Part shown: in pieces, positions 1-64,000 of the stretch | Layout of the letters: every line of letters begins with the position of its first letter | Position numbering within the stretch: the stretch's first letter is position 1 | NCBI GenBank assembly: GCA_022446795.1 | Contig: JAKVBX010000001.1 | Coordinates: 350,107 to 414,106 of the forward strand | DNA: 64,000 nucleotides | Direction of reading: 5' to 3' | Origin: Phycisphaerales bacterium | GTDB lineage: Bacteria; Planctomycetota; Phycisphaerae; Phycisphaerales; SM1A02 | The notes under the pieces: generated by a model | What the model saw: the letters and a program-made list of their open reading frames with translations, nothing else | Told to the model about the DNA's origin: nothing | Databases searched by the model: none | Translations under genes and position numbers: made by a program

Positions 1-243
1 TGGGGACCTGGGCTGAAGCCGTACTGGTCAGGCTCATGGCACAAGCGGACAGGCAGGCGACGATGGGGCCGCCACGGCGCAGATATCGACGGTGAATCAC
101 GAAGCCACTCCTCTACCCCGGATTGGGTCTACTCTCTCCGAACCCTCTTGGATCCGCGTCCAACCCCCTGTCGGATCCCCGCAATCCATTATGTACCAAT
201 CCAGACCCACTTCAAGGACCTTCCAGGGGCCCTGGGGCCGTTT

Positions 244-1617
244 TCAGGCCAATGAGCCCATGGGATCCCAGGGTGCCAGCACGATCGGGTCCTCGGCCGC
301 GGCGGCCTGCAGGTTCTCCGGAAGGCGATTGCGGTGGGCGGCGATCTCCAGGACGTACTGGCCGAACCAGTTGTCGTTCATCACCTGGAAGCCCTTGCGA
401 CCAACCCGGTCCTCGCCCCAGGAGTTCTCGACCCGCCATTTCCGGATGCCATCGGAATGGACATCCACGCCGGTGAAGAGCATGGCGTGTGTCATCAGCG
501 ACTGGTGATACAGCAGGCGGTCGGCCTTCTCCAGGGTCAACGGAGCGTCGTAGAGGGCCTCGTAGTCATAGAGACCGGAGTCCCAGATTCCGATGTCACG
601 ACGGAACATCTTGCCCACGTCACATCCGAACCACACGGGCTCGCCGTCCTGGAGGACGTTCGCCGCGATCGTCTTCATGTCTTCCACGTCGATGTTCAGG
701 TACTTCACCGGTTCGCCGCCGACGACGTTGCCCAGGTACTCGACGGTGAACGTCCGTCCGATGGGACTGCTGGGCCGAGGGTCATGGACGAGGCAGACGA
801 AGTCATCAAGATCGATCGAGACGTACTTCTGGGCGAAGGCCTGCGGAGTCATCAGGCCATCCCGATGGAACTTCCGATCCTTGTCATTCCACTGCCACAT
901 GAATTCCTTCGGCGGTGTGCCCAGGTGCATGCACAGGACCCGCCAGATCACGGCCAGTTGCTTGTCCTTCAACTCCCGGGCGGCTTCCGCGGATGCGCCC
1001 CCACCCATGGCATCCCGGAGGTCCTTCGCAAAGCAGCGCAGGTACCAGACCAGGATCGAGTTCATCCGCATGGTGGCCGAGGAGGACTGGGCCTCGGGCA
1101 TCATCGCCTTGGGAACCAGTCCGTGCTTGCGGACCAGGTTCACGAACATGTTCCACTGGCCCCCGTCGTCCAAGGGTCGGTCCAGCAGGAAGGCGACCGT
1201 CCGGTCGTCGATATCCCGGTCACCGGTCTCGATGATCGACTCCAGGAACCAGTTCGCCCGCTCGAACTTGTCCCAGAACAGCGTGTAGTTCTGGCTGAAC
1301 TCGAACTGCTTCAGGTTCATGGCCTTCATGGCGCTGGCTCTGAACAGGTTCAGGGCCGCGAACATCCAGCACCGTCCGGACTGCTTCTGGTTGGTGACCT
1401 TCCAGTCATCCAGGAGCGTCGAGAAGGTGTAATCGGTTGAGGACACCACGCCCCGGTTCAGGGCCACGTCATCCACGCCGACCTGGGTGATGGCGTTCTG
1501 GTTCAGGCTCCACCTGGGGTTCGAGTCGAACTCCGTGCGAAGGGCCGAGATCCGATCGGGCCCGATGGCCGCCTCGGAGGGGAAACACGTATTGGGCTGG
1601 GACGGTGCGGTGGTCAT
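244..1617 (-). CDS. pepC: Aminopeptidase C / bleomycin hydrolase-type cysteine peptidase (C1B)
   Basis: Cytoplasmic papain-fold peptidase of 457 residues, the usual size for family C1B. The catalytic cysteine lies in QSGRCWMFAALN near residue 60, the histidine in THAMLFTGVD, and the asparagine in VENSWGED. The C-terminus reads APWDPMGSLA, resembling the C-terminal tail that in this family reaches into the active site and limits the enzyme to aminopeptidase action. The start at 1617 is preferred over upstream codons because AGGAG sits five bases before it, and a good promoter (1644-1672) lies between it and the upstream dnaK terminator. The role is probably intracellular peptide turnover. Family confidence is high; substrate is unknown. 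Confidence 0.93.
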   Translation of the reverse strand: MTTAPSQPNTCFPSEAAIGPDRISALRTEFDSNPRWSLNQNAITQVGVDDVALNRGVVSSTDYTFSTLLDDWKVTNQKQSGRCWMFAALNLFRASAMKAMNLKQFEFSQNYTLFWDKFERANWFLESIIETGDRDIDDRTVAFLLDRPLDDGGQWNMFVNLVRKHGLVPKAMMPEAQSSSATMRMNSILVWYLRCFAKDLRDAMGGGASAEAARELKDKQLAVIWRVLCMHLGTPPKEFMWQWNDKDRKFHRDGLMTPQAFAQKYVSIDLDDFVCLVHDPRPSSPIGRTFTVEYLGNVVGGEPVKYLNIDVEDMKTIAANVLQDGEPVWFGCDVGKMFRRDIGIWDSGLYDYEALYDAPLTLEKADRLLYHQSLMTHAMLFTGVDVHSDGIRKWRVENSWGEDRVGRKGFQVMNDNWFGQYVLEIAAHRNRLPENLQAAAAEDPIVLAPWDPMGSLA

Positions 1618-1643
1618 ATGGACTCCTGTCTGTACAGGCCCTG

Positions 1644-1672
1644 ATTGTAGGGTCCGCCGAACGAGGAGCCAA
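1644..1672 (-). promoter_or_regulatory. Sigma-70-type promoter of pepC
   Basis: On the minus strand TTGGCT (-35) is separated by exactly 17 bases from TACAAT (-10), 27 bp before the pepC ATG and just after the dnaK terminator hairpin. Seen directly; activity inferred. Confidence 0.65.
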
Positions 1673-1689
1673 TGGTGAGCCCGGGATGT

Positions 1690-1726
1690 GCCACGCCCCG
1701 CGACCAAGGGGGTCGCGGGGCGTGGC
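1690..1726 (-). terminator. Terminator hairpin downstream of dnaK
   Basis: A perfect 16-bp stem (1690-1705 with 1711-1726) and five-base loop lies about 43 bases after the dnaK stop. There is no long U-run, so it may work with Rho or as a 3' stabiliser. Confidence 0.7.
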
Positions 1727-1742
1727 AGAGGAGGGAGAATAC

Positions 1743-1760
1743 GCACCCCCGAGGGGGTGC
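1743..1760 (-). terminator. Second hairpin directly after dnaK stop
   Basis: GCACCCC/GGGGTGC inverted repeat about 9 bases downstream of the dnaK stop codon. It makes a tandem hairpin with 1690-1726 and probably protects or ends the dnaK mRNA. Confidence 0.45.
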
Positions 1761-1768
1761 TGGGAGAT

Positions 1769-3673
1769 CTAGTTCTGGTCGTCCTTGACCTCGTACTCGG
1801 CATCGATGACGTCATCGTTGCCGTCCGGGGCGTCCGCGGACTCGGCGGCGCCATCGGCCGGAGCCTCGGCGGCAGCGGACTCGTAGACCGCCTTGCCCAG
1901 TTCGGTAGCACCCTCGGTGAGCTTCTTCACGGCTGCTTCGATCGCGGCCTTGTCGTCACCCTTGAGCTTGTCCTCGAGGTTGGCGATATCGGCTTCGATG
2001 CTGGAGCGGACCTCGGCCGAGACCTTGTCGCCGTGCTCTTCCAGCTGCTTGCGAGTCGCGTAGACGATCTGCTCAGCCTGGTTCTTGACCTCGATGAGTT
2101 CACGCTTGGCCTTGTCCTCGCCGGCGTGCTGCTCGGCATCCTGCTTCATCGACTCGATCTCGTCCTTGGAGAGACCGCTGGAGCCGGTGATCTGGATGTT
2201 CTGGGTCTTGCCCGTGGTCTTGTCGGTCGCCGAGACATTCAGGATGCCGTTGGCGTCGATACCGAACTCGACCTCGATCTGCGGCATGCCGCGTGGTGCC
2301 GGGGGGATGTCCGTCAGGTCGAACTGGCCCAGCGTGCGGTTGTCACGAGCGAACTCGCGTTCACCCTGCAGCACGTGAATGGTCACGGAAGTCTGGCTGT
2401 CCGCCGCGGTCGAGAAGGTTTCCTTCTTCGACGTGGGGATCGTGGTGTTCTTCTCGATCAACCGGGTCATCAGTCCACCGAGGGTCTCGACACCCAGGCT
2501 CAGCGGGGTCACGTCCAGCAGCAGCACGTCCTTGACGTCGCCCTGGAGAACACCACCCTGGATGGCCGCGCCGATGGCGACGACCTCGTCGGGGTTGATG
2601 GACTTGTCCAACTCGGCGGTTCCGAAGATCTCCTTGGCGATCTCCTGCACCTTGGGGATGCGGGTGGAGCCACCGACCATCACGACGTCGGAAACGCCGG
2701 TGGCGGAGAGCTTGGCATCGGTCAGGGCGGTCTTGCAGGGCTCCATGAGCCGCTGGAACAGGTTGGCTGCGAGTTCCTCGAAGCGGGCCCGCGTGATCTT
2801 CACCTGCAGGTGCTTGGGACCAGAGGCATCGGCGGTGATGAACGGCAGGTTGACGGTCGTCTCCAGTTGCTGGGAGAGCTCGCACTTGGCCTTCTCGGCC
2901 GCTTCCTTGAGCCGCTGCAGGGCCATCTGGTCCTGGCGGACGTCGATGCCGTCGGTCTTGCGGAACTCCTCGGCGATCTCGTCGATGAGGACCTGGTCGA
3001 AGTCATCACCACCGAGGTGGCCATCGCCATTGGTGGCGAGTACTTCGAAGACACCATCGCCGATGTCGAGGATGGAGATATCAAACGTACCACCGCCGAG
3101 GTCGAAGACCGCGATCTTGGTATTGGTCTTCTTCTCCAGGCCGTAGGCCAGCGCGGCGGCTGTCGGCTCGTTGATGATCCGCTCGACCGTGAGGCCGGCG
3201 ATCTCACCAGCGTCCTTCGTCGCCTGTCGCTGGGCATCGTTGAAGTAGGCGGGAACCGTGATGACGGCCTTGTCCACCTGCTCGCCCAGGTACTCCTCGG
3301 CGATCTGCTTGAGATCGCGGAGGATCACGGCGGAGATCTCGGAGGGGGTGGACTGCTTGCCACCGGCCTCGACCTTGACCAGGTCGTCTCCGCTTCCAAC
3401 GACGGTGTAGGGAACCTGCGTCTCCTCGGACTGCACCTCGTTGTGGCGCCGTCCCATGAAACGCTTGATGGAGTAGATGGTGTTGGTGGGGTTGGTCACC
3501 TGCTGGTGGCGGGCGGGTTGGCCCACGAGGCGATCACCCTTGTCGGTAAAAGCCACGACCGACGGCGTGGTCCGGTTTCCGGAGGTGTTGATGAGCACCT
3601 TGGGTTGGTCGCCTTCCATGACGGCGACACAGGAGTTGGTGGTGCCCAGGTCGATTCCAATGATCTTGGACAT
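1769..3673 (-). CDS. dnaK: Chaperone protein DnaK (Hsp70)
   Basis: Full-length Hsp70 of 634 residues. The N-terminal ATPase begins [20 protein letters not shown], with the phosphate-loop motif [16 protein letters not shown] near residue 190 and [10 protein letters not shown] near 335. The substrate-binding domain and acidic C-terminus ([13 protein letters not shown]) are intact. It folds and refolds proteins with DnaJ and GrpE, neither of which is adjacent. The start has AAGGAGAA seven bases upstream. No CIRCE element is present. Instead a sigma-54 -24/-12 motif lies at 3773-3789 with a palindrome at about -71. Two hairpins follow the stop. Identity is certain; sigma-54 control is an inference. 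Confidence 0.99.
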
Positions 3674-3772
3674 TGCGTTCTCCTTCTCCGGCTCGGGGCC
3701 TCGATGGGCTCGTCCGGGCCGGCTTGATTCAGTTCCAGATGGCCTCCTGGGGCCATGTCTTCCTTCTTAGGA

Positions 3773-3789
3773 AGCAAGCCCGGTGCCAG
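3773..3789 (-). promoter_or_regulatory. Sigma-54 (RpoN) -24/-12 promoter of dnaK
   Basis: Minus strand reads CTGGCACCGGGCTTGCT, matching TGGCAC-N5-TTGC at every fixed base with the required ten bases between GG and GC. The predicted start is near 3762, giving an 89-base leader. Seen directly; function inferred from the consensus. Confidence 0.7.
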
Positions 3790-3826
3790 TCCGGGCGTGG
3801 CCAGACCCCTGTTCTTGGGCCCCTGA

Positions 3827-3840
3827 GGCCTGTTCAGGCC
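3827..3840. promoter_or_regulatory. Palindrome upstream of dnaK sigma-54 promoter (candidate activator site)
   Basis: GGCCTG-TT-CAGGCC, a perfect 6-2-6 inverted repeat nested within CCTGA/TCAGG arms, centred about 71 bp upstream of the predicted dnaK start. This is where a bacterial enhancer-binding protein could sit. It is also upstream of the divergent dus gene. Confidence 0.4.
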
Positions 3841-3912
3841 GCTTCAATCGGCCTTCCCGGGGGCTTCTGGATCGCTTCTCTGCCAGTTTGGCGGGCCGTG
3901 AACGGGGGCCGC

Positions 3913-3918
3913 TAGACT
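3913..3918 (+). promoter_or_regulatory. -10 box of dus (leaderless configuration)
   Basis: TAGACT ends exactly six bases before the ATG, so transcription would begin at or next to the start codon. A possible -35, TTGGCG, lies at 3888-3893 (19-bp spacer). There is no room for a Shine-Dalgarno site downstream of the -10. Confidence 0.5.
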
Positions 3919-3924
3919 CTGGGG

Positions 3925-4968
3925 ATGTTCCGGATTGGCAATGTCCAACTCGATTCCCCGGCCCTCCTGGCCCCCATGGCCGGGCATACCGACCTCCCCT
4001 TCCGGCTCCTGTGCCGGGAGTTGGGTGGCGTGGGTCTGGCCAGCACGGACCTGCTCAATTGCCACTCGATCCTCCGGGAGTGTCCCCGGGCCATGCAGTT
4101 GGCCGCGACCTGCGAAACCGACTCGCCCTTGTGCATGCAGCTCTACGGGAATTCGCAGGACCCGCTTCCCGAGGCGGCGCTCTGGGCGGTTGATCACGGT
4201 GCGGTGATCGTGGACATCAACATGGGTTGCCCGGTCGACAAGGTGGCCAAGAAGAATGGCGGCAGCCTGCTGTTGTGTGATCCGGATTCAACCATCCGAC
4301 TGGCCGAGAAGATTGTCGAGACCGTGACCCCTCGCACGGGTGTGCCGGTCACGGCCAAGATCCGCCTGGGGTGGGACGACGACTGCATCGTCGGGCCGGA
4401 ACTGGCTCGTGGGTTGGAACAGGTCGGCATCGCGGCCATTACCGTTCATGGTCGCACCACCCGGATGTTCTTCAAGGGCGAGGTCCGCCACGAGGGCATC
4501 GCCGATGTCGTGGACGCGGTTGATGCCATCCCCGTGATCGGCAATGGCGACATCAAGACGGCCCAGGATGCCCAGGACATGGTGGATCTGACCCGCTGCG
4601 ACGGTGTCATGATCGCCCGAGGCTCACTGCGAACGCCATGGATGTTCCGCGCGATCAAGGCCAAGCTGGTGGATGGGATTGATCTGCCGGAACCCACCAT
4701 GCTTGAGAAGCTGCAGATCATCGAGCGGCACCTGGATCTCGTGCTGGAACACCAGAATGAGCGTATGGCGCTCCATCGCCTTCGCAGCGGCATTGCCCGG
4801 TATGCCAAGAGCATGGGCCACGTGAAGCCCTTGAAAGAGGCTGTCCGGACGGCCGAGACGTCTTCCGAGATCCGGTCCGCCCTGCATCTCTGGATGGACT
4901 TCCACCGGGAGCGTGAATACGAGGGTCTGCAGCACCTCCCCTGTCCACCTCACTACCAGGTGGCCTGA
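3925..4968 (+). CDS. dus: tRNA-dihydrouridine synthase (DusB-like)
   Basis: FMN enzyme of 347 residues that reduces uridines in tRNA with NADPH. The barrel begins with the FMN-binding [14 protein letters not shown]. The catalytic cysteine is in [19 protein letters not shown] near residue 100, the tRNA/FMN histidine in [13 protein letters not shown], and the FMN phosphate site in VIGNGDIKT and [11 protein letters not shown]. The C-terminal helical tRNA-binding region is present. Length and motif order suit DusB/Dus1 types; which uridine is modified cannot be told. It is transcribed away from dnaK and appears leaderless. It meets the gspF operon end to end across a 12-bp-stem terminator. Confidence 0.93.
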
Positions 4969-4973
4969 ACGAA

Positions 4974-5005
4974 CCGCCCCCGCGTCCAGGTGAACGCGGG
5001 GGCGG
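4974..5005. terminator. Shared terminator hairpin between dus and gspF
   Basis: CCGCCCCCGCGT pairs perfectly with 4994-5005 (12-bp stem, eight-base loop). It lies between two converging genes and could act in both directions. No strong U-run on either side. Confidence 0.6.
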
Positions 5006-5054
5006 GAATCAATCCTTATATATGGACAGCCGTTCGGCGACCCATGGACTCGGT

Positions 5055-6296
5055 TCAACCGCCGACGACGCCACTCATCTTGAAGATCGGCAGCAGCAGC
5101 GCCAGGGCCACCGCGCCGACCAGCAGACCCATGCCGATGATCATGATCGGTTCGATCATCGTCGTCGCCTTCTTGACCGAGGACTCCAACCGCTCCTCGG
5201 AGAACACCGCGATCTTCTCCATGACCTCCGGAAGCTGGCCGCTGCGTTCACCAGCAGTGACCATCGACGCGACGTTGGGCGGCATCTCCGCAGACTCCAT
5301 GAACGCCCGGCTCAACGGCAGGCCATCGCGCACCTGCTGCTCCATGCCGCTCCAGACGCGGTTGAAGACGCGATTCCCCGTGATCGATCGGCAGATCGCG
5401 ATCACATCCAGCAGATTGACTCCCGCCGCGAGCAATGTTGACATCGTCCGTGATGCCCGCGTCAGGTAGAGATTGCGAAAGACATCGCGAAGCCCCCAGG
5501 CATGCAGCTTCAACCAGTCACGTACCCAGCCACCATGCTCACTCCGTTGCCAGAGCGTCATCACGAGGGCCACAGCACCCAGCACCGGAAGGTAGATCGC
5601 CCACTGCGTGCTCACGAAATCACCAAGACCCATCAGGACTCGAGTCGGCCCCGGCAGGCTGGCCGCACGCATTTCGTAGACCTTCGCGAATCGCGGCAGG
5701 ATGAAGACCATCATGAACAACACGACAACGGCACCGGTACCGAACATGAACGCCGGGTAGACCAGGGCCCCGCGAACCTGGCGACGGGTCTTCTCCTCCG
5801 CCCCCAGGTAATCCGCGATGCGAAGGAGCATCCCGGACATGGTGCCGGACGCCTCCGAGGCCCGAACCAGGCTGGTCATGACCTGCGGAAACAACCGCGG
5901 CCGACGAGCCAATGCCTCGGAGAATGGCATGCCCCCACAGACTTCGTCCGTGATGTCCGCCAGGATCGCCCGAAACTCCGGTCGCTTGGCCTGTGCGGTC
6001 ACCGCCGACAAGGCCTCTGAAAGTGTCACACCCGTCTCGAGCATGACTCCCAGTTCCTGGCACATGGCCACGACATCGCCACGACGGACCCGGCGAGCCC
6101 GCTGCCGGGCCTTCACCACCAGGACATCCGCCTCCACCTGCGCCGTGGCCGACGCATCGCGCAGACCGGTGATGACCAGGCCATCGACTCGCAACTGCGA
6201 TGCCGCCTGCTCCGGTGTCTCGGCGCTCAGCGTTCCGGAGACGGCCTGGCCGTCCTGGTTGCGAGCACGATAGGCATAGGTGGTCACTGCAGTCAT
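5055..6296 (-). CDS. Type II secretion/type IV pilus inner-membrane platform protein (GspF/PilC)
   Basis: Polytopic platform protein of 413 residues that couples the assembly ATPase to pseudopilin extrusion. The N-terminal soluble part starts YAYRARNQDGQAVSGTL, typical of GspF. It is followed by two GspF domains (about 75-195 and 275-400), each with the pattern 'LGVMLETGVTLSEAL' and 'LLAAGVNLLDVI'. Hydrophobic segments lie near 180-205, 225-245 and 385-410. The start codon overlaps the stop of the ATPase gene by four bases (ATGA), so the two are translationally coupled. It is the last gene of the 19-5 kb secretion operon. A pilus versus T2SS role cannot be settled from this gene. Confidence 0.92.
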   Translation of the reverse strand: MTAVTTYAYRARNQDGQAVSGTLSAETPEQAASQLRVDGLVITGLRDASATAQVEADVLVVKARQRARRVRRGDVVAMCQELGVMLETGVTLSEALSAVTAQAKRPEFRAILADITDEVCGGMPFSEALARRPRLFPQVMTSLVRASEASGTMSGMLLRIADYLGAEEKTRRQVRGALVYPAFMFGTGAVVVLFMMVFILPRFAKVYEMRAASLPGPTRVLMGLGDFVSTQWAIYLPVLGAVALVMTLWQRSEHGGWVRDWLKLHAWGLRDVFRNLYLTRASRTMSTLLAAGVNLLDVIAICRSITGNRVFNRVWSGMEQQVRDGLPLSRAFMESAEMPPNVASMVTAGERSGQLPEVMEKIAVFSEERLESSVKKATTMIEPIMIIGMGLLVGAVALALLLPIFKMSGVVGG

Positions 6297-8023
6297 GACA
6301 GGCTCGTCGCGGAAAGTACTTCCTCTGGTGTCGTCAATCCATGACAGACCTTTTCAAGGCCGTCATGTCGCAGGCTCCGAAACCCTCGTCCCTCCACGAG
6401 GGCCCGGAGTTCCTGCAATGTCGTCCCCGACGCAATCGCATCGAGTGCGGTCGCATCGGGAACGAGAAGTTCAAAGATGCCGATTCGCCCGGCGAAGCCC
6501 GTCTGTCTACATCGGCCACAGCCCGCGCCGCGGTAGAGCGTGTCCCACTGGCAACCGGACCGCGTCATGGCCTCGGCGATCCGGGCATCCGGCGTCCATG
6601 GCTCCTTGCAATGTGGGCAGACCTTCCGGACCAGTCGCTGGGCCAGGACGCCTCGAAGCGTCGCGGCAATCAGGTAATCCTCGAGTCCCAGGTTGCCCAA
6701 CCGGGTGATGGCACTCACGGAATCATTGGTGTGCAACGTGGAGAAGACCAGGTGACCGGTCAAGGCGGCCTGGGTGACGATCCCCGCCGTCTCACCATCG
6801 CGGATCTCGCCCACCATCAGGACATCCGGATCCTGGCGCAGCATCGATCGCAGGGCACGGGAGAACGTGAAACCCGCGCGATCGTTCACCTGGGCCTGGT
6901 TGATACCGGGGATCTTGGCCTCGATGGGATCCTCGATCGTGGAGATGTTGATCTCCTGCGAGTTCACCATCGAGAGTACCGAGTAGAGCGTTGTTGATTT
7001 TCCCGAGCCGGTCGGTCCCGTCACGAGCACGACACCATTGGGCTGCTCGACCACCTGTTGCCAGGCCTCCAGGGTTTCACCACTGAAGCCCAACTGATCC
7101 ATCGACAGGCGGTTGTTCTGGCTGTCGATGATCCGGATGACGATCGTCTCGCCATACTTGCCCGGCATCGTCGACACACGAAGGTCGATCGGCCGGCCCT
7201 CGAGCATCACGTTGAAGTCGCCATCCTGCGGAACACGACGCTCCGAGATGTCCAGGTTGCTCATGATCTTCACGCGACTGGCGATCGCCGCATGCATCTT
7301 GTACGGCGGCGACAGTTTCTCGTAGAGACGCCCATCGACGCGATAGCGGACTCGAAGTCGCTGGTGATCGGGCTCGATATGAATGTCAGAGGCCCGCTCC
7401 TGTACCGCCGTGAAGATGATGTAGTTCACCAACTTGACGACCGGACCATGACCGGCGACCTCTTCCAGGTCGGCGATCTCGGTGACCTGCCGCTCGATGA
7501 TGCTGAAGTCCTGCTCATCGATGTCCTCGTAGATGTCGTCAATCACGAAGACATTCGCCGCCGGCAGATAGGAGCGCAGCGCCGACTCGATGTCGGAACA
7601 GGTTGCCGCGGCGATCTTCACGTCGTAGCCGGAAATCCGCGCGATCTCCTCGACCAGGTAGAGGTTGGCCGGCTCGGAGACCGCAACCGTCAGCGTGTTG
7701 CGGACCAGGAACAGGGGCAGCACCCGGTGCTCCTCGATGAACTCGCGAGGCAGGGCGTCCAGGGATCGTGGATCCGCCACGCGGGCCACGCCCTCGACGA
7801 ATGGCACGCCATACCCCTCGGCAATGACATCCAGGACGTCGGACTCCGACACCAGACCCAGTTGCTGGAGAACCTCACCAAGCAACTTCTGGTGGCCACT
7901 CTGGAGCTGATGCTCCAGGGCGCGATCCAGGTCGTCCTTGGAAATCAAGCCACGCTGCAGCATCATCTCACCCAGCGGGAGACGAGGCATTGCTTCCACG
8001 GCGCTGATGCGTCCACTGGTCAT
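6293..8023 (-). CDS. Type II secretion/type IV pilus assembly ATPase (GspE/PilB) with MshEN domain
   Basis: AAA-type extension ATPase of 576 residues. Residues 10-150 form an MshEN-like domain with two LGxxL repeats (PLGEMMLQRGLIS and LLGEVLQQLGLVS), a fold known to bind cyclic di-GMP in MshE; the usual leading arginines are replaced. The core has Walker A GPTGSGKSTTLYS, Asp box EDPIEAKIPG, Walker B LMVGEIRDGETA and His box LTGHLVFSTLHTND. A C-terminal zinc tetracysteine (CPHC, CGRC) is intact. Start 8023 overlaps the STAS gene (ATGA); an earlier in-frame codon at 8041 is less likely. It powers the pseudopilus or pilus built from the pilins at 18-20 kb. Confidence 0.94.
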   Translation of the reverse strand: MTSGRISAVEAMPRLPLGEMMLQRGLISKDDLDRALEHQLQSGHQKLLGEVLQQLGLVSESDVLDVIAEGYGVPFVEGVARVADPRSLDALPREFIEEHRVLPLFLVRNTLTVAVSEPANLYLVEEIARISGYDVKIAAATCSDIESALRSYLPAANVFVIDDIYEDIDEQDFSIIERQVTEIADLEEVAGHGPVVKLVNYIIFTAVQERASDIHIEPDHQRLRVRYRVDGRLYEKLSPPYKMHAAIASRVKIMSNLDISERRVPQDGDFNVMLEGRPIDLRVSTMPGKYGETIVIRIIDSQNNRLSMDQLGFSGETLEAWQQVVEQPNGVVLVTGPTGSGKSTTLYSVLSMVNSQEINISTIEDPIEAKIPGINQAQVNDRAGFTFSRALRSMLRQDPDVLMVGEIRDGETAGIVTQAALTGHLVFSTLHTNDSVSAITRLGNLGLEDYLIAATLRGVLAQRLVRKVCPHCKEPWTPDARIAEAMTRSGCQWDTLYRGAGCGRCRQTGFAGRIGIFELLVPDATALDAIASGTTLQELRALVEGRGFRSLRHDGLEKVCHGLTTPEEVLSATSLS

Positions 8024-8382
8024 GCCGCCTGCCCTCCCCACCGCGCGCCACCGATCTGGCGAGCCGCGGCTTCCACCGACTCACTCACCTGGAAGCGGCG
8101 ATCCAGCCGCGTCAGCCGGATCGCGATCTCGGGCTGACCACACAGGTCGGCGATCCGCATCGGCAGACCACAACGATCCAGCTCCTCCTGGAGCCACAAC
8201 ATCGCGTCGAGGCCCGCCGAGTCCAGCCGTTCCAGTGCACTGCACTCGACGACCAGGCCGGTGTCCGCACCGTCGATCCACTGGCGACACCGTCGCCGCA
8301 TGGACTCGGCATCGTCGATCGTGAGTTCCCCGGACAGGTGCATCACGGCACCTCGCTTGTGCTGTTCCCATTCCATCTTCAT
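8020..8382 (-). CDS. STAS-domain protein (anti-sigma-factor-antagonist-like)
   Basis: Single STAS domain of 120 residues: the strand GAVMHLSGELTI is followed by the loop ERLDSAGLDAML. Ser55 sits where SpoIIAA-type proteins are phosphorylated by a kinase anti-sigma factor. It is coupled by ATGA overlaps to the HD-GYP gene upstream and the assembly ATPase downstream, so it probably belongs to the switch controlling the secretion machine. No RsbW-type kinase or matching sigma factor is adjacent. The partner is unknown, and a phosphate-independent structural role is possible. Confidence 0.8.
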   Translation of the reverse strand: MKMEWEQHKRGAVMHLSGELTIDDAESMRRRCRQWIDGADTGLVVECSALERLDSAGLDAMLWLQEELDRCGLPMRIADLCGQPEIAIRLTRLDRRFQVSESVEAAARQIGGARWGGQAA

Positions 8383-10031
8383 GATTTGGAATCCTCGGTC
8401 GTGCAGCCAGTAGCAATGTCACGATCGTCCACCACCTGGTGTCCATCCACCATGCGGTGGTACGCCGTGAAGTCGAGGCCCAGGAACAACGGCACCAGTT
8501 CGGGATCGAACTGTTGACCGGCACCCCTGGCCAGTTCCTCCAGTACCGCCTCGCACCCCATGGCCGAGCGGTAGGTTCGGGTGGAACACATCGCGTCGAA
8601 GGCATCCGCCAGCGCGATCAGGCGAGCGACCAGCGGAATGTCATCTCCCGCCAGGCCCTCGGGATAGCCGGAACCATCCCATCGCTCATGGTGATGCAGC
8701 ACGCCATCAAGGATGTCCTCGAAGCGTGGAATGTCGCGGAGGATGCGGTACCCGATCAGCGGATGCTCCCGGATCAGCGCATATTCCTCTTCGGTCAGGT
8801 CACCAGGCTTGCACAGCACCTGCTCGGAAACCCCGATCTTGCCCACGTCGTGGACCAGTCCGGCAATGTGCATGCGGGCCACGGTGGCCTCGTCCAGGCC
8901 CGCCGCATGGGCGAGCTGTCGCGTCAGCAACGCGACACGGCGAGAGTGACCACACGTGTACCGATCCTTGGCATCGATCGAGGCGGTCAGCGCCTCCAGC
9001 GTGCCCAGGAACATGGCGTTGAGATCCTCGTACAGCCCGGCGTTCTCCAGGAAGATCGCCATGTGACTGGCCGCCGCCCCCAGCAGCTTCATGTCGACGG
9101 ACGAAGCCGCCGAGTCGGTTCCTTCCTTGTCGCCAGCCACGAGCATGCCATGGACCCGGCCATCACGACTGATGGGATGGGCCATGGCTGCCGCACCCAG
9201 GTCGGACAGGATCGCCCCGGCCCCGGGATGACCATCCACCACGCAGGAACTGCCGGCATCCAGCACATCGGCCAGCGTGGCCGCAGCCGTCTCGATGACC
9301 GATGACGCCCGCCCCGGCGTTCCCGCCACGATCAGTTCCGGTGAACCGGACGATCCGCGGGGGTGGACCCAGGCGGCGATCCATCTATAGGGAAGCGTGT
9401 GGAGCAGTTCCTCGCAGGCGAAGGCGATGAAGCGATCTGGCCGCTCCACCACCGTCATGCCCTGGATGATCGTATAGAGAAGGTTGATTTCCTCGTAGGA
9501 CTCGCCCAACTCCCGGCCGACCCCCTCCAACGTGCTGCTGTGGGAATCGATGACCTGCTGGTCGTGCCAGTTGAAGCGGAACATCGCCGCCAGTCGAGTC
9601 ACCTCGGACGCCGCTGGCGGGTTCAGACCCTCCAGCATCCGACGGGCCATCGGCACATCCAGGCGGGCCGCCTGGCACATGGCGCTGAGCTGCTCGGCCG
9701 CCGCCAGTTCCCGGGTCGGGATCGCGGCGATCACGTAGCCGGTGCGTTCGCGTCGTTCCTGCAACGGAATCGGCGCCAGCCACAGTCCGGGAACCGCTTC
9801 GAAGGGCAGCGGTTGATCCTCCGCATTCCACCGCTCGACGGCAGACTGCAGCCCACGAGTCACCAGCGGTGACCGGTGAACGAGATCAGCCAACCAGTCC
9901 CGGCGGGCGGACCGGCGTGGCGTGCACGACCCGTCTCGGTCACACTGCATGAGCACCAGGCCGATTTCACGCAGCCGTTGCTCGAGCGTCGTCACCTGGG
10001 CCCGGGTCCTGATGGTTGAAAGAATACTCAT
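8379..10031 (-). CDS. GAF-like/HD-GYP domain protein, putative cyclic di-GMP phosphodiesterase
   Basis: Cytoplasmic protein of 550 residues. An unassigned N-terminal region (1-180) is followed by a GAF-like domain (about 185-335) and an HD-GYP domain (345-525). The catalytic HD pair is His394-Asp395 in GLVHDVGKIGV, with the metal ligands HHHERWDGSGYPEGL (GYP at 455-457). All residues expected for c-di-GMP hydrolysis are present. Start 10031 overlaps the receiver gene stop by four bases. Placed beside an ATPase with an MshEN domain, it may tune c-di-GMP for pilus or secretion activity. The ligand of the GAF part is unknown. Confidence 0.88.
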   Translation of the reverse strand: MSILSTIRTRAQVTTLEQRLREIGLVLMQCDRDGSCTPRRSARRDWLADLVHRSPLVTRGLQSAVERWNAEDQPLPFEAVPGLWLAPIPLQERRERTGYVIAAIPTRELAAAEQLSAMCQAARLDVPMARRMLEGLNPPAASEVTRLAAMFRFNWHDQQVIDSHSSTLEGVGRELGESYEEINLLYTIIQGMTVVERPDRFIAFACEELLHTLPYRWIAAWVHPRGSSGSPELIVAGTPGRASSVIETAAATLADVLDAGSSCVVDGHPGAGAILSDLGAAAMAHPISRDGRVHGMLVAGDKEGTDSAASSVDMKLLGAAASHMAIFLENAGLYEDLNAMFLGTLEALTASIDAKDRYTCGHSRRVALLTRQLAHAAGLDEATVARMHIAGLVHDVGKIGVSEQVLCKPGDLTEEEYALIREHPLIGYRILRDIPRFEDILDGVLHHHERWDGSGYPEGLAGDDIPLVARLIALADAFDAMCSTRTYRSAMGCEAVLEELARGAGQQFDPELVPLFLGLDFTAYHRMVDGHQVVDDRDIATGCTTEDSKS

Positions 10032-10426
10032 GCGGCCTTGGCCTTTCGCGTGGTCGAACCGGCCTCCAGGAGTGACTGCACCATCTGGATGAGCAGTCGC
10101 GGACTGAATGGTTTGCTCACGACCTCCCGGATGTTCCCGATGCCGAGGTCTTCCTCGGAGAGGGCATAACCACGGGCGGTCAGGATGATGACCGGAACGG
10201 CCGCCGTCCCGGGACGCCCGGCCAGGGCGCGGCACAGGTCGACACCGGTCATGTAGGGCATCTGCAGATCAGTGATGATCAGGTCGGGCGACTCGGCGAG
10301 CGCGACGTGCAGACCTTCTTCACCATCGCCGGCCGTAATGACTTCGTAGCCGGCTTTCTGAAGCTTCAGCGTGAGCACGTGCAGGATGTGGGACTCGTCA
10401 TCAACGACGAGAATTCGGGCGGACAT
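10028..10426 (-). CDS. Single-domain response regulator (receiver)
   Basis: Receiver-only protein of 132 residues. Acidic pair DD at 9-10, phospho-acceptor Asp53 in LIITDLQMPYMTG, Thr in VIILTARG and the conserved lysine in VSKPFSP are all present. There is no output domain, so it must act by protein contact, most simply with the downstream HD-GYP protein it is translationally coupled to. Start 10426 has AGGAG seven bases upstream; an earlier codon at 10447 would overlap the kinase gene. Phosphate probably comes from the histidine kinase gene just upstream. Confidence 0.9.
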   Translation of the reverse strand: MSARILVVDDESHILHVLTLKLQKAGYEVITAGDGEEGLHVALAESPDLIITDLQMPYMTGVDLCRALAGRPGTAAVPVIILTARGYALSEEDLGIGNIREVVSKPFSPRLLIQMVQSLLEAGSTTRKAKAA

Positions 10427-10436
10427 GTTGGGGCTC

Positions 10437-11900
10437 CTAGGCAGCAACGGCCTTTGCCTCCGGCTCGCGCTCGGACTCCAGGCTCATGGGAACGGTGAAC
10501 CAGAACCGGGACCCCAGCCCAAGCCGGGACTCCAGGCCGATCTGGCCACCATGAAGCGTCTCGATGATCTGTCGGCACAGGTTCAGACCCAGGCCGGTTC
10601 CCTTCGCGACACGCTTGTAGTTTTCGATGCGGTAGAACTTCTCGAAGATGCGGTCGACGTCATCCGGCGGCACACCGAGACCGGTATCCGCGACGGACAC
10701 GTGCACGCATCGCTCCAGGTGATCCGAGTCGGCGGAAATCGTGACTCGCCCACCCTCGGGGGTGTACTTGATGGCATTGGAGACGAGATTGACGACGACC
10801 TGGTAGAGCATGTCGACATCCCCGACCGCATGCAGGTCGACGGGGGCCAGTTCACGGTGGATCGAGATCCGCTTCTCGCGGGCCTGCGGTTCCAGCGTCT
10901 GGACGGCGCGGTCGATCAGGCCCTCGAAGTCGACGGCATCCCGATCGACCCGGACGATCCCGGCCTCGATCCGGCTGATGTTCAGCATGTTGTCAACGAG
11001 ACGACTCAGGCGCTCCGTCTCGGCCTGGATGATGCCGTAGAACTCCTGCCGGGACGCCTCGTCATCGGCTTCGCCGTCTACGAGCATCTCGACATAGGCC
11101 TGCACCGAGGACAACGGGGTCCGCAGTTCATGGCTGGCCTTGGAGACGAACTCGCTCTTGAGCTGGGCGATCTCGCGCTCCCGGGTCATGTCATGCAGGA
11201 CGGTCACGACCGACGAGACCTCGTCAGTGGAGTCCTTGAGCGTCGAGAGCATGGCCACGCAGCACACCGGCTCGTCGCCACCCTCGATCACGTGGTCGAT
11301 CTGCCGCAGTCCGCAGGAGGCCTCGCGGGTCTCGCTGATGAGACGGCACAAGCCGGTGTCTGCGACGACGTCGCCCAGGGCGCGTCGCGCCGAGTCACCG
11401 GCATCGAACTTCAGCAGGTGTCCGGCTGCTTCGTTCGCATAGACGATCTCATCGAAGGCATTGGTCACGATGACCGCCTCACGCATCACGCCCAGGACGG
11501 ATTCCGCCCGGGCTCGATCGGCATCAGCGATCCGTTCGCGAATCTCCAGGTCGCGGACCCGGGTCCGCCAGGTGGACTCCCGCTGCTGCACCGTCTGCTG
11601 CACCCGCGACAGGGCACGCATCAGTGATCGCATCCAGATCGGGGTCCGCGGCAGCGCGGAGGGCTCGGATGCCCCGAGGCGGTCGGCGTAGGTTGAAACG
11701 GCTTCGCAGACTCGAGCGGTCAGCAGACAACCGACCAGCAACAGGGCCCAGACCGATGCGCCGAGTCCGACGGCTAGCATCGTCCAGTCTGCTCGATCAA
11801 TCGGGAGACGCCCCCACCCCGAGACCATCAGGACTGCCATGACGGCAATCACGACCGCGAGGAGGAAGCTCCCGAGTGCCATGGTGAGGAGGGTCTTCAT
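10437..11900 (-). CDS. Membrane sensor histidine kinase with PAS domain
   Basis: Kinase of 487 residues. Two membrane segments (about 4-28 and 40-61) enclose only a very short outside loop, so sensing is probably in the membrane or cytoplasm. A PAS domain spans about 130-240. The HisKA box has phospho-acceptor His257 in SKASHELRTPLSS, and the ATPase has N-box NLVSNAIKYTPEGG, G1 DTGLGVPPDD and G2 GTGLGLNLCRQ. It ends 11 bases before the receiver gene, its likely partner. It lies downstream of the TPR lipoprotein in the secretion operon, so it probably responds to the state of the machine or envelope. Confidence 0.9.
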   Translation of the reverse strand: MKTLLTMALGSFLLAVVIAVMAVLMVSGWGRLPIDRADWTMLAVGLGASVWALLLVGCLLTARVCEAVSTYADRLGASEPSALPRTPIWMRSLMRALSRVQQTVQQRESTWRTRVRDLEIRERIADADRARAESVLGVMREAVIVTNAFDEIVYANEAAGHLLKFDAGDSARRALGDVVADTGLCRLISETREASCGLRQIDHVIEGGDEPVCCVAMLSTLKDSTDEVSSVVTVLHDMTREREIAQLKSEFVSKASHELRTPLSSVQAYVEMLVDGEADDEASRQEFYGIIQAETERLSRLVDNMLNISRIEAGIVRVDRDAVDFEGLIDRAVQTLEPQAREKRISIHRELAPVDLHAVGDVDMLYQVVVNLVSNAIKYTPEGGRVTISADSDHLERCVHVSVADTGLGVPPDDVDRIFEKFYRIENYKRVAKGTGLGLNLCRQIIETLHGGQIGLESRLGLGSRFWFTVPMSLESEREPEAKAVAA

Positions 11901-11937
11901 GGGTCGCTCGAGAACGGAATGTCGGGAGAGGGTTCAG

Positions 11938-13134
11938 TTATGGGCGCGTGCCCAGGACTCCCGTCACTCGCGTCTCATCGGCGCCCGAGGGACCCGACTT
12001 GACCACGACTTGCCATGCTTTTTTCGCTGCCGAAGAATCACCCTGGCGCAGACAGACCCCCGCGAGGAGCGTGCTGGCCATGGTGTTATCGGGCTGGTCC
12101 ACCAGGATGCCCTGGAGCGTGCTCCGGGCGCCATCCAGGTCACCATCCTCGCGGGCGGCGACCGCCAGAAAGAGGCGGGTGCGGACACTGTTGTCGCCTG
12201 CAGCCTCGAGACGACGTCCACAGCGGCCCACGGACCGCCAGTCCTCGATATGCCAGGCAAAGAGGCCGAATTCGCGCCAGCAGGCCAATCGATCAGGATG
12301 GGCGTCGACCACCCGCTGGTAGGCGATGCGGGCATCAGCCTGCCGCCCCATCTCGCTGTAGGCGCGAGCTTCCAGGAGTTGGAGATCCAACCCGGGGACC
12401 TGTCCGTGCAGACGGCGCAATTCATCCAGGCAGGCGAGGACACCCGCCGGGTCATTCTCACGATGTCGCAATCGTGCCAGTTCACCCAGCAGATCCGGAT
12501 CATCCGGCGCCAGGAGACTCGCCATCTCGTACGACGAGACCGCCTGCTGACCATCGCCACGCATCACCATGATCTGACCATGCAGGTGGTGCAGCGCCGC
12601 ATTGTGCTCGAAGTCATCGAATCGGCCGTCGATCATGCCCTCGGCCTCGTTCAGCTTGCCCTGGGCCATCAGGGATTCGATCGATGCCGTCAGGAACTGC
12701 AACCGATCCGGTTCCAGTTCACTTGCCGTGCTGAAATGCTCGTGCGCCAGGTCATCCCGCGACAACCGTTCGAAGACGATTCCCAGGAAGTAGTGGGCGT
12801 TGGCCTGCTCTTCGTCCAGCTCGATGGCCTCGCGCAGGGACCGCTCGGCTTCGGCCAGGCGATCGCGTTCCATCAGGATGCGGCCACGCAGTACGTGATG
12901 AGCCGGGCCCTTGGGAAACCGATCCACCGCCTGGTCCGCCAGGTCCATGGCCTTGTCGAGTTGACCGGTCTCGAATGCCGTGGTTGCCTGCTCGTTCAAC
13001 AGGCCGGCATTGACCCGGTCCATCCGTGAATAGGCCTGCTCCCGCATCTCCTTGCCTCGCTGGGAGACACCACACCCCGCCAGCAGCGGGGCAACGATCG
13101 CGAGACATATGGCGAGTCGTAGCATCACGGGCAT
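11938..13134 (-). CDS. TPR-repeat lipoprotein of the secretion/pilus operon
   Basis: Exported lipoprotein of 398 residues. The signal peptide MPVMLRLAICLAIVAPLLAG is followed by lipobox cysteine (LLAGC). The rest is a chain of TPR repeats from about 45 to 385, for example AIELDEEQANAHYFLGIVFE. Start 13134 has AAAGGA six bases upstream, while a GTG five codons earlier overlaps the secretin stop. Position after the secretin resembles PilF/Tgl-type pilotins, TPR lipoproteins that help the secretin reach and assemble in the outer membrane. That role is inferred from location, and the protein is longer than the usual pilotin. Confidence 0.8.
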   Translation of the reverse strand: MPVMLRLAICLAIVAPLLAGCGVSQRGKEMREQAYSRMDRVNAGLLNEQATTAFETGQLDKAMDLADQAVDRFPKGPAHHVLRGRILMERDRLAEAERSLREAIELDEEQANAHYFLGIVFERLSRDDLAHEHFSTASELEPDRLQFLTASIESLMAQGKLNEAEGMIDGRFDDFEHNAALHHLHGQIMVMRGDGQQAVSSYEMASLLAPDDPDLLGELARLRHRENDPAGVLACLDELRRLHGQVPGLDLQLLEARAYSEMGRQADARIAYQRVVDAHPDRLACWREFGLFAWHIEDWRSVGRCGRRLEAAGDNSVRTRLFLAVAAREDGDLDGARSTLQGILVDQPDNTMASTLLAGVCLRQGDSSAAKKAWQVVVKSGPSGADETRVTGVLGTRP

Positions 13135-13145
13135 GTTCAGTCCTT

Positions 13146-15194
13146 TCACTCCTCGACGACCTCGGTGTCGGCCGTCGCGACGGCCTCGGGCTCATCGGTC
13201 TCCTGGTTGACGCCACCGAATGCGGCACCAGCCAGGCTGTCATTGAGCGTCCGGGCGGCGTGCTCGAACGGATCCGCGGGGAGTTCGTTGGAAGGCGTGT
13301 GCTTGGCCGCGGGTGATGCCTGCGACGTCTGCTGGGATGGCGCCTCATCGGTGTCGAAGTCCGGTGTCGGCGCCGGGTTCATTTCATCAGCAGGAACAAA
13401 CTCCATCTCGCGATCGAGAATGCGCTGGTGCAGGCCCCGCTCCCACGCCTCGTCCGTCGATTCGGAAGCGAAGGTCGACCGCAGGCGGTGCATTTCCGGC
13501 TGCATCGAGTCCAGCCGCAGGGAGTTGTTCGCATAGAACAGCGCCAGGTCCAGTTCGCCGTTGCGATAGGCTTCCAGCGCATCACGGTTGTAGTTGGACG
13601 TCATCCGCGTCTGGCTGAAGGGCAGCAGACCCGATCGAGCGCCAACCCGGACCGCATCGAGAATCTCAAGGCTGTCTCGACCGGCTTCCCAGAGGGTCTC
13701 GTCCCGGACCACCGAGGGCGTCAACATGAAGATGATCTCCTCGCGGACGATGCTGTCTTCCTGGCCCGTGAACGCGATGCCCGCAATCGGAATATCACCG
13801 AGCAACGGGACCTGGTCCCGCTTGATCACGGTGGACTCGCGGAACAGGCCGCCGAGTACCAATGTCTCGCCATCACGGACGCGGACATTGGCGAAGACCT
13901 CGGAGGTGATCTCATCGGGCACGTCGATCACGTTGCCGTTGAAGTCCGCCAACTGCCGGATCTGGTAGTCGGACAGCCGTGGGTAGAGTTCCATCCGGAT
14001 CATGTTGTCCGGCGAGATGAACGGTCGGAACACCAGGTGGATACCGGTGTCCAGGTATTCCACGGTCTGGGTCGTGGAGGTCTCGGTCTGCGTGGTCGAC
14101 AGGTACGCGACTCGTCGACCGACGAGGATCTCCGCCTTCTGGCGATTCAGGCACATGACCTTCGGCCGAGCGATCACGGTGGCATCCGCCACCTCGTCCA
14201 GGGCTCGAAGGAACAGCGAGAAGTGATCCTTGATGACACCGAACTTGAAGCCGCCCTCGGTGCCGGTCTTGCCGACATTGCTCACCGAGCCCAGCGCGTT
14301 GGTCGTGGGAATATCGCCGCCGACCAGGTCGTTGACGACCTGCAGCGGACCACCCAGGACATCCGTGAAGTTGATGCTGCTGATGATGCTCCAATCGACA
14401 CCCCAGGCATTGGACTCGTCCACCTTGGTGGTGAGAATCGTGCCCTCGACCAGGACCTGTGTCGGGGAGACATCCATGCTCTTGACGATGGCCGCGATCT
14501 CCTCGAGCACCTCCGGGTAGTCCGAGACGATCAACCGGGCCGAGAAGGCCCAGGAGTCCGAACCGTTGTTGGTGTCATCGGGATTGAACGAGTCATCCAC
14601 GGTCCCCATCGGCACGCTCTGTCCAACACTGCTGAGCAGTGGTGCGATCACCGCATCCGCATCGGCCGCGGAGATGTTGTAGAGATCGAAGATCCGCGTC
14701 TCGACCCGCTTGGCCGCTGCCTTGATCTGCTCGATCTCATCGATCGGATGGACGTAGATGAAGTTGCCTTCCTCGATGTAGCCATACCCGTTCACCCGGA
14801 GAACGGAATCGAGTGCTTCCTCGAACGTCACGTCATAGAGATTGGCTGATACCGAGGCAGCGACATCACGGCCCGCGATGATGTTCTTGCGGGACTGGAT
14901 GGCCAGCATCTCGAGAATCTTCGTCAGATCCGCATCCTGGACGGCCAGGTCGACCCTCCCGAACTTGGTCATCGTGACACTGGACCCGTCCCCCTGTCCA
15001 TCGTCGCCAGCCATGTCGATCTCATCAGCCGGGGGCTGGATCTCGGCATCACCTGGGACCAGTTGGTCAGCGGGCCGGTTGGGGTCATCCTGGACCTCCT
15101 GCGTACCGGCCACGCTCGAGAGGAGCGCGATGCACAGGAATCCAATGAACATCTTCTTCAACATGAGGGGCAGTGCCCTTACCTCAGCGGTCAT
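13146..15194 (-). CDS. Secretin (GspD/PilQ family) with acidic C-terminal extension
   Basis: Outer-membrane channel protein of 682 residues. Signal peptide at 1-29, then an STN/N0-like domain (IIAGRDVAASVSANLYDVTF), an N1-type domain, and the secretin C-domain at about 250-510, ending in VPLLGDIPIAGIAFTG and MLTPSVV. After it comes an unusual tail of about 165 residues, rich in Asp, Glu and Ala, that secretins normally lack. Part of this tail (ALEAYRNGELDLALFYANNSL) looks like a single TPR helix pair, which could dock the TPR lipoprotein encoded next. Start at 15194 follows GGGAG; 15164 is an alternative. Confidence 0.9.
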   Translation of the reverse strand: MTAEVRALPLMLKKMFIGFLCIALLSSVAGTQEVQDDPNRPADQLVPGDAEIQPPADEIDMAGDDGQGDGSSVTMTKFGRVDLAVQDADLTKILEMLAIQSRKNIIAGRDVAASVSANLYDVTFEEALDSVLRVNGYGYIEEGNFIYVHPIDEIEQIKAAAKRVETRIFDLYNISAADADAVIAPLLSSVGQSVPMGTVDDSFNPDDTNNGSDSWAFSARLIVSDYPEVLEEIAAIVKSMDVSPTQVLVEGTILTTKVDESNAWGVDWSIISSINFTDVLGGPLQVVNDLVGGDIPTTNALGSVSNVGKTGTEGGFKFGVIKDHFSLFLRALDEVADATVIARPKVMCLNRQKAEILVGRRVAYLSTTQTETSTTQTVEYLDTGIHLVFRPFISPDNMIRMELYPRLSDYQIRQLADFNGNVIDVPDEITSEVFANVRVRDGETLVLGGLFRESTVIKRDQVPLLGDIPIAGIAFTGQEDSIVREEIIFMLTPSVVRDETLWEAGRDSLEILDAVRVGARSGLLPFSQTRMTSNYNRDALEAYRNGELDLALFYANNSLRLDSMQPEMHRLRSTFASESTDEAWERGLHQRILDREMEFVPADEMNPAPTPDFDTDEAPSQQTSQASPAAKHTPSNELPADPFEHAARTLNDSLAGAAFGGVNQETDEPEAVATADTEVVEE

Positions 15195-15233
15195 GGACCG
15201 TCTCCCGCCTCCCGTCCCACGTCCGACCAGGGC

Positions 15234-15785
15234 TCAATCAAGGCGCAGCACGTACTGCACATCCCCGCACCGGATCACAGCCGATCGCTCTCGCACTTCC
15301 GCGAGATTGATCTGCAGATCCCCCCCACTGATGTCCTGGATGGGCATGCCGACTCGATACGTCTGGCCGCTCACGACAGCGACCGATCCCATGACGGCCT
15401 CGAGTCGATGTTCCATCAAGGCACTCCGGACGATGTCGGCATGGCGGACGTCGGACTTTGAGTCTTCGTCCGGACTTTTCGCGATCCCTTCCTCAAGCGG
15501 GTAGTAATGCGGATTAGCCAGGAATGGATTCCGTATCGGACCTTCCGCCACGTGCATGACACGCTTGACGGTTGCCTTGACCGACGCCGGGATGTTCTCG
15601 GACGTTGTCGCGGCAGATTCCGCGGGATCCGCCATGGCGACGCGTGGCATGTCCTGGATCACGATGAGACGCGTCCAGAACAGCATGCCAACCGCCAGCA
15701 GCACGCAGAAAATGCCGAACCGACGACGATCGGCAGTCAGTTGAAGTGACAGGCGCCGCAGCGCCAACCAGGTCTTTGACATCAT
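15234..15785 (-). CDS. PilP/GspC-like periplasmic pilot or gating protein
   Basis: Single-pass protein of 183 residues with a membrane segment at about 23-41 and a periplasmic part. The segment IRNPFLANP resembles the RDPF motif of PilP. The C-terminal beta domain (LEAVMGSVAVVSGQTYRVG, later RSAVIRCGDVQYVLRL) has the pattern of PilP/GspC homology-region domains that contact the secretin N-domains. Gene order M-N-O-this-secretin matches pilMNOPQ. It starts with ATGATG overlapping the PilO-like stop. Sequence identity to known PilP is too weak to be sure by eye. Confidence 0.65.
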   Translation of the reverse strand: MMSKTWLALRRLSLQLTADRRRFGIFCVLLAVGMLFWTRLIVIQDMPRVAMADPAESAATTSENIPASVKATVKRVMHVAEGPIRNPFLANPHYYPLEEGIAKSPDEDSKSDVRHADIVRSALMEHRLEAVMGSVAVVSGQTYRVGMPIQDISGGDLQINLAEVRERSAVIRCGDVQYVLRLD

Positions 15786-16345
15786 GGTGTATCTCCCTCG
15801 CCCGCCTGGTGAATCGCATCAATCGAGACGCTGGCCTGGAGCCGACCCGTGTCCGCGTCCTGACGCTTCACGGCAATGTCCAGCCCGGTCACCCGGACCA
15901 GGTGGTCCAGGGCCTCGCATCGATCGATCACCGAACAGATTCGTTCGAAACTCGCGTCCAGTTCAACGACCATCGAGAGGCCCTCGAACCGGTTATCTCC
16001 ATCAACGTTGTCGCGTCGACCACTGACCGTGAAGGTCTGGTCCGCCACGCGGACACCATCCACTTCCAACGAGAGTGCCCGGACCAGTTCGGCCACCTTG
16101 GCGCTCGCCGGAATGCGTCGACACCGCGACTGCTGGATCGACTCCAGGCGCTGCACGGCATCAGACTGTTCCTGCAACAACTCGCGGGCGTCTTCCAGGC
16201 TCCCGATCTTGCCCTCCAGGGACTCGATCTGGCTGGCAGCAACCGCCGCGCGTCGGTAGTTGGGCCAGATGAAACCGAATACGGCCACGAGCACGACGAC
16301 GCCGAGCAATACCAGGTATCCCTGTTCAAGCCTGCGGCGATTCAT
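15782..16345 (-). CDS. PilO-like inner-membrane alignment protein
   Basis: Bitopic protein of 187 residues: short cytoplasmic start MNRRRLEQGY, membrane helix about 10-30, a coiled coil at 35-75 (SQIESLEGKIGSLEDAREL), then a ferredoxin-like periplasmic domain. This is the PilO/GspM layout, which pairs with PilN to link the cytoplasmic PilM ring to the secretin. Start 16345 overlaps the PilN-like stop (ATGA). Assigned mainly from architecture and position. Confidence 0.7.
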   Translation of the reverse strand: MNRRRLEQGYLVLLGVVVLVAVFGFIWPNYRRAAVAASQIESLEGKIGSLEDARELLQEQSDAVQRLESIQQSRCRRIPASAKVAELVRALSLEVDGVRVADQTFTVSGRRDNVDGDNRFEGLSMVVELDASFERICSVIDRCEALDHLVRVTGLDIAVKRQDADTGRLQASVSIDAIHQAGEGDTP

Positions 16346-16995
16346 GGTCGGTTCTCCCCGGCGGCCGTCATCCTGGGCCCATGGATTTCCCACAGCCCGT
16401 GCAGATCGACGGCGAAGGTCAGTTGAAACTCCCGGGCCGGAACACCACGGATCTCTCGGGACCTCGTGAAGTCGAGACGGACATCCTCGAACGGATCATC
16501 CTGGTCAAGACGCTGGACCAGCCAGGCCACGTCATCATCAGAGACCGCGAAACCGCTGATCCCACCGACGATTCGCCGGTCAGGATGCTGGTCACTCGCC
16601 TGGCCACGCTGGTGGGTCCGCGCATCCTCGTACTCCAGAAGCAGGTGCTCAAGCGTGGCACTGGGCGGAAGTGCTTCGACAATCCGACCCATGAGCGCGT
16701 CCATCCGCATCGGCAGCGCGACTCGGTCGTAGGCCTGCATGTAGGACTCGATCTCGGCCCGCGCAACACCCATTTCATCCGCCTGTCGTTCCAGTTCCAG
16801 GGCCTGGGCCGCCCGGGCCTCGGAGGCGACAAGCGTCTCATCGAGTCGATCTCGTCGCAGTTGGGAATGCGTCGCGAACGCAACCAGCGTCCCGATGGTC
16901 ACGACACCGATCGCGATGAACCGTCGGAGTCGCTGGCCCGCCAGGGTTCGGCGACGAACGTCAGCCGGCATGAGATCAATCATGACACCGCTCAT
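16342..16995 (-). CDS. PilN-like inner-membrane alignment protein
   Basis: Bitopic protein of 217 residues. The N-terminal peptide MIDLMPADVRRR resembles the INLLPWR-type motif with which PilN binds PilM. A membrane helix at about 25-45 is followed by a coiled coil and a periplasmic domain. Start 16995 overlaps the PilM stop (ATGA); a second ATG at 16983 (MIDLMP) is also possible. It forms the PilM-N-O-P bridge together with its neighbours. Confidence 0.75.
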   Translation of the reverse strand: MSGVMIDLMPADVRRRTLAGQRLRRFIAIGVVTIGTLVAFATHSQLRRDRLDETLVASEARAAQALELERQADEMGVARAEIESYMQAYDRVALPMRMDALMGRIVEALPPSATLEHLLLEYEDARTHQRGQASDQHPDRRIVGGISGFAVSDDDVAWLVQRLDQDDPFEDVRLDFTRSREIRGVPAREFQLTFAVDLHGLWEIHGPRMTAAGENRP

Positions 16996-18134
16996 GCGGC
17001 ACGCTCCAGTCGATTCGGCATCCGCCGCGACTTGCGGGCGGCCAGGCTGCGAATGCTCAGGCCAGCAGCAACGGCCCATGCGGCCGCCGGGCTGCAGGCT
17101 CGTGGACGAGCCGAAGACAGGCTGGCATCAAGTCGATCCAGCGTTCCACGCTCATCATCCAGCTCGACCGGCATGGCACACCGTTGCCCGATGGCACCGG
17201 CCAGGCCGGGCTCACGGGCATGCGCACCAGTCAGCATGAGTCGATCCGGGCGGCGTCCCTTGAAGGTGACGCCGTAGTACCGCAGGCACATGAGGACATC
17301 ACGGGACAGTTCTTCCAGGAGCGGTCGGACGGATTCATGAACCGCCCGGTCCGTCGCCGGGTCCACCCCCGTGCCCTGGTGGCCATCACCATGACACAGC
17401 CGGACATGACGAAGATCGGTTGCCGCATCCAGTTCCAATCCCAGGTGTTCGGCCACGCGGGCATCCAGGTGGTGTCCACCGATGTCCAGCGATCGACACA
17501 AGGCAATTCGTTCGCCATGCAGGACGATGACCGTTGTCGAGAGATCACCGACTTCAACAACGGCTCGAACGGAGTCCTGGTCGGCTTCCCGTCGATGGTG
17601 CCGACTGAACAACCTGGCGACCGCACCGAAATGCGTATCCACGGCCATGGGACGAAGGCCCGCGGCCATCACGGCGTCAAGACGCCGCGAGACGACCTCG
17701 GTCGCCGTTGCGGCGATGAGCACTTCCTGGCGACCACCCTCACCCACGGCGCCGGTTCGAATGTAATCCGCTTCGATCGCAGATCGATCCAGGGACAGCC
17801 GGTCGGCCGCTTCCCAGCGAATCGCCTCGGCCAGTTCGTCCTCGGGCATGTCCGGTAGCCGCGTGGTGTACAACTGGATATCCGTCCGGGGCAGCGACAC
17901 GGTGCATCGCCGCCCGACGAATCCGCCGACGATGACGGCAGATCGCAACTGGGCCACCAGCGCCTCCATGTCCGCGCCGGGCTCGGATGATCGCGGCATG
18001 GCCTGCTCGGAGACGCCGGCCACATCGAGATGCCCACGCCATGATCTCACCTGCAGCAGGCGAACCATGCGATCCGTGAACTCGATGCCCACGCATCCGA
18101 CACCATCCTTGAATCTCTCGAGAAACTTCCGCAT
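16992..18134 (-). CDS. PilM-like actin-fold ATPase of the pilus/secretion platform
   Basis: Soluble actin-like protein of 380 residues. It begins with a PilM-type opening (VGCVGIEFTDRMVRLLQV), then SLPRTDIQLYTTRLPDMPEDEL and the phosphate-2 region VEVGDLSTTVIVLHGERI, followed by ALCRSLDIGGHHLDA and LMLTGAHAREPG. PilM sits in the cytoplasm and recruits PilN. The last ATP-site glycine motif is weaker than in typical PilM. It starts 23 bases after the pseudopilin stop and overlaps the PilN gene. Confidence 0.8.
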   Translation of the reverse strand: MRKFLERFKDGVGCVGIEFTDRMVRLLQVRSWRGHLDVAGVSEQAMPRSSEPGADMEALVAQLRSAVIVGGFVGRRCTVSLPRTDIQLYTTRLPDMPEDELAEAIRWEAADRLSLDRSAIEADYIRTGAVGEGGRQEVLIAATATEVVSRRLDAVMAAGLRPMAVDTHFGAVARLFSRHHRREADQDSVRAVVEVGDLSTTVIVLHGERIALCRSLDIGGHHLDARVAEHLGLELDAATDLRHVRLCHGDGHQGTGVDPATDRAVHESVRPLLEELSRDVLMCLRYYGVTFKGRRPDRLMLTGAHAREPGLAGAIGQRCAMPVELDDERGTLDRLDASLSSARPRACSPAAAWAVAAGLSIRSLAARKSRRMPNRLERAA

Positions 18135-18157
18135 CTTCCGTCTTCCCAGGTCACCGG

Positions 18158-18739
18158 TTATCCATCGATCCGCAGCACCGAGACCTTGCCGGTCACGGGA
18201 GCGATCGTCACTTCGTATTCCGCGTCATGCCCGGTCAGGACGATCCGCCCTTCGCCGGCAGGTGTCCCTGGCGACTCAACGGTGCCTCCGAGCGAATCAA
18301 AGGTCAGCGATCGGCCACCATCATCAAGGTCCACTTCCGAGACCGAGACCGTGTCGAATCGCTGATCCTCGAGGTAGCTCACGATGTAGTAGCCCAGCCC
18401 ACGCACGGCGCCGCTGGGATCCGACACGTACTCCGCCGTCCCGGGGTCGTACGCCTCGTTGAAGTTCGAATCGCTCACGCAGAGCAGGCAGTAGCCGGTT
18501 CCATCATCGAAGAAGTGGATCCGACGGTACTCCTGGGCAGCCAGCGCCTCGGACTGCGCGAACGTGATATCCGCGATCAACCGGCGCACGGCCGACGAGG
18601 TCTCCAGGCGTCCCAGCCCCATCATCTGGGGAACCAGGAGCGCCGCGGCGATTCCAAGAAGCGCGATCACCATCAGCAGTTCGATGAGGGTGTACGCACG
18701 GGCAGGATGGTGTCGAGAGACGAGGTTCATGGCATTCAC
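18158..18739 (-). CDS. Type II secretion minor pseudopilin (GspH-like)
   Basis: Pseudopilin of 193 residues with a class III prepilin signal: a short basic leader ending A-YTLIELLMVIALLGI, with Glu at +5, processed by a prepilin peptidase not found in this window. The long hydrophobic helix spans about 16-38. The C-terminal part is a GspH-like beta domain with the pattern RLIADITFAQSEALAAQ. It starts with an ATGA overlap on the gene above; an ATG at 18730 is an alternative. It probably forms part of the tip of the pseudopilus. Confidence 0.85.
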   Translation of the reverse strand: MNAMNLVSRHHPARAYTLIELLMVIALLGIAAALLVPQMMGLGRLETSSAVRRLIADITFAQSEALAAQEYRRIHFFDDGTGYCLLCVSDSNFNEAYDPGTAEYVSDPSGAVRGLGYYIVSYLEDQRFDTVSVSEVDLDDGGRSLTFDSLGGTVESPGTPAGEGRIVLTGHDAEYEVTIAPVTGKVSVLRIDG

Positions 18740-19077
18740 CGACGGCGGGTGGTATTCCCCCGGGTCGTGGTGGATCCATCGGAGACCTTCACCGCGATGC
18801 CCCCGCTCTCCAACAATCCACGGAGGGCGACGAACTGTTCGCGAATCTGGGTCAGTTGCTGGATCATCTTGTCCCGCTGCTGAATGGCCTCACGTCCGAT
18901 AGCCGACACACCAGTCGGGGCCGGGGTCCGTCCACCAGCACGATTGGGCTGGCTGCGACTCTGGGCGACGGCGGTCTCGCCCGGGAAGGGCTGCTGGGCC
19001 ACTCGCGTCCAGACATCAACCGTCAGGAGCACGGCAATAACGGTCAAGACGACGTTCAGGTAGGTGTCCTTGCGCAC
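18736..19077 (-). CDS. Small single-pass membrane protein, unknown function
   Basis: Protein of 113 residues that I do not recognise. A membrane helix lies at about 5-27 (YLNVVLTVIAVLLTVDVW), then a Gln/Pro/Arg-rich linker, a predicted coiled coil (AIQQRDKMIQQLTQIREQF) and a short basic tail ending TTRRR. GTG at 19077 is chosen because GGAG lies seven bases upstream. It is the first gene of the gspH-to-gspF operon, after the gspG terminator, and overlaps the GspH-like gene, so it is presumably a part of this machine particular to the lineage. Confidence 0.6.
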   Translation of the reverse strand: MRKDTYLNVVLTVIAVLLTVDVWTRVAQQPFPGETAVAQSRSQPNRAGGRTPAPTGVSAIGREAIQQRDKMIQQLTQIREQFVALRGLLESGGIAVKVSDGSTTTRGNTTRRR

Positions 19078-19228
19078 AGGAGGTCTCCATGGAGGGGTGG
19101 AGGAACAATCAGCGGCATCTTCCGCACGTGAGTCCATCGGCCCGATTTCCAGGCCGCCCCAGTCAGATCCGGAGGTTCCGTTCCTTCTGGCTTGGCGCGT
19201 CCGAGAATCAGTGGCTTCAACCGCCCGG

Positions 19229-19272
19229 GAAAAAAGAGAGCGGGCGGCGGTGAGTCCTTCACCGTCGCCCGC
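19229..19272 (-). terminator. Intrinsic terminator after the major pseudopilin gene
   Basis: Stem of 14 positions (19240-19253 with 19259-19272, one mismatch), five-base loop, followed on the minus strand by CTC and six Ts. It separates the highly expressed pilin gene from the following operon and would limit read-through. Confidence 0.85.
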
Positions 19273-19338
19273 CTGCTCAGTCAGTCTCGGGATATGGCTC
19301 GATCCTTGGCTTCAGGCCCGAGTCAGAAATCAGTGCCG

Positions 19339-19779
19339 TCACGGCGTGTCCGCGTAATCGTTGTAGACGCTGCCGTCAGCCTTGTTGGCGACCAGGACGA
19401 AGTTGGTACCACCAGCGGACCAGTTGTTGTTGGCCGGGTTGATCTGCAGTGCCTCGAAACGCCAACCGTTACCAGCAGCCGCCCCAAAGTCAGAACTACC
19501 GGTAATCGGGTTCTTCGGGGGCCCAGGCAGGTAGCCGCCATTGATCATGTCAGTCCAGCCAGTCGCGGCAAGACCGGGATCGGAGCCGTTCTCAGCCCGA
19601 TAGAGCTCGATCTGGCTGCGAAGGGTCTGCAACTGGGTCCGAACGCTCGAATTGTTGGCGTCGTCAGCAGCGTTGGTGAACTGGGGAATCACGACGGCCG
19701 CGAGGATTCCGAGAATCACCACGACGATCAGGATCTCGATCAGCGTAAATGCCTTGCGGCTGTGAGCGCGAATAGTCAT
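19339..19779 (-). CDS. Major pseudopilin, GspG-like
   Basis: Pilin of 146 residues. The basic leader MTIRAHSRKA is followed by the cleavage site A-FTLIEILIVVVILGILA with Glu+5, then the 'AAVVIPQFTNAADDAN' stretch typical of planctomycete GspG proteins. The C-terminal domain is a GspG-type alpha/beta fold with PPKNPITGSSDF. Start 19779 is preferred over 19821 because it gives a normal short leader. A possible promoter (TTGCCC at 19816-19821, 16-base spacer, TAACAC) lies just upstream. With its own terminator it is a separate transcription unit, as expected for an abundant subunit. Confidence 0.9.
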   Translation of the reverse strand: MTIRAHSRKAFTLIEILIVVVILGILAAVVIPQFTNAADDANNSSVRTQLQTLRSQIELYRAENGSDPGLAATGWTDMINGGYLPGPPKNPITGSSDFGAAAGNGWRFEALQINPANNNWSAGGTNFVLVANKADGSVYNDYADTP

Positions 19780-20110
19780 GTCAGGGAAACTCCGTGTTAG
19801 CAAATGACGAGATTGGGGCAAGACCAGGAGTGGACGAGGCGCCGCGTCGCGGCCGGTGGAAACCCGTCCTCGGGCTGGCTATCGACAACAACCTCCAGCC
19901 GGGTCAGCCCCGCTCATGAATCAGCAGCATGAGCACCGAAACGACAGCCGGAACCACCCCCCACCTCCGCACAGGCCCTACAACCGGCCCCCCCTGCCCG
20001 CTCGAGAGCCCTTGACAGGCCCCCAGGCGGGGGGCCGATTCCGTGCGGAACCCGACAGCAGCCTGATAGAATCCGCATCCCCGACAGCTCTTCATCCGGA
20101 GTCGCGCAAG
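19780..20110. other. Intergenic region between gspG and the DUF1015 gene
   Basis: About 330 bp between divergent genes. It contains the probable gspG promoter near 19794-19821 (minus) and a TGATAGAAT -10 element at 20064-20072 (plus). The middle part is C-rich without a coding pattern I trust. No RNA gene or repeat was recognised. Confidence 0.5.
20067..20072 (+). promoter_or_regulatory. -10 box upstream of the DUF1015-serA-serC operon
   Basis: TAGAAT preceded by TGA (extended -10-like TGATAGAAT), 38 bases before the chosen ATG. No convincing -35. Confidence 0.45.
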
Positions 20111-21385
20111 ATGCTCAGAGTCAAGGCTTTCGAGGCCATACACCCACCGTACAACCGGGCTGCGGCCATCGCCTCGCCCCCCTACGACGTCATGAGCACC
20201 GCCGAGGCCCGTGTCCTCGCTGGCGACGACCCGGACAACTTCCTGCATGTCATCCGACCGGAGATCGACCTGCCGGAAGGAACCGATCCACACACGGATG
20301 CGGTCTATGCGACCGCCACGACAAACTTCAAACGACTGTTGGAGTCAGGGGCGCTGCTCCGGGATTCGGATGCGGGCATCTTCCTGTACCGCCAGGCGAT
20401 CCCGGGCCACAGCCAGATCGGCCTCGTGTGCTGCTGCCGCGTACAGGACTACCTCGACGATCTGATTCGCAAGCACGAACGAACCCGCCCGGACAAGGAA
20501 GACGATCGAACGCGACATGTTCGAGCCGTCGACGCCAATACCGGCCCGGTCTTCCTGACCTACCGAGACCATGATCCGATCAATCACCTGGTCACCATGG
20601 ACTCGGCGACACGGCCCGTCTTCCACTTCCAGTCTCCCGACGGCGTGACCCACACGGGGTGGCGCGTGGCTGATCCCGATGCCTACATCGCCGGATTCAC
20701 GGAAGTCCCCGCGGCCTACGTCGCCGACGGTCACCACCGGGCCGCCTCCGCCGCCCGAGCGGCCCGTGAGATCGCGAACGAACACGCCCGCTCCGCCGTC
20801 GACGGCGATGCCGAGTCGGACTGGTTCCTCAGCGTGCTGTTCCCCGCCAGCCAGTTGAGCATCCTGCCGTACAACCGGATCGTGACAACGCGAGGCCAAC
20901 TGTCCGGCCCCGATGCCCTCAAGACGCTGGCCCAACTGGGCACGATTCACGAGGGCACGGACCCTGCGATCCAGGCCGCCGGCAGCTTCGGGATCTATCT
21001 CGACGGCCAGTGGATCCGGCTGGAACTGGACCACGACTCGATCGACTGGACGGATCCAATCGCCTCGCTCGACGTCTCGCTGCTGCACGATCGGATCCTG
21101 GAGCCACTGCTTGGCATCCAGGACGAGCGAACCGATCCAAACATCGAGTTCGTCGGTGGCATCCGGGGCTGCGATGAACTGGCCCGTCGGGTGGATGCCC
21201 ACGGGGATGCAATCGCCTTCTCCCTGAATGCCACGACCATCGACCAGTTGCTTGCGGTCGCCGATGCCGGCATGTGCATGCCGCCCAAGTCGACCTGGTT
21301 CGAACCCAAGCTTCGAAGCGGCCTCTTCGTCCACTCGCTGGACTCCACCTCGATTTCCACTCACGTCATGTCCCAAGGGACCTGA
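20111..21385 (+). CDS. DUF1015 family protein
   Basis: Protein of 424 residues with the DUF1015 signature opening (VKAFEAIHPPYNRAAAIASPPYDV), then VIRPEIDLP, a strand/loop YRQAIPGHSQIGLVCCCRV, the highly conserved YVADGHHRAASAAR near residue 205, and SILPYNRIV. The reaction is unknown. The conserved DGHHR box suggests a metal- or phosphate-dependent, ParB-like or kinase-like activity, but this is guesswork. It begins the operon with serA and serC, an association I recall from several unrelated bacteria, so a role linked to phosphoserine is likely. Start chosen at the family's usual N-terminus; no clear ribosome site. Confidence 0.85.
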   Translation: MLRVKAFEAIHPPYNRAAAIASPPYDVMSTAEARVLAGDDPDNFLHVIRPEIDLPEGTDPHTDAVYATATTNFKRLLESGALLRDSDAGIFLYRQAIPGHSQIGLVCCCRVQDYLDDLIRKHERTRPDKEDDRTRHVRAVDANTGPVFLTYRDHDPINHLVTMDSATRPVFHFQSPDGVTHTGWRVADPDAYIAGFTEVPAAYVADGHHRAASAARAAREIANEHARSAVDGDAESDWFLSVLFPASQLSILPYNRIVTTRGQLSGPDALKTLAQLGTIHEGTDPAIQAAGSFGIYLDGQWIRLELDHDSIDWTDPIASLDVSLLHDRILEPLLGIQDERTDPNIEFVGGIRGCDELARRVDAHGDAIAFSLNATTIDQLLAVADAGMCMPPKSTWFEPKLRSGLFVHSLDSTSISTHVMSQGT

Positions 21386-21413
21386 CCCTTCCACTGTTCA
21401 CCGGGATGACATC

Positions 21414-22706
21414 ATGGGCACTTCCTCCCCGACAACCAGCACGACCAACCAGGCAGAAGGAACCGCAGGCGAATCGCAGGCGACCGTCCTTCTCGCGGAC
21501 TCCTTCCAGCCTTCTGGAATCGCCGCGCTTGAGCAGCAAGGCTGCCATGTTCACGTGGACCCATCACTCGAAGGTGACGCACTGGTTGATGCCATTCGCG
21601 AGCATGACCCGCAGGTCCTGGTCGTTCGATCCACCCGGGTCTCCGACGCGGCCATCGCCGCAGGGCAGAGCCTGAGCCTGATCGTTCGAGCCGGCGCCGG
21701 ATACGACACGATCGATACGACAGCCGCGTCCGCCCAGGGCATCTCGGTTGCCAACTGCCCGGGCATGAATGCACTGGCCGTCGCGGAGCTGGCCTGGGGT
21801 CTGATCCTGGCCTGCGACCGCCGGATCCCGGACCAGACCATCGACCTTCGGGCCGGGACCTGGAAGAAGAAGGAATACGCCAAGGCCGCCGGCCTGCACG
21901 GCCGGACACTCGGCGTCATCGGACTGGGCCGTATCGGCCTGGCCGTGGCCCGCCGGGGCCAGGCCTTCGGCATGAAGGTCATTGCGTGGTCCCGCAGCCT
22001 GACGGCAGATACCGCGGATCACCTCGGAATCGGCTGGTGCGAGGAACTGGGCAACCTTGCCCGGATGGCCGATGTCGTCTCCATCAACGTGGCCGCGAAC
22101 GCCGACACGAAGCACCTCATCGACGCCAGTTTCTGCGATGCCCTGCGACCGGGTGCCATCGTGGTCAATACGAGCCGGGGCAGTGTCATCGACCAGGACG
22201 CGTTGCGAACAGCCATTCGAGACAAGAACGTCCGGGCCGGCCTGGATGTCTTCGCGGATGAACCCGCCGCCGGAGACCCGGCATTCTCAGACGCCATCGT
22301 CCAGGAACCCGGCGTCTATGGCACGCATCATGTCGGCGCCAGCACCGCACAGGCCCAGGAGGCCATTGCCGCGGAAGTCGTTCGCATCATCAGCACCTGG
22401 CTGGACTCCGGCGAGGTCCCCAACTGCGTCAATCTGGCGACGCGGACATCGGCATCCGAACTGCTTTCCGTCCGGCATCTCAACAAGCCCGGTGTCCTCG
22501 CACACGTCTTCGACGTCATCGGGCGTGGCGGCGTCAATGTCGAGGAGATGGAGAACGTGATCTATGCCGACGCGGTGGCCGCATGTGCCCGTATCCAACT
22601 CGATCGTTCCATCGGCGAAGATGACCTGGAAGCTGTTCGATCCCATGAGCACGTGATCAGCGTCACGCGATCTGCCATCAAGACCCCAGATACTCCCGGA
22701 GCCTGA
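21414..22706 (+). CDS. serA: D-3-phosphoglycerate dehydrogenase
   Basis: Enzyme of 430 residues for the first step of serine synthesis, oxidising 3-phosphoglycerate to 3-phosphohydroxypyruvate with NAD. The N-terminal half-domain has VVRSTRVSDAAI. The Rossmann motif is GVIGLGRIGLAVARRGQAFG, the catalytic Arg is in VNTSRGSVIDQDAL, Glu in DVFADEP and His in YGTHHVGAST. A C-terminal ACT domain (SVRHLNKPGVLAHVFDVIG) suggests allosteric control, perhaps by serine. The first 25 residues are a Thr/Ser-rich extension. It lies 28 bp after DUF1015 and 2 bp before serC. Confidence 0.93.
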   Translation: MGTSSPTTSTTNQAEGTAGESQATVLLADSFQPSGIAALEQQGCHVHVDPSLEGDALVDAIREHDPQVLVVRSTRVSDAAIAAGQSLSLIVRAGAGYDTIDTTAASAQGISVANCPGMNALAVAELAWGLILACDRRIPDQTIDLRAGTWKKKEYAKAAGLHGRTLGVIGLGRIGLAVARRGQAFGMKVIAWSRSLTADTADHLGIGWCEELGNLARMADVVSINVAANADTKHLIDASFCDALRPGAIVVNTSRGSVIDQDALRTAIRDKNVRAGLDVFADEPAAGDPAFSDAIVQEPGVYGTHHVGASTAQAQEAIAAEVVRIISTWLDSGEVPNCVNLATRTSASELLSVRHLNKPGVLAHVFDVIGRGGVNVEEMENVIYADAVAACARIQLDRSIGEDDLEAVRSHEHVISVTRSAIKTPDTPGA

Positions 22707-22708
22707 TC

Positions 22709-23806
22709 ATGACCAGCACCTCGACCACGCGAACGCTGAACTTCTCCGCGGGCCCCGGCATTCTCCCGGAATGCCTGATTCAGCAGGCCCAGGAGGACCT
22801 GTGGGATCTCGCCGGTACCGGCATCGGTGTCATGGAACACAGCCACCGCGGCAAGGCCATCACGACCGTCTTCGAAAACGCCATTGAGAACTGCCGCCGT
22901 GTCGGCCAGGTGCCCGAGGACTTCGAGATCCTGTTTCTCCAGGGCGGTGCGTCGCTGCAGTTCGCGATGATCCCCATGGCGTTCCTCAATCCAAACCGTC
23001 GGGCGGATTACGTCAATACCGGGTCCTGGTCGAGCAAGGCCATCGACGAAGCCCGTCGCTTCGGCAATGTCAACGTGGCCTGGGATGGCGTCGGCGAGCA
23101 CTTCCGCCGGATTCCCAAGCCTGATGAATGCCCGTGGAGCGAGGACGCCGCGTATTCCTACTACTGCTCGAACAATACGATCTATGGGACCCGGTGGCCC
23201 ACCACTCCGACGACGACAGCCCCGCTGATCGCCGACATGAGCAGCGAGATGTACTCCCGACCGATCGACTGGTCAGCGCATGACATGGTCTACGCTGGCG
23301 CACAGAAGAACCTCGGGCCCGCAGGGGTCACCATGGTCATCATCCGCCGGTCGCTGCTGGAGAAGGCCACGACCGATCTTCCCATGATGCTGCGGTACGA
23401 GACCTATGCCAAGAACCGGTCGATGTACAACACGCCCCCGGTCTTCCCCATCTACTTCGTCGGACTGGTGTTCCAGTGGATTCTCGACAACGGCGGCGTC
23501 GCCGGCATCGAGGAACTGAATGAACGCAAGGCCGGGTACATCTACGATGCCATCGACTCCTCGGGCGGGTTCTATCGCGGCCACGCCGACGTGGCCGACC
23601 GTTCACGAATGAACATCACGTTCCGTTGCCCCAGCGAAGACATCGAAGCGAAGTTCATCGAGGAAGCCGCACAGCATGACATGGTCAACCTGAAGGGCCA
23701 TCGAAGCGTCGGTGGACTTCGGGCATCGGTGTACAACGCCTTCCCTGAGGCTGGCTGCCGACAACTGGCCGAATTCATGGCCGACTTCGCCCAGCGAAAC
23801 GGCTGA
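22709..23806 (+). CDS. serC: Phosphoserine aminotransferase
   Basis: PLP enzyme of 365 residues, second step of serine synthesis. It opens with LNFSAGPGILPECLIQQAQE, has the phosphate-binding VMEHSHRGKAI and LQGGASLQFAMIPMAF, and the PLP lysine in YAGAQKNLGPAGVTMVI near residue 200. The C-terminal FRCPSEDIEAKF and GGLRASVYNAF are typical. It starts 2 bp after serA, so the two are co-translated. No serB is nearby. It ends 2 bp from the converging fructosamine-kinase-like gene, with no terminator seen between. Confidence 0.95.
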   Translation: MTSTSTTRTLNFSAGPGILPECLIQQAQEDLWDLAGTGIGVMEHSHRGKAITTVFENAIENCRRVGQVPEDFEILFLQGGASLQFAMIPMAFLNPNRRADYVNTGSWSSKAIDEARRFGNVNVAWDGVGEHFRRIPKPDECPWSEDAAYSYYCSNNTIYGTRWPTTPTTTAPLIADMSSEMYSRPIDWSAHDMVYAGAQKNLGPAGVTMVIIRRSLLEKATTDLPMMLRYETYAKNRSMYNTPPVFPIYFVGLVFQWILDNGGVAGIEELNERKAGYIYDAIDSSGGFYRGHADVADRSRMNITFRCPSEDIEAKFIEEAAQHDMVNLKGHRSVGGLRASVYNAFPEAGCRQLAEFMADFAQRNG

Positions 23807-23808
23807 CG

Positions 23809-24714
23809 TCACCCCTGCCCGGACACCCGCAGGATCCGCTTGGCCATGTCCATGACCTGGCCAAGGTATCCCCGCCCGAAGAGATTCAGGTGATTCAGCA
23901 GGTGGTACAACTGGTACACCGCCAACCGAGTCGCGTCCTCGTCAGCATCATCCGTCCTTGCTTCGGCATAGGCCCGGGTGCAGGACGCCGGGATTCCCCC
24001 GAAGAGTTGCATCATGGCGATGTCAGCCCACCCATCTCCGACTGAACAGGCCGGGTCAATGATCGACATGCGACCATCTGCCATGGGCAGTACGTTGCCG
24101 CTCCAGAGATCACCATGCAGAAGTGACGCTCGTGGACGAGCGGGCAGGACCTGGTCCAACCCGGCGATCACCTGGTCGAGCAATCGCCCCTCCTCCCCCT
24201 GGAGATGGCCGGCCTCCCTGGCCCACTGCACCTGTGGCGCCAATCGACAGTTCCTGTTGAAATCAACCCAGTCCTCGGACCATGTATTGACCTGCGGTGT
24301 GGCACCGATGAAATTGTCGATCTCGAAGCCATACTGGTGGCCCATGTCAATCTCATGCATGCGTGCCAGGGCCTGCCCCATCACCTCCCACGAACCAGGC
24401 GCCGGCGACCCCGGCTCGATCCACTCCATCACGAGAACCGCCCCCGAGGCCTGATCGCCGAGCCCCAGGACAGATGGGATCACGAGCGGTTGCCCGGGGA
24501 GTTCACAGAGGGAACGCAGCCCGTGGCACTCCGCCTTGAGTTGGGCCACGCCATCACCACCCAGGGCACGCTTGCAGACGACCGGCGCACGGCCATCAAA
24601 TTCAATTCGCATCACCTCGTGAATACACCCGCCGGAAAGCGAACGGCAACTCGTGGGGGTATCCGGAATGCCAACGGCTGCGAGGGCGTCCCGGAGGGCC
24701 GCCGGAGTCGTCAT
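23809..24714 (-). CDS. Fructosamine-kinase/aminoglycoside-phosphotransferase-fold protein
   Basis: Kinase-fold protein of 301 residues. N-lobe LSGGCIHEVMRIEF, lysine in VVCKRALGG, hinge LVMEWIEPG, catalytic loop LLHGDLWSGNVLP and metal site SIIDPACSVGDGWADIAM. The HGDLWSGN form is characteristic of fructosamine/ketosamine-3-kinases, which phosphorylate Amadori products so they fall apart. Length and motifs match. It overlaps the LMW phosphatase gene by four bases, and bacterial FN3K-LMW-PTP pairs are known. The last gene of the EPS operon; whether it serves EPS or protein deglycation is unclear. Confidence 0.88.
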   Translation of the reverse strand: MTTPAALRDALAAVGIPDTPTSCRSLSGGCIHEVMRIEFDGRAPVVCKRALGGDGVAQLKAECHGLRSLCELPGQPLVIPSVLGLGDQASGAVLVMEWIEPGSPAPGSWEVMGQALARMHEIDMGHQYGFEIDNFIGATPQVNTWSEDWVDFNRNCRLAPQVQWAREAGHLQGEEGRLLDQVIAGLDQVLPARPRASLLHGDLWSGNVLPMADGRMSIIDPACSVGDGWADIAMMQLFGGIPASCTRAYAEARTDDADEDATRLAVYQLYHLLNHLNLFGRGYLGQVMDMAKRILRVSGQG

Positions 24715-25181
24715 GACGGACGCTTCCCAAGCCGATCGATGATCGCCAGGCAGGTCTCATCGAGCATGTCGAAGACCTCGTTGAAGCCTTCCTTGCCACC
24801 GTAGTACGGATCCGGCACATCCTGGCCACCACGCTCGGGGTGGTAGTCCAGCATCAGCTTCGTCCGGTCGGGGTCTCCACCCTGGCCGAGGACCCGCTTC
24901 AGGATGTCACCATCAGAACACAGGATGAGATCGAAGTCCTCGAAGTCCGTCTCGCGGATCTGGCGAGCCTGCCCCTTGAGCACGATGCCCTTGCGCTTGG
25001 CGGCCTTGCACATGCGTTCATCGGGCGGCTCGCCGGCATGCCAGGCGCCGATGCCCGCCGAGTCGATTCTCAGTTCACCGATGCCTGCTTCCTTCGCGTG
25101 GTGACGGAGCAGTGCCTCACCCATGGGGCTCCGGCAGATGTTCCCCATGCAGACGAACAGGATCCGTTTCGGAAATGACAT
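24711..25181 (-). CDS. Low-molecular-weight protein tyrosine phosphatase
   Basis: Phosphatase of 156 residues. P-loop C(X)5R is at 11-17 (VCMGNICRSP), the general acid loop is DVPDPYYGGKEGF near residue 125, and the SAGIGAWHAGEPPD region is typical. All catalytic residues are present. Such enzymes usually dephosphorylate the BY-kinase of an EPS operon (Wzb/Wzc pairs), and a Wzz/BY-kinase-like protein is encoded three genes upstream. The start overlaps the WecA-like stop by one base (TGATG), and the end overlaps the FN3K-like gene. The alternative role, partner of the FN3K-like kinase, is equally consistent with position. Confidence 0.92.
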   Translation of the reverse strand: MSFPKRILFVCMGNICRSPMGEALLRHHAKEAGIGELRIDSAGIGAWHAGEPPDERMCKAAKRKGIVLKGQARQIRETDFEDFDLILCSDGDILKRVLGQGGDPDRTKLMLDYHPERGGQDVPDPYYGGKEGFNEVFDMLDETCLAIIDRLGKRPS

Positions 25182-26446
25182 CAGGAGGCCCCCTTCAGCG
25201 ACTGCCGCTTCTGCACCAAACCCATGCGAATACCGATCACCACGACACTTCCATAGACCCCGATGAACACGAGATAGACCACCAGGACCCGCAAGTCACC
25301 CAGCAGGACCATCGCCGCAACAGCGACACCCAGCGACGCCAGCACCAGTTCCAGCCCATACACGGCCAGCACAGCACGCTTGACGCCGCCAAGCCAGGCT
25401 TTCAACACATGATGCAGATGCTTGGCGTCCGGATCCGACATGCGGAGGCCCTGGACCTTCCGCCGAAAGATCGCGAGGATCGTGTCCACGATGGGGACGC
25501 CGAATATCAACAGTCCGGCCAGGACCAGGTGGGTTTCCCCTTGTTCACCCAGCATGAGAATGACCACGACACAGCAGTAACCCAACAACAGGGACCCACA
25601 GTCACCCAGGAAGATTGTCGCTGGATTGAAATTGTGCGGCAGGAAACCGAGGACCGCACCCAACAGGGCCAGGCTGAGAACGATCCTGGCACCAGACAGG
25701 GTCACCCCCTCGTTGCCGGAAACGCCATCAGGCAGCAACGTGGTCAAGTGCGCCACGTCCCCCTCGGTCAGGTGCGAGGCCATCAGCAGTGACAAGGCCA
25801 GGAGGCCAACCGCGATGATGGCGACGGTTCCGCTGAGCAGGCCATCGAGCCCGTCCACCAGGTTGGCCGCATTACAGCCACCCAGTACGAAGATGGCGAT
25901 GATCGCCGTTCCAATCCACTCGGTCACATTGACCGGAATGTCGACGACCGGCGTGGGGACCGTGAACTCAAGCACCGAGAGACCGAAGAGATAGTCCAGC
26001 AGACCGGCGGCAACCCGGGTTCCGATGTCATTGAGCGCCAGGAGTGCCGCCGCAACGAGTTGCCCCGCGATCTTGAGCCGTGGATCCCACCCCCAGACGT
26101 CATCGGCCAGCCCCGTGAACGCAATCGCGATCATGCCTCCGACGATCGAGACTGGCAAAGGACGGTACGCGGCCGGCTCGCCCGCCACCAGGACATAGCT
26201 GATGGCGATCCCGACCAGCAGGCCCATGAAGACCGCCATGCCACCCAGGTAGGGAATCGCGCGATGATGAACCTTCCGGGCGTCATCTGGAAGATCGATG
26301 ACTTTCGACGCCAACGCCAGTTGGCGGAACAGGGGCGTGATGAACAGGACCACGAGGAAGGACAACACGAATACCGGCAGGTAGTCCACCAGCAGTGTCC
26401 ACACCGTCGCATTCCCCACGATGGCCTCGGCTGCTGGAGTGTTCAT
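25181..26446 (-). CDS. Undecaprenyl-phosphate sugar-1-phosphate transferase (WecA/TagO/MraY family)
   Basis: Polytopic enzyme of 421 residues with about 11 membrane helices. Diagnostic loops are DDARKVHHRAIPYLGG (50-66), GLADDVWGW, NAANLVDGLDGLLSG with the catalytic aspartates, TIFLGDCGSLLLGY and a C-terminal LHHVLKAWL His motif. It loads a first sugar phosphate, probably N-acetylhexosamine, on undecaprenyl phosphate to start the polysaccharide. The insertion around 130-165 lies between helices. Overlaps with both neighbours show tight coupling in the EPS operon. It could also serve cell-wall polymers. Confidence 0.92.
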   Translation of the reverse strand: MNTPAAEAIVGNATVWTLLVDYLPVFVLSFLVVLFITPLFRQLALASKVIDLPDDARKVHHRAIPYLGGMAVFMGLLVGIAISYVLVAGEPAAYRPLPVSIVGGMIAIAFTGLADDVWGWDPRLKIAGQLVAAALLALNDIGTRVAAGLLDYLFGLSVLEFTVPTPVVDIPVNVTEWIGTAIIAIFVLGGCNAANLVDGLDGLLSGTVAIIAVGLLALSLLMASHLTEGDVAHLTTLLPDGVSGNEGVTLSGARIVLSLALLGAVLGFLPHNFNPATIFLGDCGSLLLGYCCVVVILMLGEQGETHLVLAGLLIFGVPIVDTILAIFRRKVQGLRMSDPDAKHLHHVLKAWLGGVKRAVLAVYGLELVLASLGVAVAAMVLLGDLRVLVVYLVFIGVYGSVVVIGIRMGLVQKRQSLKGAS

Positions 26447-27441
26447 TCGGCAGTCGACCTCGGTGCGTCCTGCCCGATCACGGCGGCCAGATCGATAATC
26501 GTCTGCTCCAGGGAGAAGCGTGGCTGGAAGTCAAAGAGACCTCGCAACCGCGTGATGTCCGGCCGGCGATGGACCATGTCCTCGATTGGCCGACCGTAGG
26601 CTTCCTCATGGGTAATGAACTCGATCGATGACGAACTCTCAAGGGTCGCGACAACCAGGTGAGCCAGGTCCGCAATCGAAATGGACTCGTCGCGACCGAC
26701 ATTGAGAACCGTGCCGACGGCCCGTGGCTCCGACAGCAGCCTTGGAAGCACCTCGACCACATCACGAACATCGCAGAAGCACCGGGTCTGTTCCCCGGTT
26801 CCGTAGACCAGCAGGGGCTCACCGGCGACCGCTGCCGCCACGAATCGTGGCAGCACCATGCCCCAGGTACCGACCTGTCGTGGCCCTACCGTGTTGAAGA
26901 AGCGGACGACCACGACCGGTAGATCCTGGTCACGATGCCAGGCCAGGCCGAGAAACTCGTCGATCGCCTTCGAGCAGGCATAGGCCCATCGGGGTTCCGT
27001 CGTCGGACCGAGCACGAGATCATCCGTTTCCGCAAAGGGAATCCGCTCGGACTTGCCGTAGACCTCCGAGGTCGACGCGAGGACCGTGGGAACACGGGCC
27101 CCGGAGGCGAAACGGAGCACCGCGAGCGTCTCCTGGACATTGGTCTCGATGGTCCGCACCGGTTGATCCACGACCAGCCGTACCCCGACGGCAGCCGCCA
27201 AGTGGTGGATCTCATCGAATCCACTGGCATCCAGTTGTGGCAGAACGGCTGACACATCGCCTTCGATGAAGGTCAGGTCATCAGCACCCACGCCGGAGAG
27301 GTTCGCACGTCGTCCCGTCGACAGGTCATCCACAACAGTGACGTGATCGCCACCGGAAACAAGCTGCTCCACGAGGTGAGATCCGATGAATCCCGCCCCA
27401 CCAGTCACCAGGATGCTGCGGGAACCGTCCGATCTGGGCAT
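26443..27441 (-). CDS. NAD-dependent nucleotide-sugar epimerase/dehydratase (SDR family)
   Basis: Extended SDR enzyme of 332 residues. NAD motif ILVTGGAGFIGSHLVEQL, VVDDLSTGRRANL, ASTSEVYGKSERIPF and the catalytic YACSKAIDEFLGLAW (YxxxK), then VVRFFNTVGPRQVGTWGMVLPRF. The pattern resembles UDP-glucuronate decarboxylases and GDP-mannose/UDP-sugar epimerases. The exact substrate cannot be told. ATG at 27441 is chosen; a GTG at 27477 is possible. It ends with an ATGA overlap on the WecA-like gene, so it supplies a sugar nucleotide for the same polymer. Confidence 0.88.
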   Translation of the reverse strand: MPRSDGSRSILVTGGAGFIGSHLVEQLVSGGDHVTVVDDLSTGRRANLSGVGADDLTFIEGDVSAVLPQLDASGFDEIHHLAAAVGVRLVVDQPVRTIETNVQETLAVLRFASGARVPTVLASTSEVYGKSERIPFAETDDLVLGPTTEPRWAYACSKAIDEFLGLAWHRDQDLPVVVVRFFNTVGPRQVGTWGMVLPRFVAAAVAGEPLLVYGTGEQTRCFCDVRDVVEVLPRLLSEPRAVGTVLNVGRDESISIADLAHLVVATLESSSSIEFITHEEAYGRPIEDMVHRRPDITRLRGLFDFQPRFSLEQTIIDLAAVIGQDAPRSTAE

Positions 27442-27483
27442 GAATCGTGTCCTGGCCAGGTGGGTCCCACCCGCCACATCGGG

Positions 27484-29709
27484 CTAGTCCTCGATAGCGG
27501 TGTACTTGGCCATCAAGCGGTAGTTCTTCTTGAAGTAGCCGCCAGCGGTCTGCCGCGGGCGATTCAGGATGACACCAAGCATCTCGGCTCGCGTATCGCC
27601 GAACTGCCCGATGAGCCGGGAAATCAGACCCCGCTCTTCCTGGCCAGCACGAACGACCAACGCCAGGGCTTCCACGCGATTCGCGAGGACCAGTGCATCA
27701 CCAGCCGCCACCGCAGGCGCCGTATCCAGGAGAACGCAGTCGTATCGACTACGAAGTTCCGCGAGCAGGGACGAAATCGACTGGCTGTTGAAGCTTTCGT
27801 ACACGCGATTGGCCGGTGTTCCAGCAGACATCACGTCGACGCCATCGCAGGACGTGACCGCCTCGTCGATGGAATTCGATCCTGTCAACACATCACCCAG
27901 CCCGATCGCCGAATCGTCCTCGATGCCAAAGACCGAAGCGAGACGGGGCTTGCGGAAGTTCGCGTCAACGACAACGACCCGAAGCCCACCGGCAGCCGCC
28001 GACAACGCGAGATTCGAAAGAACCGTCGTCGAGCCACTCCCGGGCATGCCACTGAAGAACATCAGGCTGCTGTGGCCCTGCCGCGACATGGTCCGCCAGA
28101 TGGCGTTCCAGGCCTGGCGGGAACTCTCGGCCAGGACACTGTCCGGATGCTCCTTGTGGATCAGCTCCGCGGAGTCCGGCATGGTCGGATCTTCTTCCGT
28201 GTCCGGAATCACACCCAGCAAGCGAGTCCCGGGAATGACCAGCAGATCACTCGGCGTATGGACTCGATGATCCGTCAGGGCCCGCAGGAAGATGTACATC
28301 ACGTACAGACCCATGCACAGCACGACGCCGGCCGGGATGACGGCTTCCGGTTGCGGGAAGGACACGATCCGCGGCAGGTCGGCCGGCGCGATCTGTCGAA
28401 CGCGGCCGGCATCTGCACGCAACTTCATCAGGTTGACACTGTTCATCAACTGCAGATGTTCGTCACGTTGCCGCTCCAGGAGCTCCCGCTGCGAAACATA
28501 GGACTCGAAGAGTGACGCATCGGAGGCGAGGGCACGCAGCCGCTCGTCCTTCTCTTCCAGGTCGGTTTCAATACGTTCGATCAAGCTCTTGAGACGCGTG
28601 GTTTCCGTCGACCAGGTGCGGAGTCGCGCATTGAGATTCCGCTTGAGCAGTTCCTTTGTCTTCGCTTCGATCTGCTGCTCCGTACCACGGATGCTCGCCT
28701 CGATCTGCATGATGGGCGTGGCGGTCGCGTGGTATCGCTCACGCAGTGCCCGTTCCTCGGCGCGCAGCGTCTCCAGCAACTGGATCTGGCCATGGATCGA
28801 CAGGTCCATCTCCGCCTCGAGAACATCTTCTGATGTCGGCTCGATGGTGCCCTCCAGCTTGGCCGCCGTCTGCAGGTACTGGGACTCGGCGCTGGTCAGA
28901 TCATTCATCGCCTCGGTCAGCGCATAGGTCAACTGGTCGACCTCGGTCGCCGTCTGGGAGAACCGTGGATCATCCAGCGTCGTGATGCCCTTGGCCACGA
29001 TGAAGCCCTGGATCTCGTCCCGGAGATCCTGGAGCGCGTGCCGGGTCCGACGCAACTGGTCCTCGAAGAGCGACTCGTTGTCGCCGAACTGCTGATCGTC
29101 AAGCTGCTTGATCTTGCGGTTGTAGGACCTCGCAATGGCGTCCAGGACCTTGGGAACATCCGATGGCACCGGCGCTGACCAGGACAGGCTGAAGAGATTG
29201 GTATCTCGGTAGACCGGCGTCCACAACGTTTCTTCCAGGTCATCCGCGGCCAGCTTCGCCATCGGCTGGCTCGACTGGGGGTCGATGAACTCGGCCTGCA
29301 GCCAATTGGTACTTCGAACCGAGGGATCCAGGACCGCTTCTTCCAGGACGTCACGCTGTGTGATCAGCTTGGTCTGCGTCTTGGCGATTCGCTCGATATC
29401 GTCGCCCTTCAAGGCGGCGCTGGTTCCGATCTCCGTGGCCTCCTTGAGGCCGGGACGGACCTCGAAGAGGATCTCCGAACGGTACATCGGGAAGAAGTAC
29501 AGGAGAAAGAAGTACGCACCGGTGCCCAGGCCGCCACCGATGACGATCGAGACGAGTATGCCCAGGACGTGCTGGCGAAGCACCCTGATGGGATCAATGG
29601 AAACCCTGGCGGCCGCGGCCGCAGGGCCTCGGGGTCGGCTGCCGGACTGACCAGTGGAGCCTGGTCGGCCCCCGGATGTGCTCGAAGCCGTACTCATCTT
29701 CTCAACCAT
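27484..29709 (-). CDS. Wzz/GumC-type chain-length protein fused to a BY-kinase-like domain with altered Walker A
   Basis: Inner-membrane protein of 741 residues. Pro/Gly-rich start, first membrane helix about 45-70, periplasmic Wzz region with long coiled coils (to about 470), second helix about 478-498, then a cytoplasmic BY-kinase domain from about 530. Walker A reads GMPGSGSTT at 554-562: the normally invariant lysine is Ser560. Walker A' (VVVVDANFRKPRL) and B (CVLLDTAPAV) are present, and the tail has three spaced tyrosines (GGYFKKNYRLMAKYTAIED). It probably sets polymer length; kinase activity is doubtful. Start 29709 or 29697. Confidence 0.88.
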   Translation of the reverse strand: MVEKMSTASSTSGGRPGSTGQSGSRPRGPAAAAARVSIDPIRVLRQHVLGILVSIVIGGGLGTGAYFFLLYFFPMYRSEILFEVRPGLKEATEIGTSAALKGDDIERIAKTQTKLITQRDVLEEAVLDPSVRSTNWLQAEFIDPQSSQPMAKLAADDLEETLWTPVYRDTNLFSLSWSAPVPSDVPKVLDAIARSYNRKIKQLDDQQFGDNESLFEDQLRRTRHALQDLRDEIQGFIVAKGITTLDDPRFSQTATEVDQLTYALTEAMNDLTSAESQYLQTAAKLEGTIEPTSEDVLEAEMDLSIHGQIQLLETLRAEERALRERYHATATPIMQIEASIRGTEQQIEAKTKELLKRNLNARLRTWSTETTRLKSLIERIETDLEEKDERLRALASDASLFESYVSQRELLERQRDEHLQLMNSVNLMKLRADAGRVRQIAPADLPRIVSFPQPEAVIPAGVVLCMGLYVMYIFLRALTDHRVHTPSDLLVIPGTRLLGVIPDTEEDPTMPDSAELIHKEHPDSVLAESSRQAWNAIWRTMSRQGHSSLMFFSGMPGSGSTTVLSNLALSAAAGGLRVVVVDANFRKPRLASVFGIEDDSAIGLGDVLTGSNSIDEAVTSCDGVDVMSAGTPANRVYESFNSQSISSLLAELRSRYDCVLLDTAPAVAAGDALVLANRVEALALVVRAGQEERGLISRLIGQFGDTRAEMLGVILNRPRQTAGGYFKKNYRLMAKYTAIED

Positions 29710-29755
29710 GCCTCCTCAGGAAGAACCAATAACACCTGCCGAAACGGCCTCATCC

Positions 29756-32700
29756 TCAGCCTCCGCTGCTGAGGCGGCCCTGGAGTTCCTCCGCCTTGGC
29801 CTTGGTGGTCTCATCATCGGCAATTTCGACCGCCAGACGCAGTTGCTCCCTGGCCTTTTGTACGCGGTCCTGGGCCATGTAGATCTCCGCAAGGTGCAAA
29901 TGGGCCCTGGCGCTAGGCTGACGGCGGATTGACTGCAGGATCAGGTCCTCTCCCTTGGCCGTTCGGCCGGCCCGGAAAGCGGCCCAGCCGGCCACGTCCA
30001 TGAGGGCTGCGTCCCGGGGCTGCAGGCCGGTGGCCCGCTCCGCGAAGTTGACCGCCTTGTCTGGGGTGTCGGTATGGTCGGCATAGAGCATGGCGATGGC
30101 CGCCAGGAGTTCGGCATCCTGCGGGCGGTACTCCAACTGGTTCAGTCGGCCGACCAGGGCCGCCTCGTAATTGCCCAAGCCCTCCTGAACCGTCGCCATC
30201 GTGTCGATGATCGCCGGATTTTCCGGCTCCATCCTGATGGCCTTCTCCGCAAATGGAAGTGCTTCCTCCGCCTTGCCCTGCAGAGAAACAAGCAGGTAGG
30301 CGTAGTTGTTCAGGGACATCGTATTGTCCGGCGTCAACTCGACGATGCGATAGAAGGACGCCATCGCATCTTCTTCACGATCAGCCGCGAGTTGTATGTT
30401 CCCCAGTGTCCCCAGTATCTCGACGACCCGATCAGGCGACTGGGCCTCAGCCATCTTCACGGCCTGCTGCTGGTATCCAATTGCCTTGTCCCAGGCATCA
30501 TCAGATCGCCACCGGGACCAGTAGGACGCGAGACCAGCCTGGTCATCGATCGTGGGCTCACCCTCGATCAAACCCAGGGTGAATGACTCGCCGGCCACCG
30601 GGTCGTCTTCTGCGAAGACCACCTGGACATCCTCGTACCACTCCTGGAGGACCTGCTGGGGAAGAAGATCCTGTTGAATGGACGCGAGATAGGAATCACG
30701 GGCCTGGCGAAGCCGGGCCTTGGCCTGGGCGTCAGCACCGACGCGTGCGAGCGCCTTGGCATGAATCGTCTGCAGGATGGGGTCACGATCCAGCAGCCGC
30801 TGGTTGCGTTGCGCCATGCTCAGGGCGCCCTCGTGGTCCCACTTCTCGGGTGTCCGAGTGGCATCATTAAGCCTCGCCAGCAGCCGACGGGAGGGCTCCA
30901 GGTCAAACGCCTTGATGTATGACTCGGTCGCCCCTTCCATGTCGCCTTCATTCGCCAGGAAGGTACCAAGGGTCTCATGCCAGGAGGCGGACGTGGGATC
31001 GACCACGATGGCGGCCTCGATGGTGTCCTTGGCTCGATCCGGGCTTCCCGCTGACAGGTGTGCATCGACCAGCCGCTGGCGGACGGCCGCGGCTTCCGGA
31101 TTCGCTCGAAGGAAAGATTCCATGTCGAGGATCGCCCGACGAGGATTCCCCCTCGCTTCCTGGACATCGGCCTGCAGCAAGATCACGGACTGGCTCTGGC
31201 GGGCGGCGGGACTAGCCGTATCGATGACCCGAACGGCCTCATCCAGGATCATCTTGTCCTGGGATCGCGTGTACTCGTCCAGCAGATCACTGACCAGCAA
31301 CTCATACGGTCGGACCTGGTCCGGATTCACGGCCAGCGCTTCCTTGAGCTTGACTCGATACCGACCCATGGCTTCCGATTCGGTTGTCGCGTCGCCGGTC
31401 GCACCGGCCAGGACAGCCTCCCGGTTGGCCAGGAAGGCCTCAAGCATCGCCAGTTCGTAGGGGCTGCCCCCCATCGAACGGAGCTTCTCGAGTTCCTGCC
31501 GACCGTCCTCGAACTGCTGGGTTCGCAGCAGCGACTCGATCAACCGATGGCGAAGTGCCACCTCGGTTGACGCAGCGACTGCTACTCGAAGATGAGGCAC
31601 GGCATCGGTGTACAGACCACGCGAGTACAGGACCGAGCCCAGGGCGGCGTCGATCTCACGATCAGCGGACTGCGTGGCCAGCGCGTCCTCGAGCATCTTC
31701 ACGGCTTCGTCGATCCGGTTCGCCTCGATCAGGAACTGGGCTGCGGACCGGGTGTGGTCGGAACGGAATTGATCTTCTGACTGTTCATCGATGTAGAGAC
31801 GCAAGACCCTGACCGCCTCGTCAACCTGCTGGCGATCAACATGCACCGACGCATGCAGGACCGACTCGGCAAAGGTCTCGTCCGGATTCTTCTCGATTTC
31901 CTCGAGAATCGAGTCCATGAGGACATCCCACTGGGACTGCAGCGCACCCAGCAGCTCTGCTTGCCGCGCACTGGAGAGCCCAAGCCACTGGCGAGCATTC
32001 ACCAGCCGCTGGCCGCTTTCGTCCAACATCAGGCTGGGACCGGGATCGCTCCTGGCCAGCATGGCCGCCAGGCGAAGGGCATTGCTCCGGTTGGACGGAT
32101 TCTCATCCCACTCCTTCTTGCGAATGGAATAGGCGATGCCCGGATCGCCATATTTCACCTCGGTCTCCAACCAGAGATCCCGAATCATTTCGTCGTTCTC
32201 GAAAGCCGTCGAAGCATCGCGAAGGATCGTCACCGCGCGACTGGGCTCACCACCTGGTCGCAGGAGAAGGACGACATACTTCTGGAGAGTCGGACCACTG
32301 GCGGGATTTCGGCGGTAGGACTCGCCATACGCCCGCTCGGCATTGACCAAGTCACCGGCCTGCTCGTGCCCCCAGGCCAGCGTTCGCCACGCCAGGTCGG
32401 ACCAGGGTGCGATCTCCGTCGCTCGCTGCGCGGCCGCGATACCCCGGATCAGCATCTGGGAATTGTCGCTCCCGTCGATAGTGGCCTGGTTCGCCATGGT
32501 CAATTCGAGGCGAGCCTCGGCAAGGTTACCCTGTGTCTGGTCGAAGTCCTTTTCTCTCGCCACGGCCAACAGGCCGCGGGCTTCGTCAAACTTCCCGTCA
32601 CTGAGCAGTTCCTCGTAGCGTCCGATGAAGGCCGCTGAAAGCGTGCCAACGGCTTGCTCAGCCGTTACGCGATAAGGCTCCATGGCGGCGCGAGCATCCG

Positions 32701-34834
32701 CCGCGATCTGCCGCTGGACCGCTGCACCCTCGAGATCTTCCTCGGCCTCCAGGGAGGCGGCCTGGCGATCACGCAGCTGTGCCAGCGACCGGAGGTTCTC
32801 GTAGATCATGGCATCCCGTTCCACCGGATCGCTGTAGCGATCGATGCAATACTGCTTGACCCCTTCGACCGGATCGCCATAGCGGATCTTCAAGAGCCTG
32901 AGCCGCTCGTTCTCCGGCTGCGCTTCGATGGCAATGTCCATGTACTCCAAGGCCTGGTCAGTCTGCCCGGCGAGCGAAGAAACATGCGCCAGGGCAACGA
33001 GGAGCCGAGGATCTTCTGACTCGGCCGCCGTCCGCGCCGCCTGAAGCACTGCTTCTGCACCAACTGGATCATCTTCCTGCAGCACCTGGTCTGCCCTGGC
33101 CAGGGCAACCAGAACCGGATCCGAGATGTTTTCCGGGACGTTATCGACACCGCCCGCGAGGATCTGGAGAGACTGGTACACGCGGCTCGCGGCCTCGTTC
33201 TCCTCAATGATCCGGCGTGGCAGCCGTTCCAGGATCGCGATGCCCTTCTCGGGCGTACGCATTCGTCCATTGAGCTCAGCCAAGCCGATGTAGTTGCGAA
33301 GGTCATTGGGCTCCGCCCGGATCGCTTGTTCATAGCGTTCCACGGCAAGACCGATCTGGCCATTGCGTTCCAGGCAAAGTGCCGTCAGCCGCAGCAGATC
33401 CGAATCCGGCGTCTGCATCGTTATGACTCGCTCCAACAGCCGCGACGCCTGCGACCAGTCCTGGTCAGCCACCGCAACCTTTGCTTCCACTTCCATCAGG
33501 AGTGGGTTCTCGTCATCCCCGCCGACAAGCGACCGAAGCTTGGCCTCGGCGTCCCGCATGGCCTTTACCGAGGCCTCTCGTTCAAGACCTTCCTTGGTAA
33601 ACCAGACTTCGAACTCGATATCGAATGCCAGCTTGGCCGCCAGGATGCGATATCCCCATTGGGTACGAGCTCTCAAGGAAACGGACTTGGATTCCGAGTC
33701 CGCCAGGGACTCTGCCACGGCCAACGCCTCATCGAATTCCTGCTGGGCAAACTGGCTCCGGGCCAGTTCGAACAGGTACCGATCGTTCGCCGGATCCTCC
33801 TCCAATGCCGCCTGAAGAATGACTGCGGAACGGGCTTCACCATCGAAGGGATCGGCCAGCCGCATGTAGCGAATCATGTCCAACACGGCTACTTCGTTGT
33901 CAATGGCATTGGCCATGACCACGGTTTCCGCCATGGCCGCCGCCTCTGCTACCTCGGCCCGGATCTCATCGATCTGTTCCTGCGACACGGAACCCGGATC
34001 GCGGAGGTTCTTTCCGATGTACCACAGCTGTTCGACGTAGGCGTCGCGAAGGACCTCGAGAACGGTCCAGACGCCCTGCGGATTCAGTTCGATGGCCTTG
34101 GCAAAGGTCTCACGCGCCAGCTTGAGGTTGCGTTCCTCCTGGGCGAACCGGCTTTCCAGCCCGAGTCGACGCGCCACGGCCATCCGCGCAAAGGCCAGCT
34201 TGGCCCAGCCGATGTCGCTATCCGGGACAAGCTCGATGTGCTTCTCGAAATCGTCTTCGCCCGGGAAGCGGATGTTGCCGAGCCCATCGATATCCGACGT
34301 GAGACTCTCGTCATTCAGTCGGAGTTGAGCCATTCCCCGCAGGAAGTACGCGCGGGCCACCAGGTCATTTTCCTCCATGGGATTGGCGAGGATCTCGTCA
34401 GTTATCGCCTGGAGACCGCGCCAGAATCCCGCCTCACCGGTGACCGATGCCGCAAGGTAGTACTCCTCAAGCAGCGCTCGCATCTTCGCCTCGGCCTGGT
34501 CCGGCAGCGAATGCCGGGCACCCTGGTGCATGATCTGCAGGTGCCGGGTGTACATCTTGACCGCCTGTTCCGTCGTCTCCGGCTTGAGCTTGGAATGCAC
34601 TTCCTGGAGCTTGCCCAGTGCTTCCACATGCCCTGGCTGCTTGTTGACGACCCGGCCGTAGTATCCGACGGCCTTCTTGTAGTCACCCGCCTCCTGGTAC
34701 TCGACAGCCCGACGGAAATTGCGTTCCACGTTGCTTCGAAGCTGAAGGAACAACAGCCCCCCGACGATGACCAGTGCAATGAACACCAGGAGACCGACGA
34801 TGGATAGAAGGCGATAATTGACTCGTGCCGGCAT
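29756..34834 (-). CDS. Giant membrane-anchored TPR protein of the EPS/exosortase operon
   Basis: Protein of 1692 residues. The N-terminal membrane helix (about 9-29, LLSIVGLLVFIALVIVGGLLF) is followed almost entirely by TPR-like helix pairs, e.g. AVEYQEAGDYKKAVGYYGRVV and AEIYMAQDRVQKAREQLRLAV. Large TPR proteins are known partners in exosortase/EPS loci (PrsT in the XrtA systems), where they are thought to scaffold synthesis or export, but this one is almost twice the usual length. It ends 46 bp before the Wzz/BY-kinase start and begins 19 bp after the exosortase stop. The exact role is inferred from context. Confidence 0.85.
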   Translation of the reverse strand: MPARVNYRLLSIVGLLVFIALVIVGGLLFLQLRSNVERNFRRAVEYQEAGDYKKAVGYYGRVVNKQPGHVEALGKLQEVHSKLKPETTEQAVKMYTRHLQIMHQGARHSLPDQAEAKMRALLEEYYLAASVTGEAGFWRGLQAITDEILANPMEENDLVARAYFLRGMAQLRLNDESLTSDIDGLGNIRFPGEDDFEKHIELVPDSDIGWAKLAFARMAVARRLGLESRFAQEERNLKLARETFAKAIELNPQGVWTVLEVLRDAYVEQLWYIGKNLRDPGSVSQEQIDEIRAEVAEAAAMAETVVMANAIDNEVAVLDMIRYMRLADPFDGEARSAVILQAALEEDPANDRYLFELARSQFAQQEFDEALAVAESLADSESKSVSLRARTQWGYRILAAKLAFDIEFEVWFTKEGLEREASVKAMRDAEAKLRSLVGGDDENPLLMEVEAKVAVADQDWSQASRLLERVITMQTPDSDLLRLTALCLERNGQIGLAVERYEQAIRAEPNDLRNYIGLAELNGRMRTPEKGIAILERLPRRIIEENEAASRVYQSLQILAGGVDNVPENISDPVLVALARADQVLQEDDPVGAEAVLQAARTAAESEDPRLLVALAHVSSLAGQTDQALEYMDIAIEAQPENERLRLLKIRYGDPVEGVKQYCIDRYSDPVERDAMIYENLRSLAQLRDRQAASLEAEEDLEGAAVQRQIAADARAAMEPYRVTAEQAVGTLSAAFIGRYEELLSDGKFDEARGLLAVAREKDFDQTQGNLAEARLELTMANQATIDGSDNSQMLIRGIAAAQRATEIAPWSDLAWRTLAWGHEQAGDLVNAERAYGESYRRNPASGPTLQKYVVLLLRPGGEPSRAVTILRDASTAFENDEMIRDLWLETEVKYGDPGIAYSIRKKEWDENPSNRSNALRLAAMLARSDPGPSLMLDESGQRLVNARQWLGLSSARQAELLGALQSQWDVLMDSILEEIEKNPDETFAESVLHASVHVDRQQVDEAVRVLRLYIDEQSEDQFRSDHTRSAAQFLIEANRIDEAVKMLEDALATQSADREIDAALGSVLYSRGLYTDAVPHLRVAVAASTEVALRHRLIESLLRTQQFEDGRQELEKLRSMGGSPYELAMLEAFLANREAVLAGATGDATTESEAMGRYRVKLKEALAVNPDQVRPYELLVSDLLDEYTRSQDKMILDEAVRVIDTASPAARQSQSVILLQADVQEARGNPRRAILDMESFLRANPEAAAVRQRLVDAHLSAGSPDRAKDTIEAAIVVDPTSASWHETLGTFLANEGDMEGATESYIKAFDLEPSRRLLARLNDATRTPEKWDHEGALSMAQRNQRLLDRDPILQTIHAKALARVGADAQAKARLRQARDSYLASIQQDLLPQQVLQEWYEDVQVVFAEDDPVAGESFTLGLIEGEPTIDDQAGLASYWSRWRSDDAWDKAIGYQQQAVKMAEAQSPDRVVEILGTLGNIQLAADREEDAMASFYRIVELTPDNTMSLNNYAYLLVSLQGKAEEALPFAEKAIRMEPENPAIIDTMATVQEGLGNYEAALVGRLNQLEYRPQDAELLAAIAMLYADHTDTPDKAVNFAERATGLQPRDAALMDVAGWAAFRAGRTAKGEDLILQSIRRQPSARAHLHLAEIYMAQDRVQKAREQLRLAVEIADDETTKAKAEELQGRLSSGG

Positions 34835-34853
34835 GGCTTTCTCGCTTGCCTGT

Positions 34854-36647
34854 CTAGGCTGATTCAGGCTCCTCGGGAGCCGATTCCTCGACCCAATCCG
34901 GGAGCACCCGCATGATTTCAGGGATCATAGGTTCCAGGAAGGACGACGCCAGTTCCAGGAACTCCTGGGCCGTCATCGGCGACGTCGTAACGGTCGTCAA
35001 CTGGACTTTGCAGTAATAGGCCTTCTTGTCCTGGGCCCCGAATGCCAGGGACTTGACGCCCCACGGGGTCGGGGTCTGTCGACCATTCGTAATGAAGAAA
35101 TAGCCCGCGAAAATCGTGAGATCCGGCTGGTCCGGGTCACCGAACTCGGTTGTCCGAATCTGGTACTCCCCGATGGGTAGCCGGACGACACGTCCAGCCG
35201 CCGTCCCCCGTTCGATCGTCGCCAAGCGGTAGGGCTCGCCATCCAGCGTGTGCTGCGGATCGAGGGCCCATTGGGACACGTCAATAGCCAGTTCCAGGTT
35301 CTCCGGCTGTGGCTGCTCCTGGGTCAGTCCGCCAGCCACCATGCAGCGGTCCGGAACATGGGGGACGGTATCGACGCCACCCGTGTAGTACGCCAGGTGC
35401 AACTGGACGGCCGGCATCGACGCATCTTCGCCATTGACATATCGACGGGTCAGGTAGAGGCTCGTACCGAGTTGCTCCTCACCCGCTGCGTCCATCCGTG
35501 CCTCTTCCTGCCGGGATGAAGTCCACGATCCAATCGTGTAGGGAATGGAGTCCAGGGCATGACGCGGTGGAACGGCTTCCTTCGTCAGGTGGATGTTCCA
35601 GGCTCGCACGCCTCCCTCGAAGGCCAGGCCACCGGCCACGAGAATGACGACGGACGTGACGAAGGCGGTACGTATCCCCGGGCTGAATCGAACGTCGACC
35701 GCGGGAGGCTGGCCCGACAACTTTGGCTTGACCACACCCACGACGAGGTGACGGAGAACCCACATGATCCCCAGGTAGATGAAGAAGGCCGGAACCAGCC
35801 AGAGCAGGCCAACCATGGAGTGGAAGTCACCGGCCGCGAAGCCGGAGTCCTGCGTGGCCAGGATCCCGAGTGTCATCACCCTCAGGACATTCACGAAGAC
35901 TGCCGTGGGAATCGCCATGAGCACCAGGACGACCCGCTGCCAGGTGTAATCCAATCCGCGATACGCCATGGCCACGCCCAACGCGAGGAAGGCCACCAGC
36001 ATCCGCATGCCCGAGCAGGCCTCCGCGATGTTCACGGGGACCAGTTCACCTTCGTAGAAGATCTGGAGCGTGTTCCCTGCTCGATCCACCTCGAAGCCGA
36101 TCAACGACAGTCCGTAGAACGACCCCACTGCAGCGATGTCCTGCAACTTGTAGGTCGCCATCTCCAGGTAACTGTCGGATACCGTCTGCCCGAACACGAT
36201 GACGTACAGCGTCGGGAACCACAGCCATCGCATGGCCCGCCAGCCACAGAAGAACAGGACGAGTCCGAAGAGCGTCGCCCCCACGCCGAATCCCATGATG
36301 TTGTGGTGATAGAACCGGGTGTCCAGCCCGATCGCGCTCATCGTGTAGATCCCCATTCCCAGGAACACCAGCACCAGCCCGGTCCAGGCAATCTGGAAGG
36401 GCTCGGCAAAGATCTTCTGTCGGTTCAGGTACACGAACCAACACGAGATGAATGGGATGACGAGCGTATGCCCCCAGTCGGCCTGCTGCTGGATGGCGTA
36501 CTGGAACTGGCGGTAGAGAAAGGGCCAGAACAGCCACGTGAAGATTGCCACGATGGCGATCACGCATCCGACCAGCAGGGGATCCACCCGGTCCCCGCCA
36601 GGGGGCGTATGAGTTCGGACTGGAGATGACGGTGTCGTCGTGCTCAT
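34854..36647 (-). CDS. Exosortase fused to an EpsI domain
   Basis: Polytopic protein of 597 residues. Residues 20-305 are an exosortase with about eight membrane helices. The catalytic triad is Cys211 (NIAEACSGMRML), Arg256 (NVLRVMTLG) and His276 (DFHSMVG). Residues 325-580 form an EpsI-type domain (DUF3485) with the marker TVPHVPDRCMVAGG. Exosortases process PEP-CTERM-like proteins at the inner membrane. EpsI is often a separate gene, and here it is fused. No protein with an obvious PEP-CTERM tail is encoded in the window. It lies 83 bp after the exporter gene in the EPS operon. Confidence 0.92.
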   Translation of the reverse strand: MSTTTPSSPVRTHTPPGGDRVDPLLVGCVIAIVAIFTWLFWPFLYRQFQYAIQQQADWGHTLVIPFISCWFVYLNRQKIFAEPFQIAWTGLVLVFLGMGIYTMSAIGLDTRFYHHNIMGFGVGATLFGLVLFFCGWRAMRWLWFPTLYVIVFGQTVSDSYLEMATYKLQDIAAVGSFYGLSLIGFEVDRAGNTLQIFYEGELVPVNIAEACSGMRMLVAFLALGVAMAYRGLDYTWQRVVLVLMAIPTAVFVNVLRVMTLGILATQDSGFAAGDFHSMVGLLWLVPAFFIYLGIMWVLRHLVVGVVKPKLSGQPPAVDVRFSPGIRTAFVTSVVILVAGGLAFEGGVRAWNIHLTKEAVPPRHALDSIPYTIGSWTSSRQEEARMDAAGEEQLGTSLYLTRRYVNGEDASMPAVQLHLAYYTGGVDTVPHVPDRCMVAGGLTQEQPQPENLELAIDVSQWALDPQHTLDGEPYRLATIERGTAAGRVVRLPIGEYQIRTTEFGDPDQPDLTIFAGYFFITNGRQTPTPWGVKSLAFGAQDKKAYYCKVQLTTVTTSPMTAQEFLELASSFLEPMIPEIMRVLPDWVEESAPEEPESA

Positions 36648-36730
36648 GTCAGGAACCCAGTTCGAGGTCCGGACGATTCACCGGGCAACCCCGGAGGCAT
36701 GACCTGGACCCGGTAGCACCCCGCCACGAC

Positions 36731-38251
36731 TCACGGGTTGCCGATGTTCGTCGGCGGCGGACCGAAGACGTCGTTGCCGAAGTTTCGGTCAAGCAGGAAT
36801 GCGAATCCATAGTTCGCCCGCAGCCCGTTCCGGACGATGGCCAGTGGATAGGCCAGGAAGTTGGTACCGATGATGATGTGGTCATTGGGCTTCAGGTAGA
36901 TATCCGGTTCCGTCCGACGTCGAATGGCGGCGAGGTTGAGCCGGATCGTGGCCTCACGGTGCTCGCCAACCTCCCGTACGAGATCAACCCGCTCCGGGAT
37001 CGCCAGGGTGCTCAAACCACCGGCCGCGGCAATCAACCGGCTCAAGGTCAGCTCATCAGTTGAAGGAAGGTTGTAGACACCGGGGCGAAGGATCTCGCCG
37101 TCGATGTACACGATGCCGACCGGTGGGCCGTCGACATAGATCTGGTCGCCCGGGCGAACCACGACGTTGAAGCTGTTATCGCCGTGACTCAACCGCCTGT
37201 ACGGAATCTCGATGACGCGTTCCAATACGAGGTCGGGTGCAATCGACTCGCCTTCCGCAGCGGCCGCCTTGGCTACTGCCGGATCAGCGCTCTTGACCCG
37301 CACCCACTCCTGCCGTTCCGGAACGTAGATGAACGCGTTGTCCGACGTGGGCATGTCCGACTGATCGGAACCCAGGTCGTCCACGTCGACGGCCTGCGGC
37401 TGACGAACCGTGGGAGCCAGTACGTCGTCGATATCGACGATGGGCTCGTCCTGGGGCATCCACGCCGCTGGGCTGGGAGTCGAACGGTTGTTGTTCAACT
37501 GGTTGATCAGCGTCTCGATGTCCACCGCCGGCTCCGCCTCGCTGGCATTCCTGCTCGACGATGGCGTATCACCCGAACGCTCGTAATGCGGCCGGAACTC
37601 GTCCGCGAGGTGCACCTGGCGGACGATGTAGATCTTCTCGGTACTCAGCGGCGGACCACCGGCCATGGCCAGTGCATCGAGCAGTCGCAGGTTGGGGTCC
37701 TGGAGGGTAAAGCGTCCCGGCGTCGAGATGTACCCATAGATGGTGTACGTGAAGGCACCGCCCTCGGACACATCAACCGACACGGTCGGATTGGGCATGA
37801 CACGCTCGGACAGTTCGTTCCGGAGCGAATCCCGGAAGGCCTGGGCCGTCATGCCAGCGGCACGAAGTGGCCCGAGTTCCGGAATCTGGACATTGCCCGA
37901 CTGGTCCACCCGGCGGATGAACGGAAAGAACTCGCCTCGGTTGTACAGCTCGTAGATCTCGATCTGCAGCGTGTCTCCGGGAATGATTCGGTAGGCGAGG
38001 TCACTGGGAACCAGATCCTCGGGCGCCACGCTGGTGGTCTGGCCCCACAGGTCGGTACCAGGCTCGATGGCATCGATCCGTGTCAGGATCGGCATCGTGG
38101 TCGGGGCGGTCGTGAAGCGGCCCGTGCGAGACGGGTCGAAGAACGAGTTGACCTCGCACCCCGCTGAAACGGTCAATGCAGTAGCGACCGCCACGACCGA
38201 AAGGGCCGCGGCGATACGTTGTGTTGACCTGGCGTCCTGGCGACGCGGCAC
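36731..38251 (-). CDS. Polysaccharide export lipoprotein (Wza/GumB type)
   Basis: Exported lipoprotein of 506 residues. The signal segment RIAAALSVVAVATALTVSAG leads to lipobox Cys32. A Poly_export domain starts at YRIIPGDTLQIEIYELYNRG and is followed by SLBB-type domains (IYGYISTPGRFTL near 180; VYIDGEILRPGVYNLP near 385). Between them is a linker of about 130 residues, rich in Asp, Asn and Ser. The start is GTG at 38251 because AGGAG lies seven bases upstream; the reading frame runs further 5' but only over the divergent lipA region. First gene of the EPS operon; forms the outer-membrane pore. Confidence 0.9.
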   Translation of the reverse strand: MPRRQDARSTQRIAAALSVVAVATALTVSAGCEVNSFFDPSRTGRFTTAPTTMPILTRIDAIEPGTDLWGQTTSVAPEDLVPSDLAYRIIPGDTLQIEIYELYNRGEFFPFIRRVDQSGNVQIPELGPLRAAGMTAQAFRDSLRNELSERVMPNPTVSVDVSEGGAFTYTIYGYISTPGRFTLQDPNLRLLDALAMAGGPPLSTEKIYIVRQVHLADEFRPHYERSGDTPSSSRNASEAEPAVDIETLINQLNNNRSTPSPAAWMPQDEPIVDIDDVLAPTVRQPQAVDVDDLGSDQSDMPTSDNAFIYVPERQEWVRVKSADPAVAKAAAAEGESIAPDLVLERVIEIPYRRLSHGDNSFNVVVRPGDQIYVDGPPVGIVYIDGEILRPGVYNLPSTDELTLSRLIAAAGGLSTLAIPERVDLVREVGEHREATIRLNLAAIRRRTEPDIYLKPNDHIIIGTNFLAYPLAIVRNGLRANYGFAFLLDRNFGNDVFGPPPTNIGNP

Positions 38252-38469
38252 TCGGGAACTCCTCTCCTCGGGGGGGCAGATATCGCCTTTCACACCCCTT
38301 TGGCGGGGGTTTGATCCCGGGTCTCCGGCCGGGCCGCCAAACTGTACTCTACGCAGCCCCCTGAGGCCCGGTTCAGGGGTATCCATCATCGACTTGATCC
38401 TCTGACGAAGTTGATAATCAAGCCCCTCCAGACCGTCACAAGGCGGTTTCTTGCGACCCGGCAACCGCG

Positions 38470-38475
38470 TAGAAT
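38470..38475 (+). promoter_or_regulatory. -10 box of lipA (leaderless configuration)
   Basis: TAGAAT ends six bases before the ATG at 38482. No good -35 at 17 bp; TTGCGA lies closer than normal. No Shine-Dalgarno possible downstream. Confidence 0.5.
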
Positions 38476-38481
38476 TGAGCG

Positions 38482-39567
38482 ATGGCCATGTCCCCCGACA
38501 CTGCCTCCAGCCCCGCCCGACGCCCTCGGCATCCCCGACCACTTGGCGGTGACACGATGCGGCAGCACGTGGGGGATCAGCGCGTCAGCCTCAGCGGGAT
38601 GGTGCTCAACAACGGTACCCAGGGGGCCCAGCAACTGGCCATCGGCCGAAAGCCTGACTGGATCCGGGCCAAGGCCCCCGGTGGCGAGGGCTTTCGCAAG
38701 ACCAAGGCCCTGATCGATGCCCATGGCCTCCACACCGTCTGCCAGGAGGCCTCGTGCCCCAATATCGGCGAGTGCTGGAGCCGTGGAACGGCCACGATCA
38801 TGATCCTGGGCGATACCTGCACCCGGTCCTGTGGGTTCTGCAACGTCAAGACGGGCCGCCCCGCGACCACGGATCTCGATGAGCCACGACGGGTCGCCGA
38901 CCTGCTGGCCAAGGTCCCCCTGAAGCACGTGGTCATCACCTCGGTCGACCGCGATGACCTGCCTGACGGCGGAGCCGCCATCTGGGCAGAGACCATCCGC
39001 CGAGTGCATGACGCCTGCCCCGAGACCTCCGTCGAAGCCCTCGTGGGCGACTTCAAGGGTTGCCGGGAAGACCTGGAAGTCGTGATCGATGCCAAGCCCG
39101 AGATCCTCGCCCACAACATGGAGACCGTTCGCCGGATGCACTCCGCGGTTCGCCCCCAGGCCCAGTACGAGCGATCGCTGCAGGTCCTGGCCTGGATCCG
39201 CGAGGGCGGCCTGGTCTCCAAGACCAGCATCATGGTTGGAATCGGGGAAACGGACGAGGAGGTCGAGACGGTCATGGCCGACATCCGCTCGATCGCTGAT
39301 ACCGACATCCTGACCATCGGCCAGTATCTCCAGCCCACGCGGAACCACCTCCCCATCGACCGATGGGTGACGCCTGCCCAATTCGACGGCTATCGAGTCC
39401 ACGGTCTCGAGTTGGGCTTCCAGGTCGTCGAATCCGGGCCATTGGTCCGGAGCTCCTACCACGCCGAAGAACAAGCCGAACGGCTGTCTCCTGCCGGCCG
39501 TCAAACGGCCACGGCCATGGAAGCAATCCTCTCGCACGCTCAATCGCGACGAGCGGATCCCGCCTGA
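38482..39567 (+). CDS. lipA: Lipoyl synthase (radical SAM)
   Basis: Radical SAM enzyme of 361 residues that inserts two sulfurs into protein-bound octanoyl groups. The auxiliary cluster motif CQEASCPNIGEC is near residue 90 and the radical SAM motif CTRSCGFCNV near 115. The distal serine ligand is in RSSYHAEEQ near 335. The N-terminus has about 45 residues of Pro/Arg-rich extension before the conserved KPDWIRAKAP, so a later start is possible. The ATG at 38482 is favoured by a -10 box exactly six bases upstream. No lipB is adjacent. It is divergent from the EPS operon. Confidence 0.95.
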   Translation: MAMSPDTASSPARRPRHPRPLGGDTMRQHVGDQRVSLSGMVLNNGTQGAQQLAIGRKPDWIRAKAPGGEGFRKTKALIDAHGLHTVCQEASCPNIGECWSRGTATIMILGDTCTRSCGFCNVKTGRPATTDLDEPRRVADLLAKVPLKHVVITSVDRDDLPDGGAAIWAETIRRVHDACPETSVEALVGDFKGCREDLEVVIDAKPEILAHNMETVRRMHSAVRPQAQYERSLQVLAWIREGGLVSKTSIMVGIGETDEEVETVMADIRSIADTDILTIGQYLQPTRNHLPIDRWVTPAQFDGYRVHGLELGFQVVESGPLVRSSYHAEEQAERLSPAGRQTATAMEAILSHAQSRRADPA

Positions 39568-39676
39568 GCACGACGCACAGACCACATGATCGAACCCCCG
39601 GGATGTGAATGGTGCATCAACCGTTTGCCTCGCCGCTGATCCAATTCGACGCTGCGGCATGCTCCATGATGAATCG

Positions 39677-39982
39677 ATGGCCAAGAAGCCACGACCAACC
39701 GGCTTGGATGACCGGCGAGCGAACGAGCGACGCCCCGGTCAATCTGAAGTACTGATTTCCTGGCACCATGACCCCGGCCAGGGCGTTCGCTACGCCCTGG
39801 TGAACGAAGGGCCCAGCGGCTGCCTGATCACCAGCAGTGTCCCGCTGGTAGACGGCATGACGGGCACCGTACTCGGCACCATTCCAGAGACCGGGTGCCA
39901 CAGCGCCTCGGTGCTGGTCGCGTGGTGCCGACACGTCGGTGGCCGATGGCACGTGGGCCTGCGTTACTTCGGCGTGGTCTAG
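39677..39982 (+). CDS. PilZ-like domain protein
   Basis: Small soluble protein of 101 residues. RRANERRPGQSEVLISW at the start matches the RxxxR plus beta-strand opening of PilZ domains, and VNEGPSGCLITSSVPL is a diverged form of the D/NxSxxG motif. The end is VGLRYFGVV. It may bind cyclic di-GMP, which fits the HD-GYP and MshEN proteins elsewhere in the window, but the binding motif is imperfect. The start is uncertain: the frame is open to 39605, and ATG codons at 39659 and 39677 both lack a ribosome site. It ends 20 bp from the converging sigma-factor gene. Confidence 0.65.
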   Translation: MAKKPRPTGLDDRRANERRPGQSEVLISWHHDPGQGVRYALVNEGPSGCLITSSVPLVDGMTGTVLGTIPETGCHSASVLVAWCRHVGGRWHVGLRYFGVV

Positions 39983-40002
39983 AGGCCGGCCCGAGGTCCG
40001 AC

Positions 40003-40878
40003 TCAGCCCGCCCGCTTGTGATCCGCTTGCCGACCGGCGGCCCCGAACACGGGTCGATCGCGGAACGCCTCGCGCAGCCGCTCCAGGGCCGCCTGCTCGA
40101 TCTGCCTCACCCGTTCCCGGGTCAGGCCGACTTCTCGTCCGGCTTCCTTCAGCGTTCGTGGCGACCGGCCATCCAGGCCGAATCGCATGCGAAGGACGCA
40201 GGCCGCCAGGGGCTCGAAGTCCTGCAGGAGTTCACGCATCTTCTCCACGTCCTCGCGTCGCTCCAGGATGATCGTGGCTGGTTCGAAGAGATCATCCGGC
40301 TGCATGTCGACATCCATACCGGTGGACTCATCATCTCGCGCCGTTCCGGTTGAGGCCCCCTGCGTAGCCGCCATCGTCCGCTGGATGACCCGCAGCTTGC
40401 TGCGGGGGACGTTCATGGCATCAGCCAGTTCTTCCGCCGTGGGCGCCCGATCCAGCTTGGCCTCCAGTTCCTTGACCGTCCGGTCCCAGGCAGCCATGCG
40501 CTGACGCATGTAGGTCGGCACATGCAGGTGCTGACCGAACTCCATCACGGCCTGCTTGATCGTCTTGCGGATCCACCACGTGGCATAGGTCGAGAATCGA
40601 TGGCCCAGGGCCGGATCGAATCGCTCGACCGCCCGGATCAACCCGATGTTGCCTTCATTGATGAGGTCCTGCAGCGCCATCCCCTTGCGGAGGTACTGCT
40701 TTGAGATACTCACGACCAGGCGCAGATTGGCCTGGATCATCTTCCGCTTGCAGTCCACGCAGCTGTCGTTGATTACACCCCAGGCAAGGGTCTTCTCTTC
40801 TTCAGCGGAGAGCAGTGCAATGCGGCTGATATCGTCGAGATACAGTTCGAGATCGTTGCGAACGTCAGATCGGCCCAT
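40003..40878 (-). CDS. Sigma-70 family RNA polymerase sigma factor (group 1/2, RpoD-like)
   Basis: Sigma factor of 291 residues. Region 1.2 DLELYLDDISRIALLSAEEE, region 2 NLRLVVSISKQYLRKG and LQDLINEGNIGLIRAVERF, then FSTYATWWIRKTIKQAV. Region 3 is present, and region 4 ends TLKEAGREVGLTRERVRQIE. Region 1.1 is missing and the protein is shorter than a normal RpoD, so it is more likely a group 2 (RpoS/HrdB-like) alternative sigma than the housekeeping one. Met at 40878 is chosen as the first good N-terminus; no clear ribosome site. No anti-sigma gene is adjacent. Confidence 0.92.
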   Translation of the reverse strand: MGRSDVRNDLELYLDDISRIALLSAEEEKTLAWGVINDSCVDCKRKMIQANLRLVVSISKQYLRKGMALQDLINEGNIGLIRAVERFDPALGHRFSTYATWWIRKTIKQAVMEFGQHLHVPTYMRQRMAAWDRTVKELEAKLDRAPTAEELADAMNVPRSKLRVIQRTMAATQGASTGTARDDESTGMDVDMQPDDLFEPATIILERREDVEKMRELLQDFEPLAACVLRMRFGLDGRSPRTLKEAGREVGLTRERVRQIEQAALERLREAFRDRPVFGAAGRQADHKRAG

Positions 40879-41078
40879 ATGGCAAGCCCGCGCACGGTAC
40901 GTGCGAGATGCGGTGGTGTTGGTTGTCGAGGATCGGAGAGAGTGGAGGCGGAGAGGTCGTTCCGCCACTGTCCGTACGGGTTTCCGGCGACAAGGTTCGG
41001 TGCAGGCTCGAATTCAGCCCGTCCGACTGGCCCCCTTTAAAAGGTGCCTAAACGGACCTGGCCGTGGCACAGGTGGCC

Positions 41079-42695
41079 TCAGGCCGGTTCCGCCTTGATG
41101 CCCTGGGACTCGGCCCTCTTCTCAATGCCCCCCAGGAAGATCTCGGCGAGAGCCTCGTAGATCGCCTTGCGGCAGACCAGTCGGGAGCACTCGTAGGCCA
41201 GGATCGACGAGGCAATCAGTGGCAGGGTCACGAATCTCGCATCGGTCATCTCGATCATGATCACGAAGACGGTAATGGGGCTCTGCACCACGCCCGCGAA
41301 GTAGGCCACCATGAACAGCATGATCACGAACTGGGGATCGATCCCCCCGAACACATCGTGGAACAAGTCAGCGCAGAGATTCCCCAGCCCGGCACCGACC
41401 GACAGGCTGGGATCAAAGAGCCCCCCGGGGATCCCACTGATCAGGCTGAAGTAACTGCCCCCGGCCTTCATGAACGGATACCACCAGGGATAGCCCTCGG
41501 GACGGTGCCATTCGTCATAGAACGCCCGTTCCTCCGGATCACCGAGCACGTGATAGGCCGTTTCCACGGCATAGGCTTCCGGATCCAGTTCGTCGGCACC
41601 CGTGAGAAGCGGCTGCCTGTTCTGCCGGGTGTCGTAGGCCGCGTGGATCTCCTCGTGCGTGGCATCCTTCGTCACCCCAAGCGTGCCGTAGAAGTCCGTC
41701 CCGCGATACATCAGGATTGCCTTGGCCTGCGGATAGCCGCTGCCGTAGGACTGTCCTCCACTGGCCAGCCCGATGCCGGCGAGGCACAGGCCAAGGACGC
41801 CGGCGGTCAGGTAGGGATGCTTCCGGACATTTCGCGTCACCACGGGCGTTCCCAGGACCACCCCACGGGCGAACAGGCCTCCGAGGAATCCGCCGATGCA
41901 GGCGATGACCGGCACGGCCAGCCAGTGGATGATGTCGAATCCGAAGTGTCGGTTGATGCTGCCATAGAACAGGTAGTCCCATCCCAGCATGGCGATGACC
42001 ACGAGTGACGCCAGCAGGACCACGCGAACGATGGTGCTGGCGTTGTTCTTGTCGAATGACCGACCGATCTCCTCGAAGGCGAAGATCATCCCGGCAATGG
42101 GCGCGTTGAAGGCAGCGGCGATACCCGCCCCGCCACCACCGAGGATCAGGCCACGCTGCACCAGGTGCTTCGGGAACTTGGTGATCTTCGTGATGCCGTA
42201 CATGAAGCAGGCACCCACGTGCACCGATGGCCCCTCGCGTCCGATCGTCATGCCCGAGAACAGGCCCAGGCACAACAGGATCGTCTTCCCGATCAGGATC
42301 CGCCACGAGAGCATGAACTTCCGGATGGGTCCGTCCTTGACGTGGAGGGACGCAATCGCCTGCGGAATACCGGTGCCCTCGGTTCCTGGGAAGAACCGGT
42401 CACGAACCCGCATGATCACGATCATCGACACGGTGATCAGCACCATGCCCAGCACGACGCCGAGCGTGCCATCCACCTTCCAGCCCATCCACTCGTGCTG
42501 GCCGGTCAGGGCCCGGAAGAACTGGAACCCCCAGATGTCGACCTCTCGGAAGAACAGGGCAAACAGCCCGGTGAGGCACGCCGCCACGATGACGAGCCCA
42601 TGACGCCACCAGGCCATCCAGGAGAACACCGTGGTTCGCCAGAGGTGTGCGTCCTCCAGTTCAGGTGGTGACTGGTTCTCGTGCGGTGTGCTCAT
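41079..42695 (-). CDS. CLC chloride/proton antiporter with an inserted J-domain-like segment
   Basis: Membrane protein of 538 residues. CLC motifs are GTGIP (107-111), GREGP (152-156, gating Glu154), internal proton Glu209 in AFEEIGRSF, and GGLFDP (424-429), so an exchanger rather than a passive channel is likely. Residues 333-397 are an insert not found in normal CLCs, lying between GSGYPQAKAILMY and the GGLFDP filter loop. It reads TDFYGTLGVTKDATHEEI, then AYAVETAYHVLGDPEERAFYDEW, the pattern of a J-domain with helices II and III. The HPD tripeptide is absent (NRQP instead). It sits at the edge of the hsp20 cluster, though separated by an HdeD-like gene. Confidence 0.9.
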   Translation of the reverse strand: MSTPHENQSPPELEDAHLWRTTVFSWMAWWRHGLVIVAACLTGLFALFFREVDIWGFQFFRALTGQHEWMGWKVDGTLGVVLGMVLITVSMIVIMRVRDRFFPGTEGTGIPQAIASLHVKDGPIRKFMLSWRILIGKTILLCLGLFSGMTIGREGPSVHVGACFMYGITKITKFPKHLVQRGLILGGGGAGIAAAFNAPIAGMIFAFEEIGRSFDKNNASTIVRVVLLASLVVIAMLGWDYLFYGSINRHFGFDIIHWLAVPVIACIGGFLGGLFARGVVLGTPVVTRNVRKHPYLTAGVLGLCLAGIGLASGGQSYGSGYPQAKAILMYRGTDFYGTLGVTKDATHEEIHAAYDTRQNRQPLLTGADELDPEAYAVETAYHVLGDPEERAFYDEWHRPEGYPWWYPFMKAGGSYFSLISGIPGGLFDPSLSVGAGLGNLCADLFHDVFGGIDPQFVIMLFMVAYFAGVVQSPITVFVIMIEMTDARFVTLPLIASSILAYECSRLVCRKAIYEALAEIFLGGIEKRAESQGIKAEPA

Positions 42696-42839
42696 GCGTC
42701 CTCTCGTGCCACGGCAGCAGCCATCGAGGGGCGTTTATACCGCGCCCCCGGCTGCCAGGGGCCACCAGGGCCATCTGCACACCATTTTGCCGGGTCGGTG
42801 AAAGAACCCCCGGGGTGGTGCGTTATCCCTTTGGAACAC

Positions 42840-42935
42840 AAGCATCCCGCCGATGGGTGAAGCCGGCGGATCATGAAACTCTCTCCTCTCTCCTCCTGGA
42901 GTTCCGCGTGTCGTTACGCGGCACTCCTTTTTTTT
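42840..42935 (+). ncRNA. Candidate small RNA ending in an orphan intrinsic terminator
   Basis: Hairpin CCGCCG/CGGCGG (42847-42869), then an unpaired pyrimidine run (42880-42897, CTCTCTCCTCTCTCCTCC) complementary to Shine-Dalgarno sequences, then a 12-position stem (two facing mismatched bases) followed by T8. No plus-strand gene lies upstream for more than 2.5 kb, since the clc gene is on the other strand. The 5' end and promoter are not resolved. Structure seen; transcript inferred. Confidence 0.4.
42898..42935 (+). terminator. Strong intrinsic terminator, plus strand
   Basis: Stem 42898-42909 with 42916-42927, six-base loop, followed by eight Ts at 42928-42935. On the minus strand there is no U-run, so it does not look like the terminator of the hdeD-like gene. 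Confidence 0.8.
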
Positions 42936-42960
42936 ATGGAGACGAGAGAGGACCGCGTGT

Positions 42961-43569
42961 TCAGCTGGCCGTGGCCATCGCCGGAGGATCTGCTTCGATG
43001 CCGCCGTTGCGCAGGGCATTCCAGGTGGCCACCAGGATCAACCCGAGGAAGAACAACTGGATACCGAAGAGCAGGCCGGGCGCCCAGAGCGCATCGCGAG
43101 GCCACCAGATCACCAGGAGAACGGCCAGCACGATGCTGCCGATGCCGCCGATGAACTGGAGCCCGGGCGCCACGTGTGACCGCGTGGGCATGCCGAAGAC
43201 ATCCATGAGTCCCCGCAGGAAGCACCAGCCCGCGAGAACCAGCGTCACGATCTCCAGGCTCTCGAATGGCCACACGAGGAAAAGTACGCCAAGCCCCCCG
43301 ATGAGCAGCGCATTGACGAGGTTCAGGAGCACCGACTCCGAACCACCCATGAAGGTGCGGGCCAGGAGGACCACGCCGGACAGGATGGACATCCACCCCA
43401 GGATGAGGATCAGGATGGTGGAGGCGATGAAGGGCGAGATGACCATCGCGAAGAGCCCGCACAGCAGGAGCAGGATGCCCTCCACCAGGACGACGCCCCG
43501 GGCTTGCCGCAGGCGTTCACGGATCTCCCAGGGATTGACGCTTCCAACCGACGCGTGAGGTGTTTCCAT
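42961..43569 (-). CDS. HdeD-like (DUF308) six-helix membrane protein
   Basis: Membrane protein of 202 residues with six hydrophobic helices from about 25 to 190 (GVVLVEGILLLLCGLFAMVI; ILILILGWMSILSGVVLLAR; and so on), in the three-pair repeat typical of DUF308/HdeD. In E. coli HdeD is linked to acid resistance, but the mechanism is unknown. AAGGAAGG precedes the ATG. It has its own sigma-70-like promoter (43618-43646), unlike the hsp20 genes upstream, and its mRNA would begin with a hairpin (43594-43611). Its position among chaperone genes suggests a stress role. Confidence 0.87.
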   Translation of the reverse strand: METPHASVGSVNPWEIRERLRQARGVVLVEGILLLLCGLFAMVISPFIASTILILILGWMSILSGVVLLARTFMGGSESVLLNLVNALLIGGLGVLFLVWPFESLEIVTLVLAGWCFLRGLMDVFGMPTRSHVAPGLQFIGGIGSIVLAVLLVIWWPRDALWAPGLLFGIQLFFLGLILVATWNALRNGGIEADPPAMATAS

Positions 43570-43617
43570 CGACAGGCCTTCCTTGGTTCCAGGGGCACCG
43601 GCTTCGGTGCCGGGCGA

Positions 43618-43646
43618 AGCCTACTCGTTCGGCATCGGCTTGTCAC
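43618..43646 (-). promoter_or_regulatory. Sigma-70-type promoter of the hdeD-like gene
   Basis: Minus strand GTGACA, 17-base spacer, TAGGCT. The predicted start is near 43611, so the 42-base leader begins with the GGCACCG/CGGTGCC hairpin at 43594-43611. Confidence 0.6.
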
Positions 43647-43684
43647 CGCCGAGAACATGGGAAAGGGCCTGAACGATCAGGCGA

Positions 43685-43714
43685 CACGGTGTCCAGCCGA
43701 AACCGGACACCGTG
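43685..43714. repeat. 10-bp inverted repeat upstream of the hdeD-like promoter
   Basis: CACGGTGTCC and GGACACCGTG, perfect, separated by ten bases. It lies between the hsp20 terminator and the hdeD-like promoter (about -74 to -103 from its start). It could be a regulator site or an RNA hairpin. Confidence 0.4.
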
Positions 43715-43734
43715 CCGCCCATTCAGGAGAGAGT

Positions 43735-43773
43735 AAAGAAAAAGCCGGGGCCGCCCCACCGCGGCGACCCCGG
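43735..43773 (-). terminator. Intrinsic terminator after the last hsp20 gene
   Basis: An 11-bp stem with one G-U pair (43745-43755 with 43763-43773), seven-base loop, then CTTTTTCTTT on the minus strand, 20 bases after the hsp20 stop. Confidence 0.85.
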
Positions 43774-43792
43774 TGAGCCGAGGGCTACGCGC

Positions 43793-44206
43793 TCACTCGG
43801 CCCTGACCTCGATAGTTCGTGTTCCCGTCGGCGCCAGCTTCGGCAGCCGAACGGTCAGGATTCCGTCCTTGCAGGTGGCACTGATCTGGCTGACATCAAT
43901 GCCGTCTCCGATTCGGAAGCGGCGATGGAAGTCGCCGATCCCGTACTCTCGATGCAGAACGCGTCCCAGGTTCTCGTACCGGTTGGACACCGTGCTGGTC
44001 ACCTCGAGGGTGTTGTCCTCGACGGAGAGGTCGATGCCGTCCGCCGTGGCCCCGGGCATGTCCGCGACGATGGTGAACTCACCGTCCGCCTCGTAGACGT
44101 CAATCGGTGCCCGGTAGTACTGCGGCCGCTTGGTGACGTTGTCATGGCGAGGGGCCAGGGCGTCGGTGCCGCAACAGGTGTTGTAGTTGGTCATGCTTGT
44201 GTTCAT
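43793..44206 (-). CDS. Hsp20/alpha-crystallin family small heat-shock protein (copy A)
   Basis: Chaperone of 137 residues. A short N-terminus with a CC pair (MNTSMTNYNTCCG) is followed by the alpha-crystallin domain from about 33 (YYRAPIDVYEADGEFTIVADMPG) to the end, with the DGILTVRLPK strand and no usual I-x-I tail beyond TIEVRAE. AGGAG lies seven bases before the ATG at 44206. It follows hsp20 copy B by 55 bp and shares its sigma-54 promoter by inference. It would hold unfolding proteins for DnaK. The intrinsic terminator follows directly. Confidence 0.93.
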   Translation of the reverse strand: MNTSMTNYNTCCGTDALAPRHDNVTKRPQYYRAPIDVYEADGEFTIVADMPGATADGIDLSVEDNTLEVTSTVSNRYENLGRVLHREYGIGDFHRRFRIGDGIDVSQISATCKDGILTVRLPKLAPTGTRTIEVRAE

Positions 44207-44261
44207 GGAAGTGCTCCTACGATCTGCAGGTGTACGTGTTCGTGGTGTTCTCGATTCGGTA

Positions 44262-44693
44262 TCAGCCCTCGGTGACCTGGACTCGACGTGCCTTGGCGTT
44301 TTCGCTCTTGGGCATCGTGAGCAGGAGGACACCTTCACGAAGCACGGCCTCGGTGCCGTTGGCCTCGACGTTGGCCGGAAGCGAGATGGAACGCTCGAAC
44401 TCCAGGTCGCCTCGCTCGCGACGGATCGCATTGGTATCGACCGGAGTCGTCACGGTGCGTCGGCCGCTGATCGTCAGCACGCCGTCGGCCACGGTGACAT
44501 CCACGTCTTCCATCCGGACGCCGGGCAGCTCGGCCTCGACGTACACGTTGTTGTCGTCGTCGATCATGTTGAGCGACGGGTAGGCTCGCGTGCCGGAGTG
44601 GGAGGCAAGGACGTTGTCAAACATGCGTTCCACTTCATTTCGTACGAGCGTCATGGCGTTGCCTGCGGGAGTAAAGAGTGCGCGTGTGTTCAT
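44262..44693 (-). CDS. Hsp20 family small heat-shock protein (copy B), sigma-54-type promoter
   Basis: Chaperone of 143 residues. N-terminal arm includes LVRNEVERMFDNVL, then the alpha-crystallin domain (PSLNMIDDDNNVYVEAELPGV to VLLLTMPKSENAKARRVQV). This is the most conventional Hsp20 of the four. GGAGGT precedes the ATG at 44693. A perfect sigma-54 motif lies at 44796-44812 with tandem inverted repeats further upstream, giving a predicted 92-base leader. It heads a two-gene unit with copy A. Confidence 0.94.
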   Translation of the reverse strand: MNTRALFTPAGNAMTLVRNEVERMFDNVLASHSGTRAYPSLNMIDDDNNVYVEAELPGVRMEDVDVTVADGVLTISGRRTVTTPVDTNAIRRERGDLEFERSISLPANVEANGTEAVLREGVLLLTMPKSENAKARRVQVTEG

Positions 44694-44795
44694 GGCACAC
44701 CTCCGTTTGGTTGTCCGGAAGACCAGTAGGCTTCCGGGTTGAATCTTGTTCGGACACTTTGAAAAACGTTTTCTTCGTGTGTCCATTCCAGGGAA

Positions 44796-44812
44796 TGCAA
44801 GGGCCGTGCCAG
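44796..44812 (-). promoter_or_regulatory. Sigma-54 (RpoN) -24/-12 promoter of hsp20 copy B
   Basis: Minus strand CTGGCACGGCCCTTGCA, a perfect match to TGGCACG-N4-TTGCW. The predicted start is near 44785. Seen directly; function inferred. Confidence 0.75.
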
Positions 44813-44853
44813 TTGTGTTCCGGCGTTTAAGCGGCCCTAAACCGGATGCCAGG

Positions 44854-44886
44854 TGCCGCTTCGGCAGGCGTGCTGCCGCTTCGGCA
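44854..44886. promoter_or_regulatory. Tandem 13-bp inverted repeats, candidate enhancer-binding sites
   Basis: Two identical copies of TGCCGCTTCGGCA (TGCCG-N3-CGGCA) at 44854-44866 and 44874-44886, 20 bp centre to centre (about two helix turns), centred near -75 and -95 from the predicted sigma-54 start. This is the classic position for an activator of sigma-54 promoters. Confidence 0.55.
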
Positions 44887-44910
44887 TGCCCCTTCCAGGG
44901 GCCTTCAAGT

Positions 44911-44940
44911 CGTCCCCCGGGAGCGGACTCCCGGGGGACG
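44911..44940 (-). terminator. Terminator hairpin after hsp20 copy C
   Basis: Perfect 13-bp stem (44911-44923 with 44928-44940) and four-base loop, 48 bases after the stop of copy C. No U-run. A smaller GCCCC/GGGGC hairpin follows at 44888-44902. Confidence 0.6.
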
Positions 44941-44987
44941 AGATCAAGTGCCATTCGACAGGTGGGCGTGTGCCCATTCCGTCACGG

Positions 44988-45941
44988 TCAGGCCACTGCG
45001 GCCACCGTGTTGCGGATTCGGGAAGGGGTTCCCGTGATCGCATTGACCTTGGGCAGGCTGATGGTCAGCACGCCGTTGGTGATGCTCGCCGTGATGTCCT
45101 CGACAGTGATGTCGCGGCCGATGGCGAAGGCACGCTGGTAGATCTTGACCGCGGCCTTTTCCCGGGAAATCGTGGCCACCGGGGTGGTAACGCTGAGGCC
45201 GGGGACGAAGGTCGTGGACTGGGCCACGCCCTTGATCACCAGGATGCCGTTCTCGACGGTCAGTTCGAGATCGTCGATCTTCACGCCGGGGAGGTCGGCG
45301 ACCAGCAGGTACTGGGAGCCGTCATCCAGGACGTCGATCGGCAGATGAGCGATGACCGGCTGGCCGGTGATCGCAGCCTGCTGCGACAGGGCGACGTTGC
45401 CAGGCGTGTTGTAGCCCATCGCATTCATGCCGAGGGTGTTGGCGCCCATGGCATTCATGCCGAGGGTGTTGATCATCGGGCTCACTGACTGGGCGGCGAC
45501 GGCAGGCGTGTTGAGGCCGGAAAGGCCGTTGAAGCTCGAGGCCTGGCCGTTGAAGCCGGTCATCCAGGGGCTGAAGCCCATGGCGGGAGCGGCGTAGGCA
45601 GCCGTGGTCGTGAAGGGATTCACGAAGGACTCGGACTGCCACATGCCCGGGAGCTGGCCCATGAAGGCGTTCTGCCGGGCGTACGGCAGCGTGCTGGCAG
45701 CGAACGTGGCCGGGGTGTTCCAGGCCGAAGCGGCGGACAGATCGGTCATCGCATTCATGCCGGCGAAAGGCATGTTCCAGCTCATGGATGCCGGGGTGTT
45801 CCAGGCGCCGAAGGAGGCATTCATCGTGGGCTGAACGCCGACGAAGTCATAGCCACCCATTCCCAGTGTTGCACCGTTGTTGAAGAGATTCGACTGAACC
45901 TTGTTGGTGCCCGTTTCCTTGACTTGAACTTTGATAGCCAT
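44988..45941 (-). CDS. Hsp20 family protein with a long low-complexity, prion-like N-terminal region (copy C)
   Basis: Protein of 317 residues, about twice the normal Hsp20 length. The alpha-crystallin domain is residues 198-305 (VIAHLPIDVLDDGSQYLLVADLPG to NGVLTISLPK). The first 195 residues are rich in Asn, Ala, Met, Gly and Phe with hardly any charge, and contain four W/L/Y-N-T-P-A/G motifs and two tandem NTLGMNAMG units. Such composition favours self-association or condensate formation. AAGGAG precedes the ATG. It follows the zinc-finger Hsp20 gene by 92 bp, with a hairpin (45992-46010) between. Confidence 0.9.
   Translation of the reverse strand: MAIKVQVKETGTNKVQSNLFNNGATLGMGGYDFVGVQPTMNASFGAWNTPASMSWNMPFAGMNAMTDLSAASAWNTPATFAASTLPYARQNAFMGQLPGMWQSESFVNPFTTTAAYAAPAMGFSPWMTGFNGQASSFNGLSGLNTPAVAAQSVSPMINTLGMNAMGANTLGMNAMGYNTPGNVALSQQAAITGQPVIAHLPIDVLDDGSQYLLVADLPGVKIDDLELTVENGILVIKGVAQSTTFVPGLSVTTPVATISREKAAVKIYQRAFAIGRDITVEDITASITNGVLTISLPKVNAITGTPSRIRNTVAAVA
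45415..45471. repeat. Tandem repeat inside the hsp20 copy C N-terminal region
   Basis: Two near-identical copies of a 27-base unit (one mismatch) with a 30-base period, encoding NTLGMNAMG twice. It marks the low-complexity arm as a product of recent slippage or duplication. Confidence 0.8.
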
Positions 45942-45991
45942 CTCGAAACTCCTTATGAAGAGATGCTTTTCAAACGCGGTCCGAGGGGTCC

Positions 45992-46010
45992 CCCGCGTGA
46001 CGTACGCGGG
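45992..46010 (-). other. Intercistronic hairpin between hsp20 copies D and C
   Basis: CCCGCGT/ACGCGGG, 7-bp stem and five-base loop, 23 bases after the copy D stop. No U-run. It may protect the upstream mRNA or attenuate read-through. Confidence 0.4.
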
Positions 46011-46033
46011 TTCCAGATCGCCTCGGTTTGAAA

Positions 46034-46561
46034 TCAGTTGGCGTTCATTCCCAATACCGCTGCGGCCTCGGGACGCTCGATGGGAAGGACCAGCCGCAGT
46101 ACACCGTCAAGCAGGTTGGCTCGAATGGCACTGATGCGGGTCACATCAACCGCCTCGGGCAACTCGATGATCCGTTCCGTGGCGGGCTGCATCCGCTCGC
46201 GAGCGATCTGCACCGGTGATTCGGGTGCATCCACTCGTGGGAGCGTCCGGATCGTGACGGTTCGTTCCTGGACGGCGACGTCCAGGTCCCGGGCCACGAC
46301 GCCAGGCACTTCCATATCGATGATCAGCCAGCCAGCGGCTTCCACCACCGAGGTGTTGGGGACGACGGTGGGGCGGACCACACCGGTGCCATTGCAGTCC
46401 TGGCACATCAAGGACCCTGTAATGTCCAGGCCCAACAGGCCCGTCGACACCTCGCCCGTGCCCTGGCACGCCCGGCAGGTTGTCGCCTCGGCGTTGGCAA
46501 TAGCGGAGTAGGTCCGTGAATTCGTGGACGTGTTGGTCGGAGCAGTCATCAACGTAGTCAT
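46034..46561 (-). CDS. Hsp20 family protein with a DnaJ-type zinc-knuckle pair at its N-terminus (copy D)
   Basis: Protein of 175 residues. Residues 29-36 (CRACQGTG) and 53-60 (CQDCNGTG) are two CxxCxGxG motifs, the zinc-binding repeat that defines the DnaJ cysteine-rich domain; together four cysteines could bind one zinc. The alpha-crystallin domain follows at about 70-165 (GWLIIDMEVPGVVARDLDVA to GVLRLVLPIERPE). GGGAG lies before the ATG at 46561. First of the hsp20 series. Both domains are clear in the sequence; zinc binding and client transfer are inferred. Confidence 0.9.
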   Translation of the reverse strand: MTTLMTAPTNTSTNSRTYSAIANAEATTCRACQGTGEVSTGLLGLDITGSLMCQDCNGTGVVRPTVVPNTSVVEAAGWLIIDMEVPGVVARDLDVAVQERTVTIRTLPRVDAPESPVQIARERMQPATERIIELPEAVDVTRISAIRANLLDGVLRLVLPIERPEAAAVLGMNAN

Positions 46562-46659
46562 GGTTGTTCTCCCTTGACTGTCTTGGTGGGAGCGGATCCG
46601 ATCCACTCCCGTACTGAAGGCTCGCCGTTCGATCCAGTGGCGAGACGAAACACCACGAC

Positions 46660-46674
46660 ACAACCGGCGTGCCG
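46660..46674 (-). promoter_or_regulatory. Degenerate sigma-54-like element upstream of the zinc-finger hsp20
   Basis: Minus strand CGGCACGCCGGTTGT: the -24 half is nearly perfect, but the -12 GC is GT. The predicted leader is 87 bases, matching dnaK (89) and hsp20 B (92). A second weak candidate with correct GG/GC spacing lies at 46724-46740. Confidence 0.3.
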
Positions 46675-46779
46675 ATTCGCCACGAATCCGAGCGGGAATG
46701 TCACGAATACCCGTTGGCGCTACTGCAAAGCCGGGTCCTGGTAGATGAAAGTCGCCGGCCACGAGAATCGCGGCGGCCC

Positions 46780-46805
46780 GGGTTCGTGCGTTGGTTCACG
46801 AACCC
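46780..46805. repeat. 9-bp perfect inverted repeat between apbE and hsp20 copy D
   Basis: GGGTTCGTG and CACGAACCC separated by eight bases, about 32 bases after the apbE stop. Either the apbE terminator (no U-run) or an operator for the hsp20 operon. Confidence 0.4.
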
Positions 46806-46836
46806 CCCTCCAGCGATGCCACCGGGGCAGCCGAAT

Positions 46837-47814
46837 TCACGGTTTGGCAGTCGGCTCCACGGCAGGTGGCAGGAACCGCACTCCGCTGCCAGCTGGCAGC
46901 AGTGATTCGGCCCTTTCGACCCCGACAACCGCTGCCACCGACGCCCAGGCATCCGCCCGGGCTGCGGTCGGGGCGATCACCGTGAACTGGCCGTGGTCAA
47001 CCACGGCCTCGCCCGTACGAGGATCCAGCAAGTGGGACAGTCGCCGGTCGCCGACCTGTATGAACTGCTCCGTGGCCCCCGAGGTGGCCACGCCGTGGTT
47101 CGCCAGCACCAGCGGCGACTCACGGCCCGGCGCAGAGATCCGCCAGCCACGTGTCCCGGGTGGAGCATCCCCCACCGCGATGTCACCACCAAAGTCGACC
47201 AGGGCTTGGTGAATGCCTCGCGCGTCGAGGACCTCCAACGCGGCATCGGCCGCATAGCCCTTGCCGATCCCGCCGAAATCCAGTTCAACGCCCGCGTGTT
47301 CTATTAATAGAACTGGGCCGTGTTCATCATGGCCCCGCTGCAGCCCCTCCCAGCCACATGACCGCCTGGCCTCCTCAATGGCCGCCGCCGCCGGCACTCG
47401 ACCCTGGTCACGGGCCTCCCGCCACAATCTCGTCAAGGCGCCGCAGGACACGTCGAAGACCCCCTGGCTTGCCCGCGAGACCTCCAGGGCTTGTGCCAGG
47501 GTGGCATCGAGATCCGGGCTGATGGGCACTGCTTCCCCAGCTGGCTGCTCCCGAAGGCGAGCGACTTCCGAGTCAACCTGCCAGTCGCTCAGGGCGGCCT
47601 CGATGTCAGCCATTCGGCCAAAGGCCGCTTCAGCAGCCTGGGTCGCGGTGGCCTCGTCCCGGCAATAGAAGGTCAGATCTACCCGGGCCCCCATTCGTAA
47701 TCGGGAGAATTCATATCGCTGGGCCGCGGGCTGGCCTGAACTGCACCCCCAGGGCCCGATTGGGGACAGGACCAGCAGTATGATGACTGGGATGAGGATC
47801 TTGACGTCGTTCAT
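46837..47814 (-). CDS. ApbE-family FAD:protein FMN transferase (lipoprotein)
   Basis: Envelope protein of 325 residues that attaches FMN to threonine of target flavoproteins. The signal helix ILIPVIILLVLSPIG ends at a cysteine (PWGCSSG) that is a plausible lipobox. Family motifs are FDVSCGALTRLWREA, LDFGGIGKGYAADAAL, LVDFGGDIAVG, SGATEQF and LLDPRTGEAV, with the metal site TVIAPTAARADAWAS. A target (Rnf/Nqr or urocanate-reductase-like) is not in the window. Start 47814 overlaps the start region of the divergent FGE-like gene by 23 bases. Confidence 0.92.
   Translation of the reverse strand: MNDVKILIPVIILLVLSPIGPWGCSSGQPAAQRYEFSRLRMGARVDLTFYCRDEATATQAAEAAFGRMADIEAALSDWQVDSEVARLREQPAGEAVPISPDLDATLAQALEVSRASQGVFDVSCGALTRLWREARDQGRVPAAAAIEEARRSCGWEGLQRGHDEHGPVLLIEHAGVELDFGGIGKGYAADAALEVLDARGIHQALVDFGGDIAVGDAPPGTRGWRISAPGRESPLVLANHGVATSGATEQFIQVGDRRLSHLLDPRTGEAVVDHGQFTVIAPTAARADAWASVAAVVGVERAESLLPAGSGVRFLPPAVEPTAKP
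47779..47784 (+). promoter_or_regulatory. -10 box of the FGE-like gene (leaderless configuration)
   Basis: TATGAT ends seven bases before the ATG at 47792 and lies inside the apbE coding region on the other strand. No clear -35. Confidence 0.4.
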
Positions 47815-48667
47815 GCGTATGGCCAGGCCGACAGCATATGTCGCCACTGGCCTGTTGCTGGCCCAGGCGGCTGGAACCGCCACCCTGGCCGAACCTCCCG
47901 CGGACCAAGCAGCCCCCAAGGCCGACACCCCCAAGCCGGTGACCTGTGAGATCCCGGGCACGGCCCTGGAACTTCGAATGGTGCCGGTCCCCGGGCCGGA
48001 CGGCAAGACCGCCTTCTGGATCTCGGACGCGGAAATCAGTTGGGACCATTACGACGTCTTCGTCTACGAACTGGATGAACCCGCCAATGAAGACGTGGAC
48101 GCCGTCACTCGACCGACTCGACCGTACATTTCCGCCGACCGCGGATGGGGCCACGCCGGGTACCCGGCGCTGAGCATCTCTCACCGCGGCGCGAACGCCT
48201 TCTGCAAGTGGGTCGCCGCCAGTACCGGACGTCCCTATCGCCTCCCCACCGTCGAGGAATGGAAGCAGATCTGCAAGGCGGCAGGTGTCTCCGCGGAAAA
48301 CAGCGAAGAACACGGCTGGCTCGCGGGCAATGCCAAGCGGCGGACCCACAAGCTCCGATCCAGGAAACCCGATGCCCTCGGCCTGCACGACCTGCACGGC
48401 AACGTCTCGGAATGGTGCCGAAGCGGCGAGGGCGAGGACGACTTCGTGCTCGTCGGAGCCTGCTACAGCGACGACACGGTCGAATGCGATCTCATCAAGA
48501 CCCCGATTCCAGACTGGAATGACACTGATCCCCAGATTCCCAAGAGTATCTGGTGGCTTTCCGATGCCCCCTTCGCGGGGTTCCGGGTAGTGTGTGAATC
48601 ACCCCTGCCCTCGGCGAAATCGCCCACGGTGCAGGAAGATCAACGCCCTCGAGGAGGTACCCCATGA
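47792..48667 (+). CDS. Formylglycine-generating-enzyme-like (SUMF1-fold) exported protein
   Basis: Protein of 291 residues. Signal peptide to about residue 35 (ending GTATLAEPP), then an FGE-sulfatase fold: GHAGYPALSISHRGANAFCKWV, RPYRLPTVEEWKQICKAAG, DLHGNVSEWCRSGEG and FAGFRVVCE. The paired active-site cysteines of true formylglycine enzymes are not evident and no sulfatase gene is near, so it is probably a substrate-binding or structural member. ATG 47792 is chosen because a -10 box lies seven bases upstream; later starts at 47813 or 47819 would also give a signal peptide. It overlaps the next gene (ATGA). Confidence 0.8.
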   Translation: MRILTSFMRMARPTAYVATGLLLAQAAGTATLAEPPADQAAPKADTPKPVTCEIPGTALELRMVPVPGPDGKTAFWISDAEISWDHYDVFVYELDEPANEDVDAVTRPTRPYISADRGWGHAGYPALSISHRGANAFCKWVAASTGRPYRLPTVEEWKQICKAAGVSAENSEEHGWLAGNAKRRTHKLRSRKPDALGLHDLHGNVSEWCRSGEGEDDFVLVGACYSDDTVECDLIKTPIPDWNDTDPQIPKSIWWLSDAPFAGFRVVCESPLPSAKSPTVQEDQRPRGGTP

Positions 48668-49989
48668 CCACGCCAAGGAACAACGAACCGACTCGTACCG
48701 ACGTCTCTCGACGGCGATTCGTCAAGGCCTCGACCGCCACGGTGGGCGTTGCCGCACTGACCTCTCCAGCCGTGGGCTGGATCCAGGGTTCCGACACCAT
48801 CAAGGTCGGACTCATCGGCTGCGGCGGCCGCGGAACCGGTGCCGCCGGCCAGGCCATGCGGGCCGACAAGGGCGTCCAGCTCTGGGCCATGGGTGATGCG
48901 TTCGACGATCGGCTCACCAGCAGCCATGGACACCTGGTCAACGGCCATGGCGACCAGGTGCAGGTTGACTCCGAACGCCAGTTCGTCGGATTCGATGCGT
49001 ACCAGAAGGTCATTGACTCCGGGGTGGACGTGGTCATCCTGACAACCCCGCCCCACTTCCGCCCCGAGCACTTCAAGTACGCCGTCGACAAGAAGAAGCA
49101 CGTGTTCATGGAGAAGCCCATGGCCGTGGACGGTCCGGGCGTGCGATCCGTGATCGCCGACGCCCAACGGGCCAAAGAACAGGGCACCAACGTGATGGGC
49201 GGCTTCTGCTGGCGATACAACCATCCCAACCGCGAGTGCTATGCCCGCATCCACGATGGCGCCATCGGCGACGTCAAGTGCGTGCATTCCACCTACCTCA
49301 CCGGACCGCTGGGCAAGAAGGAGCGGCAGCCCGAGTGGAGCGACATGGAATGGCAGATGCGGAACTGGTGGCACTTCAACTGGCTCTCGGGCGACCACAT
49401 CGCCGAGCAGGCCTGCCATGCCATCGACAAGATCAACTGGGCCAAGAACAACATGCAGCCGGACCGCTGCATCACGGTCGGTGGCCGACAGATGAGAAGC
49501 GGCCCTGAGTCGGGCAACGTCTACGATCACTTCTCCGTGGTCTACGAGTATCCCGATGGCACCCGGTCCTTCCATGACTGCCGCCAGATGCCCAACTGCT
49601 GGAGCGACAACACCGAGAAGATCTTCGGCACCAAGGGTGACTGCTATGTCAACTCGTGGGGTCCGACCCAGATCATCACCGGCGAGAATCCCTGGGAATA
49701 TGAAGGGCCCAATCCCAACATGTACCAGGTCGAGCACAATGAGCTCTTCAAGGCGATCCGTGACGGCAACCTGATCAATGACGGCCCCGAGATGACCCGA
49801 AGCACGTTGATGTCCATCATGGGACGGATGTCGGCCTACAACGGCCAGCCCGTGACCTACGAAGAGGCGCTCAACAGTGACGATCGCCTCGGTCCCACCG
49901 TGTACGAGTGGGGTAACGTTCCCGTGCTGGACGTGTCCGTGCCGGGCTCACCCGCCCGTTGGGCCGACGTCCAGGTCGCATCGAAGTGA
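48664..49989 (+). CDS. Tat-exported Gfo/Idh/MocA family oxidoreductase (first copy)
   Basis: NAD(P)-dependent sugar oxidoreductase of 441 residues. Twin-arginine signal SRRRFVKASTATVGVAAL, Rossmann motif VGLIGCGGRGTGAA at about 48-62, TTPPHFRPEHFKYAV and the catalytic EKP in HVFMEKPMAVD. The C-terminal beta-sheet domain includes WSDMEWQMRNWWHFNWLSGDHIAEQ, conserved in planctomycete members. It likely oxidises or reduces a sugar hydroxyl in the periplasm with a tightly bound cofactor. GAGGAGGT precedes the ATG. It overlaps both neighbours. 441 residues is normal for the exported subgroup. Confidence 0.93.
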   Translation: MTTPRNNEPTRTDVSRRRFVKASTATVGVAALTSPAVGWIQGSDTIKVGLIGCGGRGTGAAGQAMRADKGVQLWAMGDAFDDRLTSSHGHLVNGHGDQVQVDSERQFVGFDAYQKVIDSGVDVVILTTPPHFRPEHFKYAVDKKKHVFMEKPMAVDGPGVRSVIADAQRAKEQGTNVMGGFCWRYNHPNRECYARIHDGAIGDVKCVHSTYLTGPLGKKERQPEWSDMEWQMRNWWHFNWLSGDHIAEQACHAIDKINWAKNNMQPDRCITVGGRQMRSGPESGNVYDHFSVVYEYPDGTRSFHDCRQMPNCWSDNTEKIFGTKGDCYVNSWGPTQIITGENPWEYEGPNPNMYQVEHNELFKAIRDGNLINDGPEMTRSTLMSIMGRMSAYNGQPVTYEEALNSDDRLGPTVYEWGNVPVLDVSVPGSPARWADVQVASK

Positions 49990-50900
49990 GCGGCTTCTCC
50001 CGCCGGGACTTCATTCGATCCACTGCCGCAACCGCGGCCGCCAGTTCCCTGGCGCAGGCTGCGCAGGAACAACCCGCCGGTACGCCAGCGGCGAAGCAGC
50101 GTGACATCAAGATGTCGCTCAAGATCGGCATGATCCAGGAGGGCGACACCCTCCTGGAGAAGTTCCGTATCGCCAAGGCCGCCGGCTTCGACGGCGTGGA
50201 ACTGGACAGCCCCGGCATCCCGCCGGTGCAGGATGTCCGGGATGCCTGCTCCGATACGGGACTGATCGTTCCCGGTGTGGTCGGCAGTTTCCACTGGCAC
50301 GACCAACTGGCTCATCCCGATGCCGCTGCCCGTGAACGCGGAGAAGCGGCGCTGGCCACGGCGATCCGGGATTGTCGCGCCGTGGGTGGCTCCACCGTGC
50401 TGCTGGTTCCAGCGGTCGTGGGTCCCACGGTGGACTACGACGATGCCTGGACACGATCGACCGCCGCCATCGAGCGGGCGCTGCCGCTGGCCCAGGAACT
50501 GGGCGTGGCCATCGCGCTGGAGAACGTCTGGAACAACTTCCTGCTGAGCCCGATGGAAGCAAGCCGGTACGTCGATCAGTTCAAGAGTCCACACGTGGGC
50601 TGGTACTTCGACGTCGGCAATATCGTGGCCTATGGCTGGCCACCGCAGTGGGTGAAGATCCTCGGACCGAGGATCCTCAAGTTGGATGTCAAGGAATACA
50701 GTCGCGCGAAGCTCGACCAGGAGGGACGATGGGCTGGTTTCAGTGTTCCCATCGGCGAAGGCGACTGCCAGTGGACGGAAACAATGGCAGCCCTGGACGA
50801 CGTCGGGTATGCCGGCTGGGCCAGTGCTGAAGTTGGTGGAGGCGACTCAACTCGCCTCGCCGAGATCGCCCGACGAATGAAGACGGTGCTGAACGCCTGA
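49986..50900 (+). CDS. Tat-exported sugar-phosphate-isomerase-like TIM-barrel protein
   Basis: Protein of 304 residues starting at GTG 49986, which overlaps the previous stop (GTGA). Tat signal SRRDFIRSTAATAAASSLA. The barrel begins LKIGMIQEGDTLLEKFRIAK and has the metal glutamate regions FDGVELDSPG, VAIALENVWNNFLLSP, VGWYFDVGNIVAYGWP, LDVKEYSRAK and ASAEVGGGD, as in xylose-isomerase-like epimerases (family AP_endonuc_2). Substrate unknown. It is sandwiched between two Gfo/Idh dehydrogenases, so it probably isomerises or cleaves their product. Confidence 0.9.
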   Translation: MSGFSRRDFIRSTAATAAASSLAQAAQEQPAGTPAAKQRDIKMSLKIGMIQEGDTLLEKFRIAKAAGFDGVELDSPGIPPVQDVRDACSDTGLIVPGVVGSFHWHDQLAHPDAAARERGEAALATAIRDCRAVGGSTVLLVPAVVGPTVDYDDAWTRSTAAIERALPLAQELGVAIALENVWNNFLLSPMEASRYVDQFKSPHVGWYFDVGNIVAYGWPPQWVKILGPRILKLDVKEYSRAKLDQEGRWAGFSVPIGEGDCQWTETMAALDDVGYAGWASAEVGGGDSTRLAEIARRMKTVLNA

Positions 50901-50944
50901 GCAGGCATGCCCGGCAGAACGACCGACAGCGGAAGGACACTCCC

Positions 50945-52258
50945 ATGAGCGAACAGAACGGACAACCAGATCGACGAACCATGGTCAAGGCCACCGCTGC
51001 CGCTGCCGGCCTCGCCGTCGTGCCATCACTCCTCGGCCGAACCGCGCATGCCGCTGGCCAGGAGACGATCACGGTCGGCCTCGTGGGCTGTGGCGGCCGA
51101 GGAACCGGGGCCGCCTTCAATGCGATGGAGGCCTCGCCCGAGGCCCGCATCGTCGCACTGGCCGACGTATTCCCCGATCGGCTGCAGGGCGCTCGCAACA
51201 ATCTTCAGAAGCGCGAGCAGTGCACCGTCACGAATGACGACTGCTACGTGGGTTTCGACGCCTACCAGAAGCTCATGGCGCGTGACGATGTCGATGTCGT
51301 GATCCTGGCCACCCCGCCACACTTCCGACCCATGCACTTCGCTCACGCCATCGGCCAGGGCAAGCATGTGTTCATGGAGAAGCCCGTGGCCGTCGATCCC
51401 GCCGGTGTCCGCATCGTAATGGCCGCCTCCGACGAGGCGGACAGCAAGAACCTCTCGGTCGCTGCCGGGACGCAGCGACGACATGAGAAGTGCTACCTCG
51501 ATGTCATGGAGCGCATTCGCAACGGCGAGATCGGTGAACCCGTCGCCGCCCGGTGCTACTGGAACATGGGTGGACTCTGGAACCGTGGACGCCAGGACAA
51601 CTGGTCCGACATGGAATGGCAGATGCGCAACTGGCTGTACTTCACCTGGCTCAGCGGCGATCACATCGTCGAGCAGCATGTCCACAACCTGGACGCCACC
51701 AACTGGGCCCTGGGGGCGCATCCCATCCGGTGCACCGGCATGGGTGGTCGCCAGGCTCGAATCGATCCGTCCTATGGTCACATCTATGACCACTTCGCGA
51801 TCGACTACGAATATCCCAACGGGGTGCATGCCTTGAGCATGTGCCGCCAGGGTGACGGTTGTTCCAGCCGCGTGGAAGAGGCCATCCAGGGCACGAAGGG
51901 TCGCGCGGTCACCAGTTCCGGTCGCGCTCGACTCGAGGGTGGCCCCAGCTGGACCTTCGAGGGCAAGAACCCCAACCCCTACGTGGTCGAGCACCAGGAT
52001 CTGCACAACAGCCTGCGCGGCCAGGGCAATCGACTGAACGAAGGTCACCAGATCGCCGAATCCACCCTGACCGCGATCATGGGTCGAATGGCCGCCTACT
52101 CCGGCAAGGACATCACCTGGGAAGACGCGCTCAACGCGGACCTGGACATGACACCGCCGCAGTATGCCTTCGTGGAAATCGACATTCCCGAGATCCCGCG
52201 ACCGGGCCGCACCGCCCATGACGCGGAACTCTGGGTCAGCGACACACCGGGAGCATGA
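50945..52258 (+). CDS. Tat-exported Gfo/Idh/MocA family oxidoreductase (second copy)
   Basis: Oxidoreductase of 437 residues, clearly paralogous to the first copy (shared VGLxGCGGRGTGAA, TPPHFRPxHF, HVFMEKPxAVD, NWSDMEWQMRNWLYFTWLSGDHIVEQ). Tat-type signal RRTMVKATAAAAGLAVV, with Thr after the arginines. It differs most at the sugar-binding face (SYGHIYDHFAIDYEYPNG versus VYDHFSVVYEYPDG), so the two may act on different hydroxyls or in opposite directions. AAGGA occurs before the ATG; a 44-bp gap separates it from the TIM-barrel gene. Confidence 0.93.
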   Translation: MSEQNGQPDRRTMVKATAAAAGLAVVPSLLGRTAHAAGQETITVGLVGCGGRGTGAAFNAMEASPEARIVALADVFPDRLQGARNNLQKREQCTVTNDDCYVGFDAYQKLMARDDVDVVILATPPHFRPMHFAHAIGQGKHVFMEKPVAVDPAGVRIVMAASDEADSKNLSVAAGTQRRHEKCYLDVMERIRNGEIGEPVAARCYWNMGGLWNRGRQDNWSDMEWQMRNWLYFTWLSGDHIVEQHVHNLDATNWALGAHPIRCTGMGGRQARIDPSYGHIYDHFAIDYEYPNGVHALSMCRQGDGCSSRVEEAIQGTKGRAVTSSGRARLEGGPSWTFEGKNPNPYVVEHQDLHNSLRGQGNRLNEGHQIAESTLTAIMGRMAAYSGKDITWEDALNADLDMTPPQYAFVEIDIPEIPRPGRTAHDAELWVSDTPGA

Positions 52259-53205
52259 GCATGAACCGACGGAACTTCCTGCAGGCGACGACCGCTGGCA
52301 CCGCGGCCGCCGCGTTGACACCAATGGCCCTCGGCACGCCGCGGCGAACGGCGGGAGCGGCCTTGTCCGCGGATACCCCCACCGGGTCGAACGCCTTCAC
52401 GCTCGACTACGCTCCCCACTTCGGGATGTTCAAGCACCACGCCGGTGATGACATGGTCGCTCAACTCGACTTCATGTCCGACGCGGGCTTCCGATCACTG
52501 GAAGACAATGGCATGCGGAGCCGATCCCCCGAGGATCAGAAGCGCATTGCCGATGCCCTGGAACGCCACGACATGCGGATGGGCGTCTTCGTGATGAACA
52601 TGGACTGCGCCTGGTATCCCAGCATCACGACCGGGAAGCCCGAGGAGATCGCCAAGTTCGTCCAGAACGCGAAGGACTCCGTCGAGGTCGCCAAGCGAAC
52701 CAATGCCAAGTGGATGACGGTCGTCCCGGGTGAAGTCGCCGAAGGTGTTCCGATGGAAACGCAGACGGCTCACGTGGTCGAAGCCCTCAAGCAGGCTTCG
52801 GCGGTGCTCGAACCCCATGGTCTCGTCATGGTCTGCGAACCACTGAACTGGCGAGACCACCGCGGGCAGTTCCTGCAGTACACGCCACAGTCGATCGAGA
52901 TCATGAAGGCGGTGGACAGCCCGTCATGTCTCATCCTCCAGGACCTGTACCACCAGCAGGCGACCGAGGGGAACCTGATCGATCACATGAACGCCGCCTG
53001 GGACTACATCCCGTACTTCCAGGTCGGGGACAACCCCGGTCGACGGGAACCCGGGACCGGCGAGATCAACTACGCCAACGTCTTCAAGCACATGCATGAG
53101 CGCGGCTATACCGGCATCGTCGGCATGGAGCACGGCAAGAGCATGGGCGGCAAGGAAGGCGAGATCAAGTTGATCGAAGCCTATCGCACCGTTGATCCCG
53201 CTTGA
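52255..53205 (+). CDS. Tat-exported hydroxypyruvate-isomerase-like TIM-barrel protein
   Basis: Protein of 316 residues. Tat signal NRRNFLQATTAGTAAAAL, then a barrel similar to hydroxypyruvate isomerase: LDYAPHFGMFKHHAG, VMVCEPLNWRDHRGQFLQYTPQ with the first catalytic Glu, LILQDLYHQQATEGNLI, and GIVGMEHGKSMGG with the second Glu. Metal ligands (Glu, Asp, Gln/His, Glu) are in place. True Hyi is cytoplasmic, so an exported sugar epimerase or lyase is more likely. ATGA overlap with the second oxidoreductase. It meets the MFS gene end to end, seven bases apart. Confidence 0.88.
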   Translation: MSMNRRNFLQATTAGTAAAALTPMALGTPRRTAGAALSADTPTGSNAFTLDYAPHFGMFKHHAGDDMVAQLDFMSDAGFRSLEDNGMRSRSPEDQKRIADALERHDMRMGVFVMNMDCAWYPSITTGKPEEIAKFVQNAKDSVEVAKRTNAKWMTVVPGEVAEGVPMETQTAHVVEALKQASAVLEPHGLVMVCEPLNWRDHRGQFLQYTPQSIEIMKAVDSPSCLILQDLYHQQATEGNLIDHMNAAWDYIPYFQVGDNPGRREPGTGEINYANVFKHMHERGYTGIVGMEHGKSMGGKEGEIKLIEAYRTVDPA

Positions 53206-53211
53206 CCGTGA

Positions 53212-54576
53212 TCATCTGATGGCCTTCTTGCCACCCGGATAGAAGGCCAGCAGCAGCAGCAGGCTTCCGATCGCCATGAACATCGGAACCGAGAACAGCC
53301 TGGTGTAATCCATGTTGCCATCCACGGTCGCCCATTCACCGACGAGCATCGTCGAGAACAGGCTGCCCACGACCACGCCGACGCCCACGATGACCAGGTT
53401 GAAGAGATTCTGGGCCGTGGCTTTCACGTCACCCGAGCACTCCTCGTCCACGATCATGAAGGCCACGAAGATGAAGCAGCCGAAACAGAGGCCATGCAGG
53501 CTGATGCCGGTAATGAGGGTCACCATGTCGGGAATACCGATCGCGGCGTTCAACCACCCCACCTGGGAGAAGAGCAACATCCTCGCCGCGTAGGCAGACA
53601 AACCGATGATCAAGAGGGTCTTCCGCGACCACTTCGCGGCGATGAAGGGAATCAGGAACAGGACGATGATCTCCATCCCCTGGCCGATCGTCATGAGTCC
53701 ACCACCACCGACACCGAAGACGCTGTTGATGGCCTCCGTCCAGCCACCATCCTGGTTCTGGTAGCCCCGGAGGAAGGACGCCGTATAGATGAAGTAGAAC
53801 TGGTGGATCATGCTGATTGGCACCGCGATGAGAAACAGCGTGACCAGCGGCGCCGACCGTACCTCTTTCAGCGTCTCGGAGAAGGCGAACTTCTGCTTAC
53901 CGGCCTGTGGCGGTGTCCTGGGCAGCGTGAAGCAATAGAGCCCCATCAAGAGCCCCAGTCCAGCACTGATCCGGAAGGCGTTGACCATGCCGGCCGCTTG
54001 CGCCGTGGTGCGTTCCGTCTCCGTCGCATCGCCTCCCGGCGTGAAGTAGTGGTACAGCAGTTGCCCAACCCCGATGCCCACGGCAATCCAACCCAGTGTC
54101 CCCCAGAGTCGCACGCGACCAAAGTCACGATCACGATCCGGCATGTGGTGGAACGCCAGGGAGTTGGTCAATGCCAGGGTCGGCGAGTAGATCAACGAGT
54201 ACAGGATGGACAGCGAGAGGAACAACCAGAACCCCGTTCCTACTTCGCCGGCCACCTCCGAAGGCGTGTTCTGCACGGTCGACATGATCCAGACGACCAC
54301 GGCGCCCGCGATATGGCTCAGCCCGAGGTATCGCTCGGTATTGAACCACCGGTCAGCGATCTGACCCGCCAGGAACGGACCGAAGATCGCGCCAACACCA
54401 CCAGCGGTGAACATCCAGCCGATCTCGAACTCCTGGAACTGGCGGTCGACCTTGAGGTAGTCGTACAGGAAGGGCAACCAGGCGCCCCAGATCGCGAACT
54501 GCAGGAACATCATGAACGACAGGCGACTGCCCAGGCCAAAGCCCATTCGAGGTGTGGGAGCGGCAATGGTGGTCAT
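53212..54576 (-). CDS. MFS transporter, nucleoside/sugar:H+ symporter type (NupG-like)
   Basis: Twelve-helix transporter of 454 residues. Opens SRLSFMMFLQFAIWGAWLPFL, typical of the NupG/XapB-like family, with GWMFTAGGVGAIFGPFLAGQIADRWF as the first-half loop and DFGRVRLWGTLGWIAVGIGVG in helix 5. AGGAG lies eight bases before the ATG at 54576. It converges with the Tat sugar operon and may import its product, though nucleosides are also possible. Its promoter region is shared with the divergent permease and contains an 8-bp inverted repeat. Confidence 0.88.
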   Translation of the reverse strand: MTTIAAPTPRMGFGLGSRLSFMMFLQFAIWGAWLPFLYDYLKVDRQFQEFEIGWMFTAGGVGAIFGPFLAGQIADRWFNTERYLGLSHIAGAVVVWIMSTVQNTPSEVAGEVGTGFWLFLSLSILYSLIYSPTLALTNSLAFHHMPDRDRDFGRVRLWGTLGWIAVGIGVGQLLYHYFTPGGDATETERTTAQAAGMVNAFRISAGLGLLMGLYCFTLPRTPPQAGKQKFAFSETLKEVRSAPLVTLFLIAVPISMIHQFYFIYTASFLRGYQNQDGGWTEAINSVFGVGGGGLMTIGQGMEIIVLFLIPFIAAKWSRKTLLIIGLSAYAARMLLFSQVGWLNAAIGIPDMVTLITGISLHGLCFGCFIFVAFMIVDEECSGDVKATAQNLFNLVIVGVGVVVGSLFSTMLVGEWATVDGNMDYTRLFSVPMFMAIGSLLLLLAFYPGGKKAIR

Positions 54577-54613
54577 GTCTGGTTCTCCTGCAGGGGACTG
54601 GTATGGCCATGAC

Positions 54614-54649
54614 TGTAGCAGGCGATTCCCCGCAAGGTCCGCTGCTACA
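54614..54649. repeat. Inverted repeat in the MFS/permease divergent promoter
   Basis: TGTAGCAG (54614-54621) and CTGCTACA (54642-54649), perfect. Each arm overlaps a -10-like box: TACAGT (minus, 54612-54617) for the MFS gene and TACACT (plus, 54646-54651) for the permease, the latter nine bases before its ATG. Confidence 0.5.
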
Positions 54650-54660
54650 CTTCGATCCCT

Positions 54661-56271
54661 ATGGCTGACCACCGTCGCCACCTCGGGCTCATCGGGATGC
54701 TTTTCGCCTCCATCGGCGGCATCCTCGGTTCCGGTTGGCTGTTCGGGCCACTCTACGCCGTCCAACTCGCCGGTCCCGCGGCCCTGGTTGCCTGGCTCAT
54801 CGGTGGCGCTGCCGTACTGGTGGTGGCCCTGACCTACGCTGAACTGGCCGCCTCGCTTCCCGTCAACGGCGGCATCACCCGGCACGCACTGATTGCCTAC
54901 GGCCGAACGACCGGCTTCCTGGCCTCGCTGACCTCGTGGCTGACCTTCACCGTCATCGTGGCCGCCGAGGTCCAGGCGGTCATGCAGTACGCCACGATCT
55001 ACTGGCCATCATTGACGGACCAGGCCTCGGATGGAACGCACCCGTTGACCCTGCTGGGGTTCGGCGTGGCGGCAGGACTCTGGGTGATCTTCAGCATCAT
55101 CACGTGGGTCGGTATCCGGCTCTTTGCGCATGTCAACGGCATCCTGACCTGGATCAAGGTGGGACTGATCCTCGTCGTCACGATCGCCCTGTACGTTCTC
55201 GCCTTCGAGTGGACGCTGTTCGATGACGTGAAGGAAGGCGGCTTTGCGCCCGATGGCTGGAACGGCATCTTCCGTGCCCTGGCCTACGGGGGCGTGATCT
55301 ACGCGTTCACCGGCTTCCAGCATGCGGCCGTGGCCGCCGGCGAGTCCCGCAACCCCAAGCGTGACATTCCCATCGCCGTGATCGGATCCATCGTGATCTG
55401 CACCGTGCTGTACCTGGCGATCCAGGTGGCCTTCATCGGCGCCATGCGTGAACAGGAGATGCCCCACGGCTGGGCTCACCTGCAGTTCAAGGGACAGGTC
55501 GGCCCCATCGCCGGACTGGCCATGACACTCGGCGTCACCTGGCTGTTCATCGTGGTCTTCGCCGGTGCGATTGCCTCTCCACTGGGCGCCGGACTGATCA
55601 ACCTCGGGTCCAGCATGCGCATCGTCCATGGCATGAGCCACGACCGGTACCTGCCGCGGCGACTCGGTCGGGTCGGCCGCTTCCACACCCCCGGGCTCGT
55701 GCTGATCCTGTCCTTCCCCATCGGCCTGTTCCTGTTCCTTCCATTCCCGGGCTGGCAGGATCTCGTCGCCTTCCTGGCCTCGGTCGTGGTGGTCGGCTAT
55801 GCCCTGGGCCCCCTGTGTGTCCTGGCCCTTCGTCGCCAGATGCCGGACCTGGAACGACCGTTCCGCCTGCCCATCGCCCACCTGGTCTGTCCGCTGGCCT
55901 TCATCATCTGCGGACTGCTGATCTACTGGTCCGGCTGGACCATCGTCTGGAAACTCGGCGTCGTGCTGGGTGGCTGCACCCTGCTGTTCACCGCGGCGAA
56001 GATCCCGCAGAAGCAGGGCATCGACATCGTGGCATCGCTGTGGATCTGGCCATTCCTCGGGGGGTTGGTCATGCTGACCTGGCTGGGCGGCCATGGTGGA
56101 GCCGAGGTGATCCCCTTCGGTTGGGACATCCTCTGCGTGGCCGGATGGTCGCTGGTCAGTTACGCCATGGCCCGTCCTCTGGCAATCTCGCCGGAGAAGG
56201 CCCGTGGCTACCTGGAGGACATCCACGCCGCCAAGGTAGAGGATGCGGAAATCGCCGATTTCGGCGGCTAG
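54661..56271 (+). CDS. APC-superfamily amino-acid permease
   Basis: Permease of 536 residues with 12 or more membrane helices. Helix 1 has the unwound Gly motif ASIGGILGSGWLFGPLYA that binds the amino-acid backbone. Helix 6 contains GGVIYAFTGFQHAAVAAGESRNPKRDIP. The loop FGPLYAVQLAGPAALVAWLIGG is typical. A C-terminal soluble tail of about 40 residues follows. Substrate unknown; the downstream threonine aldolase suggests threonine or glycine, but that gene has its own promoter. No ribosome site: a -10 box lies nine bases before the ATG. Confidence 0.9.
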   Translation: MADHRRHLGLIGMLFASIGGILGSGWLFGPLYAVQLAGPAALVAWLIGGAAVLVVALTYAELAASLPVNGGITRHALIAYGRTTGFLASLTSWLTFTVIVAAEVQAVMQYATIYWPSLTDQASDGTHPLTLLGFGVAAGLWVIFSIITWVGIRLFAHVNGILTWIKVGLILVVTIALYVLAFEWTLFDDVKEGGFAPDGWNGIFRALAYGGVIYAFTGFQHAAVAAGESRNPKRDIPIAVIGSIVICTVLYLAIQVAFIGAMREQEMPHGWAHLQFKGQVGPIAGLAMTLGVTWLFIVVFAGAIASPLGAGLINLGSSMRIVHGMSHDRYLPRRLGRVGRFHTPGLVLILSFPIGLFLFLPFPGWQDLVAFLASVVVVGYALGPLCVLALRRQMPDLERPFRLPIAHLVCPLAFIICGLLIYWSGWTIVWKLGVVLGGCTLLFTAAKIPQKQGIDIVASLWIWPFLGGLVMLTWLGGHGGAEVIPFGWDILCVAGWSLVSYAMARPLAISPEKARGYLEDIHAAKVEDAEIADFGG

Positions 56272-56344
56272 AACGCTGGTCCGAATCAAAAAACCACATT
56301 CTCCGCTCCACCTGTGAGATCCCGGCCCGGCCAACGCAGTTCAG

Positions 56345-56455
56345 GGTGAAGGCGGTTCATTTCACCTTCACCCTCCTCTTCTCACGCACACACGACTCAT
56401 CCCCCTTGCGCGAGGTTGGCCCCCCGGGACGTTCCCGAGGGGTCAACCTTTTTTT
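56345..56455 (+). ncRNA. Candidate 3'-UTR-derived or free-standing small RNA
   Basis: After the permease stop: a 9-bp hairpin (56345-56353 with 56366-56374), a mostly unpaired pyrimidine-rich stretch (56375-56413), then a strong terminator with T7. This is the same layout as the candidate at 42840-42935. No separate promoter was found, so it may be processed from the permease mRNA. Confidence 0.3.
56414..56455 (+). terminator. Intrinsic terminator of the permease transcript
   Basis: Stem GGTTGGCCCC/GGGGTCAACC (one G-U) extended by CGGG/CCCG across a mismatch, five-base loop, seven Ts at 56449-56455. About 140 bases after the permease stop. Confidence 0.88.
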
Positions 56456-56507
56456 GGCCCCCTCGCGGTTCCCGACCGTGTGGCCCAGTTCGACACAGGC
56501 GGGCACT

Positions 56508-56513
56508 TATCAT
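56508..56513 (+). promoter_or_regulatory. -10 box of the threonine aldolase gene (leaderless configuration)
   Basis: TATCAT ends six bases before the ATG at 56520. No consensus -35 seen. Confidence 0.5.
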
Positions 56514-56519
56514 GGGGCG

Positions 56520-57566
56520 ATGGCTGACACCACCGTTGATCTCCGGAGCGATACCGTCACGCAGCCGACTCCCGCGATGCGAGAGGCCATGATGGCTGCG
56601 CCGCTGGGTGATGATGTTCTCGGTGATGACCCCACGGTGATCGAACTGCAGAACGCCTGTGCGGACCTGTTCGGCAAGGACGCCGCCTGCTTCGTGCCCT
56701 CCGGTTCCATGGCCAACCAGGCCGCGATCCGGGTCCAGACCGTCCCGGGCGACGAGATCCTCGCTCACGAGTACAGCCACATCTACCAGTACGAGTCGGG
56801 CGGGCCAGCAGCCATTTCCGGCTGCACGTTTGCCTTCTTCCGCGGGGACCGCGGCATGTTCACCGCCGAAGAGGTCGATGCGGCCATTCGGCCTGATGAT
56901 CATCACTTCCCGCGATCGCGGTTGTTGGTCGTCGAGAACACCCACAACAAGGGCGGCGGCGCCGTCTGGCCCATCGAGCAACTCGAAGCCGTGACCACGG
57001 CCGCTCGAGGACATGGCCTGAAATGTCATCTTGACGGGGCCCGGCTGTGGAATGCCTGTGCCGCCAGCGGTATCGAGCCGGCCCAGTGGGCCAGTCACTT
57101 CGACACCGTGTCCGCCTGCTTCTCCAAGGGACTGGGCGCCCCGGCCGGATCCATCGTCGTTGGCGATCACGAGACCATCCGGCACGTCCACCGAATCCGG
57201 AAGATGCTCGGCGGTGCCATGCGACAGTCAGGCTTCCTGGCTGCGGCGGCGCTGCATGGCATCAACCACCACCGCGATCGACTGACCGAAGACCACGAGC
57301 GAGCCCGGCGGCTGGCCGAGGGCATCGCCGAGTGCCCGGGCGCCTCGCTGGATGTCTCCAGCGTCGAGACCAACATCGTCTACTTCGATGTCCCAGGGCG
57401 AGTAGCCGCAGACGTCCAATCCGAGTTGGACGCCATGGGTGTTCGAATGCTCTGGACGGGTCCCTCACGCATGCGAGCAGTCGTAAGCCTGGCCGTGGAT
57501 GACGCGGGAATCGATCAGGCCATCGAGGCCCTGCACGCTTGCCTCGGTGCCGCGGCCCCGGCCTGA
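56520..57566 (+). CDS. Low-specificity L-threonine aldolase
   Basis: PLP enzyme of 348 residues cleaving threonine or allo-threonine to glycine and acetaldehyde. VDLRSDTVTQPTPAMREAM and PLGDDVLGDDPTVIELQ form the family's start, FVPSGSMANQAAI the cofactor phosphate cup, LHLDGARLWNA-like CHLDGARLWNAC the Asp pair, and ACFSKGLGAPAGS the PLP lysine. Length and motifs match LtaE. The start is fixed by a -10 box six bases upstream. One base separates its stop from the ppa -10 box. Confidence 0.95.
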   Translation: MADTTVDLRSDTVTQPTPAMREAMMAAPLGDDVLGDDPTVIELQNACADLFGKDAACFVPSGSMANQAAIRVQTVPGDEILAHEYSHIYQYESGGPAAISGCTFAFFRGDRGMFTAEEVDAAIRPDDHHFPRSRLLVVENTHNKGGGAVWPIEQLEAVTTAARGHGLKCHLDGARLWNACAASGIEPAQWASHFDTVSACFSKGLGAPAGSIVVGDHETIRHVHRIRKMLGGAMRQSGFLAAAALHGINHHRDRLTEDHERARRLAEGIAECPGASLDVSSVETNIVYFDVPGRVAADVQSELDAMGVRMLWTGPSRMRAVVSLAVDDAGIDQAIEALHACLGAAAPA

Positions 57567-57572
57567 TAGGAT
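57567..57572 (+). promoter_or_regulatory. -10 box of ppa (leaderless configuration)
   Basis: TAGGAT directly follows the threonine aldolase stop and ends seven bases before the ppa ATG at 57580. No consensus -35. Confidence 0.45.
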
Positions 57573-57579
57573 CCCACCC

Positions 57580-58110
57580 ATGACCGTGAACTACCTGGAA
57601 CTGCCTGTCGGTCCCGAACCACCCACCGTGGTCAATGCCGTCATCGAGATCGCGGCTGGCAGCTCGAACAAGTACGAATACGACAAGACGCTGAACGTCT
57701 TCAAGCTCGATCGCACGCTCTACAGCCCGGTGCACTATCCCGGGGCCTACGGGTTCATTCCCCAGACCCATGCCGAGGATGATGACCCCCTCGACATCCT
57801 GGTCCTGCTGGAAGGCCCCACCTATCCCGGGACGCTGGTCGAAGTCCGACCCGTCGGGGTCCTGGAAATGCGGGATGAAAAGGGACTGGATCACAAGGTG
57901 CTGGGCGTCCCAGTGACCGATCCACGCAAGGCGGAGATCATGGGACTCCAGGATGTCCCCCGCCATGTCCTGAAGGAAGTCGATTACTTCTTCCACATCT
58001 ACAAGGACCTGGAAGGCAAGTTCGCCGACACCTATGGCTGGCTGGACCGCATGGAGGCGTACCGGATCATCGAGGACTGCGTCTCGCGCTACCACGAACG
58101 CCAGGCCTGA
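57580..58110 (+). CDS. ppa: Inorganic pyrophosphatase, family I
   Basis: Soluble enzyme of 176 residues hydrolysing PPi to two phosphates. Active-site segments are SSNKYEYDKTLNVFKLDR, HYPGAYGFIPQTHAEDDDPLDILVL (split here: GFIPQT and DDDPLDIL), and VLGVPVTDPR. The usual EYxxYKxxE end is replaced by DYFFHIYKDLEGK. Length suits bacterial family I. ATG 57580 is chosen over upstream in-frame codons because the protein starts there in the family and a -10 box lies seven bases ahead. It ends flush with the converging arfB. Confidence 0.95.
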   Translation: MTVNYLELPVGPEPPTVVNAVIEIAAGSSNKYEYDKTLNVFKLDRTLYSPVHYPGAYGFIPQTHAEDDDPLDILVLLEGPTYPGTLVEVRPVGVLEMRDEKGLDHKVLGVPVTDPRKAEIMGLQDVPRHVLKEVDYFFHIYKDLEGKFADTYGWLDRMEAYRIIEDCVSRYHERQA

Positions 58111-58548
58111 TCAGCCGTCCTTCCAGTCGCCCCCACGACCCTTCTTCAGATCACCACGTCGACGCTTGCCATCCAGTCGCCGGCGCTTGCTGGCCCGCGT
58201 CGCCTTGGTCGGCACTCGCTTGCGCTGCGTGGCCAGGGCGTCACGCAGCAACTGCGAGAATCGATCGCGAACCAGCTCTCGATTGCTCGCCTGGGAGCGG
58301 GCTTCCTCGCAGGACACCCGGAGCACGCCCTCCTTGTTGATGCGAGAGGCCAACCGCTCACGAATCCGATCACGCTGCTCGGGAGACAGCACGCTGGACG
58401 ACTCGATGTCGAAACAGAGCGTCACCCGGGTTTCGACCTTGTTGACGTGCTGACCACCTGGACCCGACGCCCGGGAGAACTCCACCTGCACCTCCTCGGC
58501 CGGAATGCACAGGCTCGGCGTGACTTCGATATCTGCTGAACTGGACAC
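58111..58548 (-). CDS. arfB: Peptidyl-tRNA hydrolase ArfB (stalled-ribosome rescue)
   Basis: Class I release-factor-like protein of 145 residues. GGQ motif in SRASGPGGQHVNKVETRV at about 27-45, a helical middle, and a basic C-terminal tail (KRRRLDGKRRRGDLKKGRGG) that in ArfB enters the empty mRNA channel. No codon-recognition domain, so it hydrolyses peptidyl-tRNA on stalled ribosomes. GTG at 58548 gives the family's usual length, though no ribosome site precedes it. Convergent with ppa and divergent from the sigma-like gene. Confidence 0.93.
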   Translation of the reverse strand: MSSSADIEVTPSLCIPAEEVQVEFSRASGPGGQHVNKVETRVTLCFDIESSSVLSPEQRDRIRERLASRINKEGVLRVSCEEARSQASNRELVRDRFSQLLRDALATQRKRVPTKATRASKRRRLDGKRRRGDLKKGRGGDWKDG

Positions 58549-58660
58549 GATGAAGAGGAGAAAAACCGATTGGAGAGGGGTACGGACAGGCTTGAAACGC
58601 CGCCCCGACGGACACTGCTTGTTCCCGGGGCAATCAGAGCCTACCGTGGACCAACGGAGC

Positions 58661-59356
58661 ATGGCCATGGCCAAGACCGGACATCGAAAAGAAGCCTTTC
58701 CCGCCACCCAGATGACCTGGATCAACGAGCGTCTCGACGCCGGCGACCAGGGCCGTCGCGAGGTGGCCACCCACCTCATGGATGTGTATGCCGAGCCGCT
58801 CCGGATCTACCTGCTGGGCTCCAGTTTCCGCAATGCCGGGGAACCGGAGGAGCTCATCAACGGCTTCTTCGCCAACCGGCTGTCCCGCGATGACTACCTG
58901 GAGGGCTGGCGAGCGAGCGACAAGCGGCTCCGACGCTGGCTGATCAACGGCCTGATTTTCTACATCAAGGAGGAATTCAGGCGCCGGAAGAAGACCGGTA
59001 CCGCTATTTCCGACGAGATGGAGGCGGATCTGCAGGATCCAGCCGACCAGTATCGGGCCTTTGACCAGGCCTGGGCCGCGTCCATCGTCCGCCGCGCGAT
59101 GTCAGAGGCTGCTGAGGTTTGCAAGAAGGAGGGCCTGGAGGCTCATTGGGACATCTTCGTCCGGCATCACGTCCAGCAGCAGGCCTATGCGATCTGCTGC
59201 AAGGAACATGGTGTCGATGCTGCCCGGGCTGCGGTCATGGCCAGGACCGCCTCCTCGCGATTTCGCGAGGCGGTTCGCAGCCAGGTCGCCCTTGATGGCG
59301 CTGACGAGACCACGATCGATGAGGAACTCGCGGGGCTGAGGAGCTTGTTGCAATGA
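58661..59356 (+). CDS. ECF-like sigma factor (planctomycete type), diverged
   Basis: Protein of 231 residues. LMDVYAEPLRIYLLGSSF followed by EELINGFFANRLSRDDYLEGW and RLRRWLINGLIFYIKEEFRRRKK matches the region 2 pattern of planctomycete ECF factors ('QEFFARLLERD...RFRSFLLTAL'). The segment VQQQAYAICCKEHGVDAARAAV corresponds to region 4 helix-turn-helix. Several core positions differ, so the assignment is moderate. Start 58661 or 58667. ATGA-linked to the next two genes, so the targets or regulators may be those proteins. No recognisable anti-sigma factor. Confidence 0.7.
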   Translation: MAMAKTGHRKEAFPATQMTWINERLDAGDQGRREVATHLMDVYAEPLRIYLLGSSFRNAGEPEELINGFFANRLSRDDYLEGWRASDKRLRRWLINGLIFYIKEEFRRRKKTGTAISDEMEADLQDPADQYRAFDQAWAASIVRRAMSEAAEVCKKEGLEAHWDIFVRHHVQQQAYAICCKEHGVDAARAAVMARTASSRFREAVRSQVALDGADETTIDEELAGLRSLLQ

Positions 59357-59826
59357 TGACGACACAACCCCCACGACCCAAGCATGACACGCCAGAGCCG
59401 GGCGGGAACATGGACCACTCCACTGTTTCCCACCTGCTGGGTGTCGCCACCGGGCCCCCGGTTCGACCTGCCGATGCACTGGCCATGCGGATCGAAGGCG
59501 AGGATGGCCAGGCCTGGGCCATTCGAGCGCTGGCCAACCCACCGATCGAGGGCTTCGACAACAAGGATCTCCTGAAGCCCCCGGTCAATCTCGACATCCT
59601 GCGACAGTTGCACCGGCAGGGCAAGCGAATGTTCCATGATGCGAATGCCAATGACGATCAGCATGCGGGACTGCTGTGGTACCTGACGGCGATCGCCATC
59701 GCGATGGCGGATCATGATGAGGAACTCTCCAGCCAGCCTCGCCAGGAGGTCATCAACGCCGTCCTGGTGTTCGCCGACGCCATGCCCAACCCGTGGCGAG
59801 CCCGTCTTGAGCAGATCGACGGATGA
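59353..59826 (+). CDS. Hypothetical protein co-transcribed with the ECF-like sigma factor
   Basis: Protein of 157 residues that I do not recognise. Soluble, with a Pro-rich first 20 residues, then a helical body including RQLHRQGKRMFHDANANDD and LLWYLTAIAIAMADHDEEL. No signal peptide, no cysteine cluster. It overlaps the sigma gene (ATGATG on TGA) and the next gene (ATGA), so all three are made together. An anti-sigma role is possible on position alone. Confidence 0.6.
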   Translation: MMTTQPPRPKHDTPEPGGNMDHSTVSHLLGVATGPPVRPADALAMRIEGEDGQAWAIRALANPPIEGFDNKDLLKPPVNLDILRQLHRQGKRMFHDANANDDQHAGLLWYLTAIAIAMADHDEELSSQPRQEVINAVLVFADAMPNPWRARLEQIDG

Positions 59827-60740
59827 ATAGACGCCGCGGCCTCTCCATCGTCGCCATCGCCATCCTGCTCGGCGTCCTGGCTCCTGTCCTTCGCGGCGAA
59901 GACGCCGAGGCCGTACCACGTCCACTTGACCGGATCGCGGTCATCGGCGCCAGTGCCACGGCTGGATTCGGAGTCGTTCTTCGCTACAAGGGTGAGGAGT
60001 TCGACCGGATGATCCCAGTGGGCGCACCGGAAGTGCTGGCTGCAGTCATCACGGAACCGGAAGTCACGATGACGGGCGAAGGCAGCGGCCTGTTCTTCAT
60101 GTCGCCTTCCAGAAGAGGACATCACCAGGCAACGACGGCCGCGGCCACGGATCCCACGCTGGTGATGGGCCTGGACTTCCTGTTCTGGTACGGCTACGGC
60201 AATCGTGACGAGAAGGGCCAGGCGATTCCACCGGGACCACTTGGACACGACACAAGGCTGGCCCTGCTGGAAAAGGGACTCCAGGAACTGGACCGATTCA
60301 ACTGCCCGGTCGTGGTGGGCGACTACCCGGATGTCTCCAACGCCGTGGGCTACATGCTCTCCAGCGACCAGGTGCCGGCACCCGCCACCCTGGCGGCGCT
60401 CAATACTCGACTGAAGGAATGGGCCGCGTCACGGCCCAACGTCATCCTGGTCCCGATGTCCAGGCTGATTGCCAGCATGCGATCCGATGAAGCGTTCACC
60501 GCCGGTCGACAGCAGTGGCCCCAGGGTGTCAAGGCACAGTTCATGCAGATGGACAACCTGCACCCGACGCTGGACGGGCTGATCATCCTCATCCAGGAAG
60601 CGGCTGACCACGTGGCCCGACACGCCAGCGAGGTCAACGACACCTCGTTCGACTTCAGCCTCGAGTCGGTCCGAAAGCGGCTCTACGAAACGCATCGGCC
60701 GGCCGGGACCACGGCACGACCTCACGTCGAGCAGCCGTGA
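59823..60740 (+). CDS. Exported SGNH/GDSL-like hydrolase
   Basis: Protein of 305 residues with an N-terminal signal (RRGLSIVAIAILLGVLAPVLRG, cut near 25). Block I is RIAVIGASATAGFGV, with Ser in the nucleophile position of a degenerate GDSL motif. Block V is MDNLHPTLDGLIIL, giving the DxxH pair. Blocks with Gly and Asn are less clear (DPTLVMGLDFLFW; VVVGDYPDVSNAVGY). This suggests an esterase or acetyl-hydrolase of the envelope, maybe acting on polysaccharide. Third gene of the ECF-like operon. Confidence 0.68.
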   Translation: MNRRRGLSIVAIAILLGVLAPVLRGEDAEAVPRPLDRIAVIGASATAGFGVVLRYKGEEFDRMIPVGAPEVLAAVITEPEVTMTGEGSGLFFMSPSRRGHHQATTAAATDPTLVMGLDFLFWYGYGNRDEKGQAIPPGPLGHDTRLALLEKGLQELDRFNCPVVVGDYPDVSNAVGYMLSSDQVPAPATLAALNTRLKEWAASRPNVILVPMSRLIASMRSDEAFTAGRQQWPQGVKAQFMQMDNLHPTLDGLIILIQEAADHVARHASEVNDTSFDFSLESVRKRLYETHRPAGTTARPHVEQP

Positions 60741-60765
60741 CGGCACCGGCCCACTCACCTATCAT
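60737..60765 (+). promoter_or_regulatory. Promoter of the VTT-domain gene (leaderless configuration)
   Basis: GTGACG (-35, 60737-60742), 17-base spacer, TATCAT (-10, 60760-60765), six bases before the ATG at 60772. The best-defined of the leaderless promoters. Confidence 0.6.
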
Positions 60766-60771
60766 CCGGTG

Positions 60772-61563
60772 ATGAACGAGGCGCCTCCGCCACCCGAATC
60801 CACGGCTCACGATGATCCGGCAGTGGGTCCATCACGTGCTGAAATCGTCCGGGAAGCAAGTCCCGCGGGACTGTTGGCCATCGCCTGGATGGTGGTGCCG
60901 GCGATCCTCGGCTTCATGTTGCTGGTGAAACTCGGCCCCATCTCGGAGTGGTTCGCTGCGCAGGGTGATCTCGGCGTACTGATCTACATCGGCGTGTTCG
61001 CGGTCTCCGCCGGGTTCGGCATCCTCCCCACGTATGCCCAGGCGATTCTCGGGGGTTGGGTGTTCGGCATCGCCATCGGCATCCCGGCTGCGCTGGTCGG
61101 GTTCACCGGGGCCGCCGCCATCGGCTACATCGTCGCTCGTGTTGTCTCCGGCAACCGCGTGGAGAAACTGCTCAGCAAGCACCGCAAGGCCGAAGCCATT
61201 CGGCAGGCCTTGATCGGCGACAACCCGATGCGAACCTTCGGCATCGTCACGCTGATCCGCATACCACCGAATTCGCCGTTTGCCCTGACCAACCTGCTCA
61301 TCGCCGCCTGTGGCGTCAGGCTCAGCCTGTGCCTCATCGCAACGGCGGTCGGCATGCTTCCTCGGACCGCGGTCGCGGTGATCTTCGCGGCCATGGCCCG
61401 ATCAACCGGCGCCGATGACATCCAGGCCTTCATCAAGGAAGGCTTGGGGCCGTGGATGTTCATCGGAGGCGTTGCGGTCATGCTCGTCGTTCTGATGATC
61501 ATCGGATCGATCGGCAAGCGGGCCCTGGAACGACTGACAAACGACGGGGATTCCGCTGTTTGA
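60772..61563 (+). CDS. VTT-domain (TVP38/TMEM64, DedA-like) membrane protein
   Basis: Membrane protein of 263 residues. About six hydrophobic segments; the VTT core runs from AGFGILPTYAQAILGGWVFG through EAIRQALIG and the re-entrant FGIVTLIRIPPNSPFALTNLLIAACGV to GMLPRTAVAVIFAAM. Members flip or scramble lipids such as undecaprenyl phosphate or PE. A Pro/Glu-rich N-terminal 25 residues is cytoplasmic. ATG 60772 is used, with a GTG one codon earlier (60769) overlapping the leader. Confidence 0.85.
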   Translation: MNEAPPPPESTAHDDPAVGPSRAEIVREASPAGLLAIAWMVVPAILGFMLLVKLGPISEWFAAQGDLGVLIYIGVFAVSAGFGILPTYAQAILGGWVFGIAIGIPAALVGFTGAAAIGYIVARVVSGNRVEKLLSKHRKAEAIRQALIGDNPMRTFGIVTLIRIPPNSPFALTNLLIAACGVRLSLCLIATAVGMLPRTAVAVIFAAMARSTGADDIQAFIKEGLGPWMFIGGVAVMLVVLMIIGSIGKRALERLTNDGDSAV

Positions 61564-61587
61564 TCCGGGGATCCGGTGCGCAACGCC

Positions 61588-61593
61588 TATAGT
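61588..61593 (+). promoter_or_regulatory. -10 box and leader of the 61.6-kb lipoprotein gene
   Basis: TATAGT, followed 19 bases later by a standard GGGAGGT ribosome site ahead of the ATG at 61626. It shows that ordinary leadered genes exist beside the leaderless ones. Confidence 0.5.
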
Positions 61594-61625
61594 CGGCGTA
61601 CCCGACCGACCCGGGAGGTAGCGCC

Positions 61626-62630
61626 ATGGCCAGCCGTCTTTGCTTGTCATTTCAGTTCACCTGTGCGGCCATCGCCATGTTTGCCGTGACCGGGTGCGCG
61701 CCGAAGTCCCCCGCCTGGAACTACTCGCAGTCCGCTCACATCGGCCACACCGTGTACCGCATCAGCATCGACGATGGCCATGAGGTGGATACGTACGAAC
61801 TGCTGGTTTCTTCCTCGGCCGAGGCCGATCGCAACCGGACCTACCCCGCCGTGACGCTGCGGCCACCGTCTGCACTGAAGAATGCCCAGGGCGAGGTGAT
61901 CTGTACCAGCGAATCCATGCCTCATCGCACCCAACCGCACTGGCTGGATATCACGCTCAGGAAGCCCGGCACCACGATCACGTCCTCCGGAAACGGTGCC
62001 TTGTCGATCAATGCCACCAAGTACACCTTCGTCCCGACCACCGAGATGATTGATCGCGTGAACCCGGAGTCACCTGATTTCGATTGCGACCAATGGAGGC
62101 CATGGGCGGGCGACCATTACGACAACCTCGTCCAGTTCGTGGAACTGATCCGTTTCTTCTACACCACGGAACCGCTGGCTTCACTGGAGCCGGGACTCAA
62201 GAAAGGGACGGGCTGGACTCCGGAACAACTGGGATTCGCCGCCATGAGTGGTGAACTGGAGATCCCCGTGATCGACCGGCCCATGACGGCGGAAGAAGAA
62301 ACGCTCATTCAACAGTTCGGCCCCGGCCCCTTCCGAGCCATCCGCCTCACGGTTCGCGTCAACTCGACACCATTGATGGAGTTCGACCTCCTGTTGGGAC
62401 CTGACATCTGGGAGTTGCAGAGCCTCGCGGGCATCCTGCGGGCGTCGATCCACCCCGTGGGTGATCTCTCCAGGCAGATCGTCTTCGAACTGATGGAATC
62501 CGAAGCCGTGCCCGGCTACATGAGCCGTGACGGAGAACTCTACTGGGGAACACCCGGCGACTTCACCAGGATCGAGGTGACTCCAGCGGACCAGGTCACC
62601 GGTGTGATGGTGCCGCCTGGTTCCGAGTAG
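61626..62630 (+). CDS. Lipoprotein of unknown function
   Basis: Protein of 334 residues. Signal peptide (SFQFTCAAIAMFAVTG) ends at lipobox VTGC near residue 24. The mature part is a mixed soluble domain with no motif I can name; two acidic-aromatic stretches (PDFDCDQWRPWAGDHYDNLVQF and LLLGPDIWELQSLAGIL, each quoted in part) stand out. Strong GGGAGGT ribosome site. It may be an outer-membrane surface protein. Converges with doxX. Confidence 0.7.
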   Translation: MASRLCLSFQFTCAAIAMFAVTGCAPKSPAWNYSQSAHIGHTVYRISIDDGHEVDTYELLVSSSAEADRNRTYPAVTLRPPSALKNAQGEVICTSESMPHRTQPHWLDITLRKPGTTITSSGNGALSINATKYTFVPTTEMIDRVNPESPDFDCDQWRPWAGDHYDNLVQFVELIRFFYTTEPLASLEPGLKKGTGWTPEQLGFAAMSGELEIPVIDRPMTAEEETLIQQFGPGPFRAIRLTVRVNSTPLMEFDLLLGPDIWELQSLAGILRASIHPVGDLSRQIVFELMESEAVPGYMSRDGELYWGTPGDFTRIEVTPADQVTGVMVPPGSE

Positions 62631-62657
62631 CGTGTGGTGATCGAGGGCGCCGGAGTG

Positions 62658-63035
62658 CTATTTCTTCATGGATGGCGCGGGGCCGTCGAAACTGATCGGC
62701 CCGGCACCATTGGCGATCACGATGCAGAGGCTTCCGATGAGCGCCAGGCACACCAGGAACTCGTGACCGGGTGGCCGGTGGTAGATCGCGGTGTAGGGAA
62801 TCAGGAACAGGATCAGGAGCAATGCGCCCAATCGCGTCTTGATCCCCAGGATCAGCGCGATACTGCCCAGCAGCAGGAACACGATGGAGCCGACGAGGAA
62901 CAGGCTGGGGATCGGGATGTTCTTCCCGCCCATGCTCTTGGCCACGCTGCCGAACTGCTGGATGTTCTGAATGGCCGACCAGAGAAAGATGGCAGCCAGG
63001 AGGATTCGACCGAGAAGGGGTAACAGGGCCTGCAT
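62658..63035 (-). CDS. DoxX-family membrane protein
   Basis: Four-helix protein of 125 residues: LLGRILLAAIFLWSAIQNI, then FLVGSIVFLLLGSIALILGI, LLLILFLIPYTAIYH and LVCLALIGSLCIVIANG. Helix 1 plus the LG...TR loop (LGIKTRLGALLL) is typical of DoxX/DoxD. Some members work with thiol-redox enzymes; the role here is unknown. Confidence 0.85.
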   Translation of the reverse strand: MQALLPLLGRILLAAIFLWSAIQNIQQFGSVAKSMGGKNIPIPSLFLVGSIVFLLLGSIALILGIKTRLGALLLILFLIPYTAIYHRPPGHEFLVCLALIGSLCIVIANGAGPISFDGPAPSMKK

Positions 63036-63155
63036 GGGGATCGGCTCCGAGGGACACGAGCGTGCTACCGCCTGCTATCGGCACAACCGGCACCGCTGCT
63101 CAAGCGCTCGGCCCCAAGACCAGCCGTCACTCCACCCCGCCACACGGACCAGAGC

Positions 63156-64000
63156 CTAGGGCGCCGGATCGACCACGCTGCCGTTCAAGAGGACGCCCAT
63201 GGGTGGTGCCGGTGCCGCAGAGGCCTGGAAGCCGATCTCCAGCGTCCCCCCATCGGGGACCACGCCGTTCCATGCCTCCGACTGCACCGTCACATGTCCG
63301 TTGGCATCCTGCGACCACAGGGCTTCGCCAACGGGCCAGAGCCCGGTCAGGGCGTAGGGCACATCGAACTCCAGGGTCCAACCACTGATGGTCTCGCCCG
63401 TGTTGTTGTCGACCGCCAGGCTGGCTGTGAAACCGCCCTCCCACTGGTCCTCGACCTGGAAGTGATAGACGAGACCCTGGACCTGGCATTCGTCCGGAAT
63501 GCCATCACCTTCCTGGTCCTCGGAACCACCTCCCTGGATGTCACAACTGTCCGGGATCCCATTGTTGTTGCAGTCAACCGCCGACCCATCGGCAAGGTCA
63601 CAGGGATCACCCGTGCCATTGCCATTGCAGTCGGCAAATCCCTGGCAACCATCGGGAATACCGTCGAGATTGCAGTCCTCCGCGGTGCCTTGCTGCAGTT
63701 CGTACGCGTCGGGCTCGCCATCCTCGTCGCAATCCGGATCGCATTCATCCGGCACGCCGTTTCCATCGAGATCCAAGGCAGAACCGTCCGCGACTTCATC
63801 GCCGTCGGCGATCCCGTTGTCGTTGCAGTCCAGCGTGCCTTCCTCGCCATAGATCCACTCGCCAGCGTCATAGACCGGAATCATCTCGGTCTTGACGATC
63901 GCCGACAGGCCGAAGGGCAATCCGGCGATCGATGGGTCGTTGGACGAATCCCAGGCCGACGCCGGCGCCGAGCCCGGCAGCCCGAGGCTGATCTGGCACT
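63156..64000 (-). CDS. Secreted calcium-repeat protein with a CBM2-like C-terminal domain (5' end outside window)
   Basis: The frame is open to the window edge, so the N-terminus is missing. The visible 281 residues hold about six short repeats of the form DCNxNGIPDxCD (e.g. DCNNNGIPDSCDIQGG and DLDGNGVPDECDPD), rich in Asp/Asn like dockerin or thrombospondin-3 calcium loops and common in secreted planctomycete proteins. The last 105 residues (VYHFQVEDQWEGGFTASLAV, ISGWTLEFDVPYALTGLWPV, EAWNGVVPDGGTLEIGFQ) match the pattern of family 2 carbohydrate-binding modules, with Trp residues in the usual places. Probably a polysaccharide-binding or degrading exoprotein. Confidence 0.8.
   Translation of the reverse strand, partial: CQISLGLPGSAPASAWDSSNDPSIAGLPFGLSAIVKTEMIPVYDAGEWIYGEEGTLDCNDNGIADGDEVADGSALDLDGNGVPDECDPDCDEDGEPDAYELQQGTAEDCNLDGIPDGCQGFADCNGNGTGDPCDLADGSAVDCNNNGIPDSCDIQGGGSEDQEGDGIPDECQVQGLVYHFQVEDQWEGGFTASLAVDNNTGETISGWTLEFDVPYALTGLWPVGEALWSQDANGHVTVQSEAWNGVVPDGGTLEIGFQASAAPAPPMGVLLNGSVVDPAP

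Follow-up and report, generated by a model that had tools for sequence, protein, structure and literature searches.

J domains are generally treated as Hsp70 switches, and those of DnaJ and CbpA (PF00226; Thermus DnaJ2, 4j7z) have in common a four-helix fold with the core D-Y-Y-x-x-L ... A-Y ... Y-D. The fold is, however, also found without a working HPD tripeptide or apart from Hsp70, as in Pam16 (Tim16), TbPam18, CJD1, DNAJB13 and chloroplast NdhU. The HPD-less CJD1 failed to stand in for the J proteins of E. coli and was found to interact with a further J-like domain (PMC3196505); TbPam16/18 work independently of mHsp70 (PMC11349236). Known type IV or J-like domains dock onto other proteins or belong to large assemblies; the systems used for comparison come from eukaryotes (with E. 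coli DjlB cited as a bacterial type IV protein), and none of them forms a transporter loop outside the cytoplasm. Additional protein on the outer or luminal face of a CLC transporter has been described separately, i.e., for ClC-7, where Ostm1 is a lid on the luminal face (PMC10662042), and for ClC-5 with its beta-subunit TMEM9. When a 163-residue unstructured stretch is inserted between helices L and M of ClC-5, the protein works, albeit with less current, and is apparently less sensitive to TMEM9 (PMC11962092).

The locus described here lies in a window of 64,000 nucleotides—the whole stretch of DNA that was analysed—from a Phycisphaerales bacterium. A gene at 41079–42695 (minus strand) encodes a 538-residue CLC-type Cl−/H+ antiporter (Pfam PF00654), whose L–M loop contains a 63-residue J-like domain as opposed to the few residues found in ClcA of E. 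coli. Judged by its sequence, the protein is otherwise an ordinary Cl−/H+ antiporter that is predicted to perform coupled exchange. The Voltage_CLC profile covers the product as a full CLC (246.9 bits, E 4e-73), and its structural model aligns with Sll0855 of Synechocystis and ClcA (3nd0 and 1ots) at Z 36–37. Identity to these two proteins is only 21–24%, yet the fold, the gating and internal glutamates and the filter Phe and Tyr are the same: E148, E203, F357 and Y445 of ClcA align with E154, E209, F427 and Y513 of the window protein, and the gating Glu, the internal proton Glu and both filter residues are kept in insert-bearing and insert-free relatives. One difference is a Thr at the position of ClcA S107. 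Promoter and terminator scans returned signals near shuffle level. No CLC with a J domain turned up in literature searches, in line with the first-pass annotation of this DNA, which knew of no described CLC with such an insert; this is not proof, as many subscription papers were outside the coverage. As far as the literature was searched, then, a known transporter and a known fold appear to be combined in a place and role that have not been described.

The inserted segment (residues ~330–401; 41493–41708, minus strand) takes the place of the L–M loop and is absent from the orthologs L021 and L067–L074, while the J-like domain proper comprises residues 334–396 (41508–41696, minus strand), as located by Pfam PF00226, AlphaFold, Foldseek, VIA and hhalign. 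In the full-length protein, the DnaJ profile (PF00226) matches residues 334–394 with 29.8 bits against a gathering cut-off of 27.8; the excised segment reaches 36.3 bits (range given, 34.7–36.3). All 15 inserts from different loci match DnaJ and no other Pfam family, and a profile–profile comparison of the inserts with eight J domains resident in genomes of the order gave a probability of 99.2% (hhalign; E 2e-19, 63 columns). AlphaFold places helices at 335–339, 347–358, 372–385 and 387–396 in the whole protein (block pLDDT ~71–91) and predicts the same four in the isolated domain (mean pLDDT 80.8); the model of the window CLC served to assess fold, not contacts. Because a structure search with the full-length protein gave only CLC chains among the matches listed, the domain was searched separately. 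Its best Foldseek matches are Thermus DnaJ J domains (probability 1.00, query TM-score ~0.7), and J domains fill the VIA-align list with Z up to 10.5 over 64–72 residues—helical bundles can give a Z of this size, but here sequence and structure agree. A genuine J fold with a predicted four-helix structure is thus well supported. Pfam, hhalign and AlphaFold thereby bear out the first-pass annotation, which had marked a J-like segment within the CLC at 41505–41699 and had proposed structure prediction and a comparison with ordinary CLC loops as checks. The four-helix J fold is indeed predicted, and related CLCs (L021, L067–L074) have merely 0–5 residues between the flanks, without J similarity. 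The model and the ClcA alignment also agree with the earlier reading that the insert sits between membrane helices, namely L and M. The coordinates first given are right; the insert had further been placed just before the GGLFDP filter loop, but it is not directly adjacent to it, as helix M intervenes.

Compared with the J domains of DnaJ and CbpA, the insert has neither HPD nor a basic helix II and is part of a membrane transporter, predicted to be periplasmic. The equivalent of the HPD loop is R360-Q361-P362-L363 (41607–41618, minus strand). None of the 15 aligned inserts has HPD; across the clade, this site reads [TPK]-L-[LI], and its Leu (Leu363) never varies. Depending on a one-residue gap, the residues facing HPD are R360-Q361-P362, Q361-P362-L363 or P362-L363, so the earlier statement that RQP replaces HPD is right about the absence of the motif, whereas RQP is only one of several possible registers. 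In E. coli DnaJ, the helix II residues R22, K26 and R27 contact DnaK (PMC10349383). Their counterparts in the window insert are H351, D355 and T356, and mean helix II charge is −0.7 in the inserts versus +2.8 in resident J domains, with the L001 insert as an exception (+3); over the whole domain, the values are ~−7 and ~−3, respectively. Judged by its sequence, the insert is unlikely to be an Hsp40/J-domain co-chaperone, which would carry HPD and a basic helix II. As a J fold without HPD, it is a putative type IV or J-like domain. One of the options first put forward for this segment, a J-like fold that is structural and no longer contacts Hsp70, is thereby supported.

The topology of CLC proteins is established and puts the L–M loop outside the cytoplasm. 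In ClC-5, the loop between these helices is extracellular or luminal (PMC11962092). Within the window's family, K and R account for 20–25% of the loops expected inside (D–E, F–G, H–I, J–K) and for 0–7% of those expected outside (B–C, I–J, K–L), and the insert is acidic. CLC topology, the ClC-5 insertion and this positive-inside pattern together suggest that the insert is extracytoplasmic, i.e., periplasmic. A loop facing the periplasm would separate the insert from cytosolic DnaK, a placement that leaves a chaperone tether with little to recommend it and offers a possible reason for the loss of HPD.

A scan of ~85,000 species genomes recovered 14 loci with the gene, all of them in planctomycete metagenome assemblies. 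In the window's family, the insert is carried by 17 Phycisphaerales genomes (17 species, three genera) from a group of marine planctomycetes, which answers the initial question of whether relatives have it, and other genera of this family have close orthologs without it. Its length is exactly 63 residues in 17/17 species, with no loss and no indel. At the junction, L021 reads QADQILI-EGVE-YPWHYP and the window protein QAKAILM-[insert]-YPWWYP. The insert-free loci L107–L109 have the gene order lipA, PilZ-like, CLC, sigma factor, HdeD, hsp20 and ApbE in common, and this synteny indicates that the site is orthologous and empty there. In a tree of the CLC core from which the insert was left out, the 17 carriers fall on one side of a branch with a support of 97/100 and a single change is needed, the bootstrap being not fully settled and the root being set at the midpoint. 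It is well supported by these sequence comparisons that the J domain would have been gained once, in the ancestor of the three genera; repeated gains or losses within the family were rejected on the strength of the same tree. An eighteenth carrier, G539 (L134:7852–9456, minus strand), belongs to another planctomycete family and has unrelated genes beside its copy. None of the tested neighbour genes is present at this locus and five relatives from its family are without the gene, so that transfer is favoured. The copy was probably acquired by single-gene horizontal transfer with the domain kept, a binning error being possible; the same observations speak against an outgroup position of G539 by vertical descent.

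Third codon positions take a disproportionate share of the substitutions in the insert. Its dN/dS is ~0.1–0.45 compared with 0.02–0.2 for the CLC core, and these values are rough since dS is frequently close to saturation. The insert has changed several-fold faster than the core and is under purifying selection, looser than that on the transporter. Residues of the J core that are invariant include Y336, L339, A345, A353, Y354, A380, L384, R390, Y393 and D394; the likewise invariant Y330, R331, T333, L363 and W396 are clade-specific and untypical of resident J domains.

We propose that an antiporter already encoded beside stress genes gained a J domain once and in frame in its L–M loop. Since the loop would face the periplasm, the domain would have been cut off from cytosolic DnaK, and HPD and the basic face of helix II may then have decayed with the J core kept. 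The outcome would be a J-like module that works independently of Hsp70 and caps the antiporter next to its outer mouth. It may dock a partner in the periplasm or the membrane, or else the second subunit of the dimer, with docking stabilising or tuning transport. That the insert lost the Hsp70-triggering motif yet kept its exact length and fold suggests that it has been reused beyond chaperoning, and its retention in the apparently transferred G539 copy, which has no stress neighbours, counts for a docking module. We give an even chance to this reading, in which a captured J domain, freed of Hsp70, has been retained outside the cytoplasm as a cap or docking module by which an otherwise normal antiporter is tuned or stabilised. 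HPD-less J-like domains that work without Hsp70, such as CJD1 and TbPam16/18, count in its favour. A docking or capping role would also have parallels in ClC-7/Ostm1 and ClC-5/TMEM9, where extra protein likewise covers the outer or luminal face, as predicted for the window CLC. Ostm1 and TMEM9 are separate beta-subunits, however, whereas the extra domain of the window CLC is in cis and has a J fold. More tentatively, and with a good deal of doubt, the J fold moved outside could be a built-in regulatory CLC subunit in cis, comparable to Ostm1 or TMEM9. If true, this would be the first known case of an ion transporter controlled by a J-like domain on the periplasmic side. The insert kept the fold and lost the switch on what is predicted to be a side of the membrane where no Hsp70 is expected, and would be an example from bacteria of a J fold put to new use without Hsp70.

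The strongest rival to a docking or capping role is passive insertion, whereby the J fold merely folds well outside and has no specific partner or regulatory effect. J folds are small and stable, evolution faster than that of the core would fit a mere spacer, and the same loop of ClC-5 tolerates an even longer, unstructured insertion (PMC11962092). Yet a spacer would hardly be expected to show neither loss nor indel across 17 species, to have invariant residues untypical of resident J domains or to be retained after an apparent transfer, and we consider passive insertion possible but on the unlikely side. Closely related orthologs have an empty site at this very locus, so that a clean swap could show what the domain does to a CLC antiporter.

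The genes around the CLC bear on two further explanations. Downstream lies a sigma-70 family factor (RpoS/RpoD-like; 40003–40968, minus strand; Pfam and NCBIfam), which adjoins the CLC in all insert-bearing loci of the family that reach that far and in the insert-free L107–L111. A frequent neighbour is an HdeD/DUF308 membrane protein (42961–43569, minus strand; Pfam DUF308, NCBIfam HdeD family below cut-off), and four Hsp20/alpha-crystallin genes (43793–46762, minus strand; Pfam HSP20) are conserved neighbours, with synteny both with and without the insert. This Hsp20/HdeD/sigma cluster recurs throughout the family, and one sub-clade has the whole block in inverted orientation; the Hsp20 cluster also flanks the insert-free orthologs L107–L110 and is missing around G539. 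Since hsp20, HdeD and sigma genes flank insert-free orthologs too, these neighbours predate the insert and say nothing of what it does. They suggest when the antiporter is used rather than the role of the insert.

A pH or ion sensor, akin to the pH or stress sensor that the first-pass annotation had listed among its options, would be an acidic, often His-bearing domain that shifts its shape or docking with external pH or ions and thereby gates the antiporter in acid stress. ClcA has a known role in acid resistance, which counts for such a sensor, as do the charge of about −7 and the HdeD-like and RpoS-like neighbours. We nevertheless regard it as improbable: the stress neighbourhood is older than the insert and missing around G539, apart from J core positions, neither a His nor an acidic cluster is invariant, and the open sea is pH-stable. 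Far less probable still is a chaperone tether, an option of the first-pass annotation, by which the antiporter would recruit Hsp70 or Hsp20. The Pfam DnaJ match and the adjacent Hsp20 genes speak for it, but topology and charge pattern predict the domain to be on the wrong side of the membrane, and HPD and the basic helix II are gone. Proximity to hsp20 genes, suggested at the time as a check, does not discriminate, as they adjoin insert-bearing and insert-free CLCs alike, and with the cluster present at L107–L110 and missing at G539 we rejected this neighbourhood as a sign of a chaperone role. Nothing was found in favour of chance similarity or of an artefact of annotation or assembly; this explanation has a negligible probability and was rejected, given an in-frame insert that recurs in independent assemblies of 17 species, synonymous-biased substitutions, the uniform DnaJ matches and the hhalign E-value.

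Some smaller observations concern the same genes. The four Hsp20 genes are consecutive, some of their ORF starts overlap, and they adjoin the HdeD-like and RpoS-like sigma genes. In L001 and L014, the HdeD-like gene is missing between hsp20 and the CLC; it is present in the other complete loci. In the Hsp20 protein encoded at 46034–46762 (minus strand), the alpha-crystallin domain is preceded by a pair of CXXCXGXG motifs like those of the DnaJ zinc finger (motif near 46477; Pfam below cut-off). A motif search did not find the pair in L002–L013 and found it in L001 and L014. Finally, further weak J-domain matches (29–46 bits) occur in frames of 174–263 aa in related genomes, including G167:C1:2348212-2348403, G360:C60:38156-38350 and G053:C16:34646-34840, and possibly represent diverged J-like proteins.

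Follow-up and report, generated by a model that had tools for sequence, protein, structure and literature searches.

Why should a gene for a small heat-shock protein (sHSP) in an uncultured Phycisphaerales bacterium also encode a pair of zinc-knuckle motifs of the DnaJ type, and what might this addition do for the protein? The gene lies on the minus strand at 46034..46561 of the window, by which we mean the whole stretch of 64,000 nucleotides that was analysed, and it codes for 175 amino acids. Its reading frame begins with an ATG preceded by a Shine-Dalgarno-like AAGGGAG, and the orthologues, found in five congeneric genomes, start at the same methionine. Two parts could be distinguished in the product. 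Sequence motifs, profiles and orthologue conservation delimit a putative zinc hairpin of residues 29-60, CRACQGTG-x16-CQDCNGTG (46382..46477, minus strand), whereas the PF00011 match and fold matches place an alpha-crystallin domain at about residues 66-165 (46067..46366, minus strand). Repeat 1, CRACQGTG (residues 29-36, 46454-46477), and repeat 2, CQDCNGTG (residues 53-60, 46382-46405), both conform exactly to CxxCxGxG. The initial annotation had described two such knuckles joined to an alpha-crystallin domain, and this description was borne out: the Hsp20 profile PF00011 matched the 175-residue protein over residues 81-165 with an E value of 4.4e-8 and 33.6 bits against a cut-off of 20.8, a cut-off that all five orthologues also passed.

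The alpha-crystallin domain carries the motif A-x-x-x-D-G-V-L at residues 148-155. In the predicted model, pLDDT values of about 70-83 were obtained for this domain, except around residues 111-130 and at the end. Comparison of the model with the PDB by Foldseek gave E values down to 3e-6 for solved sHSPs and revealed the alpha-crystallin beta-sandwich fold. At E <= 0.001, 66 PDB chains were matched, and the 50 of these among the matches listed are sHSPs or alpha-crystallin, the nearest solved structure being the sHSP of M. marinum (PDB 5zs3). By domain and by fold the product of 46034-46561 belongs to the small heat-shock family. The C-terminal IxI/V motif, which is common though not universal in sHSPs, was absent from the tails of all six orthologous proteins.

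For the hairpin, the DnaJ_CXXCXGXG profile (PF00684) gave 21.1 bits with the window protein (E 3.8e-4), which is statistically significant and lies below the cut-off of 32.7. The best match outside Hsp20 was the Pfam family Anti-TRAP (PF15777; E 7.1e-5, 23.2 bits, cut-off 32), and the NCBIfam anti-TRAP model gave 20.7 bits against a cut-off of 65. That the PF00684 and Anti-TRAP scores stay below the family cut-offs is expected, because the hairpin amounts to half a domain. The Anti-TRAP match speaks for a role as an adaptor, in which the hairpin docks one particular protein, as anti-TRAP binds TRAP, and not unfolded clients. A specific contact is also suggested by the segment LPRxDAPxxPVxIxR of the alpha-crystallin domain (residues 107-121), which varies hardly at all among the six species. 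However, PF00684 outscored Anti-TRAP in three of the four finger-bearing orthologues, and no candidate partner was found; we regard docking to a single partner as rather unlikely. In the three finger-bearing orthologues other than the window protein, PF00684 was matched with E values of 5e-6 to 4e-5 over profile positions 11-54, which, judged against the DnaJ of this genome, correspond to repeats 2 and 3.

Conservation within the hairpin is confined almost entirely to the motifs. Across the four orthologues that possess it, the eight motif residues are all invariant, as against one of the 28 other positions (Fisher P 3e-7); the four cysteines and four glycines are kept throughout these species while the intervening residues vary freely. 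Nonsynonymous divergence (dN) is 0.55-0.9 in the hairpin versus 0.17-0.30 in the alpha-crystallin domain, with synonymous sites near saturation. Since the motif residues have stayed invariant amid near-total divergence of the segment, the CxxCxGxG pair is not a product of chance, and the pattern indicates that selection holds the metal motif of the hairpin and not the surrounding sequence. As two CxxC pairs and glycines are nearly all that is conserved, the hairpin could also be a redox or zinc switch, opened by oxidation or zinc loss with an effect on oligomeric state or client binding, comparable to the CxxC-held zinc of Hsp33. The zinc motif of Hsp33 differs from that of the hairpin, however, and the glycines show the same degree of conservation as the cysteines, a pattern more in keeping with a fold than with a switch. 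The zinc domain of DnaJ does have a thiol-reductase activity, lost on deletion of the domain (PMC4428491), whereas ZnJ2 lacked oxidoreductase activity of this sort, and removal of its cysteines left the holding of clients at the level of the wild type (PMC5818400). A switch of this kind therefore appears unlikely, albeit worth keeping in view.

The first cysteines of the two repeats are 24 residues apart in the window protein and 24, 24 and 23 residues apart in the orthologues. In the genome's own DnaJ the corresponding spacings are 17 (repeats 1-2), 24 (repeats 2-3) and 14 (repeats 3-4). On account of the 24-residue spacing, the hairpin resembles one half of the DnaJ zinc domain. In the established structure of DnaJ, repeats 2 and 3 form zinc centre II, and the hairpin is probably the equivalent of this centre; the assignment rests mainly on spacing, residue similarity being best with the repeat pair 2-3 in three of the four members and with 3-4 in the window's own member. 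A full PF00684 domain has four repeats and two zinc centres. Here two repeats were found, with the exact motifs and the repeat 2-3 spacing of a single zinc centre, and the hairpin accordingly resembles the DnaJ cysteine-rich family in sequence without being a full member of it. Four predicted cysteine ligands in two CxxC pairs are present in four of the six orthologues and absent from two. The view of the initial annotation that two DnaJ-type repeats would make one zinc centre is supported, the pair being enough for one Cys4 site. AlphaFold gave pLDDT values under 50 for the hairpin, whether by itself or in context, and no confident structure; a search of solved structures with the isolated hairpin yielded nothing meaningful.

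According to Linke et al. 2003, as cited in PMC4428491, substrate binding is associated with centre I of DnaJ, and the interaction with DnaK with centre II. With the spacing of repeats 2 and 3, the hairpin would on that account correspond to the DnaK-linked centre and not to the substrate one, so that the label of a client-binding module given to it earlier does not fit. The same correspondence, together with the presence of a DnaK gene in the window, speaks for another proposal of the initial annotation, namely that the hairpin lets the holdase pass its clients directly to DnaK without DnaJ. Such a hand-over is nevertheless unlikely, because the protein has no J domain (no PF00226 match and no HPD anywhere in its 175 residues), because the genome encodes DnaK and, on another contig, a canonical four-repeat DnaJ, and because of what was observed for ZnJ2. 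This J-less holdase with a whole DnaJ-like zinc domain neither replaced DnaJ nor assisted DnaK/DnaJ/GrpE, with which it was not synergistic (PMC5818400). We consider a bypass of DnaJ highly improbable. The chance is equally slim that a holdase took half of the DnaJ zinc domain, centre II, to dock DnaK or a DnaK-bound client, which would place an sHSP directly in the Hsp70 cycle; if this were true, the two congeners without a finger would be natural controls.

The zinc-hairpin gene heads a run of four consecutive sHSP genes, all on the minus strand. It is followed by HspB (44988..45941, 317 amino acids, PF00011 E 4.7e-12), which is the next gene downstream by position and synteny and has a long N-terminal arm, by HspC (44262..44693, 143 amino acids, PF00011 E 4.5e-19), with a C-terminal VxV, and by HspD (43793..44203, 136 amino acids, PF00011 E 3.5e-18), with a C-terminal IEV. 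These neighbouring sHSPs are conserved in all six species. HspB starts with MAIKVQVKETG, and its arm abounds in Asn, Met and Ala; the sister genera have a different sequence behind the same KIQVK/KVQVK start. On the upstream side, an ApbE-like gene (46837..47925, minus strand, PF02424 E 1.9e-61) is a conserved neighbour by synteny. The same cluster contains a gene for an HdeD-like DUF308 membrane protein (42961..43569, minus strand, PF03729 E 6e-11), present in the window and at the loci of G515, G517 and G518; the stretches of G317 and G516 gave no match. It also contains a gene for a ClC chloride channel into which a J-like domain is inserted (41079..42695, minus strand, PF00654 E 4e-73, PF00226 E 6.6e-7). 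This J-like domain interrupts the channel domain at residues 334-394, scores above the PF00226 cut-off with 29.8 bits and lacks HPD; the insertion occurs in all six species of the genus, in nine genomes of the genus g298 and in two of g5, and is absent from the ClC of the cluster in g16 (G523). The syntenic block as a whole (41079-52258) comprises the ClC gene with its J-like insertion, the HdeD-like gene, three to four sHSP genes, the ApbE-like gene, a SUMF1-like gene, two Gfo/Idh oxidoreductase genes and a TIM-barrel gene, and recurs, slightly altered, in at least four genera. A complete dnaK lies 42 kb away in the same window (1769-3673, minus strand).

Roughly 100 bases before the start of the zinc-hairpin gene, on its upstream side, all six species carry the element CGGCAYG-N4-TTGTNT, which in the window reads CGGCACGCCGGTTGTGT (46658..46674, minus strand) and occurs nowhere else there. 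Judged by its spacing, it is possibly a sigma-54-like promoter with a changed -12 base. No CIRCE element was found in the window.

In all six genomes of the genus examined, the gene occupies the same locus between the ApbE-like gene and HspB. Both motifs are present in the genome of the window (G000) and in G317, G516 and G518 (the protein of G518 being the same as L035). In G515 (protein the same as L036, Phycisphaerales bacterium UBA3158) and G517 the hairpin is missing from the protein encoded at the same locus, which is shorter by about 32 residues and has a remnant CDNPRCE in its place. The initial annotation had named homologues with unconserved cysteines as an argument against its proposal, and this argument applies in part, to these two orthologues, while the other four keep the cysteines strictly. 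The absence of the hairpin from two species, the remnant common to both and the fast divergence of tail and N-terminus among the orthologues would suit a decaying relic devoid of present function. Against such decay speaks the invariance of eight motif residues in four species whose synonymous sites are close to saturation, and we judge a relic very improbable. Trees of the cluster genes left the base of the genus unresolved (support 28-54), and whether the finger was lost in G515 and G517 or gained in the others is therefore undecided by the trees; the shared remnant PRCE mildly favours loss. Because two congeneric species carry the same protein without it, the hairpin appears to be a dispensable specialisation.

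The sister genus g298 has the same cluster, and in two of its genomes (G508, G509) the slot holds a divergent, finger-less and possibly alpha-crystallin-like reading frame of weak homology (hhalign P about 0.03); in the sister genus g5 the cluster is present with nothing recognisable in this position. Searches for an sHSP-finger fusion outside the genus returned none in 397 genomes of the class, 181 of the family, 400 of the order and 392 of the phylum, which are overlapping sets. Matches in G391 and G806 with an apparent extension into the finger were rejected, as they have no cysteine pair. A contig scan across genomes matched only two congeners, and no fusion was found on viral contigs. Plasmid matches had less than 60% identity; those with a listed annotation are Hsp20 proteins, and a few of the matches extend into the finger region. 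As far as tested, the fusion is thus restricted to one genus of uncultured Phycisphaerales.

The N-terminal arm of an sHSP usually mediates assembly and client contact. We propose, with about as much confidence as doubt, that the protein is an accessory sHSP subunit of mixed oligomers, the N-terminal arm of which carries a single DnaJ-type Cys4 zinc hairpin as an interaction arm. The four cysteines would bind one zinc ion and so make a rigid beta-hairpin of the segment from about residue 27 to residue 64. The missing IxI/V tail, with VxV and IEV present in HspC and HspD, suggests the accessory role; since it has no such tail of its own, the zinc-hairpin sHSP would join mixed oligomers in that the groove of its alpha-crystallin domain takes up the tails of HspC and HspD. 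The hairpin would then be presented to clients or to a partner, and captured clients may reach DnaK via the ordinary DnaJ of the genome. Counting against this model are the low AlphaFold confidence for the hairpin and its absence from two of the six species. ER J proteins have a half-size DnaJ finger of 30 residues with four cysteines (PMC12799103), and anti-TRAP, with two CxxCxGxG motifs, binds zinc, which is essential for its oligomerisation (PMC2896485). Two motifs can therefore make a working module.

No report of an sHSP fused to a zinc or DnaJ finger was found in the open-access literature, judged from titles and abstracts, and the combination of these two chaperone modules is undescribed as far as our searches go. 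The genus offers a ready comparison, as the same gene at the same locus has the hairpin in four species and lacks it in two, which opens the role of a DnaJ zinc hairpin outside DnaJ to a direct test. The narrow range of the fusion limits its general consequence.

Among known systems, the plant and algal proteins ZnJ2, BSD2, ORANGE and PSA2 likewise have DnaJ-type zinc motifs outside DnaJ, ZnJ2 being a holdase; all four lack an alpha-crystallin domain, and ZnJ2 and BSD2 have four repeats. The ER J proteins DNAJB11 and atDjA8 share with the present protein a truncated DnaJ finger of about 30 residues and four cysteines, whereas they retain both the J domain and the CTDs, with disulfides presumed to hold the short finger (PMC12799103). 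Anti-TRAP (RtpA, PF15777) is similar as a small oligomeric protein with two CxxCxGxG motifs and one zinc site, zinc being predicted in our case. It differs as a 53-residue regulator of TRAP that has no alpha-crystallin domain and to which the match is below the cut-off. To centre II of the DnaJ cysteine-rich domain (PF00684) the hairpin is linked by the CxxCxGxG motifs and the 24-residue spacing; unlike DnaJ, the protein has two repeats instead of four and neither J domain nor CTD, and its match is below the Pfam cut-off. Finally, the protein departs from bacterial sHSPs (Hsp20, PF00011; PDB 5zs3) in the zinc hairpin of its N-terminal arm and in having no C-terminal IxI/V, and it agrees with them in its alpha-crystallin domain, the A-x-x-x-(D)-G-V-L motif, its sHSP gene neighbours and its fold.
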